This document shows positions 1 through 62,310 of a DNA stretch of 62,310 nucleotides, piece after piece. This DNA comes from a virus. How positions within the stretch are numbered: position 1 is the first letter of the stretch; each line of letters begins with the position of its first letter. The translations under genes were made by a program, and so were the position numbers. The DNA lies in the IMG/VR virus record IMGVR_UViG_3300033148_005414, positions 1 to 62,310 of that record. One strand, 5' to 3'. The notes beneath the pieces are model-generated. The model was not told where the DNA came from. It ran no database searches and worked only from the letters and a program-made list of their open reading frames with translations.

Positions 1-104
1 GTGCCATCACGAGATAGCCATTTTAGCCGCTCAGTGAACACATTAATTGTATTTGCGCCACGATCCCATTGGGCGTAGTAATCTTCATTTGCTGCGTTAT
101 TATC
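1..104. repeat. Terminal redundancy (left copy)
   Basis: Bases 1-104 are identical to 62207-62310. The gene reading across the junction stays in frame, which fits a circular or circularly permuted genome whose assembly ends overlap, or a short direct terminal repeat. The sequence alone cannot separate these. Confidence 0.95.
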
Positions 105-1031
105 AACATCAATCTGTGTAAAACCTACATTTAAGTCATAAACTGTTTCAGCGCCCGCCGTGGCCACAACTAAATTCCGATTTAATGTAAGCGCATTAGT
201 TGCAATGGACAATATCTGATATTCAGACGGATCAGAAGCAACGCCAGTCATAATGAAATCACCAGCAGTAAACTGTGTTCCATCAGCAACATTTAATATG
301 GCTTGTCCCGTGCTATTAACGCCATTGACGGTTGTTGATGAGGCTGTCCGATCAATGTAAATGTCAGTTAATGCGGCGATTGTGCCGATTGCGGTTGTAT
401 TATTACCATCAAGACCTTCAACTAAAGCAAGTACATTATTGCCTCGCGCTGTGCCATTGATTTTAAATTCAGCAAAGGTATACAAATATTTCCGAGTTGT
501 ACCAACTAACCTGCGGCCATCAATATCACCGCTGTTGGCAACATCATCAACAACTTTTATTAAAAACCGGTGTGAAATACCCTGTGCATTATCGCGGTTT
601 AGTCCAGCGCTCGCTTCGCCGTCTGGGGTGCTATTCCAGTAATCATCGCTGAGTACTCCGCCATCCTGCATTATTTGAATGTTCATGCCTTCCGTGCCGT
701 AGTTTACGATACCATCCCAGATTTTCTGATCTGTGGCCGCAATTCCTTGAATGATTGAGCCGTCATATAAATGTTCAATACCGGCATCGGTAATCGTATA
801 CCCACCAATTAGGGTTACTTGATTGCCAGCTGCTTGGCTTGATGGGAGAACATCGGTTTTATCAAGCTGATCGTCGCCACTCGATGTATTGTCGTCAGCC
901 AATCCTTGCAACCACCTGTGAAGCTCGATACAGGTTGCATAAGACGCAGCGGCAACACCGTGATCTGTCCCTATGTAATCAATTACCTTTGTTGAACGTG
1001 TGACCGTCCAATCTGCTGCTACAATAGCCAT
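1..1031 (-). CDS. Virion surface/structural protein, N-terminal part (gene continues at 62206)
   Basis: Starts with ATG at 1031 (MAIVAADWTVTRSTKVIDYI) and stays open to base 1. Joined to 61027-62206 it gives one 736-residue protein in a single frame. The N-terminus, with a DHG and a HRWLQGLADD stretch, resembles large uncharacterised virion proteins common in marine and freshwater podoviruses (recalled resemblance, not searched). No enzymatic motif is visible. It sits immediately downstream, in transcription order, of a small structural gene and the portal, so a capsid-decoration or fibre role is inferred. Function is not established. Confidence 0.8.
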   Translation of the reverse strand, partial: MAIVAADWTVTRSTKVIDYIGTDHGVAAASYATCIELHRWLQGLADDNTSSGDDQLDKTDVLPSSQAAGNQVTLIGGYTITDAGIEHLYDGSIIQGIAATDQKIWDGIVNYGTEGMNIQIMQDGGVLSDDYWNSTPDGEASAGLNRDNAQGISHRFLIKVVDDVANSGDIDGRRLVGTTRKYLYTFAEFKINGTARGNNVLALVEGLDGNNTTAIGTIAALTDIYIDRTASSTTVNGVNSTGQAILNVADGTQFTAGDFIMTGVASDPSEYQILSIATNALTLNRNLVVATAGAETVYDLNVGFTQIDVDNNAANEDYYAQWDRGANTINVFTERLKWLSRDG

Positions 1032-1041
1032 TATTTACTCC

Positions 1042-1332
1042 TTATCCTAAACCAAGATATGCGTTCACATTTGGGGTTGTTGAGCCAGCTATCGATGCCC
1101 TAGCCCATTTTGCGCCCGGTAAGCCAGCAAACACATAACCGCCATCCACTGTTAAATCAGACTGAGGTAGTAAAAATGGATCCGATTTATCGGCATTCAT
1201 AGAGACCTCAAGCGTTAATGTGCCAGTGCCGAAAGTTCCTGCACCGGCAAACATTTTTCCAGTACGCAAATCTTCGTTGCTAATATCAACCCATGCCGTT
1301 TGGCCATCAGCCGTTAAATTTCCTAATAACAT
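1042..1332 (-). CDS. Small putative virion protein
   Basis: A 96-residue Gly/Ala/Thr-rich protein (MLLGNLTADG...) lying 3 bases after the portal stop codon and 10 bases before the large structural gene. Composition and position suggest a head or tail accessory structural protein. No motif was recognised and no function is assigned. Confidence 0.65.
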   Translation of the reverse strand: MLLGNLTADGQTAWVDISNEDLRTGKMFAGAGTFGTGTLTLEVSMNADKSDPFLLPQSDLTVDGGYVFAGLPGAKWARASIAGSTTPNVNAYLGLG

Positions 1333-1335
1333 AAT

Positions 1336-3744
1336 TTATTCCTCTTTTTCAGTTATCACAGCGCCATCAAGAAGTTTGTCTTGGCCGCGTTTAAAATCGA
1401 TTGTTTTCACTACACTTCCTGATTTATTATCAATATTTACATTAATAATTGGGGCTGGAGCTTCGAGCCGTTTAGGCCCATCTTTATTAGTTTCAGCTTC
1501 TGTTTTAGCTTCCCGTTCCAGTTTTACTTCCTCTTTGATGCGTTCAATATCAGCGTCTTTTGCTGTTTCCTCTTTCTCACGCTCAAGCTCACGGTCTAAT
1601 TCTTTTTGGGCCGATTCTTCTTCCATTAATTTAATTTTTAAATCGAACTCCATATCGAGCTTACGCTGGAATTTATCCAGTTCAAGGTCCATTTTTTCAC
1701 GAGACATCTGGCCATCAGCTTCAAGCTTTTGCTTAAACTGGTCCATTTCCATGGCTTGTTTTTCTTTCTCTATAGCGCCTTTTTGTTGAATTTCAACAAT
1801 TTTAGGGTCTTGGGGTGGCTCTTTTTTAGCTTTCTCTTGCTGACGCACCATAAAGTCTTCTTTGGTTGGGATAACGCTTCCAGTTTCCAAATCAAGTAGA
1901 TCAGCTGCGGCTCGTAATACCTCTAAACGACCTTCGACGCCCATAATGCTCATATCAACATCATTATTAGTCATATTTAAGAACTCAGCACGACGCATCT
2001 GTGTTTGCTCTTTAGTGAGTAATGCTGTCGCACCACGAGCAATAATCTTGGCGTCACCTTTAATCGACATATCTTTGTCATAAAGCATATTGTAAGTAAA
2101 GGTTTGTTCGATAGTAGGTTTAACTACTCCCATGTCGATATTTGAAATAGACATTTTAATGCCTTTGGAGGCATTATTCATTAACATAGACAGCCCAGAT
2201 GCCGTAGAGCCTGCTCCACTGACTTTTTCATTGCCGTGAGCGTAACGTGGAATGCTGGTCGCATCGTCTGCACGCTTCTCAAATTCCTCATAAACACGTA
2301 ATAATTCTTGTGCATTAGAGCGTGGCTGATAAAAACGTATAGCCTCTCGGCCTCGACCGGTTTTATCGGCTTTTGTTTGGAAAATTTTCCATGGGTAGAT
2401 TTGCTCGACAGTTTCACCGTCAGCTAGGCGATCCACTTCGACTTCTACGATTGGACCCGAAGCAATACCTAAGTTATTTGCTAGTGCTCTGGCTGTGGCA
2501 TTACACATCCGTTGATGATCTCGCATCAATTTTGGTAGTGCGATACCCCAAAAGGCACCGGGGGTCATTTGAAATGAAGCTTTATGGTAAGGCCGGCGCT
2601 GTAATGGGTCTTTATTAATTACCGCTCGGATAATATGATTACCCACTTTAATAGCGTCAATTTCGTATTCAGCTAACGGATCGTCAATCTCATCTGGATT
2701 AATCCCCCACTCTAAAAGCCATAGTCCTTGAGCAGAGCCCCAGTATTGCAAGCCATCAATGGAGCGCTGATCTTGGCGCATCCAGAACTTATCCTTACCT
2801 TCGAGTGCTGCACGCTCATAATCACGCCACAACCAGTCGCGCAATCCCCCACGGCCATAATCAGTTAGGACAGCGCGTATCGCCTCACTGTTATATCCCG
2901 GTAGGCCGATCATATTATATAAGCCGCGACGAGAATAACGGATCCGCTCAATCAGGTCGCCATCATTAATATTTGATGAGTCTGGTGATGGGTAGATATC
3001 AAAAGGCGAGACCCGAGAATAATTTAACCCAATTTCATCGGCCACGATAGGTTGCCCTTGTGGGCCCCATTTTAAACTTTTCTTTTTTTGGATAATAGGA
3101 GCTTTCATTATCGCAGCGGGGAATGTACAAAAATCTTCAATAAATTCACCTAATGCTTCATCCCAACCACCTTCCGCTAGTTGATCAGCAATTTTTGTTT
3201 CCATTTTGTCTGCTGCTTCTTTTGCCATAACCCTAATCACATTCATAGCCTCATCACGCATTTTACCTGCGCGACCTTCAATGTAAGCCTCATACCCCAT
3301 ATCAGGAGGAAGCTGTGGCATTGTTTGTTGAATACGTTGTGCAATGGATTTCATTACAAAAGGGGGTAATTCTGGCACTGGAGTAGGGGATAACCCCCAT
3401 GGGCGGTCGCCTGCAGGCATTAAGATATCTCTTATCCATGAAACAGCGGCACGAATTTTCGTCGCACTCAACATCATATATATCTCAGAGCCGCCTTGAT
3501 CCCGGATCTGCCTTAATGTTCGCGGATCATACTCACCATTGCGTTGACGCAAGCAAGCAAGGAGCTCATCCTCATGATCTTCTTTGGCCCAGCGATTCAT
3601 TTCCCATGCTTTTTGAATATGCTGAGAAAGCTGCGACTCATACAAAGTGGGGGTATGATCAACTGCTTCTGCTGCCTTTTTTTCTTTTTCAATCTCGTCG
3701 TTATTCTTAACAACGATTAAGCCGTAACCACCCATAAATATCAC
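1336..3744 (-). CDS. Portal protein
   Basis: An 802-residue protein encoded just after the terminase block. The N-terminal and middle parts (about residues 40-560) look like the large podovirus portal: charged helical N-terminus, a stretch reading RDILMPAGDRPWGLSPTP, Trp/Tyr-rich core, and a FYQPRSNAQELLRVYEEFEKRADDA-type helical region. From about residue 600 to 750 there is a long, highly charged coiled coil rich in Glu, Lys and Met. The portal is the dodecameric DNA gate at the capsid vertex that docks terminase and the tail. The start is either GTG at 3744, overlapping the previous stop by 4 bases, or ATG at 3735. Confidence 0.8.
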   Translation of the reverse strand: MIFMGGYGLIVVKNNDEIEKEKKAAEAVDHTPTLYESQLSQHIQKAWEMNRWAKEDHEDELLACLRQRNGEYDPRTLRQIRDQGGSEIYMMLSATKIRAAVSWIRDILMPAGDRPWGLSPTPVPELPPFVMKSIAQRIQQTMPQLPPDMGYEAYIEGRAGKMRDEAMNVIRVMAKEAADKMETKIADQLAEGGWDEALGEFIEDFCTFPAAIMKAPIIQKKKSLKWGPQGQPIVADEIGLNYSRVSPFDIYPSPDSSNINDGDLIERIRYSRRGLYNMIGLPGYNSEAIRAVLTDYGRGGLRDWLWRDYERAALEGKDKFWMRQDQRSIDGLQYWGSAQGLWLLEWGINPDEIDDPLAEYEIDAIKVGNHIIRAVINKDPLQRRPYHKASFQMTPGAFWGIALPKLMRDHQRMCNATARALANNLGIASGPIVEVEVDRLADGETVEQIYPWKIFQTKADKTGRGREAIRFYQPRSNAQELLRVYEEFEKRADDATSIPRYAHGNEKVSGAGSTASGLSMLMNNASKGIKMSISNIDMGVVKPTIEQTFTYNMLYDKDMSIKGDAKIIARGATALLTKEQTQMRRAEFLNMTNNDVDMSIMGVEGRLEVLRAAADLLDLETGSVIPTKEDFMVRQQEKAKKEPPQDPKIVEIQQKGAIEKEKQAMEMDQFKQKLEADGQMSREKMDLELDKFQRKLDMEFDLKIKLMEEESAQKELDRELEREKEETAKDADIERIKEEVKLEREAKTEAETNKDGPKRLEAPAPIINVNIDNKSGSVVKTIDFKRGQDKLLDGAVITEKEE

Positions 3745-4025
3745 CCAGAGTTATTGTCAACCACCTTTAAATCAGGCTTTTTCTTAAAATCATCAGAATC
3801 AATTATAGTTTCTTGGATATGATCTGCTAAAGCATGTAGGCCGAGAATAAAGTCTTCTGGCGGCATGCCATTCATAAATCCCATGTGAATAACTTTTGAT
3901 TTGCCGATATGCTTTCCTTCGCCGTCAACAAAAGGGGTTCCGAAAACGAAATCCATCATATAAGCGTCATCACCAGCCATATCTTGGCCGCGATTCAATT
4001 TAGCATGAACCAATTCAATACCCAT
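3741..4025 (-). CDS. Small protein between TerL and portal
   Basis: A 94-residue acidic protein (MGIELVHAKL...) with a good AGGAG upstream (plus-strand ctcctctt) and a 4-base overlap with the portal start. The tight coupling suggests a packaging or portal-associated role. No recognisable family. Confidence 0.65.
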   Translation of the reverse strand: MGIELVHAKLNRGQDMAGDDAYMMDFVFGTPFVDGEGKHIGKSKVIHMGFMNGMPPEDFILGLHALADHIQETIIDSDDFKKKPDLKVVDNNSG

Positions 4026-4041
4026 TTCTCTCTCCTCTTAA

Positions 4042-4341
4042 TTAACCGCCTTTTTGTTGTTGCTTATAAAGTCGGTCAAGCTCTCGATTAATCCTATCTT
4101 TTTCTGCTTTATCGCCAGTCCAAGACTTTCCTGCGGCATCACGCATGTTAATTTGATTTAATTGCTCGCGTAAATTCTGAATACGATAATCAATCATTTG
4201 CTGAAAACTCATTGCTATCCGAGTATCAACATAATCTTCTGTTGCGAAATAATTCATTGCCCCAGCCGTTGCGCCAGATATTGTGATAATCAAGCCAACC
4301 GCTGTTGCTAATACTTTAACTTCCATTCCGTATTTTCTCAT
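4042..4341 (-). CDS. Single-pass membrane protein with coiled coil
   Basis: Up to 99 residues. A hydrophobic segment (about residues 8-27, VLATAVGLIITISG) is followed by a charged helical tail with heptad character. The start may be ATG 4341 or the internal ATG six codons later; neither has a strong Shine-Dalgarno. The topology resembles phage holin-like or superinfection-exclusion proteins, but nothing specific identifies it. Confidence 0.6.
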   Translation of the reverse strand: MRKYGMEVKVLATAVGLIITISGATAGAMNYFATEDYVDTRIAMSFQQMIDYRIQNLREQLNQINMRDAAGKSWTGDKAEKDRINRELDRLYKQQQKGG

Positions 4342-4385
4342 TAATTGATTCTATGATGATATCACTAATTTGTATAGTAGCAGGT

Positions 4386-5867
4386 TTACGCTGCCCAGCC
4401 ACCAGATTTCCGACGTTTTACTGGTCTGGCTGATACTTTTACAATTTTCATACCTTCGCGGATCATTAATACGCCATACTGAAGCGCTTCATGAACATGA
4501 GAGAAGATATTCTTTTTAGGTTGATCCTTATAGCGTTCTTCGCCAACAACCTGCACTCGCTCGTACATAAAGGCACCATTAAAGCCTTTTCGTAGATATT
4601 TGCATTTTGGGGAAATAATAAATCCGGGCTCGCCATCAATATCATTTTTTAATAAAACCTCTGCTACAGCTTCGCGTCTTGCAATTGGGTTCTGAGTTGA
4701 TGCGGGTTCTGTTGGAAACCCCTCTTCTTCAAGAATATCCATGCACGTGCTTTCATCTGTTTGTACGCCATAACCACCGGATGGATCACCCCATATCCGT
4801 ATTGTCATACCGCCATATTCATTATTGATTTTTGGCCGTAGCGCCTCACGAACAAAGCGACGTACACCCATATCTTCAGAGACTATTTCATCAAGCACTC
4901 GAACCTGCCCTGTTGGAGATAATTGGAATAAAGCAGCAGCTGGGGTGCGGCCAAAATCAAGACCGATATACAGGGTGAGCCCTCGCATAACTTCAAGCTC
5001 TTCTTCAGCACAATGAATTGAGTCAACATATTCATTGTATATTGGCTTACCATCATAAACTGTTGCGTAATCACCAAGAACATAAGACTTAATCCATTCT
5101 TGTGATTTGCCATGGACCATTTGAGTCCAGTATTTAAAGCCAAGTGGTTGATTTTCAACATTTTCAGCGTCTGGATTTGGGAGGTACATAACCTGCCCTT
5201 TTTCATCCACTGCTTTAATGAGCGCCCCGGGTTGACGAAAGAATTTGTAACCTTCAGGTTTTTCTATTTCTGCTATAGAGTACCACCAGTGATCATCATC
5301 CGGCGGGTTAGTATCAAGGATAACCCCGGTAAAGGTTAATTCGCCTTGACGTTTTGCTGGGTAACGGCCTACGCGCATAGTTACACCATCAAGAATGATT
5401 CGCGGAAGCTCCCGGGCTTCGTTGATCCACGCCATCGTTAATTCCATAGAAAGTAATTTCTTAACATCTTTTGGCCGATCTAGAGCAAGAAACCATATCT
5501 CAAATTCAAGTATCGTTCCTTCTGGGAATTTTTCTGTAGGAGGAGCAGCGCAGCGAATCGTGCCTGTTATTGGTGAACCCCAGTTCATATGACATATCGA
5601 TGCCGGGAACCAGTCTTGCCATGTTTTAATTGTTGTTGTTTTTAGTTCTGGGTAGGAGTTACGAATGGCTGCTGCACGGAAACGACGAACACCATCAAAC
5701 CCGGGGGCTTGCTGCATTGCCCTCCATACGAGCTCAAGGCAGCAAGCCACAGATTTCCCAGACCCAACAGGCCCCATAATGCCACGAACAAATTTATCAG
5801 ATCCATGGAATTTAGCTGGGGTTTTTTCAGCCTTATAGTTTATATCGAGTGCTTTTTCTTCACTCAC
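4386..5867 (-). CDS. Terminase large subunit (ATPase/nuclease)
   Basis: A 493-residue DNA-packaging motor. The ATPase domain shows Walker A GPVGSGKS near residues 31-38, a Walker B-like hydrophobic run ending in NEARE near residue 150, and the coupling motif TNPPDDDHWW near residue 185. The C-terminal RNase H-like nuclease has an acidic start (LYIGLDFGRTPAA) near residue 300 and a WGDPSGG stretch. Start is GTG at 5867, overlapping the upstream stop as GTGA. It translocates DNA through the portal encoded two genes later. The small subunit is about 5 kb away at 10666-11262, an unusual separation. Confidence 0.92.
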   Translation of the reverse strand: MSEEKALDINYKAEKTPAKFHGSDKFVRGIMGPVGSGKSVACCLELVWRAMQQAPGFDGVRRFRAAAIRNSYPELKTTTIKTWQDWFPASICHMNWGSPITGTIRCAAPPTEKFPEGTILEFEIWFLALDRPKDVKKLLSMELTMAWINEARELPRIILDGVTMRVGRYPAKRQGELTFTGVILDTNPPDDDHWWYSIAEIEKPEGYKFFRQPGALIKAVDEKGQVMYLPNPDAENVENQPLGFKYWTQMVHGKSQEWIKSYVLGDYATVYDGKPIYNEYVDSIHCAEEELEVMRGLTLYIGLDFGRTPAAALFQLSPTGQVRVLDEIVSEDMGVRRFVREALRPKINNEYGGMTIRIWGDPSGGYGVQTDESTCMDILEEEGFPTEPASTQNPIARREAVAEVLLKNDIDGEPGFIISPKCKYLRKGFNGAFMYERVQVVGEERYKDQPKKNIFSHVHEALQYGVLMIREGMKIVKVSARPVKRRKSGGWAA

Positions 5868-6151
5868 AATAAGCCAGCCTTCAATAATGAAGACGGAGTG
5901 GCTGTGACCGTTGGGTTTGCTGTTTTCTCACAAATCACGATAGGTAATCCGTTAATGCTGTCTGTGTCGCTATTATGACAGACTTCCTCATCACCTATGG
6001 CGTTTTTTAAAACATCATAGTGACTGGCTGTCATTAAAACAAAACCGGGCTCAATATCATGATCTTGAAAACGAGTCATTTGAGCGCGTACCGCAAATAG
6101 GATTGCGCGTGCTTCGACAGGAAAATCGTAGGCTACGGCCTCCATAATCAT
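5864..6151 (-). CDS. Hypothetical protein coupled to TerL
   Basis: A 95-residue protein (MIMEAVAYDFPVEARAILFA) preceded by a GGAG site and overlapping the terminase start by 4 bases. It contains two Cys and several His but no clear zinc pattern. The tight overlap predicts translational coupling to TerL. Function unknown. Confidence 0.65.
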   Translation of the reverse strand: MIMEAVAYDFPVEARAILFAVRAQMTRFQDHDIEPGFVLMTASHYDVLKNAIGDEEVCHNSDTDSINGLPIVICEKTANPTVTATPSSLLKAGLL

Positions 6152-6204
6152 ATACTCCTCAATTTGTGTATATATGAGTAGTATAGAATCTGCTTATCCA
6201 CTTA

Positions 6205-6501
6205 TCAACTAATTTTATCCGCAATTTGTAAAACAACATAATATAAGGCTACAGCGATACCTGTTGTGGAAAAAGCAAAAATTAAAGGGTGGTCGTTTGT
6301 TTTGAGGTTGTCGAGGTCTTGTTTAGCTTCTTTACAGTGATCTTTATCTATTAACAATACTTCTAAAAGTTTACATCCCCAGTAAGCCCACGGATCTTTA
6401 TGGATATTCCGGGCCATACGAGAGCTAATAGTTTCTCGTCGATCCCCACCTAAAATCCAATTGGCTATTCGATCTAGCTCTAATAAAAGCTCTATTAACA
6501 T
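6205..6501 (-). CDS. Small phage protein with C-terminal membrane helix
   Basis: 98 residues from ATG 6501, chosen because GGAG lies six bases upstream; a longer reading from 6540 has no such site. The N-terminal half has the pattern SRMARN...WAYWGCKLLE...DKDHCKEA, which I recognise from a widespread family of short phage proteins of unknown function. The last 30 residues form a hydrophobic helix (IFAFSTTGIAVALYYVVLQIA). Confidence 0.65.
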   Translation of the reverse strand: MLIELLLELDRIANWILGGDRRETISSRMARNIHKDPWAYWGCKLLEVLLIDKDHCKEAKQDLDNLKTNDHPLIFAFSTTGIAVALYYVVLQIADKIS

Positions 6502-6543
6502 ATGTTTCTCCAGTTTAAAATAAAGGGGCCGAAGCCCCATTAT

Positions 6544-6969
6544 TTATGCTGCGAAGGTAATTGCATCCGAAATTGCAAGGCCACCCGTAGGTAGACGTAC
6601 AACAAGGTAAAAGGTTGGAGCTGTTGTTGCATTAGTAATATCGATATCGATATCACCATCTGCCTCCGAAACCAGAGTACCCGAGAGATCCGCAACTGAC
6701 TCTATTAACGCGCCATCAGTACCGATAGCGATACCTCCAGCTGGGGCAGCTGTGCTTGGGGTTAAACCCAAAGCATCGTCTGCTAAATAGAAATCAAGTG
6801 CTGCAACCTCACTCAGAGCTTTACCATTTTGGTCGTTTAGTTGTATGGCGACATTAATGACATCCGCAGCTTCTGCGCCTACAGTGAATACTACACCATA
6901 GCCTTTAACTGGGATTTCATTATCACCTAACAACAATTGACCAATACTTAGACGTTCACGCCATGACAT
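6544..6969 (-). CDS. Putative structural protein (beta-rich)
   Basis: 141 residues from ATG 6969, which has AGGAG eight bases upstream. The sequence alternates hydrophobic strands with Gly, Asp and Thr turns and ends in a strand-rich LVVRLPTGGLAISDAITFAA stretch, as in small virion or decoration proteins. It lies between TerL-linked genes and the lysis cassette. Function inferred only from composition and location. Confidence 0.6.
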   Translation of the reverse strand: MSWRERLSIGQLLLGDNEIPVKGYGVVFTVGAEAADVINVAIQLNDQNGKALSEVAALDFYLADDALGLTPSTAAPAGGIAIGTDGALIESVADLSGTLVSEADGDIDIDITNATTAPTFYLVVRLPTGGLAISDAITFAA

Positions 6970-7056
6970 AGCGATTCTCCTATAGTTTTGCTCACCAGCT
7001 GTCCATAGCCATATTGATAAGATTAAACACAAAAGCAGGACTCAGCCTGCTTCACT

Positions 7057-7254
7057 TTATGCTTCAGCAGCTGTGGTTGTGCCGTCTGCAACTTGCACCC
7101 AGTTGGTGCCGTTGGAAACGATTAAACCTGCAGCCCCAGCGATACCAGTAGGACACCAAACTACAACGCCAATGTTACCTGTAGCTGCAGCTGTTAGGTC
7201 AGCAAAAGCAACAATTGGATGCTCTGCGCCTAACGGTTGGTCAAATTTTCCCAT
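7057..7254 (-). CDS. Small putative virion protein
   Basis: 65 residues from ATG 7254, with GGAGG upstream. Ala/Gly/Thr-rich (MGKFDQPLGAEHPIVAFADL) with a single Trp-Cys-Pro. It resembles the short glycine-rich proteins that accompany virion genes. No family identified. Confidence 0.6.
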   Translation of the reverse strand: MGKFDQPLGAEHPIVAFADLTAAATGNIGVVVWCPTGIAGAAGLIVSNGTNWVQVADGTTTAAEA

Positions 7255-7373
7255 GAGAAAATCCTCCATTACAATTAAAAAACCCTTTCGGGACCGTTAT
7301 CTCTCTACTGTAGGGTGGCCCCATCAAAAAACCCAAGAGAGAGAAGACAGGGAAATCATCAGGGGCCATAAGC
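7255..7373. other. Gap between structural and lysis genes
   Basis: About 120 bases without a gene. It contains gcttactttatag at the o-spanin stop and a ccctttcgggac stretch that could form a weak short hairpin. I see no convincing promoter or terminator. Confidence 0.4.
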
Positions 7374-7640
7374 TTACTTTATAGACTCATTGTATTTATC
7401 TATAACCTGTTCATATGTTTTAACACGTTCACGGCACATTGTCTTGCCAGTATTTAATTTTTTATATGTTTCATCAGAAAGGCAGGCAAGTTCTTGTTGC
7501 CAGACTTTAGGGTAAACTGGCTCAGCAGGACGATTGATTTTTTCCGCCTTCCCTTGGATTGGACAGGAATTGCAGCTACTCAAAACCATCGCGGTTAGAA
7601 TTGCTAGGATTACTAGCTTTATTGATTTCAGTTTGTTCAC
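7374..7640 (-). CDS. Outer-membrane spanin subunit (Rz1-like lipoprotein)
   Basis: An 88-residue protein with a lipoprotein signal peptide: basic MNKLKSIK, hydrophobic core, and lipobox LSSC with Cys23 as the expected lipidated residue. It begins inside the i-spanin gene in another frame and runs past its end, the Rz/Rz1 overlapping arrangement. In such systems the o-spanin in the outer membrane binds the i-spanin across the periplasm to fuse the membranes at lysis, so a Gram-negative host is implied. Confidence 0.8.
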   Translation of the reverse strand: MNKLKSIKLVILAILTAMVLSSCNSCPIQGKAEKINRPAEPVYPKVWQQELACLSDETYKKLNTGKTMCRERVKTYEQVIDKYNESIK

Positions 7641-7827
7641 GATTCATGCCCTCCACTACTGCTTTATTTGCGGCTTTGCCTGTTTTCCGGGCTTGGATTT
7701 CACCCTTCAACTTATCTTTTGTCCTACCAAGCTTCTCTGACTGTAAAAGAAAAGCAGTAATAGCTAAAGCTAGGGCAAGCGCCCCCATTCCCCATGTTTT
7801 TAATGTACCTAACCCCGGAATGCTCAT
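7576..7827 (-). CDS. Inner-membrane spanin subunit (Rz-like)
   Basis: An 83-residue protein with one N-terminal membrane helix (about residues 12-28, MGALALALAITAFLLQ) followed by a charged periplasmic helix. It overlaps the putative holin stop by 4 bases and contains the start of the o-spanin gene. It is shorter than lambda Rz (about 153 residues) but has the same order and topology. Confidence 0.75.
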   Translation of the reverse strand: MSIPGLGTLKTWGMGALALALAITAFLLQSEKLGRTKDKLKGEIQARKTGKAANKAVVEGMNREQTEINKASNPSNSNRDGFE

Positions 7828-8021
7828 TTCGCACCCAATGGCTTAGTTGTCACTTGACGTAAAATATAAAAGCCAACAGCAAGGATAATGTAACTTAACC
7901 CATACCATTCGCCTAAAATTCCTTTAAGCATACTAAAATTTGTCTCGAGCACGCCTAATGCGCCAACAATTACTGTCGCATCGACTGTCTTTGACCCCTG
8001 AATTATCCCGTTATATTTCAT
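7824..8021 (-). CDS. Putative holin
   Basis: 65 residues with two hydrophobic stretches (residues 15-35 and 43-57, the second GLSYIILAVGFYILRQVT) and a short basic tail ending TTKPLGAK. It sits between the endolysin and the spanins. I recognise this GSKTVD...TTKPL pattern from small membrane proteins beside phage lysis genes. The holin role is inferred from topology and neighbours. Confidence 0.6.
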   Translation of the reverse strand: MKYNGIIQGSKTVDATVIVGALGVLETNFSMLKGILGEWYGLSYIILAVGFYILRQVTTKPLGAK

Positions 8022-8307
8022 GAATTTCTCCGTTATCTGTTATAACACCACATTCACAACACTGGATTTGACCTTTTAGAATAAAGAATAGCCTATTTCC
8101 ACAGTGACATGCCCATAATTTATTTGTAATTGGAGCAAGGTGGTGTTTGTATAACCCTTTCATGGTTTTGCAGTTGGGGCACTCCAGCTCTTTGATTCCA
8201 ACTGGCGCTACTGCTTCCCATTCCTTGTCGCATGCAGAACAAATAGCAGTTCCACTTAAATGCTGTGCTCCTGCTTCCGTATTATTTATATATATCACGC
8301 TTCCCAT
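8011..8307 (-). CDS. Zinc-ribbon protein
   Basis: 98 residues with three Cys pairs: CSACDKEW (about 23-26), ECPNCK (43-46), and CHCGNRLF plus CCECG in the C-terminal half. These suggest two zinc-binding knuckles. It overlaps both neighbours and interrupts the lysis cassette. Role unknown; nucleic-acid binding is possible. Confidence 0.65.
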   Translation of the reverse strand: MGSVIYINNTEAGAQHLSGTAICSACDKEWEAVAPVGIKELECPNCKTMKGLYKHHLAPITNKLWACHCGNRLFFILKGQIQCCECGVITDNGEIHEI

Positions 8308-8807
8308 GCGGCTGCACCATGATTTTTATGAAATCCATACAATACACTAGCTAACTCTCTTCGTTTTATCGCGGCTTCTTTTGTCGAAAAAGACCCTAGA
8401 TGTAGTGGCTTCCCGTTTACTTTGATGCTTGCACACCAAGCTTTTCCGTCTGTTCGCGGGAATACGCCTAATGATCCGCTAGTATTATTAGTCTGTAGAG
8501 AAGTGTTTTTGCCGTTTTCTTGGTGAGTAGCTTCTTGGATTTCGCTCCAACGATTATCATCGCGAATGTGTTTTTTGTGGTCTATTTGGTGTGATGGAAA
8601 TTCTCCAGTCATATATAACCATGCGAGCCTGTGAGCTAAATACCGTTGACCATTAACCCCAATGCGAATATATCCGTCTTTTTTGCAAGTATATCCGACT
8701 TTAGAGCCAACCATCTGGTTTCCAGCCCTAGCTATCCGAATAAAAATACCAGTCTCGGGATTATAGTGTAGCCTTTCCTTTAAAGCTTTTTGAGTTAATT
8801 CACCCAT
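8295..8807 (-). CDS. HNH homing endonuclease with AP2 domain
   Basis: 170 residues from ATG 8807, which shares its A with the endolysin stop (TGATG). The N-terminal part carries an HNH core around AHRLAWLYMTGEFP...QIDHKKHIRDDNRWSEIQEAT. The C-terminal part (about 110-160) is an AP2-type DNA-binding domain with NTSGSLGVF...WCASIKVNGKPLHLGSF. This pair of domains is typical of free-standing phage homing endonucleases. It splits the endolysin from the holin and spanins. Confidence 0.85.
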   Translation of the reverse strand: MGELTQKALKERLHYNPETGIFIRIARAGNQMVGSKVGYTCKKDGYIRIGVNGQRYLAHRLAWLYMTGEFPSHQIDHKKHIRDDNRWSEIQEATHQENGKNTSLQTNNTSGSLGVFPRTDGKAWCASIKVNGKPLHLGSFSTKEAAIKRRELASVLYGFHKNHGAAAWEA

Positions 8808-9214
8808 CACCCTAATTCCACATGCGCCATATCCCACCCATAAGGGATACCGTTTATTGTTTTATTTGATGACCACAATCCACCCCATTCCAACTTATGC
8901 CCTAATATTGAAGCAGCCTGTAAGAATGCTGCAGCTACCATTGCTAAATGATCATGCTGCCAACTCGCTCCACCAACATAAGCGTAAAAATCTAACGCGT
9001 CACCTGATTGATGGTTGGATAAATGATTAACTCCATCAGCTTTAGATTTTCCGTCAGCGTATAATTTGGCTTGGTCTTCTACTGTGCGTACTCCACCGTA
9101 TTCAGGAATACCGAAGTCAACCTTTGAAATCTTAATAGCTAGATTAGCAATCTGGATTAAACAAGGATTTACGCCTATCATTCTGCTTCTTGATGTTGCG
9201 CTTAATTTAAACAT
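8807..9214 (-). CDS. Endolysin, M15 D-Ala/L-Ala-D-Glu peptidase family
   Basis: 135 residues. It shows the peptidase M15 (VanY/T5-type) zinc motifs: SNHQSGDALD (SxHxxGxAxD, His and Asp ligands) near residues 65-74 and WDMAHVEL at the C-terminus with the third His. The family cleaves peptide cross-links in peptidoglycan at the end of infection. No signal peptide is visible, so export would depend on the holin. It starts 7 bases inside the preceding gene. Confidence 0.88.
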   Translation of the reverse strand: MFKLSATSRSRMIGVNPCLIQIANLAIKISKVDFGIPEYGGVRTVEDQAKLYADGKSKADGVNHLSNHQSGDALDFYAYVGGASWQHDHLAMVAAAFLQAASILGHKLEWGGLWSSNKTINGIPYGWDMAHVELG

Positions 9215-9413
9215 GCTTTTCTTTTACTCCTGCCCAAAACCATCTTCCATGTTCAGAATGTAAAGGTTCTGGGTCTGTAATTAATATCGGTTTTTCACCA
9301 GTGCAGCCCGTTAGTATTTCACTTATATTATCAGGAATGTAAGTATCCCCTTTCTCTTTATTATGTAGCGCGGCACATAATATAGCCCCGTTCTTTCTAA
9401 CTCTTAACGCCAT
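9207..9413 (-). CDS. Hypothetical protein
   Basis: 68 residues (MALRVRKNGAILCAALHNKE), with a basic N-terminus and acidic middle. It overlaps the endolysin start by 8 bases. Similar short proteins occur beside phage lysis genes, but I cannot assign a function. Confidence 0.6.
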   Translation of the reverse strand: MALRVRKNGAILCAALHNKEKGDTYIPDNISEILTGCTGEKPILITDPEPLHSEHGRWFWAGVKEKHV

Positions 9414-9501
9414 TATTTTCTCACTTTATAATTTGGTGGGTTCACACGCTTACCGGGCTTGACGAACAGCTCCTCCTCATAAGCATGGATCCCATTGATA
9501 G

Positions 9502-9741
9502 TTAATCTTCCTGATCTGTGATAATTCCTGCCATTTTGGCTTGAATTAGCCTTTGTTTCTCAAACTCAAGCATCCAAAGCGCATCCTTATAAACCATATT
9601 CCCAGCTTGAGAATATTGGTTGCCATCGAGATCCCTGTAAATAATAAAGACCTCGCTAATATCATCGACATCTTCTAATAAATTAGCTAACGCTGCAGCT
9701 GGCGACCAACCTGTATTTGGTAAAGACTCAATCTTTGCCAT
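9502..9741 (-). CDS. Hypothetical acidic protein
   Basis: 79 residues (MAKIESLPNTGWSPAAALAN) with a DVDDISEVFIIYRDLDGN core, likely a compact alpha/beta fold. The start codon shares one base with the stop of the next upstream small gene (TAATG). Function unknown. Confidence 0.6.
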   Translation of the reverse strand: MAKIESLPNTGWSPAAALANLLEDVDDISEVFIIYRDLDGNQYSQAGNMVYKDALWMLEFEKQRLIQAKMAGIITDQED

Positions 9742-9899
9742 TATTTTTTATTCTGCTTTAATGGACCTTTGAGGGTTTTATCGTTAATCATACAGATCCG
9801 GCGATAATGTCCTTCTGGCACCTCAAAATGTTTATTTTTGCCTGTTATTGTACGAACTTCCCCGCCACGACGGACGCATTTTAAAAAAGATTTACTCAT
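9741..9899 (-). CDS. Small basic protein, 52 residues
   Basis: A short gene with ATG at 9899 and TAA at 9741-9743, reading MSKSFLKCVRRGGEVRTITG onward. It overlaps the HNH gene stop by 4 bases and the next gene start by one base, so it fits precisely into the operon. Rich in Lys and Arg. Function unknown. Confidence 0.65.
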   Translation of the reverse strand: MSKSFLKCVRRGGEVRTITGKNKHFEVPEGHYRRICMINDKTLKGPLKQNKK

Positions 9900-10336
9900 T
9901 TGAAATTTTCCATAGCATATAAGTCGCTCATTTTAGCATGTAAACCTAGATGGTATCCTGTTTTACAAATAAGTAGATTTTGATTTCGATTGTCCAAAGG
10001 GTTGCAATTAATGTGATGGACACATTCGCCCTTCTTTAGTTTTCGGCCTAAAACCTTTTCCGCTTTTATTACATGCTCGGCGCGTAGGACCCCATCGTCA
10101 TCCCTAACATAATTATGTGAATAGCGAGAGCCATCATATTTAACTCGCTTATAAGTATGGATAAAAGAATAATCTTCTGGTTTATTGTTTCTTCTTGGTT
10201 TATTTTTATATGCTTGAGCCATGCAATCTTTGCTGCAGTATTTATCTCTTCCATCCTTTTCTCTCGAAGGAACAACATAAATTTCTTTTTCGCAGGCTCC
10301 GCAAGGAATCATTCTTCCAATCTTTTTCCTTCCCAT
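9896..10336 (-). CDS. HNH homing endonuclease
   Basis: 146 residues. It has an N-terminal zinc knuckle (CGACEKEIYV...KYCSKDCM) and a C-terminal HNH core (GECVHHINCNPLDNRNQNLLIC) followed by HLGLH. The layout matches free-standing phage HNH endonucleases that mobilise themselves into neighbouring genes. It lies between the small terminase and lysis genes. Confidence 0.85.
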   Translation of the reverse strand: MGRKKIGRMIPCGACEKEIYVVPSREKDGRDKYCSKDCMAQAYKNKPRRNNKPEDYSFIHTYKRVKYDGSRYSHNYVRDDDGVLRAEHVIKAEKVLGRKLKKGECVHHINCNPLDNRNQNLLICKTGYHLGLHAKMSDLYAMENFK

Positions 10337-10337
10337 T

Positions 10338-10673
10338 TTATTTTCCTATTCCGGGCCAATGCCCTGTTGTTATTAATGTCCAGACTGCAGCAACCACTAA
10401 ACCAAAAGCTATTATCCATTTTGCCGCGACCCCTATCCACCCGAGTACGCGAAAAAATCCTTTAGCGGAGCGAAATATAGCCAGCATTTCGGTGAAATCA
10501 ATAATAAACTGATCCCAGTCGCTTTTCATCTCAGCCACAACCCCCTGATGATCACCAAGCTCTCCTCGGAGTGCTTCTATCTGCATTCCCACTTCAGTTT
10601 CACATTTTTGCAGTTTCTTCATAACGCTCTCCGGAGTATGCTTCCTGCGCTCAGGCTCTTGGCCGCTAGTCAT
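10338..10673 (-). CDS. Membrane protein with N-terminal coiled coil
   Basis: 111 residues. A helical charged region (about 10-60) is followed by a strongly hydrophobic helix (about 78-104, AAKWIIAFGLVVAAVWTLITTG) and a short tail. It overlaps the TerS stop by 8 bases. The topology could fit a second holin or pinholin partner, but there is no specific evidence. Confidence 0.6.
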   Translation of the reverse strand: MTSGQEPERRKHTPESVMKKLQKCETEVGMQIEALRGELGDHQGVVAEMKSDWDQFIIDFTEMLAIFRSAKGFFRVLGWIGVAAKWIIAFGLVVAAVWTLITTGHWPGIGK

Positions 10674-11262
10674 GATTTAATTCCTTTGGTGGGTTAATGA
10701 CTTTTTCAGGAGGGGTGCTTGGCCCACCCATATCAAAGTTAAAATTAACAACCTGTATATCTATTTCTTTTTTCTCAACCCACATTCCAAGCTCATGGAA
10801 TTTACCAAGCTGAGTCAAAGCTTGGTTCGCCGCCTTTAAATCGGTGCTTTTGCCTTTATGTTTAATAACAGTGCCTTCGTGAAGACCAACAACCATTTCT
10901 TGTTCGACACGACCTAGCCCCATCTCTTTTACTTCAATTAAGTCAAGGAGGATGCTTTCTTGGGTAAGTTTAACAACTTTTTCTAATGCGCGGGTACGGA
11001 AATATAGATAGCGACGGACCTTAGCTCGCTTAAAAAAGCGAGTGGTCCCAGTCGCTTTTGAGGAAACTGTTCTTGGTTTGTAGATTTTAGCGAAGGCAGA
11101 GGTTTGATCCATAAAGCACTCACCAAGGTATTCATCGCAGACTTGCTTTTCTTTTGGTTTAAGCCACCAAGAGGAGTCCATTGGCTCAATAAACTCAGGA
11201 AAAGGGTGCTCCTGAACCATAAGCTCGGTATCGCCAAAAACTGGGACTACTAAATCAACCAT
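10666..11262 (-). CDS. Terminase small subunit
   Basis: 198 residues. The central part matches the terminase small-subunit family: KEKQVCDEYLGECFMDQTSAFAKIYKP, then a helix-turn-helix-like stretch and a VRRYLYFRTRALEK helix. It ends with a flexible Pro-rich tail (GGPSTPPEKVINPP) likely contacting TerL. It recognises phage DNA for packaging. TerL lies 5 kb further along the same transcript, with lysis and nuclease genes between. Confidence 0.78.
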   Translation of the reverse strand: MVDLVVPVFGDTELMVQEHPFPEFIEPMDSSWWLKPKEKQVCDEYLGECFMDQTSAFAKIYKPRTVSSKATGTTRFFKRAKVRRYLYFRTRALEKVVKLTQESILLDLIEVKEMGLGRVEQEMVVGLHEGTVIKHKGKSTDLKAANQALTQLGKFHELGMWVEKKEIDIQVVNFNFDMGGPSTPPEKVINPPKELNHD

Positions 11263-11297
11263 GTTAATCGTGCTCTAAAATTAGTTATTAATTATGC

Positions 11298-11546
11298 TTA
11301 TTGCATCATTGATGGCTGCTTATGCTCAACTAGAAAATCAACCTCAATAAAACCTTCCGTTGTCTCTTTGCTTATAGGTTGAATAGCGCCTTGAATTATT
11401 TTCACCATATCAAGTGGTGGTTGTTTGTCAATAAATAAAATAGGAGGAGCTTGCATTAATGACATAAAATGAAGGGCAAGTTTAATCAGTGCATGATCCA
11501 TATTGTCAGCTTCAAACGCTACTTCGCTATCAAGAGTAAACTTCAT
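11298..11546 (-). CDS. Hypothetical protein
   Basis: 82 residues from ATG 11546, which overlaps the upstream stop (ATGA) and has GGAG five bases before it. Begins MKFTLDSEVAFEADNMDHAL. Alternating strands and helices, no motif recognised. Confidence 0.6.
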   Translation of the reverse strand: MKFTLDSEVAFEADNMDHALIKLALHFMSLMQAPPILFIDKQPPLDMVKIIQGAIQPISKETTEGFIEVDFLVEHKQPSMMQ

Positions 11547-11806
11547 ACAAACTCCATTAATGACCACTCATTTATGTCTAATGGTAGCCTAGTTGCTCCT
11601 GCTTTGCGAAATTCTATTTGCATCTGCCGCCAGTTTCCAATTTCTTTATTGTATGGCATTGTTACTACAATATAATTATACCCACGCAAACCTTCTAATT
11701 TTTTTGGATCGGTTGCATGAATAAAGCGATCTGGCAATATACCTTTATCTTTGCAGTAATTAATTAAATGCTGATATTCAGCTGCGATAGCTATGATTTT
11801 TTGCAT
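11543..11806 (-). CDS. Hypothetical protein
   Basis: 87 residues beginning MQKIIAIAAEYQHLINYCKD, with a Rossmann-like alternation (YNYIVVTMPYNKEIGNW). It overlaps both neighbours by a few bases, so it is translationally coupled. No family identified with confidence. Confidence 0.6.
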   Translation of the reverse strand: MQKIIAIAAEYQHLINYCKDKGILPDRFIHATDPKKLEGLRGYNYIVVTMPYNKEIGNWRQMQIEFRKAGATRLPLDINEWSLMEFV

Positions 11807-11991
11807 TGGTTTTCCAGCCCTCTTAATTCCATCATGCGATCAGTAGCCAGTTCATCAAGAAAACCAATAAAAGCGATTAGTTCTTTTTTATTCATTTCGC
11901 TGACTGGCATACCATGAAGCTTGCACTTTAACCCCATATTATAAAGCTTAGTTAGTTCGGCTTCTGCAGTGGATTCTTTAGTCCTCGCCAT
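11791..11991 (-). CDS. Hypothetical helical protein
   Basis: 66 residues from ATG 11991 (MARTKESTAEAELTKLYNMG), with AGGGTGA upstream. Mainly helical and charged. Overlaps the next gene by 16 bases. Function unknown. Confidence 0.55.
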   Translation of the reverse strand: MARTKESTAEAELTKLYNMGLKCKLHGMPVSEMNKKELIAFIGFLDELATDRMMELRGLENQCKKS

Positions 11992-12184
11992 AATCACCCT
12001 GCTTTTTGATTTTCTTATATAGCCCTTTTCTGGAGTTTGGGTCGTGGCGAACAGTCATATGAGTGACATGCTGGCCAGAATTACCAACTTCCTTAATAGT
12101 CTGTTTTCCTTGCATTAAAACGTCACTTTGCGTGTTTTGACGCAATGAACGTCTTAAAGCCTTCAATTTTTGTGCTTTACCCAT
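11978..12184 (-). CDS. Hypothetical basic protein
   Basis: 68 residues, strongly basic (MGKAQKLKALRRSLRQNTQS), probably disordered or nucleic-acid binding. Its start overlaps the APS-kinase-like gene stop. Function unknown. Confidence 0.55.
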   Translation of the reverse strand: MGKAQKLKALRRSLRQNTQSDVLMQGKQTIKEVGNSGQHVTHMTVRHDPNSRKGLYKKIKKQGDYGED

Positions 12185-12620
12185 TATTCCCCATATTGAC
12201 TCTTATGATTTTAGCCCACTTTATCGCATCTTTGGTATTAATTATAAGAGTGCACTTGTCCGGCTTTTCAAAAATTCGATCAGTATCTAAATACTTTGAG
12301 CTATTTTCAGTATTCATCCATATAGTTAAAAAATCATCCCATTGTCTTTTTGCTCCACGCTGAAACGCAGATCGAGTATTATTAGTGGGGCAAATAAAAT
12401 CAACAACAACATTATTAAGCCTCACCATCCTATTGGCTAACATCCCCATTCGGTATGCTTGCTCTACTCTGGATCCCCTACTAAAATCTAGATCGGTATT
12501 TACATATTCTCGAACCTTGTCAGCGTTTAAGTGTGTTGCGTTAATCTGTTTTGCCAACTCTAATGCCAATGAGGTTTTCCCTGAGCCGGATAACCCGAAA
12601 ATAAGAATTATCTTATTCAT
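12177..12620 (-). CDS. P-loop kinase resembling adenylyl-sulfate (APS) kinase
   Basis: 147 residues from ATG 12620; a longer TTG start at 12632 is possible. Walker A is GLSGSGKT near residue 9. It then follows the CysC pattern: LNADKVREYVNTDLDFSR, then QAYRMGMLANRM and VVVDFICPTNNTR. CysC makes PAPS from APS and ATP. The bacterial enzyme is about 200 residues and has a DPKGLY lid stretch that I do not see here, so the substrate is not certain. The adjacent sulfotransferase, whose family uses PAPS, supports an APS kinase role. Confidence 0.72.
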   Translation of the reverse strand: MNKIILIFGLSGSGKTSLALELAKQINATHLNADKVREYVNTDLDFSRGSRVEQAYRMGMLANRMVRLNNVVVDFICPTNNTRSAFQRGAKRQWDDFLTIWMNTENSSKYLDTDRIFEKPDKCTLIINTKDAIKWAKIIRVNMGNNG

Positions 12621-13344
12621 ATGTATATTCAAAATGCTCGATGAGGCTTTTGTCTTTTTCTGCCACTAAATTGATTAACTCGTCATCATAGTAGTCCCTG
12701 TAATCACCCCTGTCTGATGTGTTTTCTTTTGGCATAGTTAGTAATTTATTTATCTGTGAGTCATCCAAAGTCACGTATTTAGACAATATTCTTACCAAGT
12801 CACTATTAAGATTTTCTGCCCTGCCCCACGTTATTTCTTCTTTATATGGCGCTATAGTATTAACCCGCTTAGAGTAAAAACCATCCTTATTGTTAATTAC
12901 AGCATCAATATCCCCCACACGATGACCTCTCCGCGTGTTCATATATATATCTTTAAGAAATAATTGTTTTATTTCTTCCCCCATTTTCACATCTATATCG
13001 AGTAAATTGATAATAGTTTCCTTGAAGCCCAGCGTATTGTGGTTCGACACTATATCGTAAAAGGAAAATATCTTTGGATCACCCTGATGTTGTGCATCAA
13101 TATAGCTGCGCTTTTGAAAGTGATACCATGAGACATACCAGTCCCAAGGATTTCTAATAAAGGCGAATTTAGGGGTATTTTTAAATTTAAGACCAATTTC
13201 CTTTAAAGGTTTATGGTGAATAGTATTATGTTCGGGTATTTTTAATAGATTTGTCTCACCTAATATGCGTTGAAGCGCATGAACTATACATCTGCCACCA
13301 GTTTTAGGTACGTGCAAAAAGACAAAAGAATCAGTCACAAACAT
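12613..13344 (-). CDS. Sulfotransferase family protein
   Basis: 243 residues. The N-terminal FLHVPKTGG matches the phosphosulfate-binding loop of PAPS-dependent sulfotransferases, and FAFIRNPWDWYVSWYHF near residue 60 matches the 3'-phosphate-binding RxPxxWxxS segment. The enzyme would transfer sulfate to an unknown acceptor such as a cell-envelope sugar or a virion or DNA component. It overlaps the APS-kinase-like gene by 8 bases, so both are coupled. Confidence 0.8.
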   Translation of the reverse strand: MFVTDSFVFLHVPKTGGRCIVHALQRILGETNLLKIPEHNTIHHKPLKEIGLKFKNTPKFAFIRNPWDWYVSWYHFQKRSYIDAQHQGDPKIFSFYDIVSNHNTLGFKETIINLLDIDVKMGEEIKQLFLKDIYMNTRRGHRVGDIDAVINNKDGFYSKRVNTIAPYKEEITWGRAENLNSDLVRILSKYVTLDDSQINKLLTMPKENTSDRGDYRDYYDDELINLVAEKDKSLIEHFEYTYE

Positions 13345-13353
13345 TATTTGGCC

Positions 13354-13569
13354 CTAACCAAGTAAAAAGCCCCATTCAAACACTCGCCAGATGGTTGTGC
13401 CGAAGACAGTTAATAAAACGATAACGAAACAAAAGGCTTTTACTTTCTCTCCGTCGGTTTCAACATAATGCCAAGTAAAATAATCATCCATCATTACGAG
13501 AAAGATTAAAATTACTGAAACTATTGAGATTAAGGTCGCAACCCATTGAACAAAAATACCATCAACCAT
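13354..13569 (-). CDS. Two-helix membrane protein
   Basis: 71 residues with two hydrophobic segments (about 5-26 and 46-63) joined by a charged loop. It lies directly upstream of the sulfotransferase in the same operon and shares a base with the preceding gene. Role unknown; another holin or superinfection protein is possible. Confidence 0.6.
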   Translation of the reverse strand: MVDGIFVQWVATLISIVSVILIFLVMMDDYFTWHYVETDGEKVKAFCFVIVLLTVFGTTIWRVFEWGFLLG

Positions 13570-13904
13570 TATTGGCTCTCCTTTTTAATTTTTTCTTTAA
13601 ATACGAGTGCTCTCATATCTTTAAGGTGGTTTTGCAGTGCGGCAAAAGCGCCTGCACTGCCTGTTCCTTCTGTCGGACGTAGGCCACACCGCCATAATTC
13701 ATCCATTAGATTTTGGGCTTCTTGTATGGAGATCCGTATTATCGGTTCAGTGATAACCGTTCCCGGCTCATAAGCTTTAAATGTTAGTGGTTGAGCAATC
13801 GAGGACCCAACTCCGGTGATGACCTGCCTGCAATACAGTGAGATTCCTTCGGCCCAGTCCTCACGCCTAGCCATAAATTCAAATGGCCTTATGTCCCCAT
13901 CCAT
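13569..13904 (-). CDS. Conserved-type phage protein
   Basis: 111 residues. The C-terminal half (QEAQNLMDELWRCGLRPTEG then GSAGAFAALQNHLKDMRALV) is a pattern I recognise from small proteins common in phages of Gram-negative bacteria. No catalytic residues are known to me. Abuts both neighbours. Confidence 0.65.
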   Translation of the reverse strand: MDGDIRPFEFMARREDWAEGISLYCRQVITGVGSSIAQPLTFKAYEPGTVITEPIIRISIQEAQNLMDELWRCGLRPTEGTGSAGAFAALQNHLKDMRALVFKEKIKKESQ

Positions 13905-14200
13905 TAGGTTTCACTTCCTTCATTTTCAGTTAAAAGAACATAACCTTCGTCAAAAGGTCTGGCTGGGGAGTAAGACATGTATCCGTCGTCATACAGCACC
14001 AGAAAACCACCTTTATCGGGCATATGTTGGCGATTCCAATCAGCCGACATACGAGTTTTGTACTTTTCACCGTTAGGTCCCACCATTTCAAGGTCTAAAA
14101 CCCCGTCAACATGGGTTAATAATGTGGTGATTTTTGCTGCAGAAACACATTTAATGCAGCGATAACGCGGCATTTTGTGTTTTAACTCTTTAATTTCCAT
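13904..14200 (-). CDS. Hypothetical protein
   Basis: 98 residues from ATG 14200, chosen for its GAGGAG site seven bases upstream. Begins MEIKELKHKMPRYRCIKCVS. One CxxC pair only. Later part is strand-rich with Gly and Tyr. Function unknown. Confidence 0.55.
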   Translation of the reverse strand: MEIKELKHKMPRYRCIKCVSAAKITTLLTHVDGVLDLEMVGPNGEKYKTRMSADWNRQHMPDKGGFLVLYDDGYMSYSPARPFDEGYVLLTENEGSET

Positions 14201-14225
14201 AACTCTCCTCTCTCTAAAGAATTTT

Positions 14226-14537
14226 TTAAATTGATGTGGATAAGCGAATGTACGGCTTATTATTGTCTTGAAGCCACTTTTCACGCTGCCATTCCGCAAC
14301 AGCTCGGCCAACCATGCCGTGTTTATTCACGACACCGTGGTTTCCACGCTCAATAGCACGACGAATTTTTGAACCGGAGGGGTTTTGCCTTTGAGCGCGA
14401 CCATAATAGCTGCGAAAATGCTTAGATTGGTTGTGTTGTTTTACTTGTTTGTGGCCAGATGGGCCGAAAACTGCATTTATTGCAGTTGCAATGCTGGCCA
14501 TAAAAGATGATTTAATGCCTTTACTTGTTTTGAACAT
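14226..14537 (-). CDS. Small basic protein
   Basis: 103 residues from ATG 14537, preceded by GAGGAGAG. Very rich in Arg, Lys, His, Gln and Asn (MFKTSKGIKSSFMASIATAI onward). It looks like a nucleic-acid-binding or internal protein. It is the first gene after a good minus-strand promoter. Confidence 0.6.
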   Translation of the reverse strand: MFKTSKGIKSSFMASIATAINAVFGPSGHKQVKQHNQSKHFRSYYGRAQRQNPSGSKIRRAIERGNHGVVNKHGMVGRAVAEWQREKWLQDNNKPYIRLSTSI

Positions 14538-14643
14538 TCCTCTCTCCTCGTTAAAAAGGACCGGCCAGACTACTCTGCAATGAGTATCACTGGCAGTAGT
14601 ATTCAACTAGCGGCCAACACCTAACTACTCTTTTAAAAATTTT

Positions 14644-14672
14644 ATTTTATACCTTACTCGTTAAATTGTAAA
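14644..14672 (-). promoter_or_regulatory. Sigma70-type promoter with inverted repeat
   Basis: On the minus strand, TTTACA (14672-14667) is followed after exactly 17 bases by TAAAAT (14649-14644), five of six matches at each box. The inverted repeat CTCGTTA (14657-14663) and TAACGAG (14675-14681) straddles the -35 region and could be an operator. It would drive the 14537 gene and those downstream. Confidence 0.55.
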
Positions 14673-14673
14673 G

Positions 14674-14946
14674 CTAACGAGAGGACTTTAATGTATCCTG
14701 ACTCCCTTCAAGATCAAGCGTTTCGTGGGAGCTTTGCCCTGTCTGGGGAGGATTCCCGCCACGAGTCGTATTTAGGCCACCATCACTTATAACTCGCTCA
14801 AGAGCTGACCGTTTATGACGACGTTCTTTTTTTAATTTACCAGACACACTGCCTTCCCCGGCCAGCTCATCTGCTTTACGGGCAATGCTGCGACGTTGTT
14901 TGGATTGCTCGGATTCTTCACCATAAATATTTCTTGCGCCAGCCAT
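14674..14946 (-). CDS. Hypothetical disordered protein
   Basis: 90 residues, highly charged and low in hydrophobic residues (MAGARNIYGEESEQSKQRRS), with a GGLNTTRGGNPPQTG stretch. Probably intrinsically disordered. Preceded by a GGAG site. Function unknown. Confidence 0.55.
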   Translation of the reverse strand: MAGARNIYGEESEQSKQRRSIARKADELAGEGSVSGKLKKERRHKRSALERVISDGGLNTTRGGNPPQTGQSSHETLDLEGSQDTLKSSR

Positions 14947-14966
14947 GTTATTTCTCCTTTTCTGCT

Positions 14967-15374
14967 TTATTTGTACAAAAAAAACGGATGAACGTAAAAA
15001 TAACCCGGCATCCCGATTTTCAGTTTCTTCTCATTCAATAACTCAATAAATCTTGTTTGCTGTTCTTCTGAAAAATGTTGGAAGTAAAATTTATCCATTG
15101 AGGTTTCTTTTGTAACCCAATGGGTGCAATCCTCTGGCCCGGTACAAGAAGAATCGGGTGGGCAAGCACGGTAAGACTGTTTAAATTCTTCGCCACCATT
15201 ATTCCGTAGATAAATTTTATACGATTTATCAGTTGGTCCAACTTCAACTGTCCCCGCTTCAAGACGCTCCATCAGGGTGTCTGGATTAAAACTACCACAT
15301 TTACCGCAGATGGCAGCGTCACCAAAAATAGTGAATTTATAGTTTGGGTGTCCACACTTGTCACAAATCTTCAT
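14967..15374 (-). CDS. Zinc-ribbon protein
   Basis: 135 residues from the ATG at 15374 (MKICDKCGHP); a longer reading from 15392 exists and neither start has a clear Shine-Dalgarno. The N-terminus has CDKCG and CGKCG, 18 residues apart, a typical zinc ribbon. A middle CPPDSSCTGPEDC cluster adds three Cys. It is the first gene of the minus-strand late transcript, facing the control region with Fur-like boxes. Confidence 0.65.
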   Translation of the reverse strand: MKICDKCGHPNYKFTIFGDAAICGKCGSFNPDTLMERLEAGTVEVGPTDKSYKIYLRNNGGEEFKQSYRACPPDSSCTGPEDCTHWVTKETSMDKFYFQHFSEEQQTRFIELLNEKKLKIGMPGYFYVHPFFLYK

Positions 15375-15447
15375 ACATATTAAATATAGCAAAAAAAGTC
15401 ACTATAGCGAAATATAAAATATTTTTTGGGAAGACCTTAATGCGACT

Positions 15448-15466
15448 GAGAATGATTCTTATTCAT
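15448..15466. promoter_or_regulatory. Fur-like box 1
   Basis: TGAGAATGATTCTTA is a 7-1-7 inverted repeat with one mismatch to a perfect TGAGAAT/ATTCTCA pair, the arrangement of Fur boxes. It lies about 75 bases upstream of the start of the minus-strand gene at 15374. Confidence 0.5.
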
Positions 15467-15470
15467 TAAT

Positions 15471-15488
15471 GGGAATGATTCTTATTTA
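15471..15488. promoter_or_regulatory. Fur-like box 2
   Basis: GAATGATTCTTATT repeats the core of box 1 exactly, 23 bases further on. Two near-identical boxes in tandem about two helical turns apart suggest cooperative binding by a Fur-type repressor. Confidence 0.45.
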
Positions 15489-15662
15489 AAAATATATATT
15501 GAAAGGGGTAAGACGGGAGTGTGAGGTGCCTATTGGGGATGCCCAAGTGACATGCGGCCATGTTCTTGCCCCCACCCCCACTCTTTTTTACTGTGAGATT
15601 TTGGGACTCCTATCACTTTTCTTTATCTCCTCATAAATTCCACTGATGCTGGCCATCAAGCC

Positions 15663-15681
15663 GGTATACCTTTGGTATACC
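15663..15681. promoter_or_regulatory. Doubled GGTATACC palindrome
   Basis: The 8-base palindrome GGTATACC occurs at 15663-15670 and 15674-15681, an 11-base period, so both copies face the same side of the helix. This is operator-like. The cognate protein is unknown. Confidence 0.45.
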
Positions 15682-15884
15682 TCACGTCTTCTCATGCCTT
15701 TGTTATAACCCGTATATTCCGGCACTTTTGAGCCGCAGTGTGCTGTAAGTCTGTGTTTCGTGTCCCTTCCGTCTACTTATGGGAGCAAATCCAGCCTGAT
15801 TTGATGATGTATCAATAAAACTAATGAGCTCATAAACACAAACGATTGGCACTTTGAGGAGTTCTCCCCTATTGTCTAATCATA

Positions 15885-15906
15885 CCGACGCGCATTCTGG
15901 TGTTGG
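15885..15906 (+). other. Leader hairpin
   Basis: CCGACGC pairs with GTGTTGG (two G-U pairs) around a loop containing ATTCTG. A close relative with the same loop core lies upstream of the DUF932-like gene at 20292-20313. Confidence 0.4.
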
Positions 15907-16034
15907 TTACTGGAACGGCTCAGTATAATCAGTCGGGATGTGGAGAAGTCCAGCATAGCACTGGAATGAAAGCATCGATAAACCAGAGCGCTTTCACCTG
16001 AGAACGCTCTGCTTTATTAACTGGAGTAAACATC

Positions 16035-16172
16035 ATGCTTAATACTAAGAATCTGGGCTATCTGGCGCAGTTAAAGCGCTTGGCAGCTATGTCTAACCCT
16101 AAACGTGAGGTAAACCATCATGAAACTAAGAAAACTAGCAAACAACGTGACAGTGATAGAAACGGACGCTAA
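16035..16172 (+). CDS. Small basic protein, 45 residues
   Basis: ATG at 16035 with TGGAG nine bases upstream. Reads MLNTKNLGYLAQLKRLAAMS and ends in a Lys/Arg-rich tail. It overlaps the next gene by 53 bases in another frame, so it may be a leader peptide or a false gene. The Shine-Dalgarno and position after the control region favour expression. Confidence 0.4.
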   Translation: MLNTKNLGYLAQLKRLAAMSNPKREVNHHETKKTSKQRDSDRNGR

Positions 16173-16359
16173 AAGCATCTTGATAAGCTATGAAACGCCA
16201 GTAGCAGTGCTTTATCACGGCAATGGCAAGTATGTGAAGACTGAGAAAAAATGGTCTGCCACTACCAGTAAGCACATAAATGCGTGGTTAGGCGGCGCTG
16301 AGGCTAAATTAGAGCCACAATCGTACTTTGATGATATTTTAAATACTGCAAATCTTTAA
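16120..16359 (+). CDS. Conserved-type phage/plasmid small protein
   Basis: 79 residues (MKLRKLANNVTVIETDAKSI) with a later EKKWSATTSKHINAWL segment, a pattern I recognise from short proteins widely found in phages and plasmids of proteobacteria. GAGG precedes the ATG. Function unknown. Confidence 0.7.
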   Translation: MKLRKLANNVTVIETDAKSILISYETPVAVLYHGNGKYVKTEKKWSATTSKHINAWLGGAEAKLEPQSYFDDILNTANL

Positions 16360-16438
16360 TATCCCACGCGCACGAGGAATTTTCCGTGAAAGGCGGGCTT
16401 TCCCCCAAATAAATCGTTATTCCTAAACGATAATCTAA

Positions 16439-16476
16439 ATGATAATGATTCTCATTCTTTACACTATTTTATAAGT
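16439..16476 (+). promoter_or_regulatory. Fur box 3 overlapping a promoter
   Basis: GATAATGATTCTCATTC at 16441-16457 matches 15 of 19 positions of the classic Fur consensus when read to 16459. Its inner part, TGATAAT-G-ATTCTCA, is a full 7-1-7 site. A TATAAG box at 16470-16475 lies 17 bases after GATTCT (16447-16452), so the box covers the likely -35. Binding of Fur there would block transcription of the gene starting at 16487 and the operon behind it. Confidence 0.6.
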
Positions 16477-16486
16477 GAGGTGCAAC

Positions 16487-16888
16487 ATGAATACAGATAG
16501 AGCTCTAATCAGTGCACTACGGGAACGTATAGACATGAAGCAAGCCGTTAGATTCATACGGATACAAGACGATAAGACTAATGATAAAGACGTTATACCT
16601 CTTATACTTCGTTATGAGGCTGTTCATGATACAAAAGGCGTTTTATCAATTAATACAATGGTTGATATCCTGAACAATGACCTATTCGAGATATATACCT
16701 GTAATGATAAGCCAGTTACCTATTGCGATAAATTGCAACCAGCTGGTGCTGTTACAGGCTGGGATATCAAGTGGGTATTAGCTCCTAACCGTGAAGCTAT
16801 TAAACAATATCCATTCTTTGACTGCATTATAACCAAGAATGATAACTCAACCGGTCGAGCGACTGATGCTGAGCTATTCATTCCCTAA
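16487..16888 (+). CDS. Hypothetical protein, first gene behind the Fur box
   Basis: 133 residues from ATG 16487, with GAGG eight bases upstream; a GTG four codons earlier is less likely. Begins MNTDRALISALRERIDMKQA. Mixed alpha/beta composition, no recognised family. The first hammerhead ribozyme begins two bases after its stop codon. Confidence 0.6.
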   Translation: MNTDRALISALRERIDMKQAVRFIRIQDDKTNDKDVIPLILRYEAVHDTKGVLSINTMVDILNNDLFEIYTCNDKPVTYCDKLQPAGAVTGWDIKWVLAPNREAIKQYPFFDCIITKNDNSTGRATDAELFIP

Positions 16889-16889
16889 T

Positions 16890-16946
16890 GTCGAAACTGG
16901 TCTGGAGGCCAGTCTACCAACTTGAGTATGTTGGTACTGATGAGAC
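16890..16946 (+). ncRNA. Type II hammerhead ribozyme 1
   Basis: All core elements occur in order. Stem II strand GTC (16890-16892) is followed by GAAA. Stem III is CTGGTC/GGCCAG with a TGGA loop, followed by U16913 and C16914 (cleavage site after C16914). Stem I is TACCAAC/GTTGGTA, seven perfect pairs. CTGATGA lies at 16937-16943, then GAC closes a 3-bp stem II. The element lies between the stop at 16888 and the next start at 16971. Confidence 0.88.
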
Positions 16947-16970
16947 TACTCACTAACTGGAGGTCATCCC

Positions 16971-17399
16971 ATGTCAAAACGATACGCTAAAATAAAGCGG
17001 TCAAGACTTGCAAAAAATGACAATAATAATTGTTCTGTTATTGCTACGTCTATCGCTTGCCGTGTTTCATACTTTAAAGCCCATGCTGCATGCGCTAGCT
17101 CAGGCCGTAAAGATGGCCATGGCTTGAGCAATGAAGGCGTTCTTTTAGCCGCTGAGCGGTTAGGTTGTGAGCTTGCCCCTGTAACTAATAGAAACGGTAA
17201 ACCATTACTTCAAAAGAACGGTTCAAAGTTCACACCCAAAACAATCAGCAAAAGATTGAAGTCTGGGTATTTTCTTTGCTTCGTTCATAGTCATGTTTTC
17301 TCAGTGGTTAATGGTCAAGTCGAAGACTGGACTAATAACAGAGCTCACCACATTTATGAAGTGTGGCGTGTCTCAGTACCAAAGGGATCACGCTCTTAA
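16971..17399 (+). CDS. Papain-like-fold cysteine protein, putative
   Basis: 142 residues with a basic N-terminus, then NNNCSVIATSIACRVSY, which resembles the Cys-bearing helix of papain-like proteins common in phages. Later GYFLCFVHSHVFSVVNGQVEDW could supply the catalytic His (HVFSVVNG) and acidic residue. Such phage proteins have no settled role. Expressed downstream of ribozyme 1, with GGAGG before the ATG. Confidence 0.55.
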   Translation: MSKRYAKIKRSRLAKNDNNNCSVIATSIACRVSYFKAHAACASSGRKDGHGLSNEGVLLAAERLGCELAPVTNRNGKPLLQKNGSKFTPKTISKRLKSGYFLCFVHSHVFSVVNGQVEDWTNNRAHHIYEVWRVSVPKGSRS

Positions 17400-17432
17400 T
17401 ACCCCTATAAATAAATTCAATTATCAATCTGT

Positions 17433-17463
17433 GAACTACTGGCCTATTGTTGGTTAGTAGTTC
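17433..17463 (+). other. Intercistronic hairpin
   Basis: GAACTACTGGCC pairs with GGTTAGTAGTTC (12 pairs, two G-U) around a 7-base loop. No U-run follows, so it is not a normal terminator. A second small hairpin (ACTTAG/CTAAGT, 17471-17486) lies just before the AAGGAG of the next gene and may affect its translation. Confidence 0.55.
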
Positions 17464-17498
17464 AATAACCACTTAGTCAACTAAGTAAGGAGCACATC

Positions 17499-17768
17499 AT
17501 GCCTACTCAATTCACTGCAATATATAAACCTAAGCCAATTAAGTCTAGCCCGCTTAGGGATGAAGTTTGTCAAACTAGGCCAATTGTAGTTGGCCGTGAC
17601 CGGTCTCAGGCTCGCATCTCAATAGTTGAAGCTAAAGAACTACAATCCCAGCTGTCAATTGCTATCCGTCAAGCCGAACACAATCTAATCGTTACCAAAA
17701 AGGGTGCTGTATTAGAAGAGCACTACATTCATGGCTTCAAATACTTCACTTGCCCTAACCAACATTAA
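17499..17768 (+). CDS. Hypothetical protein
   Basis: 89 residues (MPTQFTAIYKPKPIKSSPLR), basic, with a helical middle (EAKELQSQLSIAIRQAEHNL) and HGFKYFTCP near the end. GGAG precedes the start. Ribozyme 2 begins four bases after its stop. Function unknown. Confidence 0.6.
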   Translation: MPTQFTAIYKPKPIKSSPLRDEVCQTRPIVVGRDRSQARISIVEAKELQSQLSIAIRQAEHNLIVTKKGAVLEEHYIHGFKYFTCPNQH

Positions 17769-17771
17769 ACC

Positions 17772-17832
17772 TATCGAAACACGGTTCGAGGCCGTGTCTG
17801 TGTAAGTTGAGAACTTGCATACTGATGAGATA
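17772..17832 (+). ncRNA. Type II hammerhead ribozyme 2
   Basis: Stem II TATC (17772-17775) pairs with GATA (17829-17832). GAAA is at 17776-17779. Stem III is CACGGT/GCCGTG, followed by U17797 and C17798 (cleavage after C17798). Stem I is about ten pairs with two G-U, closed by GAG, ending at 17821. CTGATGA is at 17822-17828. Every invariant core base is present. Confidence 0.88.
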
Positions 17833-17869
17833 ACTCTTTGAATTATAGAACAAAACAGGAGAAATAACC

Positions 17870-18106
17870 ATGCCAAACTTTGATAGAATTAAGAAATATG
17901 AGCAGGATTTTAATGAAGGTAAAGCCATTGCTATTATCTGGTGTACTGATGATGTTAAACACCGTGCACTTGAATCTAAAATTAAACTTACTGAACAGGA
18001 GTGCATTGATGTTCTCTCAGTGATAAAAAATAACCATGATTGCAATTATGGCCTTACATGGGAGACCATCGATACAGTGGTGGACGATATCGTCAAGGAG
18101 CGGTGA
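17870..18106 (+). CDS. Conserved-type phage/plasmid protein
   Basis: 78 residues (MPNFDRIKKYEQDFNEGKAI). The C-terminal half, LTEQECIDVLSVIKNNHDCN and TWETIDTVVDDIVKER, is a pattern I recognise from short helical proteins in many phages and plasmids. Function not known. GGAG precedes the start. Confidence 0.65.
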   Translation: MPNFDRIKKYEQDFNEGKAIAIIWCTDDVKHRALESKIKLTEQECIDVLSVIKNNHDCNYGLTWETIDTVVDDIVKER

Positions 18107-18171
18107 AACAATTTATACCTATGCTTTTAATGATGGGTATATGTGGTTTTACTAAAAGAGAGGTGAATATC

Positions 18172-18591
18172 ATGAGCAGATCAGTATCAACACCAAACGG
18201 AGCGGTAGCTATTGCATACCGTGACGTTACATATATGACTGATGAAGATTCTCAATGGGAATGGGATATGTTCCAAGAGGATATTATTCAGCAACTACAA
18301 AATGCTTTCCCATCACTTGATGAGGCTGATAGTTGGATCGGACGTGAGGATCATGTAGTCCTCGAAAACAGTCATTGTCAGGTAACTATCTCAGAATATT
18401 GCGGCTTAGCTGCAATTTCATTAGTGCCTATTGAGCGAGACTGTTTCTACGCCGAGGATTTTGGCTCACAAAACTTATCCTATCATTGGTGCCAGCAAAT
18501 TGCTAAGAAATTCAACGAGTTACTGGGTGAACTACGGCATGTGGCCACCTTTAGTAATGGCGAGGCAGTATTTGAGCGTATAGCGCAATAG
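18172..18591 (+). CDS. Conserved-type phage protein
   Basis: 139 residues from ATG 18172 (MSRSVSTPNGAVAIAYRDVT), preceded by GAGG; a longer reading from 18040 lies over the previous gene and is unlikely. Acidic, with a WEWDMFQEDIIQQLQNAFPS stretch typical of uncharacterised proteins in phages and plasmids. Its TAG stop shares a base with ribozyme 3. Confidence 0.62.
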   Translation: MSRSVSTPNGAVAIAYRDVTYMTDEDSQWEWDMFQEDIIQQLQNAFPSLDEADSWIGREDHVVLENSHCQVTISEYCGLAAISLVPIERDCFYAEDFGSQNLSYHWCQQIAKKFNELLGELRHVATFSNGEAVFERIAQ

Positions 18592-18642
18592 TCGAAACAC
18601 GCTGGGAGGCGTGTCTGCGGGATATACCCGTACTGATGAGAC
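18591..18642 (+). ncRNA. Type II hammerhead ribozyme 3
   Basis: Stem II GTC (18591-18593) pairs with GAC (18640-18642). GAAA is at 18594-18597. Stem III is CACGC/GCGTG with a 6-base loop, then U18614 and C18615 (cleavage after C18615). Stem I is TGCGGG/CCCGTA with one G-U. CTGATGA is at 18633-18639. The Shine-Dalgarno of the next gene starts two bases after the element. Confidence 0.88.
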
Positions 18643-18654
18643 TTGGAGAAAATT

Positions 18655-18855
18655 ATGGTATTCCATAAGCTATTTGTTACACACACCACGGGCGCAATTC
18701 GCAAGATTAGACTTAAGTTTGACACTAAACGCAGTATTGAGTCCTTGCGTTTGAGCGTCCTGTTTCCTATCGACTGGAAAATTACCTCAGTCGCATACTT
18801 AAACGCACCACGGAGGCGTAATGTCCCATATAACAATTACCATTCACACAAATAA
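18655..18855 (+). CDS. Hypothetical protein
   Basis: 66 residues from ATG 18655, with TTGGAG seven bases upstream (MVFHKLFVTHTTGAIRKIRL). Basic. It overlaps the next gene by 35 bases. Function unknown. Its mRNA 5' end would be produced by ribozyme 3. Confidence 0.55.
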   Translation: MVFHKLFVTHTTGAIRKIRLKFDTKRSIESLRLSVLFPIDWKITSVAYLNAPRRRNVPYNNYHSHK

Positions 18856-19009
18856 TGCCGCGTTCGATGGTGATAATCATGATCATGAAGTGGCGCGTAT
18901 TTTGGCTGGACTGTCAACCGGCTGGGAACTTAAAAACGCATCGATTGCCCTTAGAGATATCAATGGCAATCGTGTTGGTGAATTTAACAGCTATATCGAT
19001 GAGGATTAA
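18821..19009 (+). CDS. Conserved-type phage/plasmid protein
   Basis: 62 residues (MSHITITIHTNNAAFDGDNH), with the TITIxTNNAAF...EVARIL...LRDxNGNxVG pattern of a small family found in phages and plasmids. GGAGG is well placed upstream. Function unknown. Confidence 0.65.
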   Translation: MSHITITIHTNNAAFDGDNHDHEVARILAGLSTGWELKNASIALRDINGNRVGEFNSYIDED

Positions 19010-19012
19010 GTT

Positions 19013-19219
19013 ATGGCAAATCAAGTGATCTTTAAACGTGCGGCATGGAAAAGAAATAAATCTTGGCCTGATGGCTGGGAGCCCTATGTTGGCCGTAAAG
19101 CTTACGTCACAACCGTTGACTCTATTGAAAAGGCTCAGCGGATCTGTAAACAACACAATGATGCACGTAAAAATCGCGGGGAAACATTCTGCGAGTTTAC
19201 CGCTGAATCAAATTATTAA
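19013..19219 (+). CDS. Hypothetical protein
   Basis: 68 residues (MANQVIFKRAAWKRNKSWPD), basic and Trp-rich at the N-terminus. It follows the previous stop by three bases. No family recognised. Confidence 0.55.
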   Translation: MANQVIFKRAAWKRNKSWPDGWEPYVGRKAYVTTVDSIEKAQRICKQHNDARKNRGETFCEFTAESNY

Positions 19220-19230
19220 GGAGAATGTCG

Positions 19231-19407
19231 ATGCAAATAACTAACCCAGACCGTGACATTATTATCGACTACCAGAACAACGGCGATAATATTAGGCGAG
19301 TAGCCACGTATCCCGATGGTCACTTAAAAATGACCCTTCTCGATAAAGACAAGGCTGATGAGGACGCAATCGACCTTGTAGATAATTACGACTACACATT
19401 TATTTAG
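19231..19407 (+). CDS. Hypothetical acidic protein
   Basis: 58 residues from the second ATG (19231), which has AAGGAG seven bases upstream; the ATG at 19225 is too close to that site. Begins MQITNPDRDIIIDYQNNGDN and ends with an acidic DLVDNYDYTFI. Function unknown. Confidence 0.52.
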   Translation: MQITNPDRDIIIDYQNNGDNIRRVATYPDGHLKMTLLDKDKADEDAIDLVDNYDYTFI

Positions 19408-19417
19408 TTATTCAGTT

Positions 19418-19443
19418 AATAGGCGTCAGTAATGGCGTCTATT
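19418..19443 (+). other. Intercistronic hairpin
   Basis: AATAGGCGTC pairs with GGCGTCTATT (ten pairs including two G-U) around a 6-base loop, with no U-run after it. It lies between a stop at 19407 and the AAGGAG of the next gene. Confidence 0.5.
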
Positions 19444-19471
19444 GTCGGACTAACTGAGAAAGGAGAATCCG

Positions 19472-19693
19472 ATGAGCGTTTTAGTAGTTACTACTATTGA
19501 GTACAGGTACTTAGAATCTCGCCAGCTTCGTATTACTTTAAATACTGGCTCCGAGATCACAGCTGAAGCTTGCCATGAAAGCTGGGAGCAGTGGGGAGGC
19601 ATACATGAAGAACTATGTTTCACTCAGTCAATTGTTGAGACCCATAACGACTGGCTTCATGGTGGCGAATTACCATTTTCTGGAGGTGAGTAA
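19472..19693 (+). CDS. Hypothetical protein
   Basis: 73 residues (MSVLVVTTIEYRYLESRQLR), acidic and Trp/His-rich in the second half. AAGGAG precedes it; the stop overlaps the next start as TAATG. Function unknown. Confidence 0.58.
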   Translation: MSVLVVTTIEYRYLESRQLRITLNTGSEITAEACHESWEQWGGIHEELCFTQSIVETHNDWLHGGELPFSGGE

Positions 19694-19953
19694 TGTACGA
19701 TTATGAAGTTGAAAAAGCAGAACTGTTCACCGAGGCTGGTCAAGTAATGTTTCTAGCTATCCGTGACAAAGTACATAAGCTTTTAAAAACAGCTGGTGCA
19801 TTTAGATTGCAAGAAGCTATTGCTAATCAGAGCGGCAGTGGCTGGCAAATGTTAGCTTGTATTGACCGGCTAATTGAGTTGGGTGAGATAACAGAAATCA
19901 CCCCATCAAGCACAGCTGGCCAGTATCAAGTTTACATTGCTAGGCATAAATAA
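19693..19953 (+). CDS. Winged-helix-like small protein
   Basis: 86 residues. The segment LLKTAGAFRLQEAIANQSGS followed by WQMLACIDRLIELGEITEI reads like a winged helix and matches a small family I recall from phages and plasmids. It may bind nucleic acid. Coupled to the previous gene through TAATG. Confidence 0.6.
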   Translation: MYDYEVEKAELFTEAGQVMFLAIRDKVHKLLKTAGAFRLQEAIANQSGSGWQMLACIDRLIELGEITEITPSSTAGQYQVYIARHK

Positions 19954-19971
19954 AATTATACCCCTATTAAA

Positions 19972-19996
19972 AATACTCATTATCAAATTGAGTATT
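19972..19996 (+). other. Intercistronic hairpin
   Basis: AATACTCA pairs perfectly with TGAGTATT (8 bp) around a 9-base AT-rich loop. Not followed by a U-run. Possible mRNA-end protector or processing site. Confidence 0.5.
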
Positions 19997-20039
19997 ATAA
20001 GGCCATAATTACCTTTTAGGCATTTATTAGGAGAAATAT

Positions 20040-20279
20040 ATGGCAGAACAATGCCGAGGTGAGGTTCATTTTTACGGGGATAAACAGGAGAAACTTGTCG
20101 AATTTGTTGACAGTTTTGACTTTCCACGGCGTCGGCCTGATGAGCCATTGATTGTTTTTAAAGAGCGCATCACTGAGTTGGTTGTGAGTTTAAGTCGCAC
20201 CACTGCTGGCCGTGAAATTATTGAAGTTAAGTGGATCGGGCCATTAGGCTATCACTATGGTTATGTCGATCCACGGTAA
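20040..20279 (+). CDS. Hypothetical protein
   Basis: 79 residues (MAEQCRGEVHFYGDKQEKLV) with a mixed alpha/beta pattern and RRRPDEP in the middle. GGAG lies seven bases upstream. Function unknown. Confidence 0.58.
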   Translation: MAEQCRGEVHFYGDKQEKLVEFVDSFDFPRRRPDEPLIVFKERITELVVSLSRTTAGREIIEVKWIGPLGYHYGYVDPR

Positions 20280-20291
20280 TTTAAACTAATA

Positions 20292-20313
20292 CCGACGCTA
20301 ATTCTGGCGTCGG
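20292..20313 (+). other. Leader hairpin of DUF932-like gene
   Basis: CCGACGC pairs perfectly with GCGTCGG (7 bp) around TAATTCTG. It resembles the hairpin at 15885-15906. It lies 23 bases before the start of the next gene. Confidence 0.5.
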
Positions 20314-20335
20314 ACACTTAAAGAGAGGTATTACT

Positions 20336-21103
20336 ATGTCTAATGTAAATTTATTACTTCACGCTGGCGGGTTTGCTGTTGATCGTGAGCAGCTAGAAAG
20401 AACTCAAACACCAGCACCCACTCAATCATGGACGCCAATTCCCCATGGCACCTTAGTTGATGAGGTTGAACGCTCATTATCGTCTGCTGGCTATCAAATT
20501 GTTGGTCAACAACATGCCTTGGCTCGCAATGATAATCGTTATTTTGGCTTATTTGAAATAACCAACGGCCATAATCACGACGATTACCATACTATCGTGG
20601 GCTTGCGTAACTCGCATGACAAATCATTCCCCGCTGGCCTTGTGGTTGGATCGGGTGTTTTCGTTTGTGACAACCTATGCTTTTCTGGTGAAATAAAGGT
20701 TGGCCGTCGGCATACCACTAATATCAACCGTGATTTAACTGGGTTAATCGACGCCGCTGTTGGCAAGGTTAATGGCTTGCGTGTTTCTCAAGACCAACGT
20801 ATTGAAAAATACAAGGCTACTGAATTAGATCAGCAATTGTCAGATCACTTGTTGATTGAATTATTACGTGCTCGTGTGGTTACTGCCACTAAGATCCCTA
20901 AGATCATTAAGTCGTTTGAGCACCCTGAGCACCCTGAGTTCAAGGCCGAAGGCTTCACTGCATGGCGTCTGTTTAATGCTGTCACTGAGAACTTGAAAGG
21001 CGGCTTAGCTGACCTACCACGTGTTGGTAACGCTTTACACGGTATCGTTGATGGCGTGTGTGGCGTAACAATTGATGCTGATTCTGGTTTAATTGTTCAC
21101 TAA
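20336..21103 (+). CDS. DUF932-like protein
   Basis: 255 residues, the largest protein of this operon. The pattern VGQQHALARNDNRYFGLFEI, VGLRNSHDKSFPAGLVVGSG and VFVCDNLCFSGE matches the DUF932 family found in phages, plasmids and integrative elements. No enzymatic activity is firmly established for the family. AGAGAGG precedes the ATG. Confidence 0.75.
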   Translation: MSNVNLLLHAGGFAVDREQLERTQTPAPTQSWTPIPHGTLVDEVERSLSSAGYQIVGQQHALARNDNRYFGLFEITNGHNHDDYHTIVGLRNSHDKSFPAGLVVGSGVFVCDNLCFSGEIKVGRRHTTNINRDLTGLIDAAVGKVNGLRVSQDQRIEKYKATELDQQLSDHLLIELLRARVVTATKIPKIIKSFEHPEHPEFKAEGFTAWRLFNAVTENLKGGLADLPRVGNALHGIVDGVCGVTIDADSGLIVH

Positions 21104-21108
21104 TTATT

Positions 21109-21127
21109 GGGGCTTTCGGGCCCCCTT
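21109..21127 (+). terminator. GC-rich hairpin, weak terminator
   Basis: GGGGC/GCCCC with a TTTCGG loop, followed by ccTTCTATT rather than a clean U-run. It lies just after the DUF932-like gene and may end part of the transcripts. Confidence 0.45.
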
Positions 21128-21149
21128 CTATTAAAAGAGGAGAAATATT

Positions 21150-21464
21150 GTGCGTAAGATTACATTAAAACTTAAACATGTTGGCGGGGTATACCAGCGC
21201 AATGGTGATTGTTTATTGTGCCATGATGCGTTAGGTGAATTATTTACCTTGCCAAAAGTACGCAGCACCCCAATCACTTTTATTATTAGCGACAAGGAAA
21301 CTAAAAACTCCTATAAAGTTCGGTTTGGCAAACCCAATGATTGTGATGTTTTTTATGAGGGGGAATGGCATTACAAGTGTCTTTTTGGTGATGCAGATAT
21401 TTTTATTAGCCGTCACGCCCTTAATGGTGCTACCTGCTGGGTTAACTTGTACTGGGAAGAATAA
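21150..21464 (+). CDS. Hypothetical protein, intact copy of a duplicated pair
   Basis: 104 residues from GTG 21150 with GAGGAG upstream. Begins MRKITLKLKHVGGVYQRNGD, with GELFTLPK, NSYKVRF and DCDVFYEGEWHYKCL. These blocks recur in the frameshifted gene at 22107-22435, showing a duplication around the clamp-like gene. Function unknown. Confidence 0.65.
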   Translation: MRKITLKLKHVGGVYQRNGDCLLCHDALGELFTLPKVRSTPITFIISDKETKNSYKVRFGKPNDCDVFYEGEWHYKCLFGDADIFISRHALNGATCWVNLYWEE

Positions 21465-21470
21465 ATTAAT

Positions 21471-21489
21471 GGGCCTTCGGGCCCTTTTT
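21471..21489 (+). terminator. Rho-independent terminator
   Basis: GGGCC-TTCG-GGCCC followed directly by TTTTT. A UUCG tetraloop with a U-run is a strong terminator; here it separates the duplicated protein from the clamp-like gene 12 bases before its start, so it may attenuate that gene. Confidence 0.7.
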
Positions 21490-21500
21490 CGGAGAAAATC

Positions 21501-22076
21501 ATGAAAGTGACAATTGATACAAATTACATGAGGGCCCTTTTTGAAGTGGTTCCTACCGAGGAGATTCGCACTTACTTAAAAGGTGTGCATTTACCTCCTG
21601 ACAGCGAACAACTAATGGCTTCCGATGGTTATAGGTTGCTTATTGTTCCGGTAAAATTAGAAGATCCGTTATTTAATGGATTAAACCATTTCTGCGAGGG
21701 CATCACTTTTAAATTGCCTGCAAGAAAACCTTTAAAGTCTGATAAGTATATAACTATCGAAACTGGACGCAATCCTGAGCGTTATGAAGAAATGACGTGG
21801 ACTTATTACGGTAAAAACAGCATGGTGCGCGAACAATGTATTTGCCATATTCAGGTTGGTAAGTTTCCTGATACTGATTTTATTGTTAATGGATATAGCA
21901 ACGCCAAACTGCCATCTATAGGCTTCAACCCAGCTTACTTGTTAGATGTTTATGCCGCCCTTGGTTATTTTGGGGGAGTCAGACTGCTAATGGGCTGTGA
22001 TAAACATTCTGCAATTAAAGTGGATTTTGGCAAGCAAACTAAAGCCAAATACTACTTAATGCCGATGCACTTATAA
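21501..22076 (+). CDS. Mini sliding-clamp-like protein (DnaN-related)
   Basis: 191 residues versus about 366 for bacterial beta clamp. The C-terminal 55 residues read IGFNPAYLLDVYAALG...VRLLMG...SAIKV...AKYYLMPMHL. E. coli DnaN domain III ends with IGFN..Y.LDV..AL....VR...T...SS..I......AYVVMPMRL. The N-terminal part has IRTYLKGVHL...MASDGYRLLIVPV and VGKFPDTDF, matching DnaN domain II (VRYYLNGM, ATDGHRLAV, DGRFPDY). Domain I and part of domain III appear missing. A role as clamp, decoy or clamp-loader ligand is inferred. Confidence 0.72.
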   Translation: MKVTIDTNYMRALFEVVPTEEIRTYLKGVHLPPDSEQLMASDGYRLLIVPVKLEDPLFNGLNHFCEGITFKLPARKPLKSDKYITIETGRNPERYEEMTWTYYGKNSMVREQCICHIQVGKFPDTDFIVNGYSNAKLPSIGFNPAYLLDVYAALGYFGGVRLLMGCDKHSAIKVDFGKQTKAKYYLMPMHL

Positions 22077-22106
22077 TTTTTTAACTAAAAGAGAAGGAGA
22101 AGTAAA

Positions 22107-22435
22107 ATGAGTAAAATTGAAATAAAACTAAAGCACCGCCGCACCGCATTTGGTGAGGATTATTTCACGCCATTTGGTAATAAAGTGGCGTTAATATGCC
22201 GTGAAATTTTAGGTGAACTGTTCACTTTACCTAAAAAACAAAGTCGATTACCCTTGTTGTGAGCTCAGAAGAAACGCCTAATTCATATAAGGTTCGCTTT
22301 GAAAACACTGATTGCGACGTTTTCTATGGAAATAAATGGCAGCGTGAATGCCTAACGGATCACGCTTACCAAGAAATTTGTAAACGTGGCTTGGAAGGTA
22401 AAACTGTCTGGGTATCTTTTTACTGGTACGAATAA
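22107..22435 (+). pseudogene. Frameshifted paralogue of the 21150-21464 gene
   Basis: Starts MSKIEIKLKH with GGAG upstream and reads GELFTLPKK, then stops at 22260-22262. In the -1 frame the homology continues (SSEETPNSYKVRF, DCDVFYGNKWQRECL) to TAA at 22433-22435. The break falls at six A's (22233-22238); one more A would restore a full 109-codon gene. It may be a mutation, a homopolymer sequencing error, or less likely a programmed -1 frameshift. Confidence 0.7.
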
Positions 22436-22443
22436 CTTAACCT

Positions 22444-22459
22444 GCGCCAAGGATGGTGC
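22444..22459 (+). other. Small intercistronic hairpin
   Basis: GCGCCA pairs with TGGTGC (one G-U) around AGGA, ten bases before the AGGAG of the next gene. Confidence 0.35.
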
Positions 22460-22475
22460 TAATTAGGAGAATACT

Positions 22476-22793
22476 ATGGAGCCTGAAAAGTTAAAAATTA
22501 TAGCAGAAGGGATGGGGAAAGATGTAAGAATATGCGACTACCCACCGGCATTTAAAGGTAAGGTATTACTATGGGAAAACCACAAAGAATTTGTTTATAC
22601 CCCCCTCACAAACAACGACCAGATGGTTGAGATAATGGAGAAGTTGAAAACTAATTTAATAAATTATAGCTCTGATGGATGGGAGTGTTATACCAACCCA
22701 ATAGACCCCGCTACTCGGTTTAAAGGCAAGTCAGTCAACGAAGCCGTATGCAATGCTGCTTATGAATATTTCAAAAAAGGAGAAGGGGAGTGA
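22476..22793 (+). CDS. Hypothetical phage protein
   Basis: 105 residues (MEPEKLKIIAEGMGKDVRIC). The C-terminal half, with WECYTNPIDP and VNEAVCNAAYEYFKK, resembles small uncharacterised phage proteins. AGGAG precedes the start. Confidence 0.6.
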   Translation: MEPEKLKIIAEGMGKDVRICDYPPAFKGKVLLWENHKEFVYTPLTNNDQMVEIMEKLKTNLINYSSDGWECYTNPIDPATRFKGKSVNEAVCNAAYEYFKKGEGE

Positions 22794-22858
22794 AAATATC
22801 TTATATTATTTTAATGGTATTATTTGTTGTTGGCGCGTCCGAGTGGGTTCCGTTTTAA
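22790..22858 (+). CDS. 22-residue membrane microprotein
   Basis: GTG start at 22790 overlaps the previous stop (GTGA) and has GGAGAAGG upstream. Encodes a hydrophobic peptide, MKISYIILMVLFVVGASEW plus three residues, long enough for one membrane helix. Its stop overlaps the stop of the convergent nuclease gene. Expression is plausible but unproven. Confidence 0.4.
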   Translation: MKISYIILMVLFVVGASEWVPF

Positions 22859-23760
22859 AATTCCCACCCTTTTAAAATACCGCTCATGTTTTTCTTGATT
22901 TCATTATATTTTTTGGAATCGATAACGACCAACTTAACGTCTGGATAATATTTCGCCATACGCTTAAGTTTGGTTTTACTTTTATCATCCATCCACCCTT
23001 TCACTTCATGGTAAATGATCCCAGATTTACCGTGTATCTTAAAGTCTGGCAAATATGACCGGACGCCACGCTTGATTTGCTCAAACCAGAATGTATCAGG
23101 CTCAAATTCCCAATCAATTATAAATTCTTTTTCTTTTAGGAAATCAAGATACAATGCGTAGTTAAATTCCCAACGACTACGAAAATAGTATCGCTTACCT
23201 TTTATCTCCCTCCAGCCTGACTTCCATGTTGTTTTACGCCTGTTTTTTGGGTGAAGCGTGCCATTTTTCAACCTTGTCTTACATCTAGTTAAGATTGCAG
23301 TATTTTTTTCTTCCTCTGACAAATCATCCCAATATTTTTTTGATTTTACGCCTAGTTTTTTTCGGGTTTCAGGTGAATGTTTTTTACCTTTATAACCTTT
23401 CGGGTGCTCGTTTAACTCCCATTTTTTCTTTGGATCTTTCTTTAATCCAAGATTTGAGCGCCACTGCTCAACACTACCAACAGATATATTAAACATAAAA
23501 GCTAAATCTTTGTCTGGGAGTTGGTCATGTAGTTTAATGAATTCGTCTTTACTCTTCTGAAAATTTGGAGATCCGTTAAATACTCTGACTTTTGTTAAAC
23601 CAAGTTTTTTACTCCATCTGCTAACGGAGATTGTAGCCACCCCAAAGTGTTCAGCTAAATCATCGTCGGTCATAGTATTATATAGGTTGATGAATTCGTC
23701 TTTTATGCCATCAAGCATCGATGTAGTTCTTGGCTTACCTTTCTTCCATGATCCTGACAT
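22855..23760 (-). CDS. PD-(D/E)XK homing-type endonuclease with HTH and NUMOD repeats
   Basis: 301 residues. Two N-terminal helix-turn-helix repeats (DDLAEHFGVATISVSRWSKK and DLAFMFNISVGSVEQWRSNL) lead into a NUMOD3-like KKHSPETRKKLG motif near residue 130. The C-terminal nuclease has RSRWEFNYALYLDFL, then YLPDFKI and IYHEVKG, the PD...ExK core, plus a Lys-rich end. This is a free-standing homing-type endonuclease, inserted between convergent operons. Confidence 0.78.
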   Translation of the reverse strand: MSGSWKKGKPRTTSMLDGIKDEFINLYNTMTDDDLAEHFGVATISVSRWSKKLGLTKVRVFNGSPNFQKSKDEFIKLHDQLPDKDLAFMFNISVGSVEQWRSNLGLKKDPKKKWELNEHPKGYKGKKHSPETRKKLGVKSKKYWDDLSEEEKNTAILTRCKTRLKNGTLHPKNRRKTTWKSGWREIKGKRYYFRSRWEFNYALYLDFLKEKEFIIDWEFEPDTFWFEQIKRGVRSYLPDFKIHGKSGIIYHEVKGWMDDKSKTKLKRMAKYYPDVKLVVIDSKKYNEIKKNMSGILKGWEF

Positions 23761-23783
23761 AGCTCTTTACTCGGTAGATAATG
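23761..23783. promoter_or_regulatory. Palindrome before the nuclease gene
   Basis: AGATAATGTTATCT, a near-perfect palindrome, overlaps this gap and the end of the next gene (about 23776-23789). It could be an operator for the nuclease gene; nothing more can be shown. Confidence 0.3.
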
Positions 23784-23981
23784 TTATCTTAGTGTATCAA
23801 TGTTTTTAGTCGGTGTCTCAATATAATCGAGGGTTCCACATAGATGTAAAACCCAACTGCTCAACACTAGAATTACAAAAATTAAAATCCTATCCCAGCT
23901 TGGGGATAAGAACATTATATCTGATGCTGGTAACGCACATAAGAATGCAAATGTGGATACTGCGTTACAGATTGGCTTCAT
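23784..23981 (-). CDS. Small membrane protein
   Basis: 65 residues; its ATG overlaps the ThyA stop as ATGA, which supports translation. Two hydrophobic segments (about 4-24 and 31-47, [18 protein letters not shown]). Function unknown. Confidence 0.55.
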
Positions 23982-24829
23982 ACACTAAATGGGTACTTAA
24001 TTGCTGGGTGGTGCTCGTACCCAATCAATTCAAAATCATCCAGAGTTACCCAAGTCAGCAGGTCATCCAAGGTTTGGATGTCTGGATTAATCTCTAAAGT
24101 TGGTAAAGGGAATGGTTTTCGCATAAGCTGCGTTCCCATCATTAAACCTAACTGATCCTCATAAATATGAGCATTAACAATCTTGTGGAATGCTTTACCT
24201 GCCTTTAAACCGGTGATCTGCGCCATAATCATGAGCAGCCACGCAACCTGTATCTGATTAAATCCATGGCCGAGTGGTAAATCATCGCTGCGCTGGTAGC
24301 TTGTGAGGTATAACACCCCCTCAAGAACACTAAATGTGTGAGTGTGCATACATGAGGCTAAACATGCCCGACTTATCTCAGCTGGATTCCAAAACGTAAG
24401 GATTTCCCTGCGATCATCGTTACCTGACTTTAAGCTGTTGTAAACCTTAACTAGCTGGTCAAATGGTTGTCCGTCACGATCCATAAACCTGCGACCCTGA
24501 GCACCATAACATTCACCCATATCATCCTCACCTTTACGGTAAGGGTTATTCAGCCATGCTTCATTTTCATTGGCGTTAGCATCCCAAGTCTTACATCCAA
24601 GCTCCCTAAACTGAGCTGCGCTGGTGTAGCCACGTAAATACCCCAGCATTTCGGCAATTGCCTGCTTCCAGTATGCTTTTTTTGTAGTCAGTATTGGCAA
24701 AAGCCCTTCACTGACATCATAAGTAAGATCGGCATTAATTACAGTTAAGCACTTTTTACCGGTGCGTTTATTAGTGACCCAAACACCTTCTTTTATTACT
24801 CGAGTGCATAAAGCTAAATATTCTTTCAT
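23978..24829 (-). CDS. thyA: Thymidylate synthase
   Basis: 283 residues from ATG 24829, with GGGAG upstream and TAATG coupling; a longer start at 24844 exists. Makes dTMP from dUMP with methylenetetrahydrofolate. Catalytic Cys lies in [12 protein letters not shown], followed by the [13 protein letters not shown] block; the final Asn of that block is kept, favouring dUMP over dCMP as substrate. A C-terminal PAIKYPFSV matches the family end. A dUMP hydroxymethylase cannot be excluded. It supplies dTTP for replication of an AT-rich genome. Confidence 0.88.
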
Positions 24830-25023
24830 TAATACTTCTCCCAAAGACTACTTAAAAACTTATACTGGCCATCTGACATAAATTTATTCTCAACAATATA
24901 GTGCTGTTTCATATTGGCAATAAATTTATTTTCATAATCATTCAGATTGCGAGTCTGGCCAGAGAGATTGTTAATAACGTAAGTAACGCTCTCTCTGGTT
25001 AGCTCAAATGAATAATTTGCCAC
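24829..25023 (-). CDS. Hypothetical protein
   Basis: 64 residues ([20 protein letters not shown]), mostly helical and charged. Stop shares a base with the ThyA start. Function unknown. Confidence 0.55.
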
Positions 25024-25025
25024 TG

Positions 25026-25448
25026 TTATTCCTGCATTTTACCAACAAGGTTAAGTAAGCCAGCTTTTACTGGATCGTAAACTATATCTAAAACTAGATT
25101 AGTCAACGCTTTGTTTTCAGACACCGCTTTCATTGCGTTCAATGGATTAGGCGTAAAACCGGCTTTCCCCACAGTATTTGTGCCACGGATATGAACATCA
25201 TAACCTTCCCCAGTATCTTCAACTTTGTAAGCTAGCGCAGCAAACATCGGGATATTTTTCGCTTTACATGCTTCAAACAGCTGTTTAAGTATGACGTTTA
25301 TTTCGCCGCCATCTTCCAGTATTGACGCCGTTTCATCGAAGAACGGGATTTCACACTTAGTTTTTTCTGTTGCGGTAACGTCTTCAGCCGCTTTTTGGCC
25401 TTCGGGATTATTATTTTCCGCTTCTGGTGTTTCATTTGCTTCTGGCAT
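25026..25448 (-). CDS. Hypothetical acidic protein
   Basis: 140 residues. The first 30 are Glu/Asn/Ala-rich and disordered (MPEANETPEAENNNPEGQ); the rest is an alpha/beta domain with a GYDVHIRGTNTVGKAGF stretch. GAGAGGA upstream. No family identified. Confidence 0.55.
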   Translation of the reverse strand: MPEANETPEAENNNPEGQKAAEDVTATEKTKCEIPFFDETASILEDGGEINVILKQLFEACKAKNIPMFAALAYKVEDTGEGYDVHIRGTNTVGKAGFTPNPLNAMKAVSENKALTNLVLDIVYDPVKAGLLNLVGKMQE

Positions 25449-25491
25449 TGGTATTTCCTCTCTTTAATTAACTGATTCCGTCAGTCACGGT

Positions 25492-25743
25492 TTATTCTTT
25501 CTCCAAAAAACTTTCACCGAGGGCTGTTAATATTTTAGGATCTCCAGACTTAGCATCAATTAAAAATCCACCTCTAACTACAATATGGTATGCGGTATGA
25601 CCAGACCAATAGCCATCAACTTGATTTTTGAGGGTTTTAGCGATTAGCTCACGTTTTTTTGTTACGCTTTTATTAGTGGACTCTCCAAAATTTGTGCCTT
25701 CAAAAAGCTTGTTAATATATTCATCAGTAATGTCAATATTCAC
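25492..25743 (-). CDS. Conserved-type phage protein
   Basis: 83 residues. The pattern KRELIAKTLKNQVDGYWSGH then AYHIVVRGGFLIDAKSG is one I recognise in small phage proteins of unknown role. The start overlaps the methylase stop by 4 bases. Confidence 0.62.
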   Translation of the reverse strand: MNIDITDEYINKLFEGTNFGESTNKSVTKKRELIAKTLKNQVDGYWSGHTAYHIVVRGGFLIDAKSGDPKILTALGESFLEKE

Positions 25744-26297
25744 AACTCGGCCTTCATTGTCATTAACTCAGGAACACCATCATTACCTTCTGGCGTCCAG
25801 ACAGCAACGATAGTGTCAAAATCAGGGGAGCCGGTTGTCTTCCCTTCGTACATATAACTAACCCTGCCTTCGACGATTATTAAGTACGTGGCTCGCATCA
25901 CATAGTCGTGAAACCATTTTGTTCCTGTTGAGGCGGGGACTATTCCAACTACGGTTGCCCCTTTTAGAGACTCAACCCATGCTTTTTGAACCCAGTCCTC
26001 AGTGCCTGCAATATCTTTATCGATATGGTGGCCCCGTTCCTCACAGCGCTTTTTCTTACAGCTTTTCTTACACGCTTTTTCATGGCGGCCAAAGGGTGGA
26101 TTCATGAAGACATAATTCCGGCCCCAATTAAGGGCTAACCCATCATCCTCTTCTGTAAAGAATAATTTACACTTAGCTGTTGATGGCTCAGCACACGGAT
26201 CTAATGTAAATGGTCCAAATGTCGCATTTAGCCGGTCAAAAAATGGCTGTGGTGTGCCATATTTACGTTTATCGATGCTGACTGTTCTTTCTCTCAC
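25740..26297 (-). CDS. Phage DNA N6-adenine methyltransferase
   Basis: 185 residues, matching the small phage Dam family. FFDRLNATFGPFTLDPCAEP is the AdoMet-binding segment, and NPPFGR near residue 65 is the catalytic (D/N)PP(Y/F) motif. An insert with CKKSCKKKRCEERGHH may bind zinc. It would methylate adenines, perhaps protecting phage DNA from host nucleases. Target sequence unknown. Confidence 0.85.
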   Translation of the reverse strand: MRERTVSIDKRKYGTPQPFFDRLNATFGPFTLDPCAEPSTAKCKLFFTEEDDGLALNWGRNYVFMNPPFGRHEKACKKSCKKKRCEERGHHIDKDIAGTEDWVQKAWVESLKGATVVGIVPASTGTKWFHDYVMRATYLIIVEGRVSYMYEGKTTGSPDFDTIVAVWTPEGNDGVPELMTMKAEL

Positions 26298-26620
26298 TTG
26301 CTTTCTCCTAACTCCATTAAGGCTTCCAATAAAGCTACGGTGGCGGGATGGCGATTTACAAGATTCCCAACCTCTTTATCATGTATGTATTCATGTAAAT
26401 CGAAATTAATATGAGCTTTAGCCGCCTCAGTAACCTTCTCAAGTTTAGCGGTATACTCAAGCGCTTTTTCAGCTATATCTGTGATGTTTACAGAAAAGAA
26501 TCCTTCGTTCCCATTCTCATCCTCGCCCATAATTTCAATTTCATTTGACTCAATATCATCACCATCTTGGCAAGATAATTCTGTCAAATACCATTTAATT
26601 ATTTCGCTGTTTTCGCTCAT
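26294..26620 (-). CDS. Hypothetical acidic protein
   Basis: 108 residues (MSENSEIIKWYLTELSCQDG), with an acidic N-terminal half and a helical C-terminal half. Overlaps the methylase start by 4 bases. Function unknown. Confidence 0.55.
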   Translation of the reverse strand: MSENSEIIKWYLTELSCQDGDDIESNEIEIMGEDENGNEGFFSVNITDIAEKALEYTAKLEKVTEAAKAHINFDLHEYIHDKEVGNLVNRHPATVALLEALMELGESK

Positions 26621-26831
26621 GCTTCACTGCTCTCCTGACATCTGATCTAAAATTTAATAACGCTTTTCTTTTATCTGACGGGGTAATGCACGTTACGAAC
26701 ATTCTTTTTCCCCCCAATGGTAATACTGAGTATATTTTTAAGTGTCTTTTCGACTGTTTAATCTCATTAATAATACAGTCTTCATCATAAAACACCCGTT
26801 TAAGACTTTTTTTCCACTTATTCAGCGACAC
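26595..26831 (-). CDS. Hypothetical basic protein
   Basis: 78 residues if started at GTG 26831, which overlaps the end of the upstream gene by 14 bases; an ATG at 26891 would give 98 residues but overlaps more. Rich in Lys and Arg (MSLNKWKKSLKRVFYDEDCI). Function unknown. Confidence 0.45.
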   Translation of the reverse strand: MSLNKWKKSLKRVFYDEDCIINEIKQSKRHLKIYSVLPLGGKRMFVTCITPSDKRKALLNFRSDVRRAVKHERKQRNN

Positions 26832-27222
26832 TGGGGGCCGCCTTAATAAGCAACTTGAACATCTCTTTTGGGATATAAACATCATCCTCAAAAGTGAGCT
26901 TTCCTAATCTCTTACCGAGAAAATCTCTCAGTCGCATATATACATCCATTACCCTTACCCAGCTTTGCCTGTCGTTATAATTGGCGGCGATTATGCAAGG
27001 AACATCAAATAAATCCTCCATTTTAAGGATGGTTCTCATTATTTTTTGAGGGATAACTATATCGCAATGCTTACTCCAATCTTCATCAACATCGAAGTTT
27101 ATTACAATCATCTTCGGCCCTTCATTTAGGTATAGGTAAACTTCTACGCCATCAATAAAATTGATACCCATATAGATTCCATCCCACATTGAGACCATGT
27201 TATCGATAGCTTTATTTTTCAT
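26818..27222 (-). CDS. Hypothetical protein
   Basis: 134 residues (MKNKAIDNMVSMWDGIYMGI). Beta-strand rich N-terminus, helical C-terminus, no motif recognised. Overlaps the upstream gene by 4 bases. Confidence 0.55.
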   Translation of the reverse strand: MKNKAIDNMVSMWDGIYMGINFIDGVEVYLYLNEGPKMIVINFDVDEDWSKHCDIVIPQKIMRTILKMEDLFDVPCIIAANYNDRQSWVRVMDVYMRLRDFLGKRLGKLTFEDDVYIPKEMFKLLIKAAPSVAE

Positions 27223-27455
27223 ATTAGCATCTCGAAAAAATCTGGCGCATCATCTGGAAGATCATTGTTGTCCTCTATAACTAATGGCGCATCATGGTAT
27301 TTATCATATTCTGGCTCCCGCCTAGTGTTTATTTCCCAATATTCCCAGTCAAATAAAGACCCAGTAGCTAAATATTTAGCTTTATTTCTTGTTTCTGCAT
27401 AAACAAGCAAGCATCCATCCGAGGGGTATCCTGAAAAAACCATGTATGCCTTCAT
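27219..27455 (-). CDS. Conserved-type phage protein
   Basis: 78 residues (MKAYMVFSGYPSDGCLLVYA), with ARN-like AETRNKAKYLATGSLFDWEY, a pattern seen in small phage proteins. Acidic end. Coupled to the helicase by a 4-base overlap. Function unknown. Confidence 0.6.
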   Translation of the reverse strand: MKAYMVFSGYPSDGCLLVYAETRNKAKYLATGSLFDWEYWEINTRREPEYDKYHDAPLVIEDNNDLPDDAPDFFEMLI

Positions 27456-28984
27456 GCTTGCTTGCTCTGATATCTGGCTTTAATATTCAAATATGTGATG
27501 TACCTACTAAATTCCTCAGTGGGTTTTTCAAGTCCCCGGTGGAAGCTGTTGGGTGGCACCTGTTTAAATTTATCCTTGTATTTATAGTGAGCCCAACCGG
27601 GCTGATACCCCTTTTCTGCTGCATGCAGTAAGAACATCGAATACCATTTTTGCCGCTCTTCTAACGACGCCTCTTTTTTCCTAGGTTTTTTAACTTTAGG
27701 TAAGCCAACGAGCTTTCCCCGTGCAACCTCAACGTCCTCCGCATGATGGGCAAGCGGCGTCCCGCATTTCGGGCAGATATCTTGTTTCCTGAAGAGGAAG
27801 CCGCAGTTTCCACAGATAAAATCTTTCGGTTCGTCTTTAACCCCATCATCGTCTTTCTTTTTGGCGTCACGTTCAGATACATTCTCATTCTCATTTAAGT
27901 CCCACTCATGCTCTTCGTCAACGGGGCCATGGCGCAATACATTACCAGCATGGTCCATTATTAAACAATCACCACCATCAGATTTTGGCCGTAAACCACG
28001 CCCCGCCATCTGGAGGTACATTCTTAGTGATTTTGTTGGTCTGGCTAGGATAACGCCATCAACATCAGGCATATCAACGCCTTCGGTAAACACCTCACAA
28101 TTTGAGAGTATTTTGTACTTACCGGCTCCAAAATCAGCAACGATTTGGTCTCTTTCTTCAAGATGGGTTTTCCCATCCACGTGTGCAGCCGCTATTCCAG
28201 CTGCATTAAACATATTAACAATAGCTCTTGAGTGAGCAACATTAACCGAGAATGCAATCATTTTTCTATTTAAAGCATATTCTTGGTAATGGTGTACCAA
28301 GTTACCGACAAGCGTAGCATCATTCATAACTTCGCCAAGCTCCTCTTCAACCCAGTCCCCACCTCGAGATCGAATACCTTCTAAGTTCGGTATAGCTGGA
28401 ACCATATAAGAAGCTTCAGCTAAAAACCCAGCATCCATTAACTGTCTTACGCTGGCCCCGTGGTCTCTGGCTAAAATCATGCAATCAAAATAATTACCTA
28501 ACCCTTTACCATTTTTGCGTGTTGGAGTGGCTGTTACGCCAATTAAAAATGAATCTTCATAAAACTCAAGCAAGTGGTCATAGGTTTTGCTGCCGACATG
28601 GTGCGCTTCGTCAACTACTAGTAAATCAGAGCGAGGAAGGTTGATCCTAGCTTTTTTTACAGCTCTAGCCCATAGCGTTTGAATGCTGGCCATTTGAGTA
28701 TGATGAGCGAGATTAGGGACCTCGCCAGCCATGATGATTCCGTGCTCAACAGACTCATTTGTCATGTGCCGGGAGGCTTGTTTAACGAGTTCGCGCCGAT
28801 GAACGAGAAATAAGGTTTCGCTTTTTTTCTCGTCAGCAGCGCCAATTATTTTGGAAAAAAGAACAGATTTTCCGAAGCCAGTTGGGGCTTGAACCAATAT
28901 TTTTCTAAAGCCTTGGCGATACGCCTCACGGATCGCATCATATATGCTTTTTTGGTCTGTTCTTAATATTTTTTTATTAATCAT
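27452..28984 (-). CDS. Superfamily 2 DEAD/DEAH helicase with zinc ribbon
   Basis: 510 residues. Helicase motifs in order: APTGFGKS (Walker A, about residue 36), DEAHH (motif II), TATPTR (motif III), and QMAGRGLRP (motif VI, about residue 325). A C-terminal zinc ribbon (CGNCGFLF...CPKCGTPL, about 390-410) may bind DNA. The layout resembles phage repair or branch-migration helicases, and it is the only helicase recognised. In a phage without its own polymerase it may open the template or act in recombination-driven replication. Confidence 0.85.
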   Translation of the reverse strand: MINKKILRTDQKSIYDAIREAYRQGFRKILVQAPTGFGKSVLFSKIIGAADEKKSETLFLVHRRELVKQASRHMTNESVEHGIIMAGEVPNLAHHTQMASIQTLWARAVKKARINLPRSDLLVVDEAHHVGSKTYDHLLEFYEDSFLIGVTATPTRKNGKGLGNYFDCMILARDHGASVRQLMDAGFLAEASYMVPAIPNLEGIRSRGGDWVEEELGEVMNDATLVGNLVHHYQEYALNRKMIAFSVNVAHSRAIVNMFNAAGIAAAHVDGKTHLEERDQIVADFGAGKYKILSNCEVFTEGVDMPDVDGVILARPTKSLRMYLQMAGRGLRPKSDGGDCLIMDHAGNVLRHGPVDEEHEWDLNENENVSERDAKKKDDDGVKDEPKDFICGNCGFLFRKQDICPKCGTPLAHHAEDVEVARGKLVGLPKVKKPRKKEASLEERQKWYSMFLLHAAEKGYQPGWAHYKYKDKFKQVPPNSFHRGLEKPTEEFSRYITYLNIKARYQSKQA

Positions 28985-29046
28985 AATTGAATCGTACCTG
29001 TCAACTTTGCATAATGGTAATTAAAAGATTTTATGTGGGCATAAAA

Positions 29047-29988
29047 TTACTGATAACATTTTGGCAGGTTGTTTATTATATTCTTTGTAGCAGCCCAACT
29101 AAGTAGATAATGAGGCTCAATCTTAGTAAGAGAATCAACTTTGGATTGACCGAATGTTTCTATCCACTCATTTAACTTAATTAATAGCCTTTCATGGGCC
29201 CACTTCTCCACATTTTCTAATGCTTTTTTCTCGAACCACTCTCTGGCGTTTGTTTCCGTGACGACTCCACCAGAATCGATGCCTCGTCGAACCAAATATT
29301 TGTCATATGCGGCCGTTTCGCCTCCATTATGTTGAAGTCGATGTATTTCGCTGACAAGAGGAACTCCACTAAATTCTGGCTTGTACGCCGTTCCTGAATC
29401 ACCAGCTCGTCGTACATGGGCAAACTCAGTTCGCTCCACACCTTTTTCGCCATCCCAGTCGAAACCACCAGTAACAATGCAGCGTCGCTTCCGAGTAAAC
29501 TCCTGATACTGTTGATCGGTGCCAATGATTTTCCAGAGCTTTGGGTTCTTGAAAAATCCAGATTGATGTAGGTCCCTGACTTCGTGTCCCCACTCACCTT
29601 TTTCTTTTTTAGCTTTATTTTTGGCTTTGACAATTTTTTCCACCTTTTCACTTAAAATGAATTTCCAATAGAAATATTCATCCTTGTTGCCACGGAAAAA
29701 TGTTAGATCCTCGGGCTCGACACGGAACTTAACCCAACCACCTTTTGTATCTGTTTCGCCAAAACCAAGTTGCTGGCCATCGTTGCGCCAGACAAAATCT
29801 TTATTTAACTCATATTTACCGTTGGCCTCCACTACTACGCATGCCGTCATGACGTATGTGGAGCCTTTTAAGCCCCTCCATCTTGGCATGTCCCGTATTG
29901 GCATAAGGAGCTTAATCCACGGACCAGAGCCAGAGGATTCACCGTAGTCAGCTAAAATCGCTACATCTTCCCAATGAGCGTCACTCAT
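29047..29988 (-). CDS. HNH-like recombination nuclease (DUF968/Ref-like C-terminus)
   Basis: 313 residues from ATG 29988, coupled as TAATG to the upstream stop. Residues about 170-260 read RCIVTGGF...EFAHVRRAGDSGTAYKP...VPLVSEIHRLQHNGGE, resembling the DUF968 and P1 Ref nucleases of phage recombination modules. The usual Cys pair is reduced to one Cys here. The N-terminal half (unknown fold, with WRGLKGSTYVMTACVVVE) is not recognised. A role in processing recombination intermediates is inferred from the neighbours. Confidence 0.6.
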   Translation of the reverse strand: MSDAHWEDVAILADYGESSGSGPWIKLLMPIRDMPRWRGLKGSTYVMTACVVVEANGKYELNKDFVWRNDGQQLGFGETDTKGGWVKFRVEPEDLTFFRGNKDEYFYWKFILSEKVEKIVKAKNKAKKEKGEWGHEVRDLHQSGFFKNPKLWKIIGTDQQYQEFTRKRRCIVTGGFDWDGEKGVERTEFAHVRRAGDSGTAYKPEFSGVPLVSEIHRLQHNGGETAAYDKYLVRRGIDSGGVVTETNAREWFEKKALENVEKWAHERLLIKLNEWIETFGQSKVDSLTKIEPHYLLSWAATKNIINNLPKCYQ

Positions 29989-30212
29989 TACTCGTCTACC
30001 CCATAAACGTAATCCATACTCCACTTACCATCACGAAAATCACCCCTTGGATCTGTTTGCCCCTCAGTCCCAAAACCATCTTGATTATGTATATCGCTCA
30101 ACATTGACTCTAAATCTGCAGCCAAAAACCCAGTAAAATCTGCATCTTCAACTACCAACGCGGATAATCTTGTCAATACTGTATTAATTCGTATTTGTGT
30201 TTTAGTCATCAT
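29988..30212 (-). CDS. Hypothetical protein
   Basis: 74 residues (MMTKTQIRINTVLTRLSALV), helical then acidic with GFGTEGQTDPRGDFRDG. Overlaps the nuclease stop upstream by 11 bases. Function unknown. Confidence 0.58.
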   Translation of the reverse strand: MMTKTQIRINTVLTRLSALVVEDADFTGFLAADLESMLSDIHNQDGFGTEGQTDPRGDFRDGKWSMDYVYGVDE

Positions 30213-30651
30213 ACTTCACCAGTGTTTCAAATAAGTAAATCGGAATATGGACAACAGGCTCGATATCTTGAGCATCACTTCGATCCGTGCGACCACCCAT
30301 GTTGACGGTTATTACTTTGATGGCTTCCTTGCATTTAAGGTATCCAATCTCATCATCCCAATTAACCACCAGAATAAAGGGTAAATTCGTATACGCTTCC
30401 AAATTCAACCCGGCAACCCATTTATCAAGACTAATCATATATGTTGGATATTTATGACGTTTACACGCCCTGTTTTTTAACTCAACAAAAGCTCTGGGCA
30501 AGCCATTTTTCTTATTTTTCATTAAGCAGTCGATTTTGTTTTTCATCGGCAGCTTAATCATTTCCGAACCCCAAGCTTTTTCGACCTCAAACATAGTCTT
30601 TTCTTCTGACTTTAAGCTGGCTTCGTTCTCGTATATTGGTCGGTCAGTCAT
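30202..30651 (-). CDS. PD-(D/E)XK-like nuclease, putative
   Basis: 149 residues from ATG 30651 (ATGA overlap with the upstream stop). A core of KIDCLM, then AFVELKNRACKRHKYPTYMI (ExK), then LPFILVVNWDDEIGYL fits the PD-(D/E)XK nuclease fold: Asp, Glu and Lys in order before a helix and strand. Such small phage proteins occur near recombination genes. Activity is inferred. Confidence 0.6.
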   Translation of the reverse strand: MTDRPIYENEASLKSEEKTMFEVEKAWGSEMIKLPMKNKIDCLMKNKKNGLPRAFVELKNRACKRHKYPTYMISLDKWVAGLNLEAYTNLPFILVVNWDDEIGYLKCKEAIKVITVNMGGRTDRSDAQDIEPVVHIPIYLFETLVKYDD

Positions 30652-30818
30652 TGTTCTTTCCAAACAGAAAAAATCACCATAGTAAGCGAAGCTATGCCAG
30701 AAACCGAAAATAATACCACCCCAGCTTCTTTAGCTGCTGGAATAATAACTGCAAATGGAACCATTACTACGCCAAGCATAGCAAGCACAAATAAGGTTAA
30801 AATTATTTTTTCTCTCAC
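30648..30818 (-). CDS. Small two-helix membrane protein
   Basis: 56 residues from GTG 30818 (MREKIILTLFVLAMLGVVMV), with GAGGAG upstream; longer ATG starts lie over the previous small gene. Two hydrophobic helices. The start overlaps the previous stop as GTGA. Confidence 0.5.
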   Translation of the reverse strand: MREKIILTLFVLAMLGVVMVPFAVIIPAAKEAGVVLFSVSGIASLTMVIFSVWKEQ

Positions 30819-30949
30819 GGCCCTCTCCTCGTTATAAACCATGCGACTGTGTATCCAATAAATGGTGAAGCTAACACAAGCCCAAACGGACCCATGTTCT
30901 CCCACATCTCGTAGGTCATATAAGTTAAAATTATGACCCAGATGTACAT
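30815..30949 (-). CDS. Small membrane protein, 44 residues
   Basis: ATG at 30949 overlaps the HNH gene end by 19 bases; TGA at 30817-30815 overlaps the next GTG. Encodes MYIWVIILTYMTYEMWENMG followed by a second hydrophobic segment and FITRRGP. Together with its neighbour it forms a pair of tiny membrane proteins. Confidence 0.5.
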   Translation of the reverse strand: MYIWVIILTYMTYEMWENMGPFGLVLASPFIGYTVAWFITRRGP

Positions 30950-31374
30950 TGTGCGTTTAAACCCTCACCGTTTTCTTCGTGCCATTTTTCATGACATTTA
31001 CTACATAACCACCTAACTTCAAGTGGTTTATCATAATCATCGTGGTGTGCATGAACTATTGGCTCTTCACAACACTCGCATGGCGCTTTAACTAACAAAC
31101 CATCCCGAATCGCGTTTCCCGTTGTTACGTGGATAGACCGCTTAAACGAATTTTTATCCCGCCATTTACGTTTTGCCCTGTTACCAGCAACAATTCCAGC
31201 TTCTGTCTTAGAATAATCCTTTTTCTTCTGAATACGAGCTGGATCTTGATCCCGTTTTTTATCAGAAATCTTTAAGCAAGCCTTACATGCTGCCATCAAA
31301 AAATCATGAGAGGCCATACGGCTACCAAACTCAGTTTCTTCTTTTTTAAACCCGCACCTAGAACATTTTTTCAT
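30931..31374 (-). CDS. HNH endonuclease
   Basis: 147 residues. N-terminal CSRCGFKK...CKACLK zinc knuckle, a basic linker, then CECCEEPIVHAHHDDYDKPLE and LCSKCHEKWHEE, the Cys/His-bound HNH fold. Likely a free-standing homing endonuclease next to the ssb gene. Confidence 0.8.
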   Translation of the reverse strand: MKKCSRCGFKKEETEFGSRMASHDFLMAACKACLKISDKKRDQDPARIQKKKDYSKTEAGIVAGNRAKRKWRDKNSFKRSIHVTTGNAIRDGLLVKAPCECCEEPIVHAHHDDYDKPLEVRWLCSKCHEKWHEENGEGLNAQCTSGS

Positions 31375-31431
31375 TTTAATTCACCTCTGAGTCTAAATTA
31401 GCACTCAGATAAGCGAATGTCAATGGGATGT

Positions 31432-31884
31432 CTAAAAGGGTATATCATCATCAAAGTCATTATTAGCTGCTGGTGCTGCCTGACTCGGAGCCGAATTATC
31501 CTGCCCACTTGCTGCTGAACTTGCATTGTTTTCATTGTACTCACCGCCACGGGAATCAAGCATTTGCATTTCGTTAGCAATGATTTCAGTAGTCCAATGA
31601 TCTTTGCCGTCTTTATCCTGCCATTTCCGGGTCTGCAGTTTGCCTTCAATGTAGACTTTGGAGCCTTTTTTAAGGTATTCACCAACAATCTCGGCCAGCC
31701 TGCGGAAAAACACAATACGATGCCATTCAGTTTTATCAACCTGCTCACCGGTATTTTTATCCTTCCAGCTTTCGCTTGTGGCGATTGTCACGTTAGCCAC
31801 AGCATTGCCATTAGGCATGTACTTAACTTCAGGATCTTGCCCAAGATTACCTATTAGAATTACCTTATTTACTCCGCGTGCCAT
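31432..31884 (-). CDS. ssb: Single-stranded DNA-binding protein
   Basis: 150 residues. The N-terminal OB fold (about 1-105) starts [20 protein letters not shown], with WHRIVFF and [11 protein letters not shown] Ser/Ala/Gln/Asn-rich linker leads to the acidic tip DDDIPF that recruits partner proteins in bacterial SSBs. It coats ssDNA during replication and recombination with the phage RecT and exonuclease. The intact tip should let it bind host replication proteins. Confidence 0.95.
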
Positions 31885-31924
31885 TATTAATTTTCCTTGT
31901 GTTGTTATAGAATTTACTTATCTC

Positions 31925-32320
31925 TCACTCTTTAAAAAAGTATTCATCGAGATTTATTGCTTTCAAAACACTGCCGGTTTTTAGTGTCTCAGGTAGTGAT
32001 GATGCGCAACCTTGATGAAATTTCCTGCCGCAATATTCATGTATCCTGCCTACAATAATTTCTTTTGTTGGGTTATATACGCCAATTAATTGAGCTTTTA
32101 CATAAATTACCGCCGCATGAGTCCTGTTATGCACATTTAATTTACCCAGAACGCTTTTAACGTGAAGCTTTACAACTCCAACACTAATCCCCAATTCATG
32201 AGCAATTAATTTATTACATAGCCCTTCTGCAACCAGCTTAAGCACGTCTGTTTCCCTTTTCGTTATCGAGCCTAGCAATTCATTTGGATCAGATTCGCTC
32301 TTGTCTATTGCTGGCTTCAT
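31925..32320 (-). CDS. LuxR-type helix-turn-helix regulator
   Basis: 131 residues. Residues about 18-72 (ITKRETDVLKLVAEGLCNKL, then IAHELGISVGVVKLHVKSVL and GKLNVHNRTHAAVIY) are a full GerE/LuxR DNA-binding domain. No receiver or autoinducer domain precedes it; about 55 C-terminal residues contain two Cys and are unrecognised. It may control phage or host transcription. It sits downstream of the tRNA-like gene. Confidence 0.82.
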   Translation of the reverse strand: MKPAIDKSESDPNELLGSITKRETDVLKLVAEGLCNKLIAHELGISVGVVKLHVKSVLGKLNVHNRTHAAVIYVKAQLIGVYNPTKEIIVGRIHEYCGRKFHQGCASSLPETLKTGSVLKAINLDEYFFKE

Positions 32321-32353
32321 AATTTCTCTTTATCTGGTTATAAATAAAATTAA

Positions 32354-32481
32354 TGGTGTTGGGGGGAGGATTTGAACCTCCGACATCTTCGTTTAAACTT
32401 TGATTCACGATTTAGGGTAATGTGCTCAGCGTCAAATCGCGTTCCCAGTCACCCCTGCCTTCTCCACTTTGGCCTCCCAAC
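32354..32481 (-). tRNA. tRNA-like gene, oversized and of unknown identity
   Basis: 128 nt including encoded CCA. The acceptor is GTTGGGA/CCCCAAC (six of seven pairs). The D-arm reads GGCCAAAGTGGAGAAGGCA, a good consensus. The T-arm is GGAGG-TTCAAAT-CCTCC, perfect. GGGGT could pair with ACCCT as anticodon stem, but its loop would be 32 nt and the variable region another 32 nt, instead of 7 and about 5-20. No anticodon can be assigned. It may be a decayed tRNA, a tRNA with insertions, or a tRNA mimic. Confidence 0.55.
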
Positions 32482-32488
32482 AAAACTT

Positions 32489-33184
32489 TTACCTCACAGC
32501 AGCAGAAATTTTCTTGTACAGCTTGATGCCGAAGTTGGTTTTTTCAACTTTACGGCTAACAGCCAGCGCATTCAATTTAGCCTGTTTAATTTCAATGAAA
32601 TCAGGCGGGATATTGCCGTCGATTATCGCCTGTAGGAACTCATTAAGATTAACTACTTCACCTAACCAGTTTGTCTTGGCTGATGTTGACGCACCTAGAT
32701 CACCACGAGCAATTGGAGCTTTAGCCACGGTGTCTGGCAAATCAGCTGCAGCTTCAACAATAGCTTCTGCTGTATCGGTGTCACCGTCTTTTTCGGCCTG
32801 CTCAGCACGCTCTAAAGCTTCTTTTTCGGCCAATTTACGGGCTTCTTCTGCCGCTGCTTCCTGACGTATCGCCCGGGCAGAAACATATTCATCCATTTTA
32901 ACTTTCAGATCGGCCTTAGCTGTGTTTAATGGACCAACAGTTTCTTTGAATTGAGTGTTAATCCATTTCACATGATCGTTAAGCGGCTTAACCAGAGCGG
33001 TACGAGCCTCATCAGATTTTTTTATCTGGGTATTAATAACTTTTGCTAAGTCACCGGCTGTGGCTAAAACGTCATCATCGATGATAACGACCCGGCCAAC
33101 CTGCTCGAGTAAATTTGCACCCTTTGACACGATAGGGCCTGTTGCTTTGCCCAGCGACTCTGGACTCATAATTTGTGCTGACAT
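32489..33184 (-). CDS. Coiled-coil recombination-module protein
   Basis: 231 residues. A long helical region (about 45-130) full of Ala, Glu and Lys is followed by a small C-terminal domain (NLNEFLQAIIDGNIPPDFIE). Proteins of this shape often accompany YqaJ and RecT genes in phages. Function unknown. GAGAG site precedes the ATG. Confidence 0.6.
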   Translation of the reverse strand: MSAQIMSPESLGKATGPIVSKGANLLEQVGRVVIIDDDVLATAGDLAKVINTQIKKSDEARTALVKPLNDHVKWINTQFKETVGPLNTAKADLKVKMDEYVSARAIRQEAAAEEARKLAEKEALERAEQAEKDGDTDTAEAIVEAAADLPDTVAKAPIARGDLGASTSAKTNWLGEVVNLNEFLQAIIDGNIPPDFIEIKQAKLNALAVSRKVEKTNFGIKLYKKISAAVR

Positions 33185-33193
33185 TTCTCTCTC

Positions 33194-33619
33194 CTACAGT
33201 TTAGATAGTAAAAATTGATTATTCAGTAGGCGCTTATATACTGTTTCGCCATTCTCTGTTTGCATGTATGGTAAAAAAACTTCAACCATATCAACCATGT
33301 CTGTTTCGATGAAAGCAAGCTGAGCCTTAATCCAGTCTTTTATTATTCGCCACGCTGTTCTGGCGGCTTGCTCCCTCGTTTTATATTTTCGCCCAATATC
33401 AGCGTTCTGTAATACGACATAAAGCTTGTCTATATTTGCTGGCAAAGTGAAGTACATAGCTCCATTCGACGTATTTAACTGAAAGGTGATCCCAGTCATA
33501 ACTCCATCATCATCAAACTGGGTCATAAACCCTTTAACTCCAGCCTTCACAAGAAGCATCTGTATTTCTATTGCGGTTTTCTCAGTAGCAACCTGTGTTG
33601 TGTAATTTAGTATCGCCAT
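33194..33619 (-). CDS. Recombination-module hypothetical protein
   Basis: 141 residues (MAILNYTTQVATEKTAIEIQ). A compact strand-rich N-terminal half and helical C-terminal half with AARTAWRIIKDWIKAQL, a pattern common beside exonuclease/RecT genes. It abuts the exonuclease stop (shared base). Function unknown. Confidence 0.62.
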   Translation of the reverse strand: MAILNYTTQVATEKTAIEIQMLLVKAGVKGFMTQFDDDGVMTGITFQLNTSNGAMYFTLPANIDKLYVVLQNADIGRKYKTREQAARTAWRIIKDWIKAQLAFIETDMVDMVEVFLPYMQTENGETVYKRLLNNQFLLSKL

Positions 33620-34242
33620 TAAAATAAATCCGGTATTTCTGTTGTAAAACCGACCTCCAAACGAGTGTCAGCTATTAAATGTTCATAAAACTCAGCGCAC
33701 TTCTCCTCCATGCGCTCTAGATAACTATTATCACGTTCAATTTCGAGAACGATTAACTGCTTCTCTGGATCTTTGTACCGTGGATCAAAGCTGATAAAGT
33801 GGCACACTTCCTTCTCGGTACACCAGATTTCAGATTGAATTTGAGGTTTATATGTATCAGCCCCAACCCCGTGAACCACAGTCATCGCGTGAATCTCTTC
33901 ATTAAATGGGCACTTTACTTCCTGAACGGCATCATCAGTAAGTCCGTCAGGTAATACCGCCACATATTCAATTCTCGGGTGAACGATTGATACCTTTGGC
34001 ACCAATACATCCACTCCATTCTCAATTTCATAATTCGCAATGGCCATAGGTTCATAGCGATTCCCCCAGTCAAGTGATGGCGCATACACCTCTTCGCCTA
34101 TACAGATATCGGGCTGCTCTATTTCAAGCTTCTTCTGATCAAGTAAGGTGTTCCATGCTTTAGGGCCACCATCCATAATAGTGCTCATTATGGAGCCGGT
34201 GATTTTCCCTAGCCGCTTACTTTTCTGTTCCGCTGTCAGCAC
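33619..34242 (-). CDS. YqaJ-type exonuclease
   Basis: 207 residues. GKITGSIMSTIM near residue 13, WGNRYEPMAIANYE (Glu) near residue 63, the catalytic Asp in PDGLTDDAV, and EVKCP (ExK) near residue 110 match the lambda-exonuclease/YqaJ family, with a following helix PQIQSEIWCT. It degrades 5'-ended strands to expose ssDNA for the RecT annealase encoded just upstream. The genes overlap by 26 bases. Confidence 0.88.
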   Translation of the reverse strand: MLTAEQKSKRLGKITGSIMSTIMDGGPKAWNTLLDQKKLEIEQPDICIGEEVYAPSLDWGNRYEPMAIANYEIENGVDVLVPKVSIVHPRIEYVAVLPDGLTDDAVQEVKCPFNEEIHAMTVVHGVGADTYKPQIQSEIWCTEKEVCHFISFDPRYKDPEKQLIVLEIERDNSYLERMEEKCAEFYEHLIADTRLEVGFTTEIPDLF

Positions 34243-35173
34243 TATCTTTACCTTTTTTTGGCTTGTTTTCTTTCACTTTTTTATTATGGGCATCTACTGC
34301 TTTTTTTAGGCGAGACTTGCATGCCGCAAACTTCTCAATAGGTAGTTGCTCAATGGATTCAATGCCAAAAGCAGTGTAAATTTTGGCGACATTTACTTTT
34401 GACTCAACTGCCAGCTTATTTAGCTCTTGAACCTGTTCATCGCTAATTACAACAACTGCTGACTCAATCGGTGAGTTATCGATGTTGGTCGATGTCAAGC
34501 CTTGATGTTCATTAATGAGGGCTTCTGCTTCCATGAACCGCTGCGTGATTGGCCATGATTTAGACCCGCGACGAAGTAAACTTTTCTTCATCATCTCTTC
34601 TGGCCATGTTTTCCATGGGCCATTCTGGGCTTTGGATGTTTTTTTGATGTCATCAAGCTCAGCAATTGACATCGCGTCCACCAGATAATCTCCATTGTGG
34701 AGCTTGGCTATTGAGTAGCCACCCACAATAGGCCCCCGATCCTCTGGCTTAGCGAAAGCGGAAAAGGTATGGATTGGTTTTGTATCCACACCAGTAAATT
34801 CAAAATTATCTTCATCATAAACAAGCATTGCTTTTGCCCAAATAATTGAGCCTGAGTCGGTGGCAATCTTAACGAGACCACGGTATGAGATATCCAGACA
34901 GGCTTTGCCATCCCGAGGTACGAGATAAGCTAATTTTTCTGCTGGGTTTAATGATAAGCCAATAGAGGCTATGTTAATAATTGCTTTTCGGAATGATTCT
35001 ATCGGGCAACCTTGCAGGTATTCGCTAGCTTCGATGGCCTGCATAGCAAACCCGCTTTCTTTAGCCCACACCATACCATTTTTTTCTGCTAGAGCGATTT
35101 GCTCAAAAAACTTCTTGCCAGTCCCTATTGACTGGCGAATGCTAACCATCTTTTTTTGCTTCTGGTTACTCAT
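34217..35173 (-). CDS. recT: RecT-family single-strand annealing protein
   Basis: 318 residues. The segment SFRKAIINIASIGLSLNPAE, then AYLVPRDGKACLDISYRGLV and VVYSI-like GGYSIAKLHNG, then PWKTWPEEMMKKSLLRRGSK are hallmark RecT blocks. The C-terminus is a Lys-rich disordered tail. It anneals complementary ssDNA made by the adjacent YqaJ exonuclease. It probably generates the concatemers used for packaging. Confidence 0.93.
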   Translation of the reverse strand: MSNQKQKKMVSIRQSIGTGKKFFEQIALAEKNGMVWAKESGFAMQAIEASEYLQGCPIESFRKAIINIASIGLSLNPAEKLAYLVPRDGKACLDISYRGLVKIATDSGSIIWAKAMLVYDEDNFEFTGVDTKPIHTFSAFAKPEDRGPIVGGYSIAKLHNGDYLVDAMSIAELDDIKKTSKAQNGPWKTWPEEMMKKSLLRRGSKSWPITQRFMEAEALINEHQGLTSTNIDNSPIESAVVVISDEQVQELNKLAVESKVNVAKIYTAFGIESIEQLPIEKFAACKSRLKKAVDAHNKKVKENKPKKGKDSADSGTEK

Positions 35174-35278
35174 TAGTCCCCCTCTCAGTACACGTTAAGT
35201 ATCTCTTGCGTGTAGTAAATGTATATCATCAATTGAGGACTGTCTAATTTTTTATTTTTATGTGGGGATAAGTAAAAC

Positions 35279-35776
35279 TTATGAACGATGAATTTCTTTA
35301 TGGCAAGAGCGACAGACGTGTACGATATTTCTAAAAGAATTGGAACCGCCAAATTGGATTTGTAATACATGGTGACGATGATGTGGCTCACCCTCACAAA
35401 CAAAACAAACCTTGTTTTTCATGGAGAACATTTTAATAACACGTGGATCTGTTAATTTTTCTTGATTGTCTCGTCCATTATTAAATGCTTTTCGTTGTTT
35501 TTGTCTGGCCACGTAGTTAGGGCTTGATATGGATATTCCAGTCATCGCTTTTAATAAGTTCAACTTATATTCAGAGTCATACCCACATCCAGATTTTGTT
35601 TTTATAGCTGCGAACCGCTTAAAGTTCTTTTTATCGAACAGCGACCAGAACATACATAGTAACGGTTTGCAGTCTTTAAACTCTCCATCGCCACCCAGTA
35701 CGGAATATGCTTTGTTATATTGATTCTGTTTTCCCATATCCATATGGTCGCTCAGCAATTGATTATCTGTCAACAA
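35279..35776 (-). CDS. HNH endonuclease
   Basis: 165 residues. The C-terminal core reads CFVCEGEPHHRHHVLQIQFG, then NIVHVCRSCHKEIH, a Cys-bound HNH nuclease. The N-terminal half has DPRV-type and basic stretches of unknown role. It stands between recT and the divergent regulatory promoter. Confidence 0.82.
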   Translation of the reverse strand: MLTDNQLLSDHMDMGKQNQYNKAYSVLGGDGEFKDCKPLLCMFWSLFDKKNFKRFAAIKTKSGCGYDSEYKLNLLKAMTGISISSPNYVARQKQRKAFNNGRDNQEKLTDPRVIKMFSMKNKVCFVCEGEPHHRHHVLQIQFGGSNSFRNIVHVCRSCHKEIHRS

Positions 35777-35803
35777 TAAACTATAATCATTTTAACGATT
35801 ATA
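35759..35803 (+). promoter_or_regulatory. Promoter and operator of the Cro-like gene
   Basis: TTGATT (35759-35764) and TATAAT (35782-35787) are separated by 17 bases. The inverted repeat TATAATC...GATTATA (35782-35803) covers the -10, so a bound regulator would block initiation. The gene begins at 35828. Confidence 0.6.
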
Positions 35804-35827
35804 TTTATTGATACATTAGGAAAATTT

Positions 35828-36103
35828 ATGACCCCACAAGAAACTACAAAAGCGAACCAAGACGCAGCATCTGCAGTGGTTACGTTAATGGGTGGCCCAG
35901 CAGAGGTCGCTCGAAAATTAACAGCAAAGCTTCGAGAGAAAGACCCTGAAGCAAAACCTGTTCGTATTGGCTCTATATGGAGCTGGATGCACCGCGATAA
36001 AAGCGGCATTCCAATTTCATTTATTAAGATGTTTGAAGATTTATCATCAATCCCGAGAGAGGAAATCAGGCCCGATATTCCGTGGCGAGAACTCTGTCTG
36101 TAA
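35828..36103 (+). CDS. Cro/YdaS-like transcriptional regulator
   Basis: 91 residues. MGGPAEVARKLTAKLREKDP followed by VRIGSIWSWMHRDKSGIPIS and EEIRPDIPW matches the short YdaS/Cro-type HTH family (helix-turn-helix about 20-55, then the ERPDI-like end). It is transcribed divergently from the HNH/recombination operon and is likely autoregulated at the overlapping inverted repeat. No CI-type repressor or integrase is present. Confidence 0.75.
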   Translation: MTPQETTKANQDAASAVVTLMGGPAEVARKLTAKLREKDPEAKPVRIGSIWSWMHRDKSGIPISFIKMFEDLSSIPREEIRPDIPWRELCL

Positions 36104-36106
36104 TAG

Positions 36107-36130
36107 AAAGCCCCTTAATTGGGGTTTTTT
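36107..36130. terminator. Bidirectional terminator
   Basis: AAAGCCCC-TTAATT-GGGG followed by TTTTTT on the plus strand; AAA runs on the other side give weaker activity for the minus strand. It separates the Cro-like gene from the convergent GIY-YIG gene. Confidence 0.75.
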
Positions 36131-36135
36131 ATTGC

Positions 36136-36489
36136 TCAGATTGGTATTTTTTTATAAATTGATTTTATTTTTACCTTTATTGCTTGATTCCTTTTGACCG
36201 CCTTTTTCGCTCGATGCCTGATTTCATCAAACTCTTCGCCATCAAACTCCCCTTTTATTATGACAATTGGATGGAACCACTCCCCAGATATATTGTATTC
36301 CCTATACTTTCGTTGAAGCTCCCCCTCAATGTGGTATGCGTTCTTTGTGCTTTTACATTTTATTTTTCTTATTACAGTGAGCTTCTTGTGGTTTCCTGTT
36401 TGAAGTTGATTCACCCTATGTTCAACATTTTTAGCTGTCCCTATTTTAACGGCCTCATAATCACCAACAACAATAAAATAAACATACAT
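36136..36489 (-). CDS. GIY-YIG-like protein (T5orf172 type)
   Basis: 117 residues. MYVYFIVVGDYEAVKIGTAK then HRVNQLQTGNHKKL is the GIY-YIG core of the T5orf172/MUG113 family. Glu in GEWFHP may be catalytic. The basic C-terminus (KKAVKRNQAIKVKIKSIYKK) could bind DNA. Probably a mobile nuclease. Confidence 0.75.
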   Translation of the reverse strand: MYVYFIVVGDYEAVKIGTAKNVEHRVNQLQTGNHKKLTVIRKIKCKSTKNAYHIEGELQRKYREYNISGEWFHPIVIIKGEFDGEEFDEIRHRAKKAVKRNQAIKVKIKSIYKKIPI

Positions 36490-36700
36490 TTTTTAAGTCC
36501 TCTATTTTTTCGAGATACAACCCCACCCTTTTCCCCTAAGACACCAATTACATGCCTAACAACTGTTTCCAGTGGGTACTCTTGCTTCCCCTATTATCCA
36601 AGCCGAAACTTGTTCTTAGGTCCCTGTTGTCAGGGCGCGACAGTGCAGGTATTTTGTGTTTTTATGCTCTGCGTATACGAACCAGTTGCAAACCGTAACG

Positions 36701-36794
36701 GTCGAGTTTGATGTTTTGCCACTGAAACGTGACTAAAAGTAGACGTGAAGGGAATATTTGATATAATTATCCCGTCAGGCGTGCAAAACTCGAC
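36701..36794. promoter_or_regulatory. Promoter flanked by inverted repeat
   Basis: TAGACG (36740-36745), 16 bases, then TATAAT (36762-36767). GTCGAGTTT at 36701-36709 is the exact inverse of AAACTCGAC at 36786-36794, so the two arms flank the promoter and the RNA start. A looping operator is possible. Confidence 0.5.
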
Positions 36795-36840
36795 AACTGA
36801 TTAAACCTCATTGAATTTTAAAACTCAATGGGGTTTTTTC
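36774..36840 (+). ncRNA. Candidate small RNA, about 67 nt
   Basis: The stretch runs from the expected start 7 bases after TATAAT to a strong terminator: CCTCATTGA/TCAATGGGG (one G-U), loop of 10, then TTTTTT at 36834-36839. No start codon with Shine-Dalgarno lies inside. It would be a short untranslated RNA or a leader ended by attenuation before the gene at 36922. Confidence 0.45.
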
Positions 36841-36921
36841 TTTTCTAGGGATCTAAATTTCTGATGCCGCTATAAGAATATTTAATTGGTAATTTGAGCA
36901 GCTGTTCTTTACAGTTTAAAA

Positions 36922-37110
36922 ATGAGTAATAAAAAATATCCAATTATTGGAAGAGTTTTTAAGCATAAGAAAAATACTTGTGCAAAATGCAAATGTGGGA
37001 AAATAGGTCGGTATAAAGTCGATATTCAATGGAACTATATGCGTGGAGATGACGACACTGTTTGGGCTTGTGAAGAACATAAAAACGACATTAATTTTTT
37101 AATAAAATAA
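36922..37110 (+). CDS. Small zinc-binding protein
   Basis: 62 residues (MSNKKYPIIGRVFKHKKNTC). CAKCKCGKIGRY followed by WACEEH gives four possible zinc ligands. Strongly basic N-terminus. No clear Shine-Dalgarno, so the start is uncertain. Nucleic-acid binding is possible. Confidence 0.55.
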   Translation: MSNKKYPIIGRVFKHKKNTCAKCKCGKIGRYKVDIQWNYMRGDDDTVWACEEHKNDINFLIK

Positions 37111-37124
37111 ATAAGGATAGCAGT

Positions 37125-37781
37125 ATGCTATTAACACAGCGATTTGAAATAAATAACGAAGGCAACGACTATGTTGTTGGTGATTTGCATGGTTGCTTCG
37201 ATAAATTAGAAGAAGCTCTATATGACATCGGTTTTGATAAAAATGTGGATCGACTGTTTTCTGTTGGGGATTTAGTAGATCGAGGGCCACAAAATCTTGA
37301 GTGTCTGCGTTTAATTGAAGCCGACTGGTTTTTCGCTGTGCAAGGGAACCATGAAGATATGATGTTAAAGGCAGTATTGGATCGAGTGGATTATCACCAC
37401 TGGCTATTGAATGGTGGTGATTGGTTTATGCGACTAACTCAACGGGATGCTGATGAAGTAAAAAGTTTCTGTTTATTTATCAGGGAAACAGTCCCATATT
37501 CAATAACAGTGGAAACCGATAAAGGCACTGTTGGTATTTGCCATGCACAACCTCCGAGTGAAGACTGGCACGATGCAACCGACCCAAGCAACCGTGATAT
37601 TCAGGTAATGTTATGGGCCCGTACTTGGATTGAGAGCGGTGATACTGACCCAGTTAAGGGTGTTAATTTAACCTTTCATGGCCATACGCCAAAAGAAGAG
37701 CCTTTAATTTTAGGTAACACGTCATTTATTGATACTGGCGCTGTTTTTGGTGGCAAACTAACGATTACGCAAATTAATTAA
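37125..37781 (+). CDS. Serine/threonine protein phosphatase, lambda type
   Basis: 218 residues, like lambda phosphatase (221). Metal-binding motifs in order: GDLHGC (about residue 20), GDLVDRG (about 47), GNHE (about 76), and FHGHTP near the end. Two metals at this site hydrolyse phosphate esters. The target is unknown; phages use such enzymes on proteins or nucleotides. Confidence 0.9.
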   Translation: MLLTQRFEINNEGNDYVVGDLHGCFDKLEEALYDIGFDKNVDRLFSVGDLVDRGPQNLECLRLIEADWFFAVQGNHEDMMLKAVLDRVDYHHWLLNGGDWFMRLTQRDADEVKSFCLFIRETVPYSITVETDKGTVGICHAQPPSEDWHDATDPSNRDIQVMLWARTWIESGDTDPVKGVNLTFHGHTPKEEPLILGNTSFIDTGAVFGGKLTITQIN

Positions 37782-37819
37782 GATATAAATAAAATTTATG
37801 GCCGTGCTATACTTAAAGC

Positions 37820-38017
37820 ATGGAGATTATTGCGATATTATTCATGCCGATATTGATTATCGTAGGAGGGCTAGCTATAGGTTTTGCCCCAATCGTGGCT
37901 GGCGCAATAACACATCAATTCACAGAAGATAAACTACCAAAAAGCGGCTGCTGGATTTTAACCATAGCCGCTTTTTTTATGTCGGTTTATTTAATCGACC
38001 TTTTGTTCGTTCATTAA
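37820..38017 (+). CDS. Small two-helix membrane protein
   Basis: 65 residues (MEIIAILFMPILIIVGGLAI), with two hydrophobic helices flanking ITHQFTEDKLPKSGC. Overlaps the end of the giant gene by 27 bases. A terminator lies inside its coding sequence. Confidence 0.5.
   Translation: MEIIAILFMPILIIVGGLAIGFAPIVAGAITHQFTEDKLPKSGCWILTIAAFFMSVYLIDLLFVH
37939..37978. terminator. Bidirectional terminator inside coding sequence
   Basis: AAAAAGCGGCT pairs with AGCCGCTTTTT (11 bp), T-run after it on both strands. It ends the plus-strand phosphatase operon and the giant minus-strand gene. It falls inside the membrane-protein gene, so full-length expression of that gene would need readthrough. Confidence 0.8.
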
Positions 38018-41000
38018 CTCATAAACATATTTTTTCCGCTTGTAAAAATCCTTACGAATCTTAGGGCGACCCTCTTTATTAGCGGTTGCTAATGCTCGAG
38101 TTTGCGCTGCATCCATAAATTGAGATGTCATACGCCAGCGGGGGATACGGCCATTCATAATATAACGAATATCAGATTTATTAACTTTAGCAGCCTTTAA
38201 TACACGGCTAATCACAGACTTTTTAACACCTAATTTTTCCGCAGCATTCACCATTTTAATCATTTCCGTGAAGCCCTTTTTACGGGCGCGGATCATCCCG
38301 GAAAAACCACGTTTAATGTCTTTTTCTGTAACTGTTGATCCACTACCAACAACCTTATTAAGTTGTTGAGTAGCTAATGATTTTACATCCTTAAACTCTA
38401 AAGTTTTATAGTAAATTGATTGCGGCACGTTAAGCGTCCCCATACGGAAGCCAACCAAAGCAACCGCTTCATCCTCAATCTTGTATTCTTTTCCGCTAGG
38501 TGATGTTTCGCCACGAATGGCTTTTGTCATGCGCTCAGCATTAGAAACAACGCCGGGTTGAGCGGCTTTACGGAAATGATTAATCATATCCAACGCAATT
38601 TCATCTGTTGGTGCTTCAGGATTATAAATTTTTGTCCCGGTGCCTGCACGCTTATTGGAATAGATTTCCATTAAAGCTCCTGCTGCAATATCGACGCCAA
38701 TAAAGGGCTCAAGAAACTCAACCAGAGCATCTAATACCTTTTTATCAATACCTTCGTTATTTTTATTTAAGATGGCAGTAATTGGTTTTTTCAGGTATGT
38801 GTACGGATCAAAATATGAAAAATCGATATATTTAGGATACCCGCTCTCGTCATAACCTAAATAAATTAATTGTGAATTGCGTACCCATGGGGCAGCTAAA
38901 GACCGCACTGCCTCATCATCATCAGATTCGAGGCCCATCATCACCATAGACATATATGACAAAGTGGCTGAAATTGAAGTGGCCATTGCCATTCCTAAAG
39001 TGCGTTGAGCCACCATTTTTGTATTACCAGCAGCCACGTCTTCTTTCAAAAACTTCATTTGATTTGCTGTAGTACGAACAATTTCATATGGGAATGAAAC
39101 AAAAGTACCAATCAGCGGCCAGCGACGCACCATTTTCACAGCACGAGGGACCATTGAATAAGTTGGATACCCATTACGAATACGATAAGCGGCTTTAATT
39201 TCAGCGTCTTTACGAGACTTACCGGTTTCCATTTGTAGTTTGATTTCATTTTCAAAGCCAATAATTTTCCAAAAATCATCACCAACTTGATATAGCCGCT
39301 GCATGAAATTCAAGAAACGGCGTAGTGACTTGGTTGGGCCCTTAGAATAAATATCGATATTCATAAAGTCTTCCAAAGCATGCCGTAATTCTTCTGCCCG
39401 AGGGTTATCATGTAGAACACCCAATGAAATCAAATTATTAAGGTATTTACGCCATTTTGTATCTTTAGTAAATAAATCTGACTGGGCTGCGCGAAACGCT
39501 TTTTGCCCATGACTCCAATCAAAATGACCATTCATTACTGAGAACATTGCTGCAGACATGAAGTTACGGGCCTGAGTGGTTGGAGCAAGAATTGTTTTGC
39601 CGTACTTAACAGCTGAGTTAAGGCGAATAAAGCTACGCATAACAGCCCCACCCTCGATAGCATCACGCATATCTTCCAGCCCCTGAATAAAGTCCTCTGT
39701 TGTGTACAGGCCGTCAATTGGGTTCATTGTTTCCGCGCCTTTGGCTGCAATACGCTTGTCGAATTTCCCTATAGGGCGTTCAAACATAAAAATCCCAAGG
39801 CCACGGCTACGCAGCTGCATTAGAAATTCATGATTTGCTAAATAATTGTACATTTTGGTGGCTGAACGAACAAAATTAATACGTGGGTCAAGATATTCAC
39901 CCAATAATTCACGGATCACATCAGGGACATCCTTGCGATTAGTTAGCATGGATACATCTTTTGTTCCGTATTTGGTGCCACCAGAAATGAATGAGAAAAA
40001 ATTCCCTTTATCTTTTGCGGCCTGAAGAATTGCACGTACTGCACCATGAACCTCTTCTGGAATAAGGTCAGGGTTGCGCTCGGCAATATAGGCTTCTGCA
40101 CGCTTAATTAAGTCTTTATTCTTGAGAGCTTTGTTTTTCCATTTTGCATTATCAAACGCCTCATATGAGCGATTCATATAAGTACCCATATTTTTACTGA
40201 TAGTTTGGTGCATTTCAAAGTGGCTGCGAATTGACGCAGGAACATAGCCATCAGGTTCACCCTTTAAAAAGGATTCAAACGCCTCATTATCTGCTTGACT
40301 TAATTTTGCACGCTGAATTACCATCATATCGACCATGGCTTTCTGCATACCGCCGGATAACCGGTCAAGATAAGCACGCATACCATCCAATGTTTCTTTC
40401 ATCTCGGTGGATAGCCCAGCAACCTTTTCACCATGCAGGTAATTATTTACTTTTAACAACTGCTCCTCTGAGATAGACACATAATTCTTAGTGCCAAATT
40501 CTTTATTCATCGCCTCTTCAAACTTGTGGATAACAAATGAAACGTCTTCTTCTCCAGCTTTTTTCAGTGAATCACTTTTGATTTTTGCCTCAAAACCTTC
40601 GTCGTTTAAAAGCCCTTCTTTAGTAAAGTGACGCCTTACAAACTTGGCCACGGAGCGCATTGCTGAAGGATCAGATTCATTAGTTGTTTTAAGATCATTT
40701 TGGATCTGCTGGACTGTATCGGCGGCAATTTGTGGCACTTCACCAGTTTGAACAGCTTGACGCATTCCAACGATAACTTCGACAAGCTCAGAGTTAGTTA
40801 AGCGAACAGATGGCATAATATTTCGCAGCCATTGTGCGATTTTAGCAAGCGTCCGGGTAACGATGGTGGATTTAGGGTTGGTCTCAGCCGTAACAGCAAT
40901 AAGTTCCTCTGTTAATTCAAGGCGGTTTTTAGGTGTGATCTGAACACCCCAAGTTTTGGCTAAATCACGAATTTTTTCTTTGTTGTCACGATAGACTTCC

Positions 41001-44000
41001 TCAAGGAATGGATTAATTTCATCGCCAAATAAGCCACGTAAACCATGGTGGCCCATAACTTCGTGCATTATTACTTTAAATAATTCTGCCTTAGAGTTAA
41101 TTTTATCAGCAACCAAATAAACCCTTCCTTCAGATGGGACGTACATACCAATAACTTGTTCATAAGAGTCAGTGGTGATTAATGACTCACGAATATGTGC
41201 TGGCAGCTCTTCTTTAACTGCAACAACCTCCATTTCTGGCGCATTCTTCCAGTTTTTTTGGACCACTACTGCTGTTTTTTCAATATACGCAACGCTGAGC
41301 CCTTTTCCACCTTTTGCAGCCCCGCGACTTGCTAAAACCGTCAACGGATCTTTCCCAACCTTAATAGCGGCTCGTAATTCACTTTCATGGATACGCTTAT
41401 ATGTATCTAAATTAATGCCTTTGGTTGGTTTACGGCCCTGTTCTCTTGCTATGGCGTTTTCAGTATTTTCAAACATTTTTAATACTGATTTTACACTAGG
41501 CAATGTTCCACGTGGAACAAAGCCATATTCACCGAGATCACCAAAATCCCCGGTTAGCACGCGGTATGAAGCATCAGCCACATTAGTATTATATTCATGA
41601 GCAAATCCAGCAGGGTCAACAGTGATGCCCATTTCTGCAAAAAGCATGCGCTGCACACGGAAAGCAACATCCTCCCATTCAACAGCACGCTGGGCTTCTT
41701 TAAGAGTTAATGGCTCCAACTCCACTTGCGCTTGTTTTTTGTCTGGGTGCCCACGGGTAGCCATCCAAGATTGACCCAAGCGACCTTCACGGCGGCTGTC
41801 CCCATAGCGTTTTTGCATGAAGTCCTCAGTGATGGCATGACCAAGTTCATGTACGATACGCCATTGTCGGGTGTATTCGGCGTCCTTGAACGAGCCGTGT
41901 GCCACACGCGGGTCATAGATCCATAAATACCCATCTTTATATCCTTGTTTTTTAAGTTTAGGGATGACAAATTCAACGCCAGCCTCTTTATCTACATGGA
42001 ATGAGAAATATTTTACCTCAAAACCAAAGCGCTTAACTAAATCCCTAACTAACTTCGGGTTAGTAACGAGTTTATCGAGATTATAAAATTTAAGGTTTTT
42101 GGTGGTGTCTTTTTTAGCGTCAAGCACGCCAAATTTCCCGTAAACATCGGGGATTGGTTTTGCGTTTAGTCGAGATAAGGGTATTGGTGAGGTAAGCGTC
42201 CGACCCGGGGCTTTTTGTCCTGTTTCTTGCTCTTGATATCCGGTGCCCCAGAAATCACGAAGCCCTTTCCGTGTGGGGCTGTAACGTAATTTATTTTTCC
42301 GCTCCCAGACGCCGATTTCTCGGTTGTAAGCTGAGATACCTTCTTGTCTTGAGTCCCAACTTCCGATGAGCTCGCCTTGGCCTTTGTATGCTTCGATGTC
42401 TTGTTCATATTTCTTACCTAATTTAGAGACACTCTTGCTAAGAGTAGTGCCTTCATCATAAATTACAACTGTAGTGCCGGTTGGACCGGGAATTAATGTA
42501 CGAAAGTCTAATTTTAACTCATCAAGTGTTGAGCGTACAGCTTCAATGTTACCCTTTTCTAATGGGATTTTGATTTTATAGAAGGAATCAACCCCATTTT
42601 CATCAGCAATAAACGATAAAGCTCCTTTTTGATTAAAAAACTTACCTGTCAATGAAGCGGCGTATTTTAGCTGATCCATTGATTTTGGAGATTCAACCTC
42701 AATTAATAAGCTGTCCTCGGCACCATCAATCCAGTCACCAAGAGCATCACTTGTGGTGTGCTCAAGTCCCATTTCATCAAAAATATCATCAGTAATAGCG
42801 TGTGAGGTTTGATGCTTTTCAGAGCGAATTGAAGTAGCAGCCTCATCAAATGACATTTGAGCATCCCAGTCGTTCGGGGAAACAGCCACAAAACCTTTCT
42901 TTTTGGTTGGAGGTTTCTGTTGTCGAGACAACAGAATCGCCGCCGAATCCGGTAATGCTTTTTTAGCTTTTGGGCTATGAACAAAGCGCTTAAATTGCTC
43001 GGTACTTAATGGCACTATTGAATCAAAACCAGCCCACTTTTTATCGTAGTTAGCCATGTATGCAGCTTTAGCGGCTTTCTCGTCTGGGTAGCCAATCATT
43101 ACCTTGTGTTCATCGAACTTGCCAGTAGTAGGATTATTTTGATTAACAACGTAAAAAGTATCAGCAGTTTCAGCATCAGGACCCAGAAACACGTCCACAT
43201 GATCGCCATCGGCACCTTGAGTCCGTTTAATATATCCATAATGAGCCCCCATTTTTTGGGACCACTTCTGGCCACCTTCATCGACGCCAGAGCGTATTGA
43301 TCCTTTGGGGTTTTCAATAGCTACGTCCATTCCCTGAACTTGCGTATGCCCTTTCTTGTAGTTACCTGCCTCTTTTTGGGCCTCGGTAGGTGCGGTGTCC
43401 ACTTGGGTCGCCGCCTCCTCAATGGGTAATCCGTATTTTTTCTCTGGCTTAGCTGCTTCAAACGCGGCTTCCATGACTGATTTAGGCTTAGCGGAAATAG
43501 CTCGCTCTGCTTTTTCAGCCTCAAGACTTTGCTTAATTTGCCCTGCAGTGGTTGGAGCAGCAGGCTCAAGATCAGCAGGAACAACAGTTGTTTTTTGGAT
43601 TTCCGCAAAAGCTTTTTCTTCATCAGCCTTTTTTTGATTGGTTTGATCTGCTTCATATTCATCGAAAGCAACAACTGCCTCACTAAAAATCTTTTTATCT
43701 CTTAGGATGTCTTTTAGATCGCTCACCGACTGTTTTGTGTCGATTTCATTTTCAATATCAGATTGAAGGGTTTCAAAAGCCTTTTTAAGAGCATCAATCT
43801 TCCCTTTATTTTCTGCTTTTGCACTATAATTATGAAGAGCAGTTGCAGCTTGATACGCCGAAGAGGCAGACGCACCTGTGCCTGCACCACCCATAATAGA
43901 TGGTAAAATACCTTCCGTTAAATCTTGTTTTGGACGCCACGCTAATTTTTTAGCGATATTCTGGACTAATTCTTGTAATCCCTCAGTTGTTCCTTCTGTA

Positions 44001-44956
44001 AGCGCTGACCCAACAATACCTAATAACCCTTTTGCATTAGTAATCTTGTCAACACCCAGCTTTTCTAGCCAAGTATTAATTCCCGCAACCATCAATTGGG
44101 TTCGAGCAAACTCACGATCATCAATTTTCTTGCCGGTTTTAGCTTCAAAGTCAGCAGCATCACTTGCTGTGTCCATTGCCTCCATCCAAGCAATAAATAA
44201 TGGAGAGCCCCCTGATTTTAACGATGCGTAAAGGGTAGGGGCGGCATTCCCAATAAAGCCAGCCCATGCTTCTACATCGGTCAACACGTCTGTTAGGTGG
44301 CTCGTGTCTCCACCGATAGCGGCTTTAAAGGCTTCGTCTGCTTTTTTACCTTTATCAGCCAACATTTTAAAGGTATCGAAATTTTCGACCATTAATTGTT
44401 GTGATTTAGAAATTTCACCCGCTACGATATTAGCGTGTTTGCGTAAATTAATTGCGTCAGGGACGTATAATTCTTCTGTTTTTGGAAGGGCCCATTCAGG
44501 TAGCCCTAAATCACGGCCAGACTGAACTAAGGCGTCATAATGACGCGCAATAGCGTCTGGAGTCCGAAAAATTGACTCAGAAATCCCTAATGTTGCTTTT
44601 GCCGCAGCTGCACCAAAAGCTTTTGGGGTGGCGATTGTTTTATCAAGCATTTCGCCTGTTGTTCTTGGCTCTTCGTTAATATCTGCTCCACCAAGAGCAA
44701 GTGAGGTTTTTTGTGGGTCGCTTTCTGCTTTTTCTTGCAGGGGAGCTCCACCTAAAGCCATAGAGGTATATTGCGACTCTGGGGCACTGGGCTTAGTTTC
44801 CTTGTCAAATTGAAGACGTACAGCTTCAACCTGATCTTCAGGAACTTTAGGCTGAACAACTTCATTGAAATATTGCTGACGAGCATTTTCTTTTTGAGCG
44901 TCGTCTAAAGCTTGAAACCGCGTATCAGCAACAACATCCTGCCATGGCTTAGCCAT
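37991..44956 (-). CDS. Giant internal virion (polyvalent) protein with two metalloprotease motifs
   Basis: 2321 residues. The N-terminus (MAKPWQDVVADTRFQALDDA) is typical of large podovirus internal virion proteins. Near residue 580 a GYIKRTQGADGDHVDVFLGP stretch resembles the pyrophosphatase-like domain of phage polyvalent proteins. VHELGHAI near residue 1040 and MHEVMGHHG near residue 1300 are HExxH-type zincin motifs. Near residue 2000 a hydrophobic stretch (SISATLSYMSMVMMGL) precedes a long helical C-terminus. Probably ejected with the DNA to attack host targets and form a channel. No RNA polymerase motif was seen. Confidence 0.8.
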   Translation of the reverse strand: MAKPWQDVVADTRFQALDDAQKENARQQYFNEVVQPKVPEDQVEAVRLQFDKETKPSAPESQYTSMALGGAPLQEKAESDPQKTSLALGGADINEEPRTTGEMLDKTIATPKAFGAAAAKATLGISESIFRTPDAIARHYDALVQSGRDLGLPEWALPKTEELYVPDAINLRKHANIVAGEISKSQQLMVENFDTFKMLADKGKKADEAFKAAIGGDTSHLTDVLTDVEAWAGFIGNAAPTLYASLKSGGSPLFIAWMEAMDTASDAADFEAKTGKKIDDREFARTQLMVAGINTWLEKLGVDKITNAKGLLGIVGSALTEGTTEGLQELVQNIAKKLAWRPKQDLTEGILPSIMGGAGTGASASSAYQAATALHNYSAKAENKGKIDALKKAFETLQSDIENEIDTKQSVSDLKDILRDKKIFSEAVVAFDEYEADQTNQKKADEEKAFAEIQKTTVVPADLEPAAPTTAGQIKQSLEAEKAERAISAKPKSVMEAAFEAAKPEKKYGLPIEEAATQVDTAPTEAQKEAGNYKKGHTQVQGMDVAIENPKGSIRSGVDEGGQKWSQKMGAHYGYIKRTQGADGDHVDVFLGPDAETADTFYVVNQNNPTTGKFDEHKVMIGYPDEKAAKAAYMANYDKKWAGFDSIVPLSTEQFKRFVHSPKAKKALPDSAAILLSRQQKPPTKKKGFVAVSPNDWDAQMSFDEAATSIRSEKHQTSHAITDDIFDEMGLEHTTSDALGDWIDGAEDSLLIEVESPKSMDQLKYAASLTGKFFNQKGALSFIADENGVDSFYKIKIPLEKGNIEAVRSTLDELKLDFRTLIPGPTGTTVVIYDEGTTLSKSVSKLGKKYEQDIEAYKGQGELIGSWDSRQEGISAYNREIGVWERKNKLRYSPTRKGLRDFWGTGYQEQETGQKAPGRTLTSPIPLSRLNAKPIPDVYGKFGVLDAKKDTTKNLKFYNLDKLVTNPKLVRDLVKRFGFEVKYFSFHVDKEAGVEFVIPKLKKQGYKDGYLWIYDPRVAHGSFKDAEYTRQWRIVHELGHAITEDFMQKRYGDSRREGRLGQSWMATRGHPDKKQAQVELEPLTLKEAQRAVEWEDVAFRVQRMLFAEMGITVDPAGFAHEYNTNVADASYRVLTGDFGDLGEYGFVPRGTLPSVKSVLKMFENTENAIAREQGRKPTKGINLDTYKRIHESELRAAIKVGKDPLTVLASRGAAKGGKGLSVAYIEKTAVVVQKNWKNAPEMEVVAVKEELPAHIRESLITTDSYEQVIGMYVPSEGRVYLVADKINSKAELFKVIMHEVMGHHGLRGLFGDEINPFLEEVYRDNKEKIRDLAKTWGVQITPKNRLELTEELIAVTAETNPKSTIVTRTLAKIAQWLRNIMPSVRLTNSELVEVIVGMRQAVQTGEVPQIAADTVQQIQNDLKTTNESDPSAMRSVAKFVRRHFTKEGLLNDEGFEAKIKSDSLKKAGEEDVSFVIHKFEEAMNKEFGTKNYVSISEEQLLKVNNYLHGEKVAGLSTEMKETLDGMRAYLDRLSGGMQKAMVDMMVIQRAKLSQADNEAFESFLKGEPDGYVPASIRSHFEMHQTISKNMGTYMNRSYEAFDNAKWKNKALKNKDLIKRAEAYIAERNPDLIPEEVHGAVRAILQAAKDKGNFFSFISGGTKYGTKDVSMLTNRKDVPDVIRELLGEYLDPRINFVRSATKMYNYLANHEFLMQLRSRGLGIFMFERPIGKFDKRIAAKGAETMNPIDGLYTTEDFIQGLEDMRDAIEGGAVMRSFIRLNSAVKYGKTILAPTTQARNFMSAAMFSVMNGHFDWSHGQKAFRAAQSDLFTKDTKWRKYLNNLISLGVLHDNPRAEELRHALEDFMNIDIYSKGPTKSLRRFLNFMQRLYQVGDDFWKIIGFENEIKLQMETGKSRKDAEIKAAYRIRNGYPTYSMVPRAVKMVRRWPLIGTFVSFPYEIVRTTANQMKFLKEDVAAGNTKMVAQRTLGMAMATSISATLSYMSMVMMGLESDDDEAVRSLAAPWVRNSQLIYLGYDESGYPKYIDFSYFDPYTYLKKPITAILNKNNEGIDKKVLDALVEFLEPFIGVDIAAGALMEIYSNKRAGTGTKIYNPEAPTDEIALDMINHFRKAAQPGVVSNAERMTKAIRGETSPSGKEYKIEDEAVALVGFRMGTLNVPQSIYYKTLEFKDVKSLATQQLNKVVGSGSTVTEKDIKRGFSGMIRARKKGFTEMIKMVNAAEKLGVKKSVISRVLKAAKVNKSDIRYIMNGRIPRWRMTSQFMDAAQTRALATANKEGRPKIRKDFYKRKKYVYELMNEQKVD

Positions 44957-44959
44957 TGA

Positions 44960-45766
44960 CTACCTCCAAAGGGCGCTAGGATTATTTGGGTCAAAGCCTG
45001 CTTCCGCTTCTCCTTCAACTGGAGCTGGCTGGCTGGGCGATGTTGGTTTTTGTTTACTAAATAAATCATTAAACATGCCTTCGCGGAAATTAACCACGCT
45101 ATCTTTAGCTGCTTTACGCAACTGAACTTCGGTCATTTTATCTTTACCAAATGCCTCTTGGTTTTGTTTTTGTAACCCGAGTAAGATGCGTGCGTAAGCC
45201 GCCTGCGGATCAGACTTAGATAGCTGCATAAGTTTAAATGCTTTTTGTGGGTCGCCACCAGTTAGTGTTTTCATCCAGTATTTATGGCGCTGAATATCAG
45301 CAGGAACTTTGCTCGCACCAGCACCAATGCCGTATTTTTTAGCTGTTTTAGCTTTGTGTTCAATCAGCTCTTTCTCACGGCCCATTTCAGCTTCTGGGGT
45401 ATCCAGTTTTTTTGGGTCCATGCCAGCAGAAACCATAAGGTGGCTAATGGTTGCTTGCTGTTGATTGCCTTCCGCGTCATCCCAAAAAGCAACGCCAGAC
45501 TCGGGATCAAACTCAAGATTACTCATCCGATCCTCACCGGTTTCATTGTATTTAGCCATCGCCCCTTCTGTATCACCAGAAAGCATCATACGAATAGCAT
45601 CAGCGGTGCCTTCACGCTTCATTATCCCACGCATTTCTTCTAACTTTAAATCACCCAGCTCTGACTCTTTAGCTGCCTGATCTGAAGCTGCAATGCGGGA
45701 CTCTTCTTTCTCATAACCGCTAACAACATCCTGCATTGCGCTAGCAATTCCATATTGACTACCCAT
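44960..45766 (-). CDS. Internal virion or ejection protein, putative
   Basis: 268 residues, helical, Gln/Ala/Lys-rich, with a flexible tail (PTSPSQPAPVEGEAEAGFDP). Followed after 3 bases by the giant internal protein. Position in the podovirus order (tail, internal proteins) suggests ejection with DNA. Confidence 0.6.
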   Translation of the reverse strand: MGSQYGIASAMQDVVSGYEKEESRIAASDQAAKESELGDLKLEEMRGIMKREGTADAIRMMLSGDTEGAMAKYNETGEDRMSNLEFDPESGVAFWDDAEGNQQQATISHLMVSAGMDPKKLDTPEAEMGREKELIEHKAKTAKKYGIGAGASKVPADIQRHKYWMKTLTGGDPQKAFKLMQLSKSDPQAAYARILLGLQKQNQEAFGKDKMTEVQLRKAAKDSVVNFREGMFNDLFSKQKPTSPSQPAPVEGEAEAGFDPNNPSALWR

Positions 45767-45769
45767 AAT

Positions 45770-46576
45770 TTACCACCCTAATTCGCCAGCATCGGCGTCA
45801 GAAACAGAATTACTGCCTTCCCATACAGGTTCACCAAGCTCGCTGCCTGTTGCCCCCGGGAAAAGATCGTACCCACCGGGATCTTGATCTTGGTCTGCAG
45901 CCGTAGATCCGTAATCATTAATAGCGCTGCCTATAAACTTACCGGCAAGCCCGTATCCTGCGCCAGCCTGTTTTGCATATCCAGCTTCTTCACCAAGAAA
46001 CCCCCTTTCAGTGGACGCATGTGCGGCAGTTAATGCCGCTGTTCCGGGCTGTTTTGTACGCCCAAATTCGCCAGTAGCTAACCGGCGAGAGAATAATTTA
46101 TCTTCATCTTGAATCTTTTCTTCTTCAGCTAGAGTTCTTGCTTCTACCCTTGCCCCAACCTCTGCTTTTGCACGATCTAACCCACGATCACCCATTTCTG
46201 CTTGATAGCGAGTAGAAGCTGGATTTATCCCATAGCGGCCCATTTCACGGCGCTGCATGTCTTTTGATTTGTCAAAAGCTTTTTCAACGCTAACGGTCCC
46301 TTCTGCTAGGTATTTTTGTAAATTATCTCGTGTAGTAAACTCGTCAACTGAAGAGGCTAAAGCTTGTTCATTTGGGCCAAATGTTGTCCGGTATTCATCG
46401 TATGTTTTTTGAGCTAAAGCCATTCGCTCTTCTCTTGATTGGGTTGCGCCTGCCCCAGCAGCAGCAGCCTTCTTTTTTGCCTCCGCGCCTTGATATAGGC
46501 TGATGGCGGCACCAATGGCAGCTGTCCAAAAGTGTTTTTTACTTTCGTGTTCCCAATCTGGATTTAAAAATTTCAT
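45770..46576 (-). CDS. Internal virion protein, putative
   Basis: 268 residues. N-terminal WTAAIGAAISLYQGAEAKKK (hydrophobic then charged), Ala-rich helices (RTLAEEEKIQDEDKLFSRRL) and Gly-rich C-terminus. Resembles small podovirus internal-core proteins. Function inferred from place. Confidence 0.6.
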   Translation of the reverse strand: MKFLNPDWEHESKKHFWTAAIGAAISLYQGAEAKKKAAAAGAGATQSREERMALAQKTYDEYRTTFGPNEQALASSVDEFTTRDNLQKYLAEGTVSVEKAFDKSKDMQRREMGRYGINPASTRYQAEMGDRGLDRAKAEVGARVEARTLAEEEKIQDEDKLFSRRLATGEFGRTKQPGTAALTAAHASTERGFLGEEAGYAKQAGAGYGLAGKFIGSAINDYGSTAADQDQDPGGYDLFPGATGSELGEPVWEGSNSVSDADAGELGW

Positions 46577-46578
46577 AA

Positions 46579-46782
46579 TTACCTCGGTATCTGGCTCTCT
46601 GTTATCAACCCTAGATCGACTAAATCTTGATATGTAACAGCCATATCTTTCTTTGACCCAAGCCTACCCTCCCTCACTTCTATAATCTCTTTAATAGGCT
46701 TTAATATTAATTTTAATTGTATATCACTAAGCTTGTCTATGCTCGGGATACTCGGAGTTTTTCTTTTTTCAGCCACGAACAA
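46579..46782 (-). CDS. Hypothetical protein
   Basis: 67 residues if started at TTG 46782, or 65 from GTG 46776; both overlap the upstream stop. Basic, helical (KLSDIQLKLILKPIKEIIEV). Function unknown. Confidence 0.5.
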   Translation of the reverse strand: MFVAEKRKTPSIPSIDKLSDIQLKLILKPIKEIIEVREGRLGSKKDMAVTYQDLVDLGLITESQIPR

Positions 46783-48562
46783 GATCCCCTATTGAACTTC
46801 CTAATAAAACCCTTTGTATGGGAAATTGTCCAAAAATAACAATTTCATAGTCAATATACCTTTTATTTGCAGGCAACCTAAAAGGTTTATCATTAGCCAC
46901 TGTGTCTTCGTATATTAACGCACCATCACCATAAACCTGAAAAATAAAATCAGCTACAACAGGGACTTGTGGTACATGGGTTAATTTGTCTCCATTGACA
47001 TCAATCTCATTTAAAAAAGAAAAATTTAAAGCGCCATAAGTTAATCCTGCTGCAATTTTAGTGGTGTTTTCTGCTATTGCCGCTTCTTGCTCAAGCAATA
47101 ACTCTGCCAGCTCCTCATCTGTCAATTGAGCGCTAAAATCTGCAATGACTTTTGCAGCAGATAGCAAAGTGCGATTTTTTAGTGAGAATTTCTTTGAGCG
47201 TGACTCAAATATATATTTCCCACCGCCAGCATTAAACTCATAAACATTATTATCGTCGGTATCAACAAAATATAACTTATCTTCTAATGGATCAGACCAT
47301 AACGAGCTCATTTTTTGAGTGAACGTCGTCAACTCTTTCGTTGTGATATCAAAACATATAGCCTTACTAACCGAAGGCATATAGCCAATATACTTATTAT
47401 CGTAGAATGAAGCGAAAGAAGCGTTTGGAATTAACAGGCTCCACTCTTTTCTGGTGTAATGATCAGCTGTTAATTCAATAAAGCCGTTATCCCCAATATA
47501 AAAAAGCCCTGTTGGAGTAGGATAAATAACCCCGCCAGCAACAGAAACAATACCCCGCTTGGATACCCCGGGCTGTTTATATGCCAGCCGGTCCATAGAC
47601 ATGGATTCTGGCGTTGTTCCTGTGATGATATAAGGGAAATATTTAGTTACTACAACCAATGAGTTACCATACGATCCTAATCCAACTACTTCATAATCAG
47701 AGATAAGGGAGTATTTTGCTGGCCAAGCATAAGGGACGAACGGCTCAGAAAAATAAATATCATTTCCATCAAAGCCAGCCATAATGCCGTTACCCATCAT
47801 TACCAATCCCTTAAGGCTGGCTGGGGGTAAAATCCACCCTTCTGTTGGGAGGATCTCACCAAGATCAGCATTTAAAATCGCATCGTTATATTGTGGAGAG
47901 GAGGCATTTGGGGTGATTTCTGTAACAAAAAGGTATTCTGCTCCCGTTGCACCAACAGCAATACGATATATGCGCCATTTATCAACAGGGACGTAATCTC
48001 CCCCGGCAAAATCTTGGGATAAGTTGGTTAAATCAACAGATCCTGTTGAAAAATCAGCTGCAACAATGTTTGAGACTGGGCTCGGAGCGCTTTCTTCCCC
48101 CCAAATATTAACAAACGTATAAACATAAGCTGTATCAGCGGGAGATGAGTGCGAACCAGATAAAGCGGCTGTAATTGGGTTGACTGGTGCCGGAACTCCT
48201 ACAATATAGGAGTCTTCCGGGTATTCTTCATTGCTTCCGGCGTCAGCTAGCGTTGAATTTGTAACCCGAGGGGCATCAGTCCCAGTGAAATAAGTGCGCT
48301 CAGTTGTGTCTCCAGAGATTGGGCCACGAACAACATCAACATCTTCCGTCCAGTGAAGCCAAAGGGATTCATCAAAATAATAAATGCTTTTGATGTCGCC
48401 AGTTTTTGCGAGGGCTTTAGTTTTTTTGGGAGAGCGCCACGGAGCCATAGCCCCGGAAGCTAAATTACAATTATCCGCTGTCTGGCCTTGATTGCTGGCA
48501 AGAAACTTAGGATCAAGTTTTGGTTTGATTCCACGGAACCCTTTTATGTCTATTACAGCCAC
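46769..48562 (-). CDS. Tail tube or stabilisation protein, beta-propeller type
   Basis: 597 residues. Starts MAVIDIKGFRGIKPKLDPKF and contains several four-stranded blade-like repeats with WxIYR, FxIGDNGF and YxGYMPSVSK segments, as in podovirus tail-tube/stabilisation proteins. It would extend the portal-adaptor stack. The C-terminus has an extra helical insert (TDEELAELLLEQEAAIAENT). Confidence 0.65.
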   Translation of the reverse strand: MAVIDIKGFRGIKPKLDPKFLASNQGQTADNCNLASGAMAPWRSPKKTKALAKTGDIKSIYYFDESLWLHWTEDVDVVRGPISGDTTERTYFTGTDAPRVTNSTLADAGSNEEYPEDSYIVGVPAPVNPITAALSGSHSSPADTAYVYTFVNIWGEESAPSPVSNIVAADFSTGSVDLTNLSQDFAGGDYVPVDKWRIYRIAVGATGAEYLFVTEITPNASSPQYNDAILNADLGEILPTEGWILPPASLKGLVMMGNGIMAGFDGNDIYFSEPFVPYAWPAKYSLISDYEVVGLGSYGNSLVVVTKYFPYIITGTTPESMSMDRLAYKQPGVSKRGIVSVAGGVIYPTPTGLFYIGDNGFIELTADHYTRKEWSLLIPNASFASFYDNKYIGYMPSVSKAICFDITTKELTTFTQKMSSLWSDPLEDKLYFVDTDDNNVYEFNAGGGKYIFESRSKKFSLKNRTLLSAAKVIADFSAQLTDEELAELLLEQEAAIAENTTKIAAGLTYGALNFSFLNEIDVNGDKLTHVPQVPVVADFIFQVYGDGALIYEDTVANDKPFRLPANKRYIDYEIVIFGQFPIQRVLLGSSIGDLVRG

Positions 48563-49155
48563 TTTTTATCACCATCGTAAATATCAACAATAATATGAAC
48601 CCGATTATCTAAACCAAGATTTTCCGCTGCGTGAATTTTTGCATTATTTAACTCAAATACTTCCCCAGCTTCAAAATGCTGAGCGACCTCTTCAACAGCC
48701 ATTAGCGCCTTATCGTTTGTCACAATAGGGATATGGATACGCAGACATTGTAACAAAGACCCGCCCCCATCAAAATGAGGGGCAATTTTTTCTCCAGCAG
48801 GGAGGCTCGCTATGAGAATCCTTGCTGTTTTTGGATTTTTATATTCAGTATTTTCCAATACTACATTTATTAAAGGCTCGAAAATTTCTTTATGCTCATA
48901 CCAGAACTCAGAATATTCATTCAGATCATATGTATTCACAACCTTCCCAAAATAATCTTTGCCAGCCGCAACAGTCGTAAACTCAGGTTGAGTGCTATAT
49001 CCCCATTTAAGGGGAATGCAAGGGGCATCTTTATGATTAACATAACTAAGCTGACGAATTAACCCTAACTCCCACTCTTTTTGAGTGAGGCCATTAATTA
49101 ACTCGGCTGCTTTTGATACGTCAACAGTACAAATGCTTTTAAATGCCCCAATCAC
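48553..49155 (-). CDS. 2-oxoglutarate/Fe(II)-type hydroxylase (aspartyl/asparaginyl family)
   Basis: 200 residues. APHFDGGGSL (HxD iron ligands, about residue 128), then LRIHIPIVT (Arg), and NNAKIHAAENLGLDNRVHII with the distal His and Arg, match the aspartyl/asparaginyl beta-hydroxylase-like fold. It would hydroxylate a protein or other substrate with O2 and 2-oxoglutarate. It sits inside the tail module, overlapping the tail-tube gene by 10 bases. Confidence 0.78.
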   Translation of the reverse strand: MIGAFKSICTVDVSKAAELINGLTQKEWELGLIRQLSYVNHKDAPCIPLKWGYSTQPEFTTVAAGKDYFGKVVNTYDLNEYSEFWYEHKEIFEPLINVVLENTEYKNPKTARILIASLPAGEKIAPHFDGGGSLLQCLRIHIPIVTNDKALMAVEEVAQHFEAGEVFELNNAKIHAAENLGLDNRVHIIVDIYDGDKKWL

Positions 49156-49157
49156 AA

Positions 49158-49514
49158 TTACACCTTCGTTGCAGTTGGAAGCAACTCATCAACCAAAGCT
49201 TCTCGGCCAATTAATACTAAGGCAGCATTTCTTGCGAAAATCCAACCCCAAATCAGCGTGTCTAGCTCATCGCTGAACGCTTTACCTTGAGTTACAGTGC
49301 TTGACATTGCCGTTAAATCGGAGCCATGAACTACTAAAGTGAGGCCGCTAATTTTGAGCGTTGATTTGTTAATTCTGGTTAATGTAATATGAATCTCCTG
49401 ACCATCCATTAAGGTGATCTGAGAGTCTTGTATCCGGTAATCCCCCGCCGCAAGTATTACTATTGAATTGATATCAACAATATCCGCAGGTACATTATAA
49501 TCATATGCTGCCAT
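49158..49514 (-). CDS. Virion-associated hypothetical protein
   Basis: 118 residues (MAAYDYNVPADIVDINSIVI), with a strand-rich first half and a helical second half. Located between the hydroxylase and the fibre-tip gene. Could be an adhesin or chaperone. No family recognised. Confidence 0.55.
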   Translation of the reverse strand: MAAYDYNVPADIVDINSIVILAAGDYRIQDSQITLMDGQEIHITLTRINKSTLKISGLTLVVHGSDLTAMSSTVTQGKAFSDELDTLIWGWIFARNAALVLIGREALVDELLPTATKV

Positions 49515-49543
49515 TTTAATTCTCCTAGTTGTTTTTCAATATA

Positions 49544-50608
49544 CTATTCTTTCATTATAAAGGTTAAAGCATAATAAGGTGGGACATAAGCTTTAACATT
49601 CGACAAAGTGTGGTCTGAATGTCCCCCGATACTGTTAGTATGGTACGAATTATTGGTTGTTGAAGCGGTATCATTTATGGTTGATGTAAGCGGGTGTGAG
49701 TGTGCTCCAGCATTAGAAAGACTCCCCATTGTCCAAGTGGATGAATTGCTTCCTCCAAAATTGCCGTGTTGAACAGTGCTGCCGATCCGAATAAAATAAT
49801 TTCTTAAGTCTGGGGCACCGTTAGTACCATCGCACAACTTCCAGCCAGATGGGGCAGTAGCTCCCTCCCACATAGCGATCATATTTTTCTGATGTGGGCA
49901 CCCAGCTGTTGCATGGAACCACAAGGATAAATAAAAATATTTTGTGTCTAAGGTTGTAGTGAAGTTACCAGTATGTGTGTGACCGCCATCAGTCCCTAGC
50001 GTTTCTGTGACACCGCTATTATAGTCATCTCCATCCCTAAGATTGGACCCGTGAGTATGGGAGCCATTTGAGCTTGACGTAAAGCCGGATGATGTTGGCG
50101 TATTGTCTCCGGCCTCAGTCCCATCAACTGTCCCTGCCTTCATAAAGCGATTAACACTGCTATGCGTATTCACCAATGGTAGTTTCAGGCTTTGTGAGCC
50201 AAAAGCACCAATATTTGGAGGGAGGGCATCAACATCAACATCAGATTTTACTAAAACGTATGTCCGGCTTAAATCCTCAACTGTTGCTGAGTCAGAAACA
50301 GTATGATTATGGGCCCCGGCAGAACTATAGGTTTGCCAGCCAAAAGTTCCGGTATCCCCCGGCCGATATACTGAACCTGTGCCAGTATGAGCATTTGTTG
50401 TGGTAACTGTCCCGGATAACGAAATAGAGCCACTTCCACCTGTCGTTCCCACGCCATAACTATCGCCAGCTCCAGCAATAAATTTGCCATCTGCTGCGGT
50501 AAAAGAGCTCCACTTATCAGGGACGGCTCCGCTTAACATAGGCAAAATAATTCCTGCCGGAAACTTTGATTTCGCAAAAGAGGGGGGGACCCAATTAAAT
50601 AAAGGCAT
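49544..50608 (-). CDS. Tail-fibre tip protein with tail-collar-like domain
   Basis: 354 residues. Two or more repeats of APSGWKLCDG-like collar motifs (GATAPSGWKLCDGTNG, and DKWSSFTAADGKF earlier), with many Ser/Gly/Thr residues and HxH pairs (AHNH, SHTHG, GHTHTG, AHSHP). In T4 gp37-type tips such HxH rows bind iron. It is likely a receptor-binding component. Confidence 0.75.
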   Translation of the reverse strand: MPLFNWVPPSFAKSKFPAGIILPMLSGAVPDKWSSFTAADGKFIAGAGDSYGVGTTGGSGSISLSGTVTTTNAHTGTGSVYRPGDTGTFGWQTYSSAGAHNHTVSDSATVEDLSRTYVLVKSDVDVDALPPNIGAFGSQSLKLPLVNTHSSVNRFMKAGTVDGTEAGDNTPTSSGFTSSSNGSHTHGSNLRDGDDYNSGVTETLGTDGGHTHTGNFTTTLDTKYFYLSLWFHATAGCPHQKNMIAMWEGATAPSGWKLCDGTNGAPDLRNYFIRIGSTVQHGNFGGSNSSTWTMGSLSNAGAHSHPLTSTINDTASTTNNSYHTNSIGGHSDHTLSNVKAYVPPYYALTFIMKE

Positions 50609-50613
50609 TATTT

Positions 50614-51273
50614 TTATCCAAAGTTATTTTGAATAGAGCAGAACATGCTTGAGCCATCGCTAATACAAGACATAATATCGATGTCGTTTGCGCCGCTGCT
50701 GATTGGCGGGGTATACCCCTCTGGGAATTTATAAACTGAATCAAAAGTCACTCCCCAGCCACCAGTCCCATCCTGAATTATTCGCAGGATATAAGTGCCA
50801 CCATCCTTCATATTTGTTGGGGGCCCTAATGTCCGTGAAGCCGCAAGAGTGACTTTAGCAACTTGGTTTTCATTAAGATCCCAAGCAATTGTTGCTTGAT
50901 CTGTCAAAGCAGTAGCATTAAAATTATGAGCGTTTTCATACTCTTGAGGAGTATTTAGCTGAGAAAAATTCTCCATAGTCTCTTTAGTATTGCGAAGTTC
51001 AGCTGCGTCCCCGCCAGCGAAAGCAATCCCTGTTGTGCCTTCTTGGGCTCGCACGATAGTTAATGTGTCTGTTGCGCGATTTGTGCATTTACATATCTCA
51101 AGATTCCCAGATGCGTCAACAAATGTGATTAAGAAAAATTCATTTGTTCCGGGGGAGGGAAATAGAATGCCATCCCCTGAATTTAAAAAGGCTGTTGTTG
51201 CGACATTAGTGATCCCTGACGCCAGTGTTGTGGTTGCGTTATTTGTAAAAAGTCGCTTTTGTTGTACGGCCAT
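50614..51273 (-). CDS. Tail fibre or virion surface protein
   Basis: 219 residues (MAVQQKRLFTNNATTTLASG). Long beta-rich Thr/Asn/Gly-rich sequence like trimeric fibre shafts, with FNATALTDQATIAWDLNE and RIIQDGTGGWGVTF common in phage structural proteins. Ends before the fibre-tip gene. Confidence 0.65.
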   Translation of the reverse strand: MAVQQKRLFTNNATTTLASGITNVATTAFLNSGDGILFPSPGTNEFFLITFVDASGNLEICKCTNRATDTLTIVRAQEGTTGIAFAGGDAAELRNTKETMENFSQLNTPQEYENAHNFNATALTDQATIAWDLNENQVAKVTLAASRTLGPPTNMKDGGTYILRIIQDGTGGWGVTFDSVYKFPEGYTPPISSGANDIDIMSCISDGSSMFCSIQNNFG

Positions 51274-51280
51274 AAATCAC

Positions 51281-51730
51281 CTATATAATGTTGATTGTCC
51301 AACTAACTGTTAATGTGTCGCCAGCATCTTTGGTTTGGGCTCCAAAAGTTACTCGGGATAATAGGGTTCCAACCGAAGCTGCATTTAAAATACCTGCTTC
51401 ACGTAAAACGCCTGTTCCTGTTCCGGGACCGAATGTTGCTGTATATAAAACTGAAGCTGCAGCATTTACGGTATCAGACAATGCGACTCGAGCATTTTCT
51501 GTTTCGAGGGCCGTATTCCCAATTACTTCACCTGTTGATCCTGTTCCTATTGCCATATGAGACATTGCAGCTGGATCAACAGAATCATCCATTTTCCCGG
51601 CAATCCACTCTTTACCGGTTGTCACAACAATGTTTTTCTCAGCCCACTCGGCTTTAAATTTCATATTTTCATCGTAAAGACGGAAAACAGGAAAGCCTTT
51701 TGCTTTTACGTTATCTATAAAATTACTCAT
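51281..51730 (-). CDS. Structural protein, fibre associated
   Basis: 149 residues (MSNFIDNVKAKGFPVFRLYD), beta-rich with VRVALSDT-like strand repeats and a C-terminal SWTINII. Located between fibre genes. Function inferred from position. Confidence 0.6.
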   Translation of the reverse strand: MSNFIDNVKAKGFPVFRLYDENMKFKAEWAEKNIVVTTGKEWIAGKMDDSVDPAAMSHMAIGTGSTGEVIGNTALETENARVALSDTVNAAASVLYTATFGPGTGTGVLREAGILNAASVGTLLSRVTFGAQTKDAGDTLTVSWTINII

Positions 51731-52308
51731 GCTGAAAATACCCTTCCTTTATTTGCCGCTATAGGGGTCGTCGCTAAACCAGCCCCGTTTAAAGCACCGG
51801 TCCCCCCTTGATCCATAAAAAAGAGAACGCTGTCTGTTTGTTCTACATCATCTGAAACTGCTTTGTTCATGTTAAAAGTCGAGCTATCTGATTGCGTTAC
51901 ATTATCAGAGAACGGTTTTTCCATACTAAAAATAACGCTTTCATCAACTGGGGCGTTATCACTAAAGGGTTTTGACACCTCAAAAGCGATTGAATCAATA
52001 GCTGGGGCATCGTCAAACAACCCTTTATTCATCTGAAAAATTACTTGATCAGACAAGGCTACATCATCACTTAAGCTTATTCGGTCAACCACAAGTGAAT
52101 AAACGTCTGCTACTACAATCTCAACCTTATTAACCTCGGCCCGATATCTTGGTGTATCGCTAATCGATTTCCACCCTTGGGCGTCCTGAAGATCAATGAT
52201 TGCCGCTGCCTGCCTATAATTAGTTTCTGCGACCAAAACTCCTTGAGCATCATCAATAGGGTCAACAATCGCTTCAAGCCGGATATAGTTGACTGTCACT
52301 CCAATCAT
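51727..52308 (-). CDS. Structural protein with internal repeats
   Basis: 193 residues. The C-terminal half has about five copies of an 18-20-residue repeat with the pattern SDxVxxxDSxxFxMxK (for example SDNAPVDESVIFSMEK and SDNVTQSDSSTFNMNK). Such repeats form extended beta structures in fibres. N-terminal part unrecognised. Overlaps the next gene by 4 bases. Confidence 0.62.
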   Translation of the reverse strand: MIGVTVNYIRLEAIVDPIDDAQGVLVAETNYRQAAAIIDLQDAQGWKSISDTPRYRAEVNKVEIVVADVYSLVVDRISLSDDVALSDQVIFQMNKGLFDDAPAIDSIAFEVSKPFSDNAPVDESVIFSMEKPFSDNVTQSDSSTFNMNKAVSDDVEQTDSVLFFMDQGGTGALNGAGLATTPIAANKGRVFSA

Positions 52309-52664
52309 TAGAAGTCAGCCCGTACCTTTAGTTTTAATGTGTCATATACAGTTTGAATATCAGCATCAAAGGTTATTTCAATTTCACCTTCGTAACTGCC
52401 AGCGCCGTTATCCACTAAAAAAGTTCCGAAAGGCATTAATACTTTGCCGGTGCTACCGCCATCAACTTTCGTGCAGGCAATAGTCGCTAAAACAGTTGTT
52501 CCATTACGAGCGCGCCACTTAACATTTACCGACGTTGTTCCTGCAGATAAATCTATTGCATCCCAGCTATCTGGATCAGACAAATCCCCTGTTTTAGAGT
52601 CTTTTAACGTGATAGACAGATCGGGGAGGGTGTCATTTTCTACAACTTGAATTGTATCGCTCAT
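52308..52664 (-). CDS. Baseplate-like small domain protein
   Basis: 118 residues. MSDTIQVVENDTLPDLSITL then VKWRARNGTTVLA and YEGEIEITF resemble the N-terminal domain of BppU-type upper baseplate or tail-assembly proteins. Shares one base with the next gene and overlaps the adaptor start. Confidence 0.6.
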   Translation of the reverse strand: MSDTIQVVENDTLPDLSITLKDSKTGDLSDPDSWDAIDLSAGTTSVNVKWRARNGTTVLATIACTKVDGGSTGKVLMPFGTFLVDNGAGSYEGEIEITFDADIQTVYDTLKLKVRADF

Positions 52665-53317
52665 GCAAACGGCCTCATTTGTACTTTTGTATTTTGACGA
52701 GAATGACCTTTATTTGCCCGTATTGTCGCGTCCTTCACCCCGAGATCAAAATCTGCCTGCTCATCAGTAGCCTCCGATGGAGCGTACCAGTCACGGCCTT
52801 TCATCCCCATAAGGCGAGCTTTTGCACCATGAGCAATTGTTTCTGCCCACTGCTCGAAAATCCAATCAGGTACTCCGGCCGCGTCACGAGAGGGCTTCAT
52901 AATCAAACCAACTACCAGACTGTTTGTAATATCAACTTCTGGGATAGGGTATAGCCGACAATTTTCGGTATTCAACATCATAATCGATTCCGGCTTTGTC
53001 GCCGTTAAGGTGCGCCATACTTTTGTGCTAATTTTCATAGCATCTTCTGTTGTGACAGTGAGGTTGGTTTCCCCTGAATCTTCAGTAATGTACGCATAAT
53101 CAATAGACGAAATTGTTTCATCTGTATTGAGTTCCGTACAAAGTTCATATGTGTGGATATTTGCGGTGATATTAATGCGATCAAGCTCCTGACGCCAAAG
53201 TGTTGCACGCTGACAGAGCTCAATTGCTGCATTTTTAATGTAGTTTTTTGCTATAGGAATAGGGCAGTTTTCCACATAAGGTAATACTTCGCTTAAAAAA
53301 TCATCCCAATATTTCAT
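52661..53317 (-). CDS. Head-tail adaptor or tail-tube protein
   Basis: 218 residues. Helical N-terminus (IKNAAIELCQRATLWRQELD), a beta domain, then helical GAKARLMGMKGRDWYAP and DFDLGVKDATIRANKGHSR, a pattern I recall in podovirus adaptor or tail-tubular-A-like proteins. It overlaps the next adaptor gene by 4 bases. It likely forms the ring beneath the portal. Confidence 0.65.
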   Translation of the reverse strand: MKYWDDFLSEVLPYVENCPIPIAKNYIKNAAIELCQRATLWRQELDRINITANIHTYELCTELNTDETISSIDYAYITEDSGETNLTVTTEDAMKISTKVWRTLTATKPESIMMLNTENCRLYPIPEVDITNSLVVGLIMKPSRDAAGVPDWIFEQWAETIAHGAKARLMGMKGRDWYAPSEATDEQADFDLGVKDATIRANKGHSRQNTKVQMRPFA

Positions 53318-53985
53318 GGTTTATCTCCCTTGACTTCACGGCTTGGTGAATAGTTGACATCGACTTTAACTTTAATGCCAAGTAGGTCATGGAATGCTTG
53401 GAAATGGAATCTTGACTCTCTTACAGAGTGAGGGGAGTCTGTTTCTTTATCATAAGCCCTATGCAGCATCCAATGCCGAACCGCAGGCTCATAAACATCA
53501 TTAATAGGGAGGTTTTCAGTCTCAGCATCAGTAAGGACAGTGGGGTTTTGTGCCACTTTAATCTCTATGTGGACTTGAGTGGTTGCATGCACTGGTGGGG
53601 TAACAAAGAACGTGTCTGGCGTTTCCTCATCATACATAAAATGATCGATTGAGGTTTTTGCGGTATCTTTATGCCAGCTTGGGTTATAAAGATCCATTGA
53701 CCGCATATCAGTCGAAGTGATTGTTTTGCCGGGAGTAACGCCGTCATCCCCCATGTTGCGAACAACATTAAGGAGCCGACGATCACCTGTTACTAAAGCT
53801 TGCTTTGTCCCAGCGACTAACTGAACGGTTTTTACGACAGAACTGGCATCTGGACGAACCAGAGAAATCCTGCGAGTTGCAGAATTTAGATAACTTAATA
53901 ATTCAGGTACTGTCCAAGTGACAAATGTTTCATCACTTAATTCAGCAGCAATATCATTAATTAGATCCTGAGCCAGTATTGTCAT
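53314..53985 (-). CDS. Head-tail adaptor protein (DUF6682-like)
   Basis: 223 residues. Starts MTILAQDLINDIAAELSDET, with WTVPELLSYLNSATRRISLV and PAVRHWMLHRAYDKETDSPH, matching the phage adaptor family I know as DUF6682. A ring at the portal's base is inferred. Overlaps the previous gene by 29 bases. Confidence 0.72.
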   Translation of the reverse strand: MTILAQDLINDIAAELSDETFVTWTVPELLSYLNSATRRISLVRPDASSVVKTVQLVAGTKQALVTGDRRLLNVVRNMGDDGVTPGKTITSTDMRSMDLYNPSWHKDTAKTSIDHFMYDEETPDTFFVTPPVHATTQVHIEIKVAQNPTVLTDAETENLPINDVYEPAVRHWMLHRAYDKETDSPHSVRESRFHFQAFHDLLGIKVKVDVNYSPSREVKGDKP

Positions 53986-54370
53986 TATCTTTACCGCTTG
54001 TTGCTAATAAAAATTCATACTCAACACGAAGGTCTTTGACATCTTTGGTATCGATATCCTGCAGCTCCACGTTGAAGTTTTCTTTCGCTTTTTTAGCGAT
54101 TTGCTTTTTTGTCGCCTTACTAAAATCAAAAACATTATCATTAGACGGAGTATCATTTTGATCAGCGGTTTTTTTAGGGCTTTTAATCGCTTCAGCAATC
54201 ATCGCATTTAACTGATCAACCGTTTCTGGTACTGGGTCTTCAAAGCCCTGAATATCAACTGCCGACATATCGGCAAGTTTGGCTAAATTTGGATTATTTA
54301 AAAAAATACGGCCATTTGGCGCTTTCACATACTTAGATTGAATACCTACATTTTTTTCACGTAATGACAT
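53957..54370 (-). CDS. Hypothetical protein after the capsid gene
   Basis: 137 residues, acidic, Asn/Lys-rich, with a basic KATKKQIAKKAKENFNVELQ helix. Lies between the capsid terminator and the adaptor. It may be a head-completion or DNA-binding protein. Confidence 0.55.
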   Translation of the reverse strand: MSLREKNVGIQSKYVKAPNGRIFLNNPNLAKLADMSAVDIQGFEDPVPETVDQLNAMIAEAIKSPKKTADQNDTPSNDNVFDFSKATKKQIAKKAKENFNVELQDIDTKDVKDLRVEYEFLLATSGKDNDNTGSGSN

Positions 54371-54392
54371 GATTTCTTCCTCTCTTAGTTAA

Positions 54393-54418
54393 AAAGAGCC
54401 CTCACAACAGGGCTCTTT
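54393..54418. terminator. Terminator after the major capsid gene
   Basis: AAAGAGCCCT and AGGGCTCTTT form a 10-bp perfect hairpin around CACAAC. On the minus strand it is followed by TTTTTAAC. It would lower transcription of genes behind the highly expressed capsid gene. Confidence 0.8.
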
Positions 54419-54434
54419 ATCTTGCTTTTAACTA

Positions 54435-55373
54435 CTACTTAGCAGCGTAAAGGTGCGTTAAGTATTTACCTTCTACAACCTTACGACCATAGATGTTTAA
54501 GCCGCGTACTAACTGGCCGAAGCTGTTAGGGTTTGGCAATGTTTCCATCTTAGTCATCTGAGCCGCGAAAGTTAAACCAACTTTGTGGCCAGCGATGATA
54601 TTAGTCACGTTGGTAGAACCATCGAGAGTAACATCAAGGTTGTTGCTCATGTAAATCATGAAGCGGTCAATTAAGCCCACCCGACCATTACGCATAATTG
54701 ACTGGCTATCACCAGCTAAAGAAGCGTCTTTAAGATCAGACTTCTTGATCATTCCACAAGCCCAAGCTGGCAATACAATCCAGCGACCAGTTTCTGGTAC
54801 ATTCTGCTCATCTAAAACAGAACCTAAATCCACCAAATAATCTAGGATATTAGCCTTGTTTAAAGTAACCCAAGAGCCAGTAGCACCTAAGTTGTATGAG
54901 CTAGATTTTACACCAGCAGTAGCGCCTGCATTATCTGCAGAAACACCGGTTGGGACATAAGCTAAGATTTCGGTATCAACCGCAATCTTCATTTGCTCGC
55001 CACCATCACCAGCCCAGTCGTCCATGATGTCGATATCGGCTTGGTACTCATCAACGTCGTCCACTTGGAACGCGAAGTATTTGCCTTTGTCAATCTGCAA
55101 TTCAACCGATGGGTTGGTTGGATTTTCGTAGTTCAATGAACCACCAATCTCATAATCACGGATTGTTAAGGTTGGCGTAGTACGAATTTGTACTGTGTCA
55201 CCTTGGTTTTTAATTTCGCCTTCATAATCGGTGTTAGCGATTTCGCCAAAGACGGTTGCGTCGTAGAATTTCTCTACTAATTTTCCAGACCAAATCTGGG
55301 GGATAAACTTACCGGAGCTTGTTGAGCTTAGGTCAGTATAACCTGATGCGCGAGTAGGACCATTCATTGTCAT
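54435..55373 (-). CDS. Major capsid protein
   Basis: 312 residues. The N-terminal IWSGKLVEKFYDATVFGEIA, INQGDTVQIR-like NQGDTVQIRTTPTLTIRDYE and LQIDKGKYFAFQVDDVDEYQ segments are typical of HK97-fold podovirus capsid proteins with this N-arm. The C-terminal GHKVGLTFAAQMTKME and EGKYLTHLYAAK also fit. It follows the scaffold gene and is followed by a strong terminator. Confidence 0.88.
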   Translation of the reverse strand: MTMNGPTRASGYTDLSSTSSGKFIPQIWSGKLVEKFYDATVFGEIANTDYEGEIKNQGDTVQIRTTPTLTIRDYEIGGSLNYENPTNPSVELQIDKGKYFAFQVDDVDEYQADIDIMDDWAGDGGEQMKIAVDTEILAYVPTGVSADNAGATAGVKSSSYNLGATGSWVTLNKANILDYLVDLGSVLDEQNVPETGRWIVLPAWACGMIKKSDLKDASLAGDSQSIMRNGRVGLIDRFMIYMSNNLDVTLDGSTNVTNIIAGHKVGLTFAAQMTKMETLPNPNSFGQLVRGLNIYGRKVVEGKYLTHLYAAK

Positions 55374-55400
55374 ATTCCTTGTAGGCTATGACATCCCTTT

Positions 55401-56423
55401 TTATGCGTAGGCTGCTGCCCGGTGCTTAACTATGCGGCCTTCACGGCCTGCAGTGAGGATGTCTTGTTCAATTTTCCTCGCCTCATTTTTGTCCTTGTAC
55501 TTCCCTTTCCGCTTGTCAGCATAAAACTGATCTACTTCTGCGTGGGTGTACACTTTAGCTTCTTCGATTGGTGGGATTCCTCCACTAGAAGTTTCTGGTG
55601 TAATCAGCTCCTCGGGAACATTCGGCACAATAGATGGCGAAGGTTCTTTTTTAAGAGAAGATGGTCCTGCATAATCAATAAAGAATTTTGCAGCCGCGTC
55701 CACATCAAATTCACTGTGAGCCTTGGCAAGAAATTCTTGCTTCTCACGATCTGTGTAGGGCACGAGTTCTGCCAAGAAGTTGTGGAACCCGTCATCATCG
55801 TTGATCTCCAGCCAGTCACGGCCAGTTTCAGTCTTCACTTTAAGAGCTAAAGCTGAACGAAAATCACGTTCATGATTTACCACAACGGTCTCACGTACTT
55901 GTGTGACACCTTGTTTTACATTTGCAAGCTGTTGCTGTAGATCCACAATTTGCTTTGCCATTTCACCCGCTGATTGCTGGGCTACTTTCCGCATCATCCC
56001 AATATTGCCTTCGCCATATTGTTCAATTTCTTCATCAGAAAAAGTAACTTCATCTAATGCAGGCTGTAGTGTTTCTACATTCTGAATACTAACTTTCAAC
56101 TCATCGACATCTTTTTGTAAAAACTCGACTTTATCTTCAGCTGTACTCAATAGACCGCGTAACTCTGGAACTTCACGGTTATAGCGTTTTTGTAAACCCT
56201 TATACCGTTTTTCCCATTCAGTCTCGTCTACTTTAGGTTCCTCACCTACAGCGGGGATAACTGGCTGGTCTAAATTCTGGTCTTCTGCTGCTGCCGCAGC
56301 GGGTTGTTCCAGTTTGTCGGATGGCTTTTCAATAGGAGCAGCTTCTGCTGGGTCCGTATTTAATGCCTCTTGAAGCTTTTTAGCTTCGGTTGCTTGCTTT
56401 TTAACACTTCTTGGTACTGTCAT
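55401..56423 (-). CDS. Scaffolding protein
   Basis: 340 residues, highly charged and mostly helical. A Pro/Ala/Glu-rich N-terminus, a long coiled coil (about 95-200), then a Pro-rich linker and a C-terminal KYKDKNEARKIEQDILTAGR helix. Position directly upstream of the capsid gene and composition fit an internal assembly scaffold. Confidence 0.8.
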   Translation of the reverse strand: MTVPRSVKKQATEAKKLQEALNTDPAEAAPIEKPSDKLEQPAAAAAEDQNLDQPVIPAVGEEPKVDETEWEKRYKGLQKRYNREVPELRGLLSTAEDKVEFLQKDVDELKVSIQNVETLQPALDEVTFSDEEIEQYGEGNIGMMRKVAQQSAGEMAKQIVDLQQQLANVKQGVTQVRETVVVNHERDFRSALALKVKTETGRDWLEINDDDGFHNFLAELVPYTDREKQEFLAKAHSEFDVDAAAKFFIDYAGPSSLKKEPSPSIVPNVPEELITPETSSGGIPPIEEAKVYTHAEVDQFYADKRKGKYKDKNEARKIEQDILTAGREGRIVKHRAAAYA

Positions 56424-56540
56424 CTTCTCTTCTCTCCTGCAAGTCGAGGGTATGATGTCCTATGGAGTCATACTTTTGATGTTGCTTATATACTAATAAA
56501 GGGATAAACCCCGTTTATCGACATATAAAAATATCTTATG
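56424..56540. other. Gap before the scaffold gene
   Basis: About 115 bases with GATAAAC-CCC-GTTTATC (7-bp hairpin) and an inverted GTATGA/TCATAC pair. AT-rich; could hold a late promoter, but no good -35/-10 pair was identified. Confidence 0.35.
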
Positions 56541-56756
56541 TTATGAGTGTAGTATGTTTCTAGCGTTGTTGGCAAGTGTTGTTATTTCTTTTAATTCCTG
56601 CACCGCGCCTTGGGTCCGTAAAAAGTCCGATCCATCAGCGACAATTAGCTTTTCAAGAAGCCCTTCACCACAATCGTCCAAAAAGTTTTTAATTACCTGC
56701 CCTGCTGGAGTGATAAACGCTTCCATAACCTGCTTTTCATTTTTTGCTTTAATCAT
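56541..56756 (-). CDS. Hypothetical protein
   Basis: 71 residues (MIKAKNEKQVMEAFITPAGQ), helical. Lies directly after the next gene's stop. Function unknown. Confidence 0.52.
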   Translation of the reverse strand: MIKAKNEKQVMEAFITPAGQVIKNFLDDCGEGLLEKLIVADGSDFLRTQGAVQELKEITTLANNARNILHS

Positions 56757-56757
56757 A

Positions 56758-57255
56758 TTACACCTCGCTCATTATGATGATTAGCGCAAGCTCCTCATCT
56801 TCTCTTACGAGCTCCATTTTTAACTGATCTGCAGCTCGCATCTCTTTTGCGGCACGAATTTTCAGCGCCTTTCTGGCTTTTTCTTTGGTAACACCTAATT
56901 CAAGCTGTACCGCCTCTATTTTTGCCGCCAATTCTGTGGGAGGCAGCATCTTTAATGCCGCAGCCGGAGTTGGCTCTGGACCGCCAGTTACGAAATATTT
57001 TTCACCTTCAATGGTGATTTCAGTGACTTTTTCCATCACCTCTCGAATTTTCTTAGGCTCAATATCTTTTAATCGTAATGAAGGCTCTCCTTGACTACGT
57101 TTAATAAATATCTTGCGGGGCATTACCTCGTATTTTTTGCGAATATAGCCACCAGCAGAATATTCCTCTTCTGGCACCAGATAGACGCCATATGGACCTA
57201 ATCCAAATGTACAAATATTATTTGATGCCCCGAGCCCTCGAGTTGCTAATGTCAC
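56758..57255 (-). CDS. Hypothetical protein with basic helical end
   Basis: 165 residues. Short beta-rich start, then a charged helix (KMLPPTELAAKIEAVQLELG, then KARKALKIRAAKEMRAADQL). Overlaps the neighbour by 4 bases. May be a virion or assembly protein. Confidence 0.55.
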   Translation of the reverse strand: MTLATRGLGASNNICTFGLGPYGVYLVPEEEYSAGGYIRKKYEVMPRKIFIKRSQGEPSLRLKDIEPKKIREVMEKVTEITIEGEKYFVTGGPEPTPAAALKMLPPTELAAKIEAVQLELGVTKEKARKALKIRAAKEMRAADQLKMELVREDEELALIIIMSEV

Positions 57256-58568
57256 GCCAACTTATCCCGACGATTCACTGCGTTACCGCCATATGGAGTA
57301 GTAGCAGCCACGTTCTCCCAAATATTACATGTAAATAACGGGGTAACATCATCATCAGCGTATACAGTCATAATTCCAGTAACTGGGTCAGTTTCTGTTT
57401 TGTTCATGAGAACTTTATTTTGTACGGATAGTTTATTAATAACATCTATCCCCTCATCTGTATTCCATACTTCTTTTGAAGTTGTTTCATCAATAACTGT
57501 GCAGCCAGCTCCTGAGCTATCAGTAAAAACTGTAGACCCGCGAATAATTATGGTACCTACTGTATTGGTGGAATCGATAATAAGCTCGCCCCCCGTTGAG
57601 TCAAAGGAGAATATCATGGCAGAAGTAATGCCTTTCACCGTGATAGAACCTGAATATTGACGCATTGTAATATTACCAGTACTACCATTAACATCTAAAA
57701 TAGGCGGGGAGGATAAAGAGGCGTTTTCACAGCTTACAAAGTGAACTTCTTGACTGTTCGCAGAATCTATAGTTACCGAGCCACCTTCAAAGGCAGTATT
57801 CATAAAACGGCTAATGGCTGATGCCCCACCTATACCAGACAGTGATAATAAAGCACAATCTTTAACATATAGCGCACCGCCTAAATCGCCCGTTAAACAA
57901 GCATTAAGAAAGCTTGTTTCGCTGGTAAGTGCGCCAGCTGTAAAAGTAATAATAGTTTGAGATGAATTTATCCCTTCAAGCACATATCCACCTAAATCAT
58001 CAGAAGCCCCAACTGTCGCATCTACTACTACATAAATAGTTGAAAAACCCTTATTAATGGATTGAATTAAAACATCGGCTAGATTTTTTAGTGGGTTGGC
58101 TTCGTTTCCATCTGTGTCTGAATCGGTGATGCTTGTTTTACCGCTGACCGCATTCCAATAAATTCCACTATTAAACGTACCAAACACAAGAATAGATTGG
58201 TCAATAAAACCGGTTGTATTATTGGTATTTACTGAAACCTGATTTTTCACCTCACCATCACGGATATTAGTATTGCCATTGATGATGTTCACAGAATAAA
58301 GTCCATCCTCAAATTGGATGCGGTAAAAGTTCAAGTCTAAGTCGGTAATGGACGGGGTTGATGCGGTCGCGGCTATTCGTGTAAACAGGAATGGATAGGG
58401 AATGGCTTCGGCTGAATCAGCAAAGTCTCTTAATAACCCCCAATAATCGTCCACAGTTAAATTGTACTTAGTGCCAGAATCTAACGATAGGTCAGCTTTA
58501 GGCACAGTAATCACCCACGGGGAAACACTCCAATTTATGCTAATCGCCAACGGTACTTCCTCCATCAA
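57252..58568 (-). CDS. Beta-rich virion protein
   Basis: 438 residues, Ser/Thr/Asn-rich with many short strands (for example GAAALSGIGGASAISRFM-like GIGGASAISRF and TIIIRGSTVFT), as in fibres or decoration proteins with beta-solenoid character. It overlaps a small coiled-coil gene by 29 bases. Role inferred. Confidence 0.62.
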   Translation of the reverse strand: MMEEVPLAISINWSVSPWVITVPKADLSLDSGTKYNLTVDDYWGLLRDFADSAEAIPYPFLFTRIAATASTPSITDLDLNFYRIQFEDGLYSVNIINGNTNIRDGEVKNQVSVNTNNTTGFIDQSILVFGTFNSGIYWNAVSGKTSITDSDTDGNEANPLKNLADVLIQSINKGFSTIYVVVDATVGASDDLGGYVLEGINSSQTIITFTAGALTSETSFLNACLTGDLGGALYVKDCALLSLSGIGGASAISRFMNTAFEGGSVTIDSANSQEVHFVSCENASLSSPPILDVNGSTGNITMRQYSGSITVKGITSAMIFSFDSTGGELIIDSTNTVGTIIIRGSTVFTDSSGAGCTVIDETTSKEVWNTDEGIDVINKLSVQNKVLMNKTETDPVTGIMTVYADDDVTPLFTCNIWENVAATTPYGGNAVNRRDKLA

Positions 58569-58752
58569 AGTTTTTAATTAACATTGTTGTATATCTTTGC
58601 TCAAGCTGATTGAGTTTTACATTCATCGTATTTATTAATTTCTCTAAATCATCTATTTTTTTCGTAACCTCAATGCGCGTTGATTCTGCTTTATCAATCG
58701 CAGCGCGGGCATTTCTCGTGGCTATTTCAGACCATGCTTTTTCTTCACTCAT
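58540..58752 (-). CDS. Small coiled-coil virion protein
   Basis: 70 residues; a helical stretch (KIDDLEKLINTMNVKLNQLE) suggests a coiled-coil oligomer. Overlaps the large beta-rich gene at one end and abuts another at the other end (shared base). Confidence 0.55.
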   Translation of the reverse strand: MSEEKAWSEIATRNARAAIDKAESTRIEVTKKIDDLEKLINTMNVKLNQLEQRYTTMLIKNFDGGSTVGD

Positions 58753-60626
58753 TAGTCGTCACTCGTCATAACAGAAACTGCATCAAAACCGGCTGATGTT
58801 GAGATTGTGCCATTTAATGAGCCTTGTTTAAAATAAGGGGCGGAAGTGCTTTTACGTGTATAGCCTGTTACGGGTTGCGCCGTACCATAAACTCTTGAAA
58901 CGCTTAATTCTCCATTAACGTCTGTTACTCCATCCAAAGCAACAAAAGTACAGGTAATTGTGCCTGTAGCTGGCGTCGTTGGTGAATTTGCCACCTCATA
59001 AGTGTATTCGTTTGCAGTCGTGACCGTAATGGACGCGATAATATTATAATCTTGCTGATCTGCATCACGGATTAAAATTTTATCACCTGTTGCCATTCCA
59101 TGAGCGGTATGAGCTACGGTTGCTGTAGTGGTTGCTCTTGTGATTGTAACCACATCCTCAAAAGGAAAATCTCCTGTCCCATCCGAAGCTTTTAATACCA
59201 CAATAGCGGATTGAATAGGTGTGCCATCTGCTTCTTTTGTTGTCACTTTAACTGATACAGATCCAGCTACAACCGTCATCGTGCCACTGTTAGTGTTGCT
59301 GTATTCTCCCGCAGCTGTATTCGTACCTTCTGTGGCATTAATAGTGACATCTGCATTTGTGCCTGAGTTAATACCATGCCAAATAGTGCCGCTTGAATAA
59401 TCACCGAAGAAGATAAAATCTTCCAAGGTTAAATCATAATCCCCCGTATAAGGGAAGTTCAGCATATATTGTGTAGTGGGGGTTCCTGACGTTATGAAAT
59501 TAATTTTTTTACCATTATGCGTTAATGTGCCGCCGGACGGCGTTTGCGGGAATTTATACCCGTAATTATTTGCATTCCCAGTGGGATCAATAATAAAGAT
59601 ATTAAGCATTTCAGCGCCGTTATTTGTTGCGCCACTATCAACTTCGTTACAATTAGTAAATGTTGCGGAGATAACCGACGTTTTTCCGTTATCGTCAAAT
59701 AAAACGCCTGCCTCAGCCCCTTTAAAAGAGGAACCGTAAAATTTTACGCTGTTGCTGGCATTGCCACCTAGATTGGTGGATAAATCTATATTGTATTTTT
59801 CGCCAAGCGCATCCATATTTAAGCCTGATACGCCTTGCCTTGCATCTCCCGTACCCACTACAGAGCCCAGAGTTATGTCGGTTATTCCTGTTGAGCTGCC
59901 TAACGATAAACCGTAAGCTGAGGTTGATACAGGTAAATCAGCCCATCTGAAAGTGGAACCTTCATCAGAGAACGTGCAGGCATCCGTGCCGTTATCATTA
60001 AATTGAAGCCTACCTTTACCGATAAAAACACCATTTTGCTTATCAATTAATCCAGAAGCGTCTGCATCAATTAAATCAAATACTTCCTGAAAGCCACTGC
60101 CTGCGGTTGTTGTTGTCCCTGTAATGGTAATCGTTGGATCGCCATAGTACATGGCATCAATATGCGCGTTATCATCTAAATTTTTTGCAAGCATTTTAAA
60201 GCCGACACCAAGGTCAACAATATCTGTCAGAGTCGCCGCTGTTCCATTATTTGCATCTGGCGTATTTCCACAGTAAGCAACGAAGAAAACCCAACCCCCA
60301 GCATAAGTATCTGAACCACCTACATACCAATAAGACTCATTGCCTGAACTATCCCTAACTGCAATTTGCATACCGCCCAATGCTTTAGTATCAACATCAC
60401 CCGCGTTAGAAATGCGAAGCCAAACACCTATATGCTTGGTGGACATATCCGCTGGCGGCGTATCAGTAATATTAAAATTATATAAAGTCTCTATATCAAC
60501 ATCATAGCCTACATAACCAGCGCCAGACCTTTGCCCCTCTGTGTAAGCTGTAGTTGTTGCTTCATCAAAAACATCAGTATCATGTTCCGATAAAAGCGTC
60601 ATACCATTTGTAACGGTTAATGCCAT
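58752..60626 (-). CDS. Large virion surface protein
   Basis: 624 residues (MALTVTNGMTLLSEHDTDVF), Gly/Asn/Thr-rich, strand-rich, with TAATVTNANEYTYEV-like repeats and a TGSTFT-like fold pattern near the end. Resembles long side-fibre or surface proteins. Position in the structural block supports a virion role. No catalytic motif. Confidence 0.65.
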   Translation of the reverse strand: MALTVTNGMTLLSEHDTDVFDEATTTAYTEGQRSGAGYVGYDVDIETLYNFNITDTPPADMSTKHIGVWLRISNAGDVDTKALGGMQIAVRDSSGNESYWYVGGSDTYAGGWVFFVAYCGNTPDANNGTAATLTDIVDLGVGFKMLAKNLDDNAHIDAMYYGDPTITITGTTTTAGSGFQEVFDLIDADASGLIDKQNGVFIGKGRLQFNDNGTDACTFSDEGSTFRWADLPVSTSAYGLSLGSSTGITDITLGSVVGTGDARQGVSGLNMDALGEKYNIDLSTNLGGNASNSVKFYGSSFKGAEAGVLFDDNGKTSVISATFTNCNEVDSGATNNGAEMLNIFIIDPTGNANNYGYKFPQTPSGGTLTHNGKKINFITSGTPTTQYMLNFPYTGDYDLTLEDFIFFGDYSSGTIWHGINSGTNADVTINATEGTNTAAGEYSNTNSGTMTVVAGSVSVKVTTKEADGTPIQSAIVVLKASDGTGDFPFEDVVTITRATTTATVAHTAHGMATGDKILIRDADQQDYNIIASITVTTANEYTYEVANSPTTPATGTITCTFVALDGVTDVNGELSVSRVYGTAQPVTGYTRKSTSAPYFKQGSLNGTISTSAGFDAVSVMTSDD

Positions 60627-61027
60627 TGCTTAAACCTATGTGCCAATACAATTCCTGCCGCTGTTTCAGCGTGTACAGGTAATCTTGAAGGGATACTAAT
60701 TTTGTTTGCAAAGTAATCTAAATTACTATAATCAGAACCGAAAATATAAGTGGCGTTCTCAGGATGTTTGAATTTATATAGCGATTCCCCGCCCTGCTCA
60801 ATCACTACAACGTGGCCACCGGCGAACTGAATTGCTCTATGAATATTATTAAACGCTTTAAACTCAACTTCGGCATCGTTTATTTGAATATCTTCACCTG
60901 TAACGCAATATAATTTATGTATTCCAAAAGCTTTGCATGTTAAACCCCATCGAGACAAAAGCTTTTTTTTGCCGTGCGGAGTATCAAGCCCCTTTGGCGT
61001 GTCCCAATGGAAAATAATTGCGCTCAT
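60617..61027 (-). CDS. SPOUT-like methyltransferase-fold protein, putative
   Basis: 136 residues. YIFGSDYSNLDYFANKISIP followed by LPVHAETAAGIVLAHRFKQW recalls the SpoU motifs 2 and 3 (FGxExxGL...IP...SLNVAxAAGIxLYE), with the usual residues altered. It could be an RNA methylase relative that lost activity, or a fold match only. Overlaps both neighbours. Confidence 0.45.
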   Translation of the reverse strand: MSAIIFHWDTPKGLDTPHGKKKLLSRWGLTCKAFGIHKLYCVTGEDIQINDAEVEFKAFNNIHRAIQFAGGHVVVIEQGGESLYKFKHPENATYIFGSDYSNLDYFANKISIPSRLPVHAETAAGIVLAHRFKQWH

Positions 61028-62310
61028 TATGCGTCAGTCGTTCTTATGGATGTGTTATTGCCGCCATTACTACCCATTGTGCCTGTTGCAATATACTCTT
61101 TGGTCGGAGTACCGCCACCATCACGAACCTTGATAACGAAATTCCGGTCTGCCGCGCCGTAAACATAATTGAATGTTTCTGATGTGGCTCCAGCAACCTT
61201 ATCAATGTAGCCAATATAAACATAACTACCAACTGCTGCTTCATTTGCTAAGAAATCTTCTTGCCCGTCTGTGGAATCAATAGTAAATGTTGACCCGGTA
61301 AAGCTGGAATAACTTAGTCTTCGAGCAAAGCCTGCATCATCCACAACCCTAATATACCCCGAAGAAGGGGTGTCAGACGGAATCGCATTATCAATAACAA
61401 CCGCTGTAATATTATCAGCAGTTAATGCAGTATCAAGTTGTAGCTGGGAATAATGAACGTCTACGCCTGATGTAGCATTTACAGAAGCAAAATCTTCATC
61501 TCCTGTCGTAGTATCTATCGTAAATGTTGACCCGGTAAAGCTGGAATAATGTAATTTCCGCTGAACGCCGTTGTCATCTGTTACTTGAATCCAGCCGGTC
61601 GCGGTAAGCCATGAATCAATCGTTTCCGACACCACAACAGAGGTGATGTTATCAGCAGTTAATGAAGTTGCTAATGTGTATTTTGTTAGTCCTAATAATG
61701 GGTTAGAGCTTGCATCTAAACTAATACCATCATAATTACCAATTAAAATATTATCTTCACTAACAACTAACCCGCTTTGAGTAAAAGTCACGTTATTAGG
61801 CGGGTTAATGGTTGTGTCGGTTAAGTCATTTACTTTATCTGTATTAGATAAATCACCCGTTTGCAGCGTTAAACCGTAAGAACCAACGATTGACGAACCA
61901 GTTGAAGAGCCGAAAAATGGTGCTTTAATTAGAGGAACGCGATCAGTAATAGCAACATTCATTGTTACCGTAGCCCCTGAAATACCACCTGTGATCACCT
62001 CATTATTAACAGGAGCAACACCAGTTAATAACTGGATCCACATTTTTGTACCTGCGGTTGGTGAATCTATCGCAAACATCTGGCCTGTACCGGTAGCCCA
62101 TGAAACGTCTTCCACTGCTGCAAAAGTCCCCGTAGGAGTATCAACCACTATTTCATGTGTGATGCCTCGGAATAATTCGCCAGAGATACCGTAGATATAT
62201 TCAGCTGTGCCATCACGAGATAGCCATTTTAGCCGCTCAGTGAACACATTAATTGTATTTGCGCCACGATCCCATTGGGCGTAGTAATCTTCATTTGCTG
62301 CGTTATTATC
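61027..62310 (-). CDS. Virion surface/structural protein, C-terminal part (gene begins at 1031)
   Basis: The C-terminal part of the 736-residue protein cut by the window ends; bases 62207-62310 duplicate 1-104. It contains two 79-residue tandem copies: LTADNITAVVIDNAI...SYSSFTGSTFTIDSTDG and LTADNITSVVVSETI...HYSSFTGSTFTIDTTTG. A 30-base stretch (61283-61312 and 61520-61549) is identical between copies. This supports a repeat-built surface or fibre protein. Confidence 0.75.
   Translation of the reverse strand, partial: DNNAANEDYYAQWDRGANTINVFTERLKWLSRDGTAEYIYGISGELFRGITHEIVVDTPTGTFAAVEDVSWATGTGQMFAIDSPTAGTKMWIQLLTGVAPVNNEVITGGISGATVTMNVAITDRVPLIKAPFFGSSTGSSIVGSYGLTLQTGDLSNTDKVNDLTDTTINPPNNVTFTQSGLVVSEDNILIGNYDGISLDASSNPLLGLTKYTLATSLTADNITSVVVSETIDSWLTATGWIQVTDDNGVQRKLHYSSFTGSTFTIDTTTGDEDFASVNATSGVDVHYSQLQLDTALTADNITAVVIDNAIPSDTPSSGYIRVVDDAGFARRLSYSSFTGSTFTIDSTDGQEDFLANEAAVGSYVYIGYIDKVAGATSETFNYVYGAADRNFVIKVRDGGGTPTKEYIATGTMGSNGGNNTSIRTTDA
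61283..61549 (-). repeat. In-frame tandem domain duplication
   Basis: Two copies of about 237 bases within one gene share an exact 30-base block starting GTAAATGTTGACCCGGTAAA at 61283 and 61520. It is a multiple of three, so the reading frame is kept. Confidence 0.75.
62207..62310. repeat. Terminal redundancy (right copy)
   Basis: Exact second copy of bases 1-104. It lies inside a protein-coding gene, which makes a physical cos or terminal-repeat end here less likely than an assembly overlap of a circularly permuted genome. Confidence 0.95.

Follow-up and report, generated by a model that had tools for sequence, protein, structure and literature searches.

Clusters of type I-III hammerhead ribozymes that flank genes or short gene blocks have been described in prophages, and a function in transcript processing was proposed for them (Perreault et al. 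2011, PMC3088659). Among these, the triple array of Agrobacterium (A. tumefaciens), which flanks ardA, cleaves itself in vitro as well as in E. coli; for relatives, native polycistronic phage RNA was shown to be cleaved, and of the 18 consensus hammerheads assayed in 2011, 4 showed no activity in vitro (PMC3088659). In the haloviruses HF1/HF2, the hammerhead HHphage lies just upstream of an early phage gene, as in the locus described here, and a mapped transcript 5′ end coincides with the cut, although HHphage differs in being a core variant, present in a single copy, and located where an operon begins, at its 5′ edge, instead of between its genes (PMC3088659). A 2017 review noted that hammerheads lie close together, flank small ORFs and have a persistent link to phages, and called their role open (PMC6155905). 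Cutting of polycistronic RNA between genes is likewise a feature of the cip-cel selective RNA processing/stabilization operon of Clostridium, where message levels are governed by hairpins at the ends so created, although the abstract of that report describes no self-cleaving ribozyme as the cutter (PMC4423207). The locus that we describe is a new example of the known phage hammerhead clusters, not a new kind of thing. It resembles them in layout, with several same-strand hammerheads placed around individual genes or short runs of small phage genes, and differs in belonging to another phage, in consisting of type II elements only, in flanking genes of unknown function rather than ardA, and in that cleavage is here a prediction.

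The window, i.e. the whole stretch of 62,310 bases that was analyzed, comes from IMG/VR as a virus contig, and its genes include those for head, portal-like, terminase, RecT, helicase and thymidylate synthase proteins. Most of its genes lie on the minus strand, and a rightward set of small genes occupies approximately 16.0-22.8 kb. A type II hammerhead descriptor (stem II, GAAA, stem III, UH, stem I, CTGATGA, in that order) matched exactly three sites in the window, all on the plus strand, while its strict form gave 0 matches in 200 first-order Markov shuffles versus 3 in the window. No type I or type III hammerhead was found in the window. The genes and ribozyme elements are as follows.

16487-16888 (+): gene A, 133 aa from ATG, no family; the cistron upstream of hammerhead 1
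16890-16946 (+): hammerhead 1, type II; descriptor, covariance model
16890-16892/16944-16946 (+): hammerhead 1 stem II, 3 pairs
16893-16896 (+): hammerhead 1 GAAA
16896-16902/16907-16913 (+): hammerhead 1 stem III, 7 pairs
After C16914 (+): hammerhead 1 predicted cut
16915-16921/16930-16936 (+): hammerhead 1 stem I, 7 pairs
16937-16943 (+): hammerhead 1 core CTGATGA
16923-16928 with 16947-16952 (+): hammerhead 1 pseudoknot, loop I TGAGTA with TACTCA just 3′ of stem II, 6 Watson-Crick pairs
16971-17399 (+): gene B, 142 aa, PHROG 3754 (function unknown)
17499-17768 (+): gene C, 89 aa, no family; with gene B, the first bracketed block
17772-17832 (+): hammerhead 2, type II; descriptor, covariance model
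17772-17775/17829-17832 (+): hammerhead 2 stem II, 4 pairs
17776-17779 (+): hammerhead 2 GAAA
17779-17786/17790-17797 (+): hammerhead 2 stem III, 8 pairs
After C17798 (+): hammerhead 2 predicted cut
17799-17808/17812-17821 (+): hammerhead 2 stem I, 10 pairs
17822-17828 (+): hammerhead 2 core
17870-18106 (+): gene D, 78 aa, PHROG 30886/10258 (function unknown)
18172-18591 (+): gene E, 139 aa; with gene D, the second bracketed block
18590-18643 (+): hammerhead 3, type II; descriptor, covariance model, sub-threshold Rfam match, minimum-energy fold
18590-18593/18640-18643 (+): hammerhead 3 stem II, 4 pairs
18594-18597 (+): hammerhead 3 GAAA
18597-18603/18608-18614 (+): hammerhead 3 stem III, 7 pairs
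After C18615 (+): hammerhead 3 predicted cut
18616-18621/18627-18632 (+): hammerhead 3 stem I, 6 pairs
18633-18639 (+): hammerhead 3 core
18655-18855 (+): gene F, 66 aa, the first gene downstream of hammerhead 3

The initial annotation had recognized three type II hammerheads in this stretch, and the sequence and the descriptor scan agree with it on coordinates, stems, cores and cut sites. All three elements possess three stems, with I and III closed by loops and II open-ended, and carry GUC at the predicted cleavage site at the III/I junction, in keeping with the NUH rule. Its claims that every invariant core base is present and that the stems vary in a compensatory manner likewise held, as CUGAUGA and GAAA occur in 3 of 3 elements, the stems of the three copies differ yet still pair while all core bases are kept, and covariation extends across 45 other hammerheads. 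A GAGGC sequence around the stem III loop, which catalysis does not need, is common to all three hammerheads (16890-18643) and suggests, from sequence resemblance, a common origin by local duplication within the operon. In isolation, hammerhead 3 has the exact hammerhead as its minimum-energy structure, and hammerheads 1 and 2 form stems I and III in theirs. In predicted folds of longer context, stems I and III of hammerheads 1 and 2 persist, and once flanking RNA is included, pairing with the end of gene E competes with the fold of hammerhead 3. The pseudoknot of hammerhead 1 is of the loop I/stem II tail kind described for type II hammerheads (PMC3088659). In hammerhead 2 the loop I contact is limited to 3 pairs (GAG/CTC), and no clear contact or pseudoknot of this kind is seen in hammerhead 3, so these two ribozymes may be slower. 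A pseudoknot of at least 4 pairs was found in 85 of 149 hammerheads versus 30 (sd 4.6) in permuted sequences; the contact is a majority feature of type II hammerheads and is not found in all of them.

The Rfam comparison called for in the initial annotation gave a mixed outcome: Hammerhead_II (RF02276) reported hammerhead 3, at 26.8 bits versus the curated cut-off of 37, and returned no match for the other two. Because hammerhead 3 alone was reported, and below the cut-off, we built a separate covariance model from 45 hammerheads of other viral contigs, leaving the window out of training. It recovered hammerhead 1 at 56.7 bits (E=2.3e-14), hammerhead 2 at 45.2 bits (E=5.4e-11) and hammerhead 3 at 61.1 bits (E=1.2e-15), and the next match in the window came at E=1. 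In the alignment of the 45 members, 96.1% of cells pair, and changes on both sides of a pair occur in 206 cells versus 59 in shuffles. Members of this model were chosen with a minimum stem length, a selection that had little effect, since the full structure is present in 118 of 120 and 108 of 120 listed loci from two pattern scans that used sequence only. The three elements share core, topology and stem order with RF02276, and unlike its members at the curated cut-off they all score below it. The curated score is a database cut-off rather than a defining property of a type II hammerhead. It also misses an element of viral contig L033 (3616-3674) that reaches 56 bits in a covariance model, and other contigs have clear arrays in which some members likewise score under it.

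Gene order suggests that the ribozyme stretch is transcribed as a single operon. Family searches found no known function for its genes; gene A had no PHROG match and just a sub-threshold Pfam match (E 0.09). The initial annotation had placed the three ribozymes in successive gaps, which proved incorrect: the gaps at 17400-17498 and 18107-18171 contain hairpins and no hammerhead, so the ribozymes bracket two two-gene blocks, B+C and D+E. Two intergenic gaps that lack a hammerhead contain strong hairpins, at 17430-17466 (z -3.5) and 19404-19460 (z -4.1), which are possibly terminators, 3′ stabilizers or nuclease sites. Elsewhere in the region, the hairpin element ATACCGACGCNNATTCTGGNGT is repeated in two exact plus-strand copies (15882-15903 and 20289-20310), with none expected by chance, and a 19-nt inverted repeat with arms 84% complementary (15978-16017), possibly a leader hairpin or terminator, lies just upstream of the first rightward genes.

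The 5′ edge of each ribozyme is set against a stop codon. Hammerhead 1 begins 2 nt past the end of the gene A stop codon, hammerhead 2 begins 4 nt past that of gene C, and hammerhead 3 overlaps the gene E stop by 2 nt (A18590 and G18591 of TAG 18589-18591). From the end of each element to the next ATG there are 24, 37 and 11 nt, respectively, and the ribosome-binding site of gene F (TTGGAG) begins immediately past stem II of hammerhead 3. In a literature search that covered open-licence papers, no statement of this placement was found in the 2011 account, the text of which contains “stop codon,” “translation” and “ribosome” 0 times each (PMC3088659). We surveyed viral contigs with two pattern scans (TC-GAAA and GC-GAAA types), which yielded at least 120 loci each and 243 unique type II hammerheads, using patterns partly derived from the window and simple ORF calling. 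Among the 243 listed, 78% and 71% in the two samples start between -6 and +10 nt from a stop codon, versus 4.4% of random positions; 55 overlap the stop codon. A Shine-Dalgarno sequence and start codon follow within 60 nt downstream for 196 of 242 listed hammerheads, versus 47 for random positions. Uniform placement of the listed hammerheads between stop and Shine-Dalgarno sequence would yield 122.9 (sd 5.0) that hug the stop, versus 170 observed, and short gaps account for part, not all, of the placement. Because the predicted cut falls 18 nt or more past the stop (median 27, for listed hammerheads near a stop), the upstream message keeps its stop codon and the downstream message keeps its ribosome-binding site. 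Type I hammerheads show a related placement, in which the upstream stop often lies within CTGATGA.

Since some hammerheads overlap the stop codon, a ribosome terminating there could cover GAAA and a strand of stem II, such that cleavage would occur only while no ribosome is terminating on the upstream gene; the ribozyme would then report translation of the upstream cistron and regulate the operon. The abutment or overlap seen in most of the 243 listed hammerheads (with 55 overlaps), the identity of two stem II bases of hammerhead 3 with stop-codon bases, and a type I hammerhead of viral contig L133 with the upstream stop inside CTGATGA all fit such a gate. We nevertheless consider it unlikely: the same placement is expected in a compact genome if the only constraint on the cut is that it follow the stop and precede the next ribosome-binding site, short gaps already explain part of the excess (122.9 of 170 expected), and there is no sign that cleavage is slow enough for gating. 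Because the gaps are compact, gating and simple separation are hard to tell apart by sequence. A wider proposition, which we regard as doubtful, is that type II hammerheads are a general stop-codon-keyed punctuation, the serial arrays of which (up to 11 per virus) would yield hairpin-capped messages, with the stem II/stop overlap letting the terminating ribosome time the cut and thereby tying message release to translation.

We favor the simpler reading that the three hammerheads are cis-acting cistron separators (probability roughly 0.72), and that the operon transcript probably cuts itself into smaller messages, as judged from the ribozyme sequences. Each hammerhead would fold during rightward transcription and cut the RNA downstream of a stop codon but ahead of the ribosome-binding site that follows. 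The products would be an upstream message ending in A, bicistronic messages for B+C (884 nt) and D+E (817 nt), and a last message that begins ahead of F. As the ribozyme starts at the stop codon and the ribosome-binding site and start codon follow it, the cut would leave both messages intact. To our knowledge, only in the type II topology do both stem I and stem III of a hammerhead form closed hairpins; therefore, the upstream RNA should end in the stem III hairpin and the downstream RNA should start with the stem I hairpin, whereas types I and III would be expected to leave one product without a flush hairpin. The predicted ends are a 2′,3′-cyclic phosphate on a flush stem III hairpin and a 5′-OH on a flush stem I hairpin, which should resist 3′-5′ exonucleases and 5′-monophosphate-dependent RNase E and therefore allow separate stability for each block. 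RiboJ-type synthetic insulators, in which a hammerhead and a hairpin leave a defined 5′ end before the ribosome-binding site, differ from the phage array in being engineered, single and promoter-proximal. From the observed ribozyme anatomy, covariation and placement, we infer cleavage at this locus, message stabilization and uncoupling of the blocks; points against separation are the two gaps in the same stretch that lack a ribozyme, the possibly slower hammerheads 2 and 3, the competing fold of hammerhead 3, the inactive consensus hammerheads of the 2011 study and the absence of type II hammerheads from structural-gene relatives. The identity of the elements and their reading as cuts between genes, also part of the initial annotation, are well supported by sequence, covariation and placement. 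Its view that serial hammerhead separators were undescribed fails, because hammerhead clusters flanking genes in prophages were described in 2011 (PMC3088659), and the arrangement in phages/prophages also appears in the later review (PMC6155905).

Two other fates of the cut RNA were weighed. Constitutive cleavage without stabilizing ends can destabilize mRNA, and the 5′-OH fragments might be degraded, lowering downstream gene expression instead of separating it. This seems very unlikely in view of the hairpins with which type II topology caps the two cut ends, the stop codon and ribosome-binding site that the cut leaves intact, and the arrays of up to 11 elements, which would silence whole operons. 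Arrays of 9 to 11 type II hammerheads do occur in some viral contigs. The L049 record (G020) has 11, and L033 (IMGVR_UViG_3300000217_000001) has nine model matches and a tenth hammerhead-like element at 3318-6700, where type II hammerheads occupy nearly every gap in a run of small genes. Alternatively, segments between two hammerheads could be ligated into circular RNAs carrying two genes, as viroids and retrozymes make circles from flanking hammerheads with 5′-OH and 2′,3′-cyclic phosphate ends. We give this hardly any weight: Perreault et al. sought spliced or circular products from hammerhead arrays and found none (PMC3088659), and the record lacks an RtcB ligase gene. A search of the record for the T4 RNA ligase family gave no match, with controls equally silent.

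The virion protein of this phage is 30-34% identical to those of 58-63 kb phages, e.g. Itty13, BcepIL02 and Agrobacterium phage Atu_ph08, and a genome scan returned one 30% relative, in a Rhodocyclaceae MAG. Whole-genome searches of eight phages that share the internal virion protein (Atu_ph08, Itty13, PBC5, BcepIL02, POI1126, Mwe-JY07, CF418P1 and Pavtok) found no real type II hammerhead. An 18.5-bit match in BcepIL02, which lacks CTGATGA and lies in GC-rich sequence, was read as chance. Because these structural-gene relatives lack them, type II hammerheads are not required throughout the lineage. A BLAST search with the operon and its flanks against phage records gave no informative match, and gene-based searches of viral contigs found no relatives of gene B, gene D or the RusA gene. 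Gene E has relatives in two Alishewanella phages and in 11 viral contigs, and the surroundings of these relatives contain no type II hammerhead. In L133, an otherwise unrelated phage, two type I hammerheads (4807-4860 and 5457-5518) lie upstream of a gene E relative, and a gene that ends at 5466 has its stop codon within the CTGATGA core of a type I hammerhead. The relatives without type II hammerheads, together with the local duplication suggested by the shared GAGGC, could be taken to mean that the ribozymes are relics or passengers, copied within the operon and without a present role. That three divergent copies keep all core bases while their stems change in a compensatory manner, and that covariation is strong across phages, makes this highly improbable.

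What is new here is the tendency of type II hammerheads in phages to begin at the stop codon, and this and the long arrays are useful additions to the earlier descriptions. To the role of hammerheads in phages that the 2017 review called open (PMC6155905), this phage contributes a clean three-ribozyme operon. The stop-codon rule, drawn from 243 listed ribozymes, turns a vague notion of “processing” into a testable one, in which both neighboring messages would survive, each cut end being capped by a hairpin. Cistron separation predicts 5′-OH ends one base past each C17, and that mutation of a ribozyme core would shift the ratios of the neighboring messages.

Follow-up and report, generated by a model that had tools for sequence, protein, structure and literature searches.

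To our knowledge, all characterised clamps are rings or, in herpesviruses, DNA-binding processivity factors, and UL42 is an example of a clamp-fold processivity factor that does not form a ring. The E. coli clamp DnaN (β, 366 aa) has a shorter, UV-induced form, β*, which lacks domain I and was reportedly described in 1996 by Skaliter, Livneh and colleagues as a trimeric processivity clamp; it is said to be made from host dnaN and to keep the whole of domain III. In the dimer interface of β, Ile78 and Phe106 of one subunit face Ile272 and Leu273 of the other (PMC11139829). Subunits with two full domains also form rings, as in PCNA and T4 gp45 (PMC8357120, PMC11139829). Some phage proteins target the clamp of the host, among them Twort Gp168, which binds its DNA channel (PMC11139829).

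The closest described relatives of the locus analysed here are the short phage clamps of phrog_3007, a family that is already known, hence not new, and apparently unstudied. It includes gp7 of Sodalis phage SO-1, annotated as "putative DNA polymerase III beta subunit; possible moron gene product", p08 of Shigella phage EP23, and members of Skatevirus and Roufvirus. The gene has served as a phylogenetic marker in one paper (PMC9901506), and a search covering part of the literature found no functional or architectural description of short phage clamps. The member described here, referred to as the mini-clamp, is encoded in a stretch of 62,310 nucleotides (the window) from an IMG/VR virus record that may be incomplete. 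The protein matches phrog_3007 over residues 1–190 (E 2.4e-15), with the same two deletions relative to DnaN and the same five pocket motifs (Table 1), and differs from other members in its divergence and in several pocket substitutions.

The first-pass annotation of this DNA had suggested a search for homologues of the half-length clamp in other phages. This search showed the protein to be no isolated oddity, but one of a broad phage family: tblastn against a phage collection returned 139 records with a relative, and a scan of IMG/VR with an alignment of known phage members returned 58 loci. The same scan with the single window sequence gave no match. One locus, L071, reads as host-type DnaN and was excluded from the family. 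Plasmids yielded matches to host-type dnaN only, and one scan of bacterial genomes returned ordinary DnaN. Identity between clades is about 20–35%, and the window protein reaches at most about 27–29% to any other member, while the motifs (D/E)(V/I)RYYLNG, TDGHR, DG(R/K)FPD, IGFNxxYL and MPMRL recur across clades.

Table 1. Position of the mini-clamp gene, its landmarks and pocket motifs in the window, and gene order at related loci (locus labels given in the first column).
Feature	Position	Strand	Description
Terminator-like hairpin GGGCCTTCGGGCCC with T5, then Shine-Dalgarno-like GGAGA	21471..21499	+	Immediately upstream of the mini-clamp gene; pattern match only
Shine-Dalgarno-like GGAGA	21491-21495	+	Just 5' of the mini-clamp gene
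Mini-clamp ORF	21501-22076	+	191 aa, ATG start; DnaN domain II fused to the second half of domain III
Pocket motif 1, EEIRTYLKG, residues 20-28	21558..21584	+	Corresponds to DnaN DVRYYLNG; contains R152 and L155
Pocket motif 2, ASDGYRLL, residues 40-47	21618..21641	+	Corresponds to DnaN ATDGHRLA (172-177)
Short basic loop RKPLKSDK, residues 75-82	21723..21746	+	At the site of the second lumen helix of DnaN domain II
Pocket motif 3, QVGKFPD, residues 118-124	21852..21872	+	Corresponds to DnaN VDGRFPD (P242)
Subsite II motif SIGFNPAYLL, residues 139-148	21915..21944	+	Corresponds to DnaN IGFNVSYVLD (N320, Y323)
C-terminal pocket tail YLMPMHL, residues 185-191	22053..22073	+	Corresponds to DnaN VVMPMRL (360-366)
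L072, four-gene row	6853-10687		ERF recombinase, YqaJ exonuclease, RNase_T (DnaQ-like) exonuclease, mini-clamp; consecutive, on one strand
L064			DnaB helicase, mini-clamp, RecT
L018			Mini-clamp, then SF2 helicase, then primase
L015			Mini-clamp, then DnaB

The mini-clamp is a genuine derivative of DnaN, and the relation lies far above chance. When the window protein is searched alone, Pfam recovers just the last part of the C-terminal domain of DnaN, with a score under the cut-off, and phmmer against the PDB places residues 131–191 on E. coli β 309–366 (E about 1e-4) and, weakly, residues 18–59 on β 147–190. A family profile of 39 proteins, the window protein included, matches DnaN structures at 7e-25 in two segments, corresponding to domain II and the end of domain III, and hhalign aligns this profile with DnaN from residue 130 to the C-terminus (99.7%, E 3.5e-27) with a single long gap within domain III. 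The Pfam model DNA_pol3_beta_2 matches 35 of the 39 members, and the NCBIfam model TIGR00663 (dnaN) as well as phrog_3007 match all 39, the former at E <= 0.01. The window protein stays far below the equivalog cut-off of TIGR00663 (16.8 bits vs 137.65).

The predicted fold points in the same direction. AlphaFold2 models of the window protein (pLDDT 77, pTM 0.80) and of a relative from a Klebsiella phage (L020, 178 aa; pLDDT 92, pTM 0.87) are both compact and full length and contain only two long helices. Residues 1–191 of the window model superpose on E. coli β 127–366 with Z 11–14 and about 170 residues aligned, and the Klebsiella phage model, likewise along its entire length, superposes on DnaN with Z 13–14. 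In a library of viral models, the nearest folds are other short phage proteins, several of them already named beta subunit. Profile and fold thus agree with the assignment made in the first-pass annotation, namely residues 1–130 to DnaN domain II and the rest to the end of domain III, and two of the checks that it had proposed, a profile search and a structure prediction, returned DnaN and the clamp fold.

What the family has lost was mapped on a 366-aa DnaN from Enterobacter with 18 family representatives that are less than 70% identical. Neither the window protein nor any of the 18 has an equivalent of DnaN residues 1 to about 127, which make up domain I. The loss of domain I had been noticed before and is borne out by hhalign, the structure alignment and this mapping; it has to be added that the first half of domain III (255–311) is likewise missing from the window protein and from all 18 representatives. 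MAFFT puts the first strand of the mini-clamp at the N-terminus of DnaN, which is an artefact, since both hhalign and the superposition of structures assign this strand to about 127–136. The mini-clamps do not contain the three clamp domains of DnaN and have fewer lumen helices. With domain I and residues 255–311 the known dimer interface is gone as well: the equivalents of Ile78, Phe106, Ile272 and Leu273 all fall inside the deleted parts in every one of the 18 representatives. Because both halves of the interface are deleted, a canonical ring of the DnaN type is unlikely. The residues lining the lumen are mostly lost (Q149 is kept in 17%, R197 in 33% and K198 in 6%), and the window model has no helix, according to DSSP, at the short basic loop that occupies the site of the second lumen helix. 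Pro77 and Lys79 of this loop are invariant in an 11-sequence alignment.

What has been kept is domain II, the second half of domain III with the C-terminal MPMxL, and the pocket to which short clamp-binding motifs (CBMs) bind. At the 18 pocket positions listed in PMC11139829, the 18 representatives are 78% identical to DnaN, compared with 20% at the other shared positions, a contrast that was not reached in any of 20,000 permutations (p < 5e-5). In the alignment of the 39 relatives, R23, L26 and G28 of the first motif, G43 of the second, P123 of the third and M187 and P188 of the C-terminal tail are invariant, and T/D/H of the second motif are almost so. The pocket is the best conserved part of DnaN itself, so its retention could be partly structural. 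A control restricted to positions invariant in four DnaNs argues against this, since the pocket positions are kept at 0.82 and the others at 0.39 (p 2e-5). The window protein belongs to the more divergent part of the family, with 11 of 18 pocket positions identical to DnaN; its second motif has Ser at the equivalent of DnaN 172 and Tyr at that of 175, and its pocket substitutions are His175 to Tyr, Arg246 to Phe, Val360 to Tyr and Arg365 to His. Among close relatives dN/dS is 0.06–0.17, and the family is under purifying selection. The possibility of a gene fragment or a decayed dnaN was rejected in view of the uninterrupted ORF, the recurrence of this architecture in many phages and the low dN/dS. 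A recent capture of host dnaN is not supported either, as identity to DnaN is about 25%, as low as to other family clades.

A large phage family has therefore kept the docking groove and discarded the ring-closing parts. The reading preferred here, to which about an even chance is given, is that of a non-ring, clamp-derived docking protein that binds the CBMs of host replication or repair proteins and steers or sequesters them while the phage replicates. Such a stripped β clamp would offer CBMs (QL(S/D)LF-like) the groove where domains II and III meet; domain I, the opening half of domain III and some of the helices that line the DNA have been given up. Candidate CBM-bearing host proteins are Pol III alpha, the delta subunit of the clamp loader, Hda, MutS/MutL, other polymerases and ligase. 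Their binding might have one of two outcomes: host polymerase or repair enzymes could be steered to phage DNA, or host proteins could be held off the host clamp. Steering is slightly favoured over sequestering because the gene lies among phage replication and recombination genes in several lineages (Table 1). Host proteins are the probable partners, given that the carriers' own proteins contain CBM-like motifs at chance level (4 found vs 4.4 expected, no enrichment); a phage-encoded partner bearing a CBM was not found. As counterpoints, the pocket of the window protein is divergent, and the gene stands apart from replication genes in the window, where it sits in a cluster of small genes on the + strand, and in Dhillonvirus and Skatevirus-like genomes. 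The consecutive genes of L072 are a possible proofreading or recombination unit.

The replication genes of the carriers bear on the question of whom the mini-clamp could serve. The 62-kb window record encodes RecT, a YqaJ exonuclease, SSB, an SF2 helicase, thymidylate synthase and a Dam methylase. In this possibly incomplete record no match was obtained to models of family A, B or C polymerases, of the delta-prime clamp-loader subunit, or of DnaB and zinc-ribbon primases; the silence of the model of protein-primed PolB carries no weight, as its control was silent too. The earlier statement that neither a polymerase nor a clamp loader was recognised therefore holds for the window, but the lack of a polymerase is not general, since PolA is present in 4 of 17 carriers. 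PolB or Pol III alpha is found in none of the 17, and 13 have no match to any of the three, so that the replication of these 13 presumably depends on the host polymerase. The SF2 (ResIII/DEAD) helicase of the window (27452-28984, − strand) has relatives in 7 of the 16 other tested carriers, that is in 8 of 17 with the window included, and may belong to a shared replication strategy of phages without a polymerase.

If the mini-clamp binds the partners of the host clamp, the docking function of a clamp would be separable from the encirclement of DNA, and the family would show a way in which phages lacking a polymerase may deal with the replisome of the host. Relatives are present in the E. coli phages Bas77–81 of the BASEL collection, whose hosts include K-12 with its O16 antigen restored (PMC11990801). 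The function of the mini-clamp is therefore open to immediate experiment in laboratory E. coli phages.

Another reading, possible but doubtful, is that of a working clamp ring of unusual symmetry in which compact subunits encircle DNA via new interfaces, either as a PCNA-like trimer, as reported for β*, or as a higher oligomer in which the half domain III of one subunit completes that of another. It has to be considered because the half domain leaves exposed edges that could self-associate into a new oligomer. The reported β* precedent suggests that a clamp can do without domain I, as the mini-clamp does, whereas β* is said to retain the half of domain III that the mini-clamp lacks. PCNA and T4 gp45 share with the mini-clamp the clamp fold and a smaller number of domains per subunit than DnaN; their two full domains contrast with the one and a half of the mini-clamp, whose second domain lacks its first half and would be unable to pair as in PCNA or β. 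The conserved basic loop at the former lumen helix, the compact full-length models and the presence of PolA in some carriers are consistent with a ring, against which stand the deletion of all known dimer-interface residues, the mere two long helices, the poorly kept lumen residues and the lack of an encoded clamp loader in the window record, where the delta-prime model was silent. Furthermore, a monomeric variant of β is reported to be unable to tether Pol III for processive synthesis (PMC11139829). A more specific form is quite improbable. In it, subunits of one and a half domains would assemble via interfaces unlike those of β and PCNA, for example into a ring of four with mutually completing half domains III, and would serve the host polymerase once loaded on phage DNA.

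A titrating decoy or inhibitor, which would keep host CBM proteins from the host clamp and shut down host replication or repair early, is also unlikely. The retained pocket would serve it just as well as the docking protein preferred above, the position of the window gene among small genes and the "possible moron" annotation in SO-1 fit it, and an overexpressed CBM peptide inhibits the growth of E. coli (PMC11139829). It would share with Twort Gp168 and similar inhibitors its direction at the host clamp system, although the mini-clamp is itself derived from a clamp. Most carriers, however, have no polymerase of their own and need the host replisome, so that blocking it would harm the phage too, and in several lineages the gene lies within the replication or recombination operon of the phage. 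Among the three options originally proposed, a compact ring, a decoy and an inhibitor, the pattern of loss and retention is best fitted by a decoy or docking role, and a canonical ring has become unlikely with the deletion of its interface.

That the mini-clamp is a non-ring processivity factor in direct contact with DNA, be it as a monomer or as a C-shaped dimer, is very improbable. Its models in herpesviruses would be UL42 and UL44, and UL42 demonstrates that clamp-fold factors of this kind exist. A herpesvirus processivity factor is among the viral fold matches (E 3.5e-4), and the monomeric β variant still binds DNA (PMC11139829). By charge alone the mini-clamp is neutral: basic residues are in no overall surplus in the window protein (23 K+R vs 21 D+E), and acidic members exist, such as that of L072 with a pI of 4.9.

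A RusA-like Holliday junction resolvase, the name borne by phrog_3007 and phrog_12598, which both match the family, is almost certainly wrong and was rejected, as no Pfam RusA model matches any of the 39 members (E <= 0.01), and the fold and the DnaN profiles are those of a clamp. The names of over 100 annotated records conflict between "DNA polymerase III beta subunit" and "RusA-like Holliday junction resolvase"; the latter, found in many RefSeq records (e.g., NC_054648.1, 18444-18983), seems to be a wrong PHROG label that has been carried over.

In the window, the mini-clamp gene is flanked by related small genes. An intact ORF of 104 aa (21150-21464) precedes it, and a split relative, 41–49% identical to this ORF, follows it (22107-22435) in the form of two ORFs (22107-22262 and 22259-22435) that overlap at GTGA; it is either a decayed copy or a frameshift. 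The 104-aa ORF has no relative in the phage collection. Two further proteins are encoded on the − strand. The first (22855-23760, 301 aa) has helix-turn-helix-like matches and a near-threshold match to DUF1064, perhaps a nuclease-like C-terminus. The second (37991-44956) is a protein of 2321 aa in which Pfam recognises an InPase (inorganic pyrophosphatase) domain, spanning residues 525–659 (E 8e-57).
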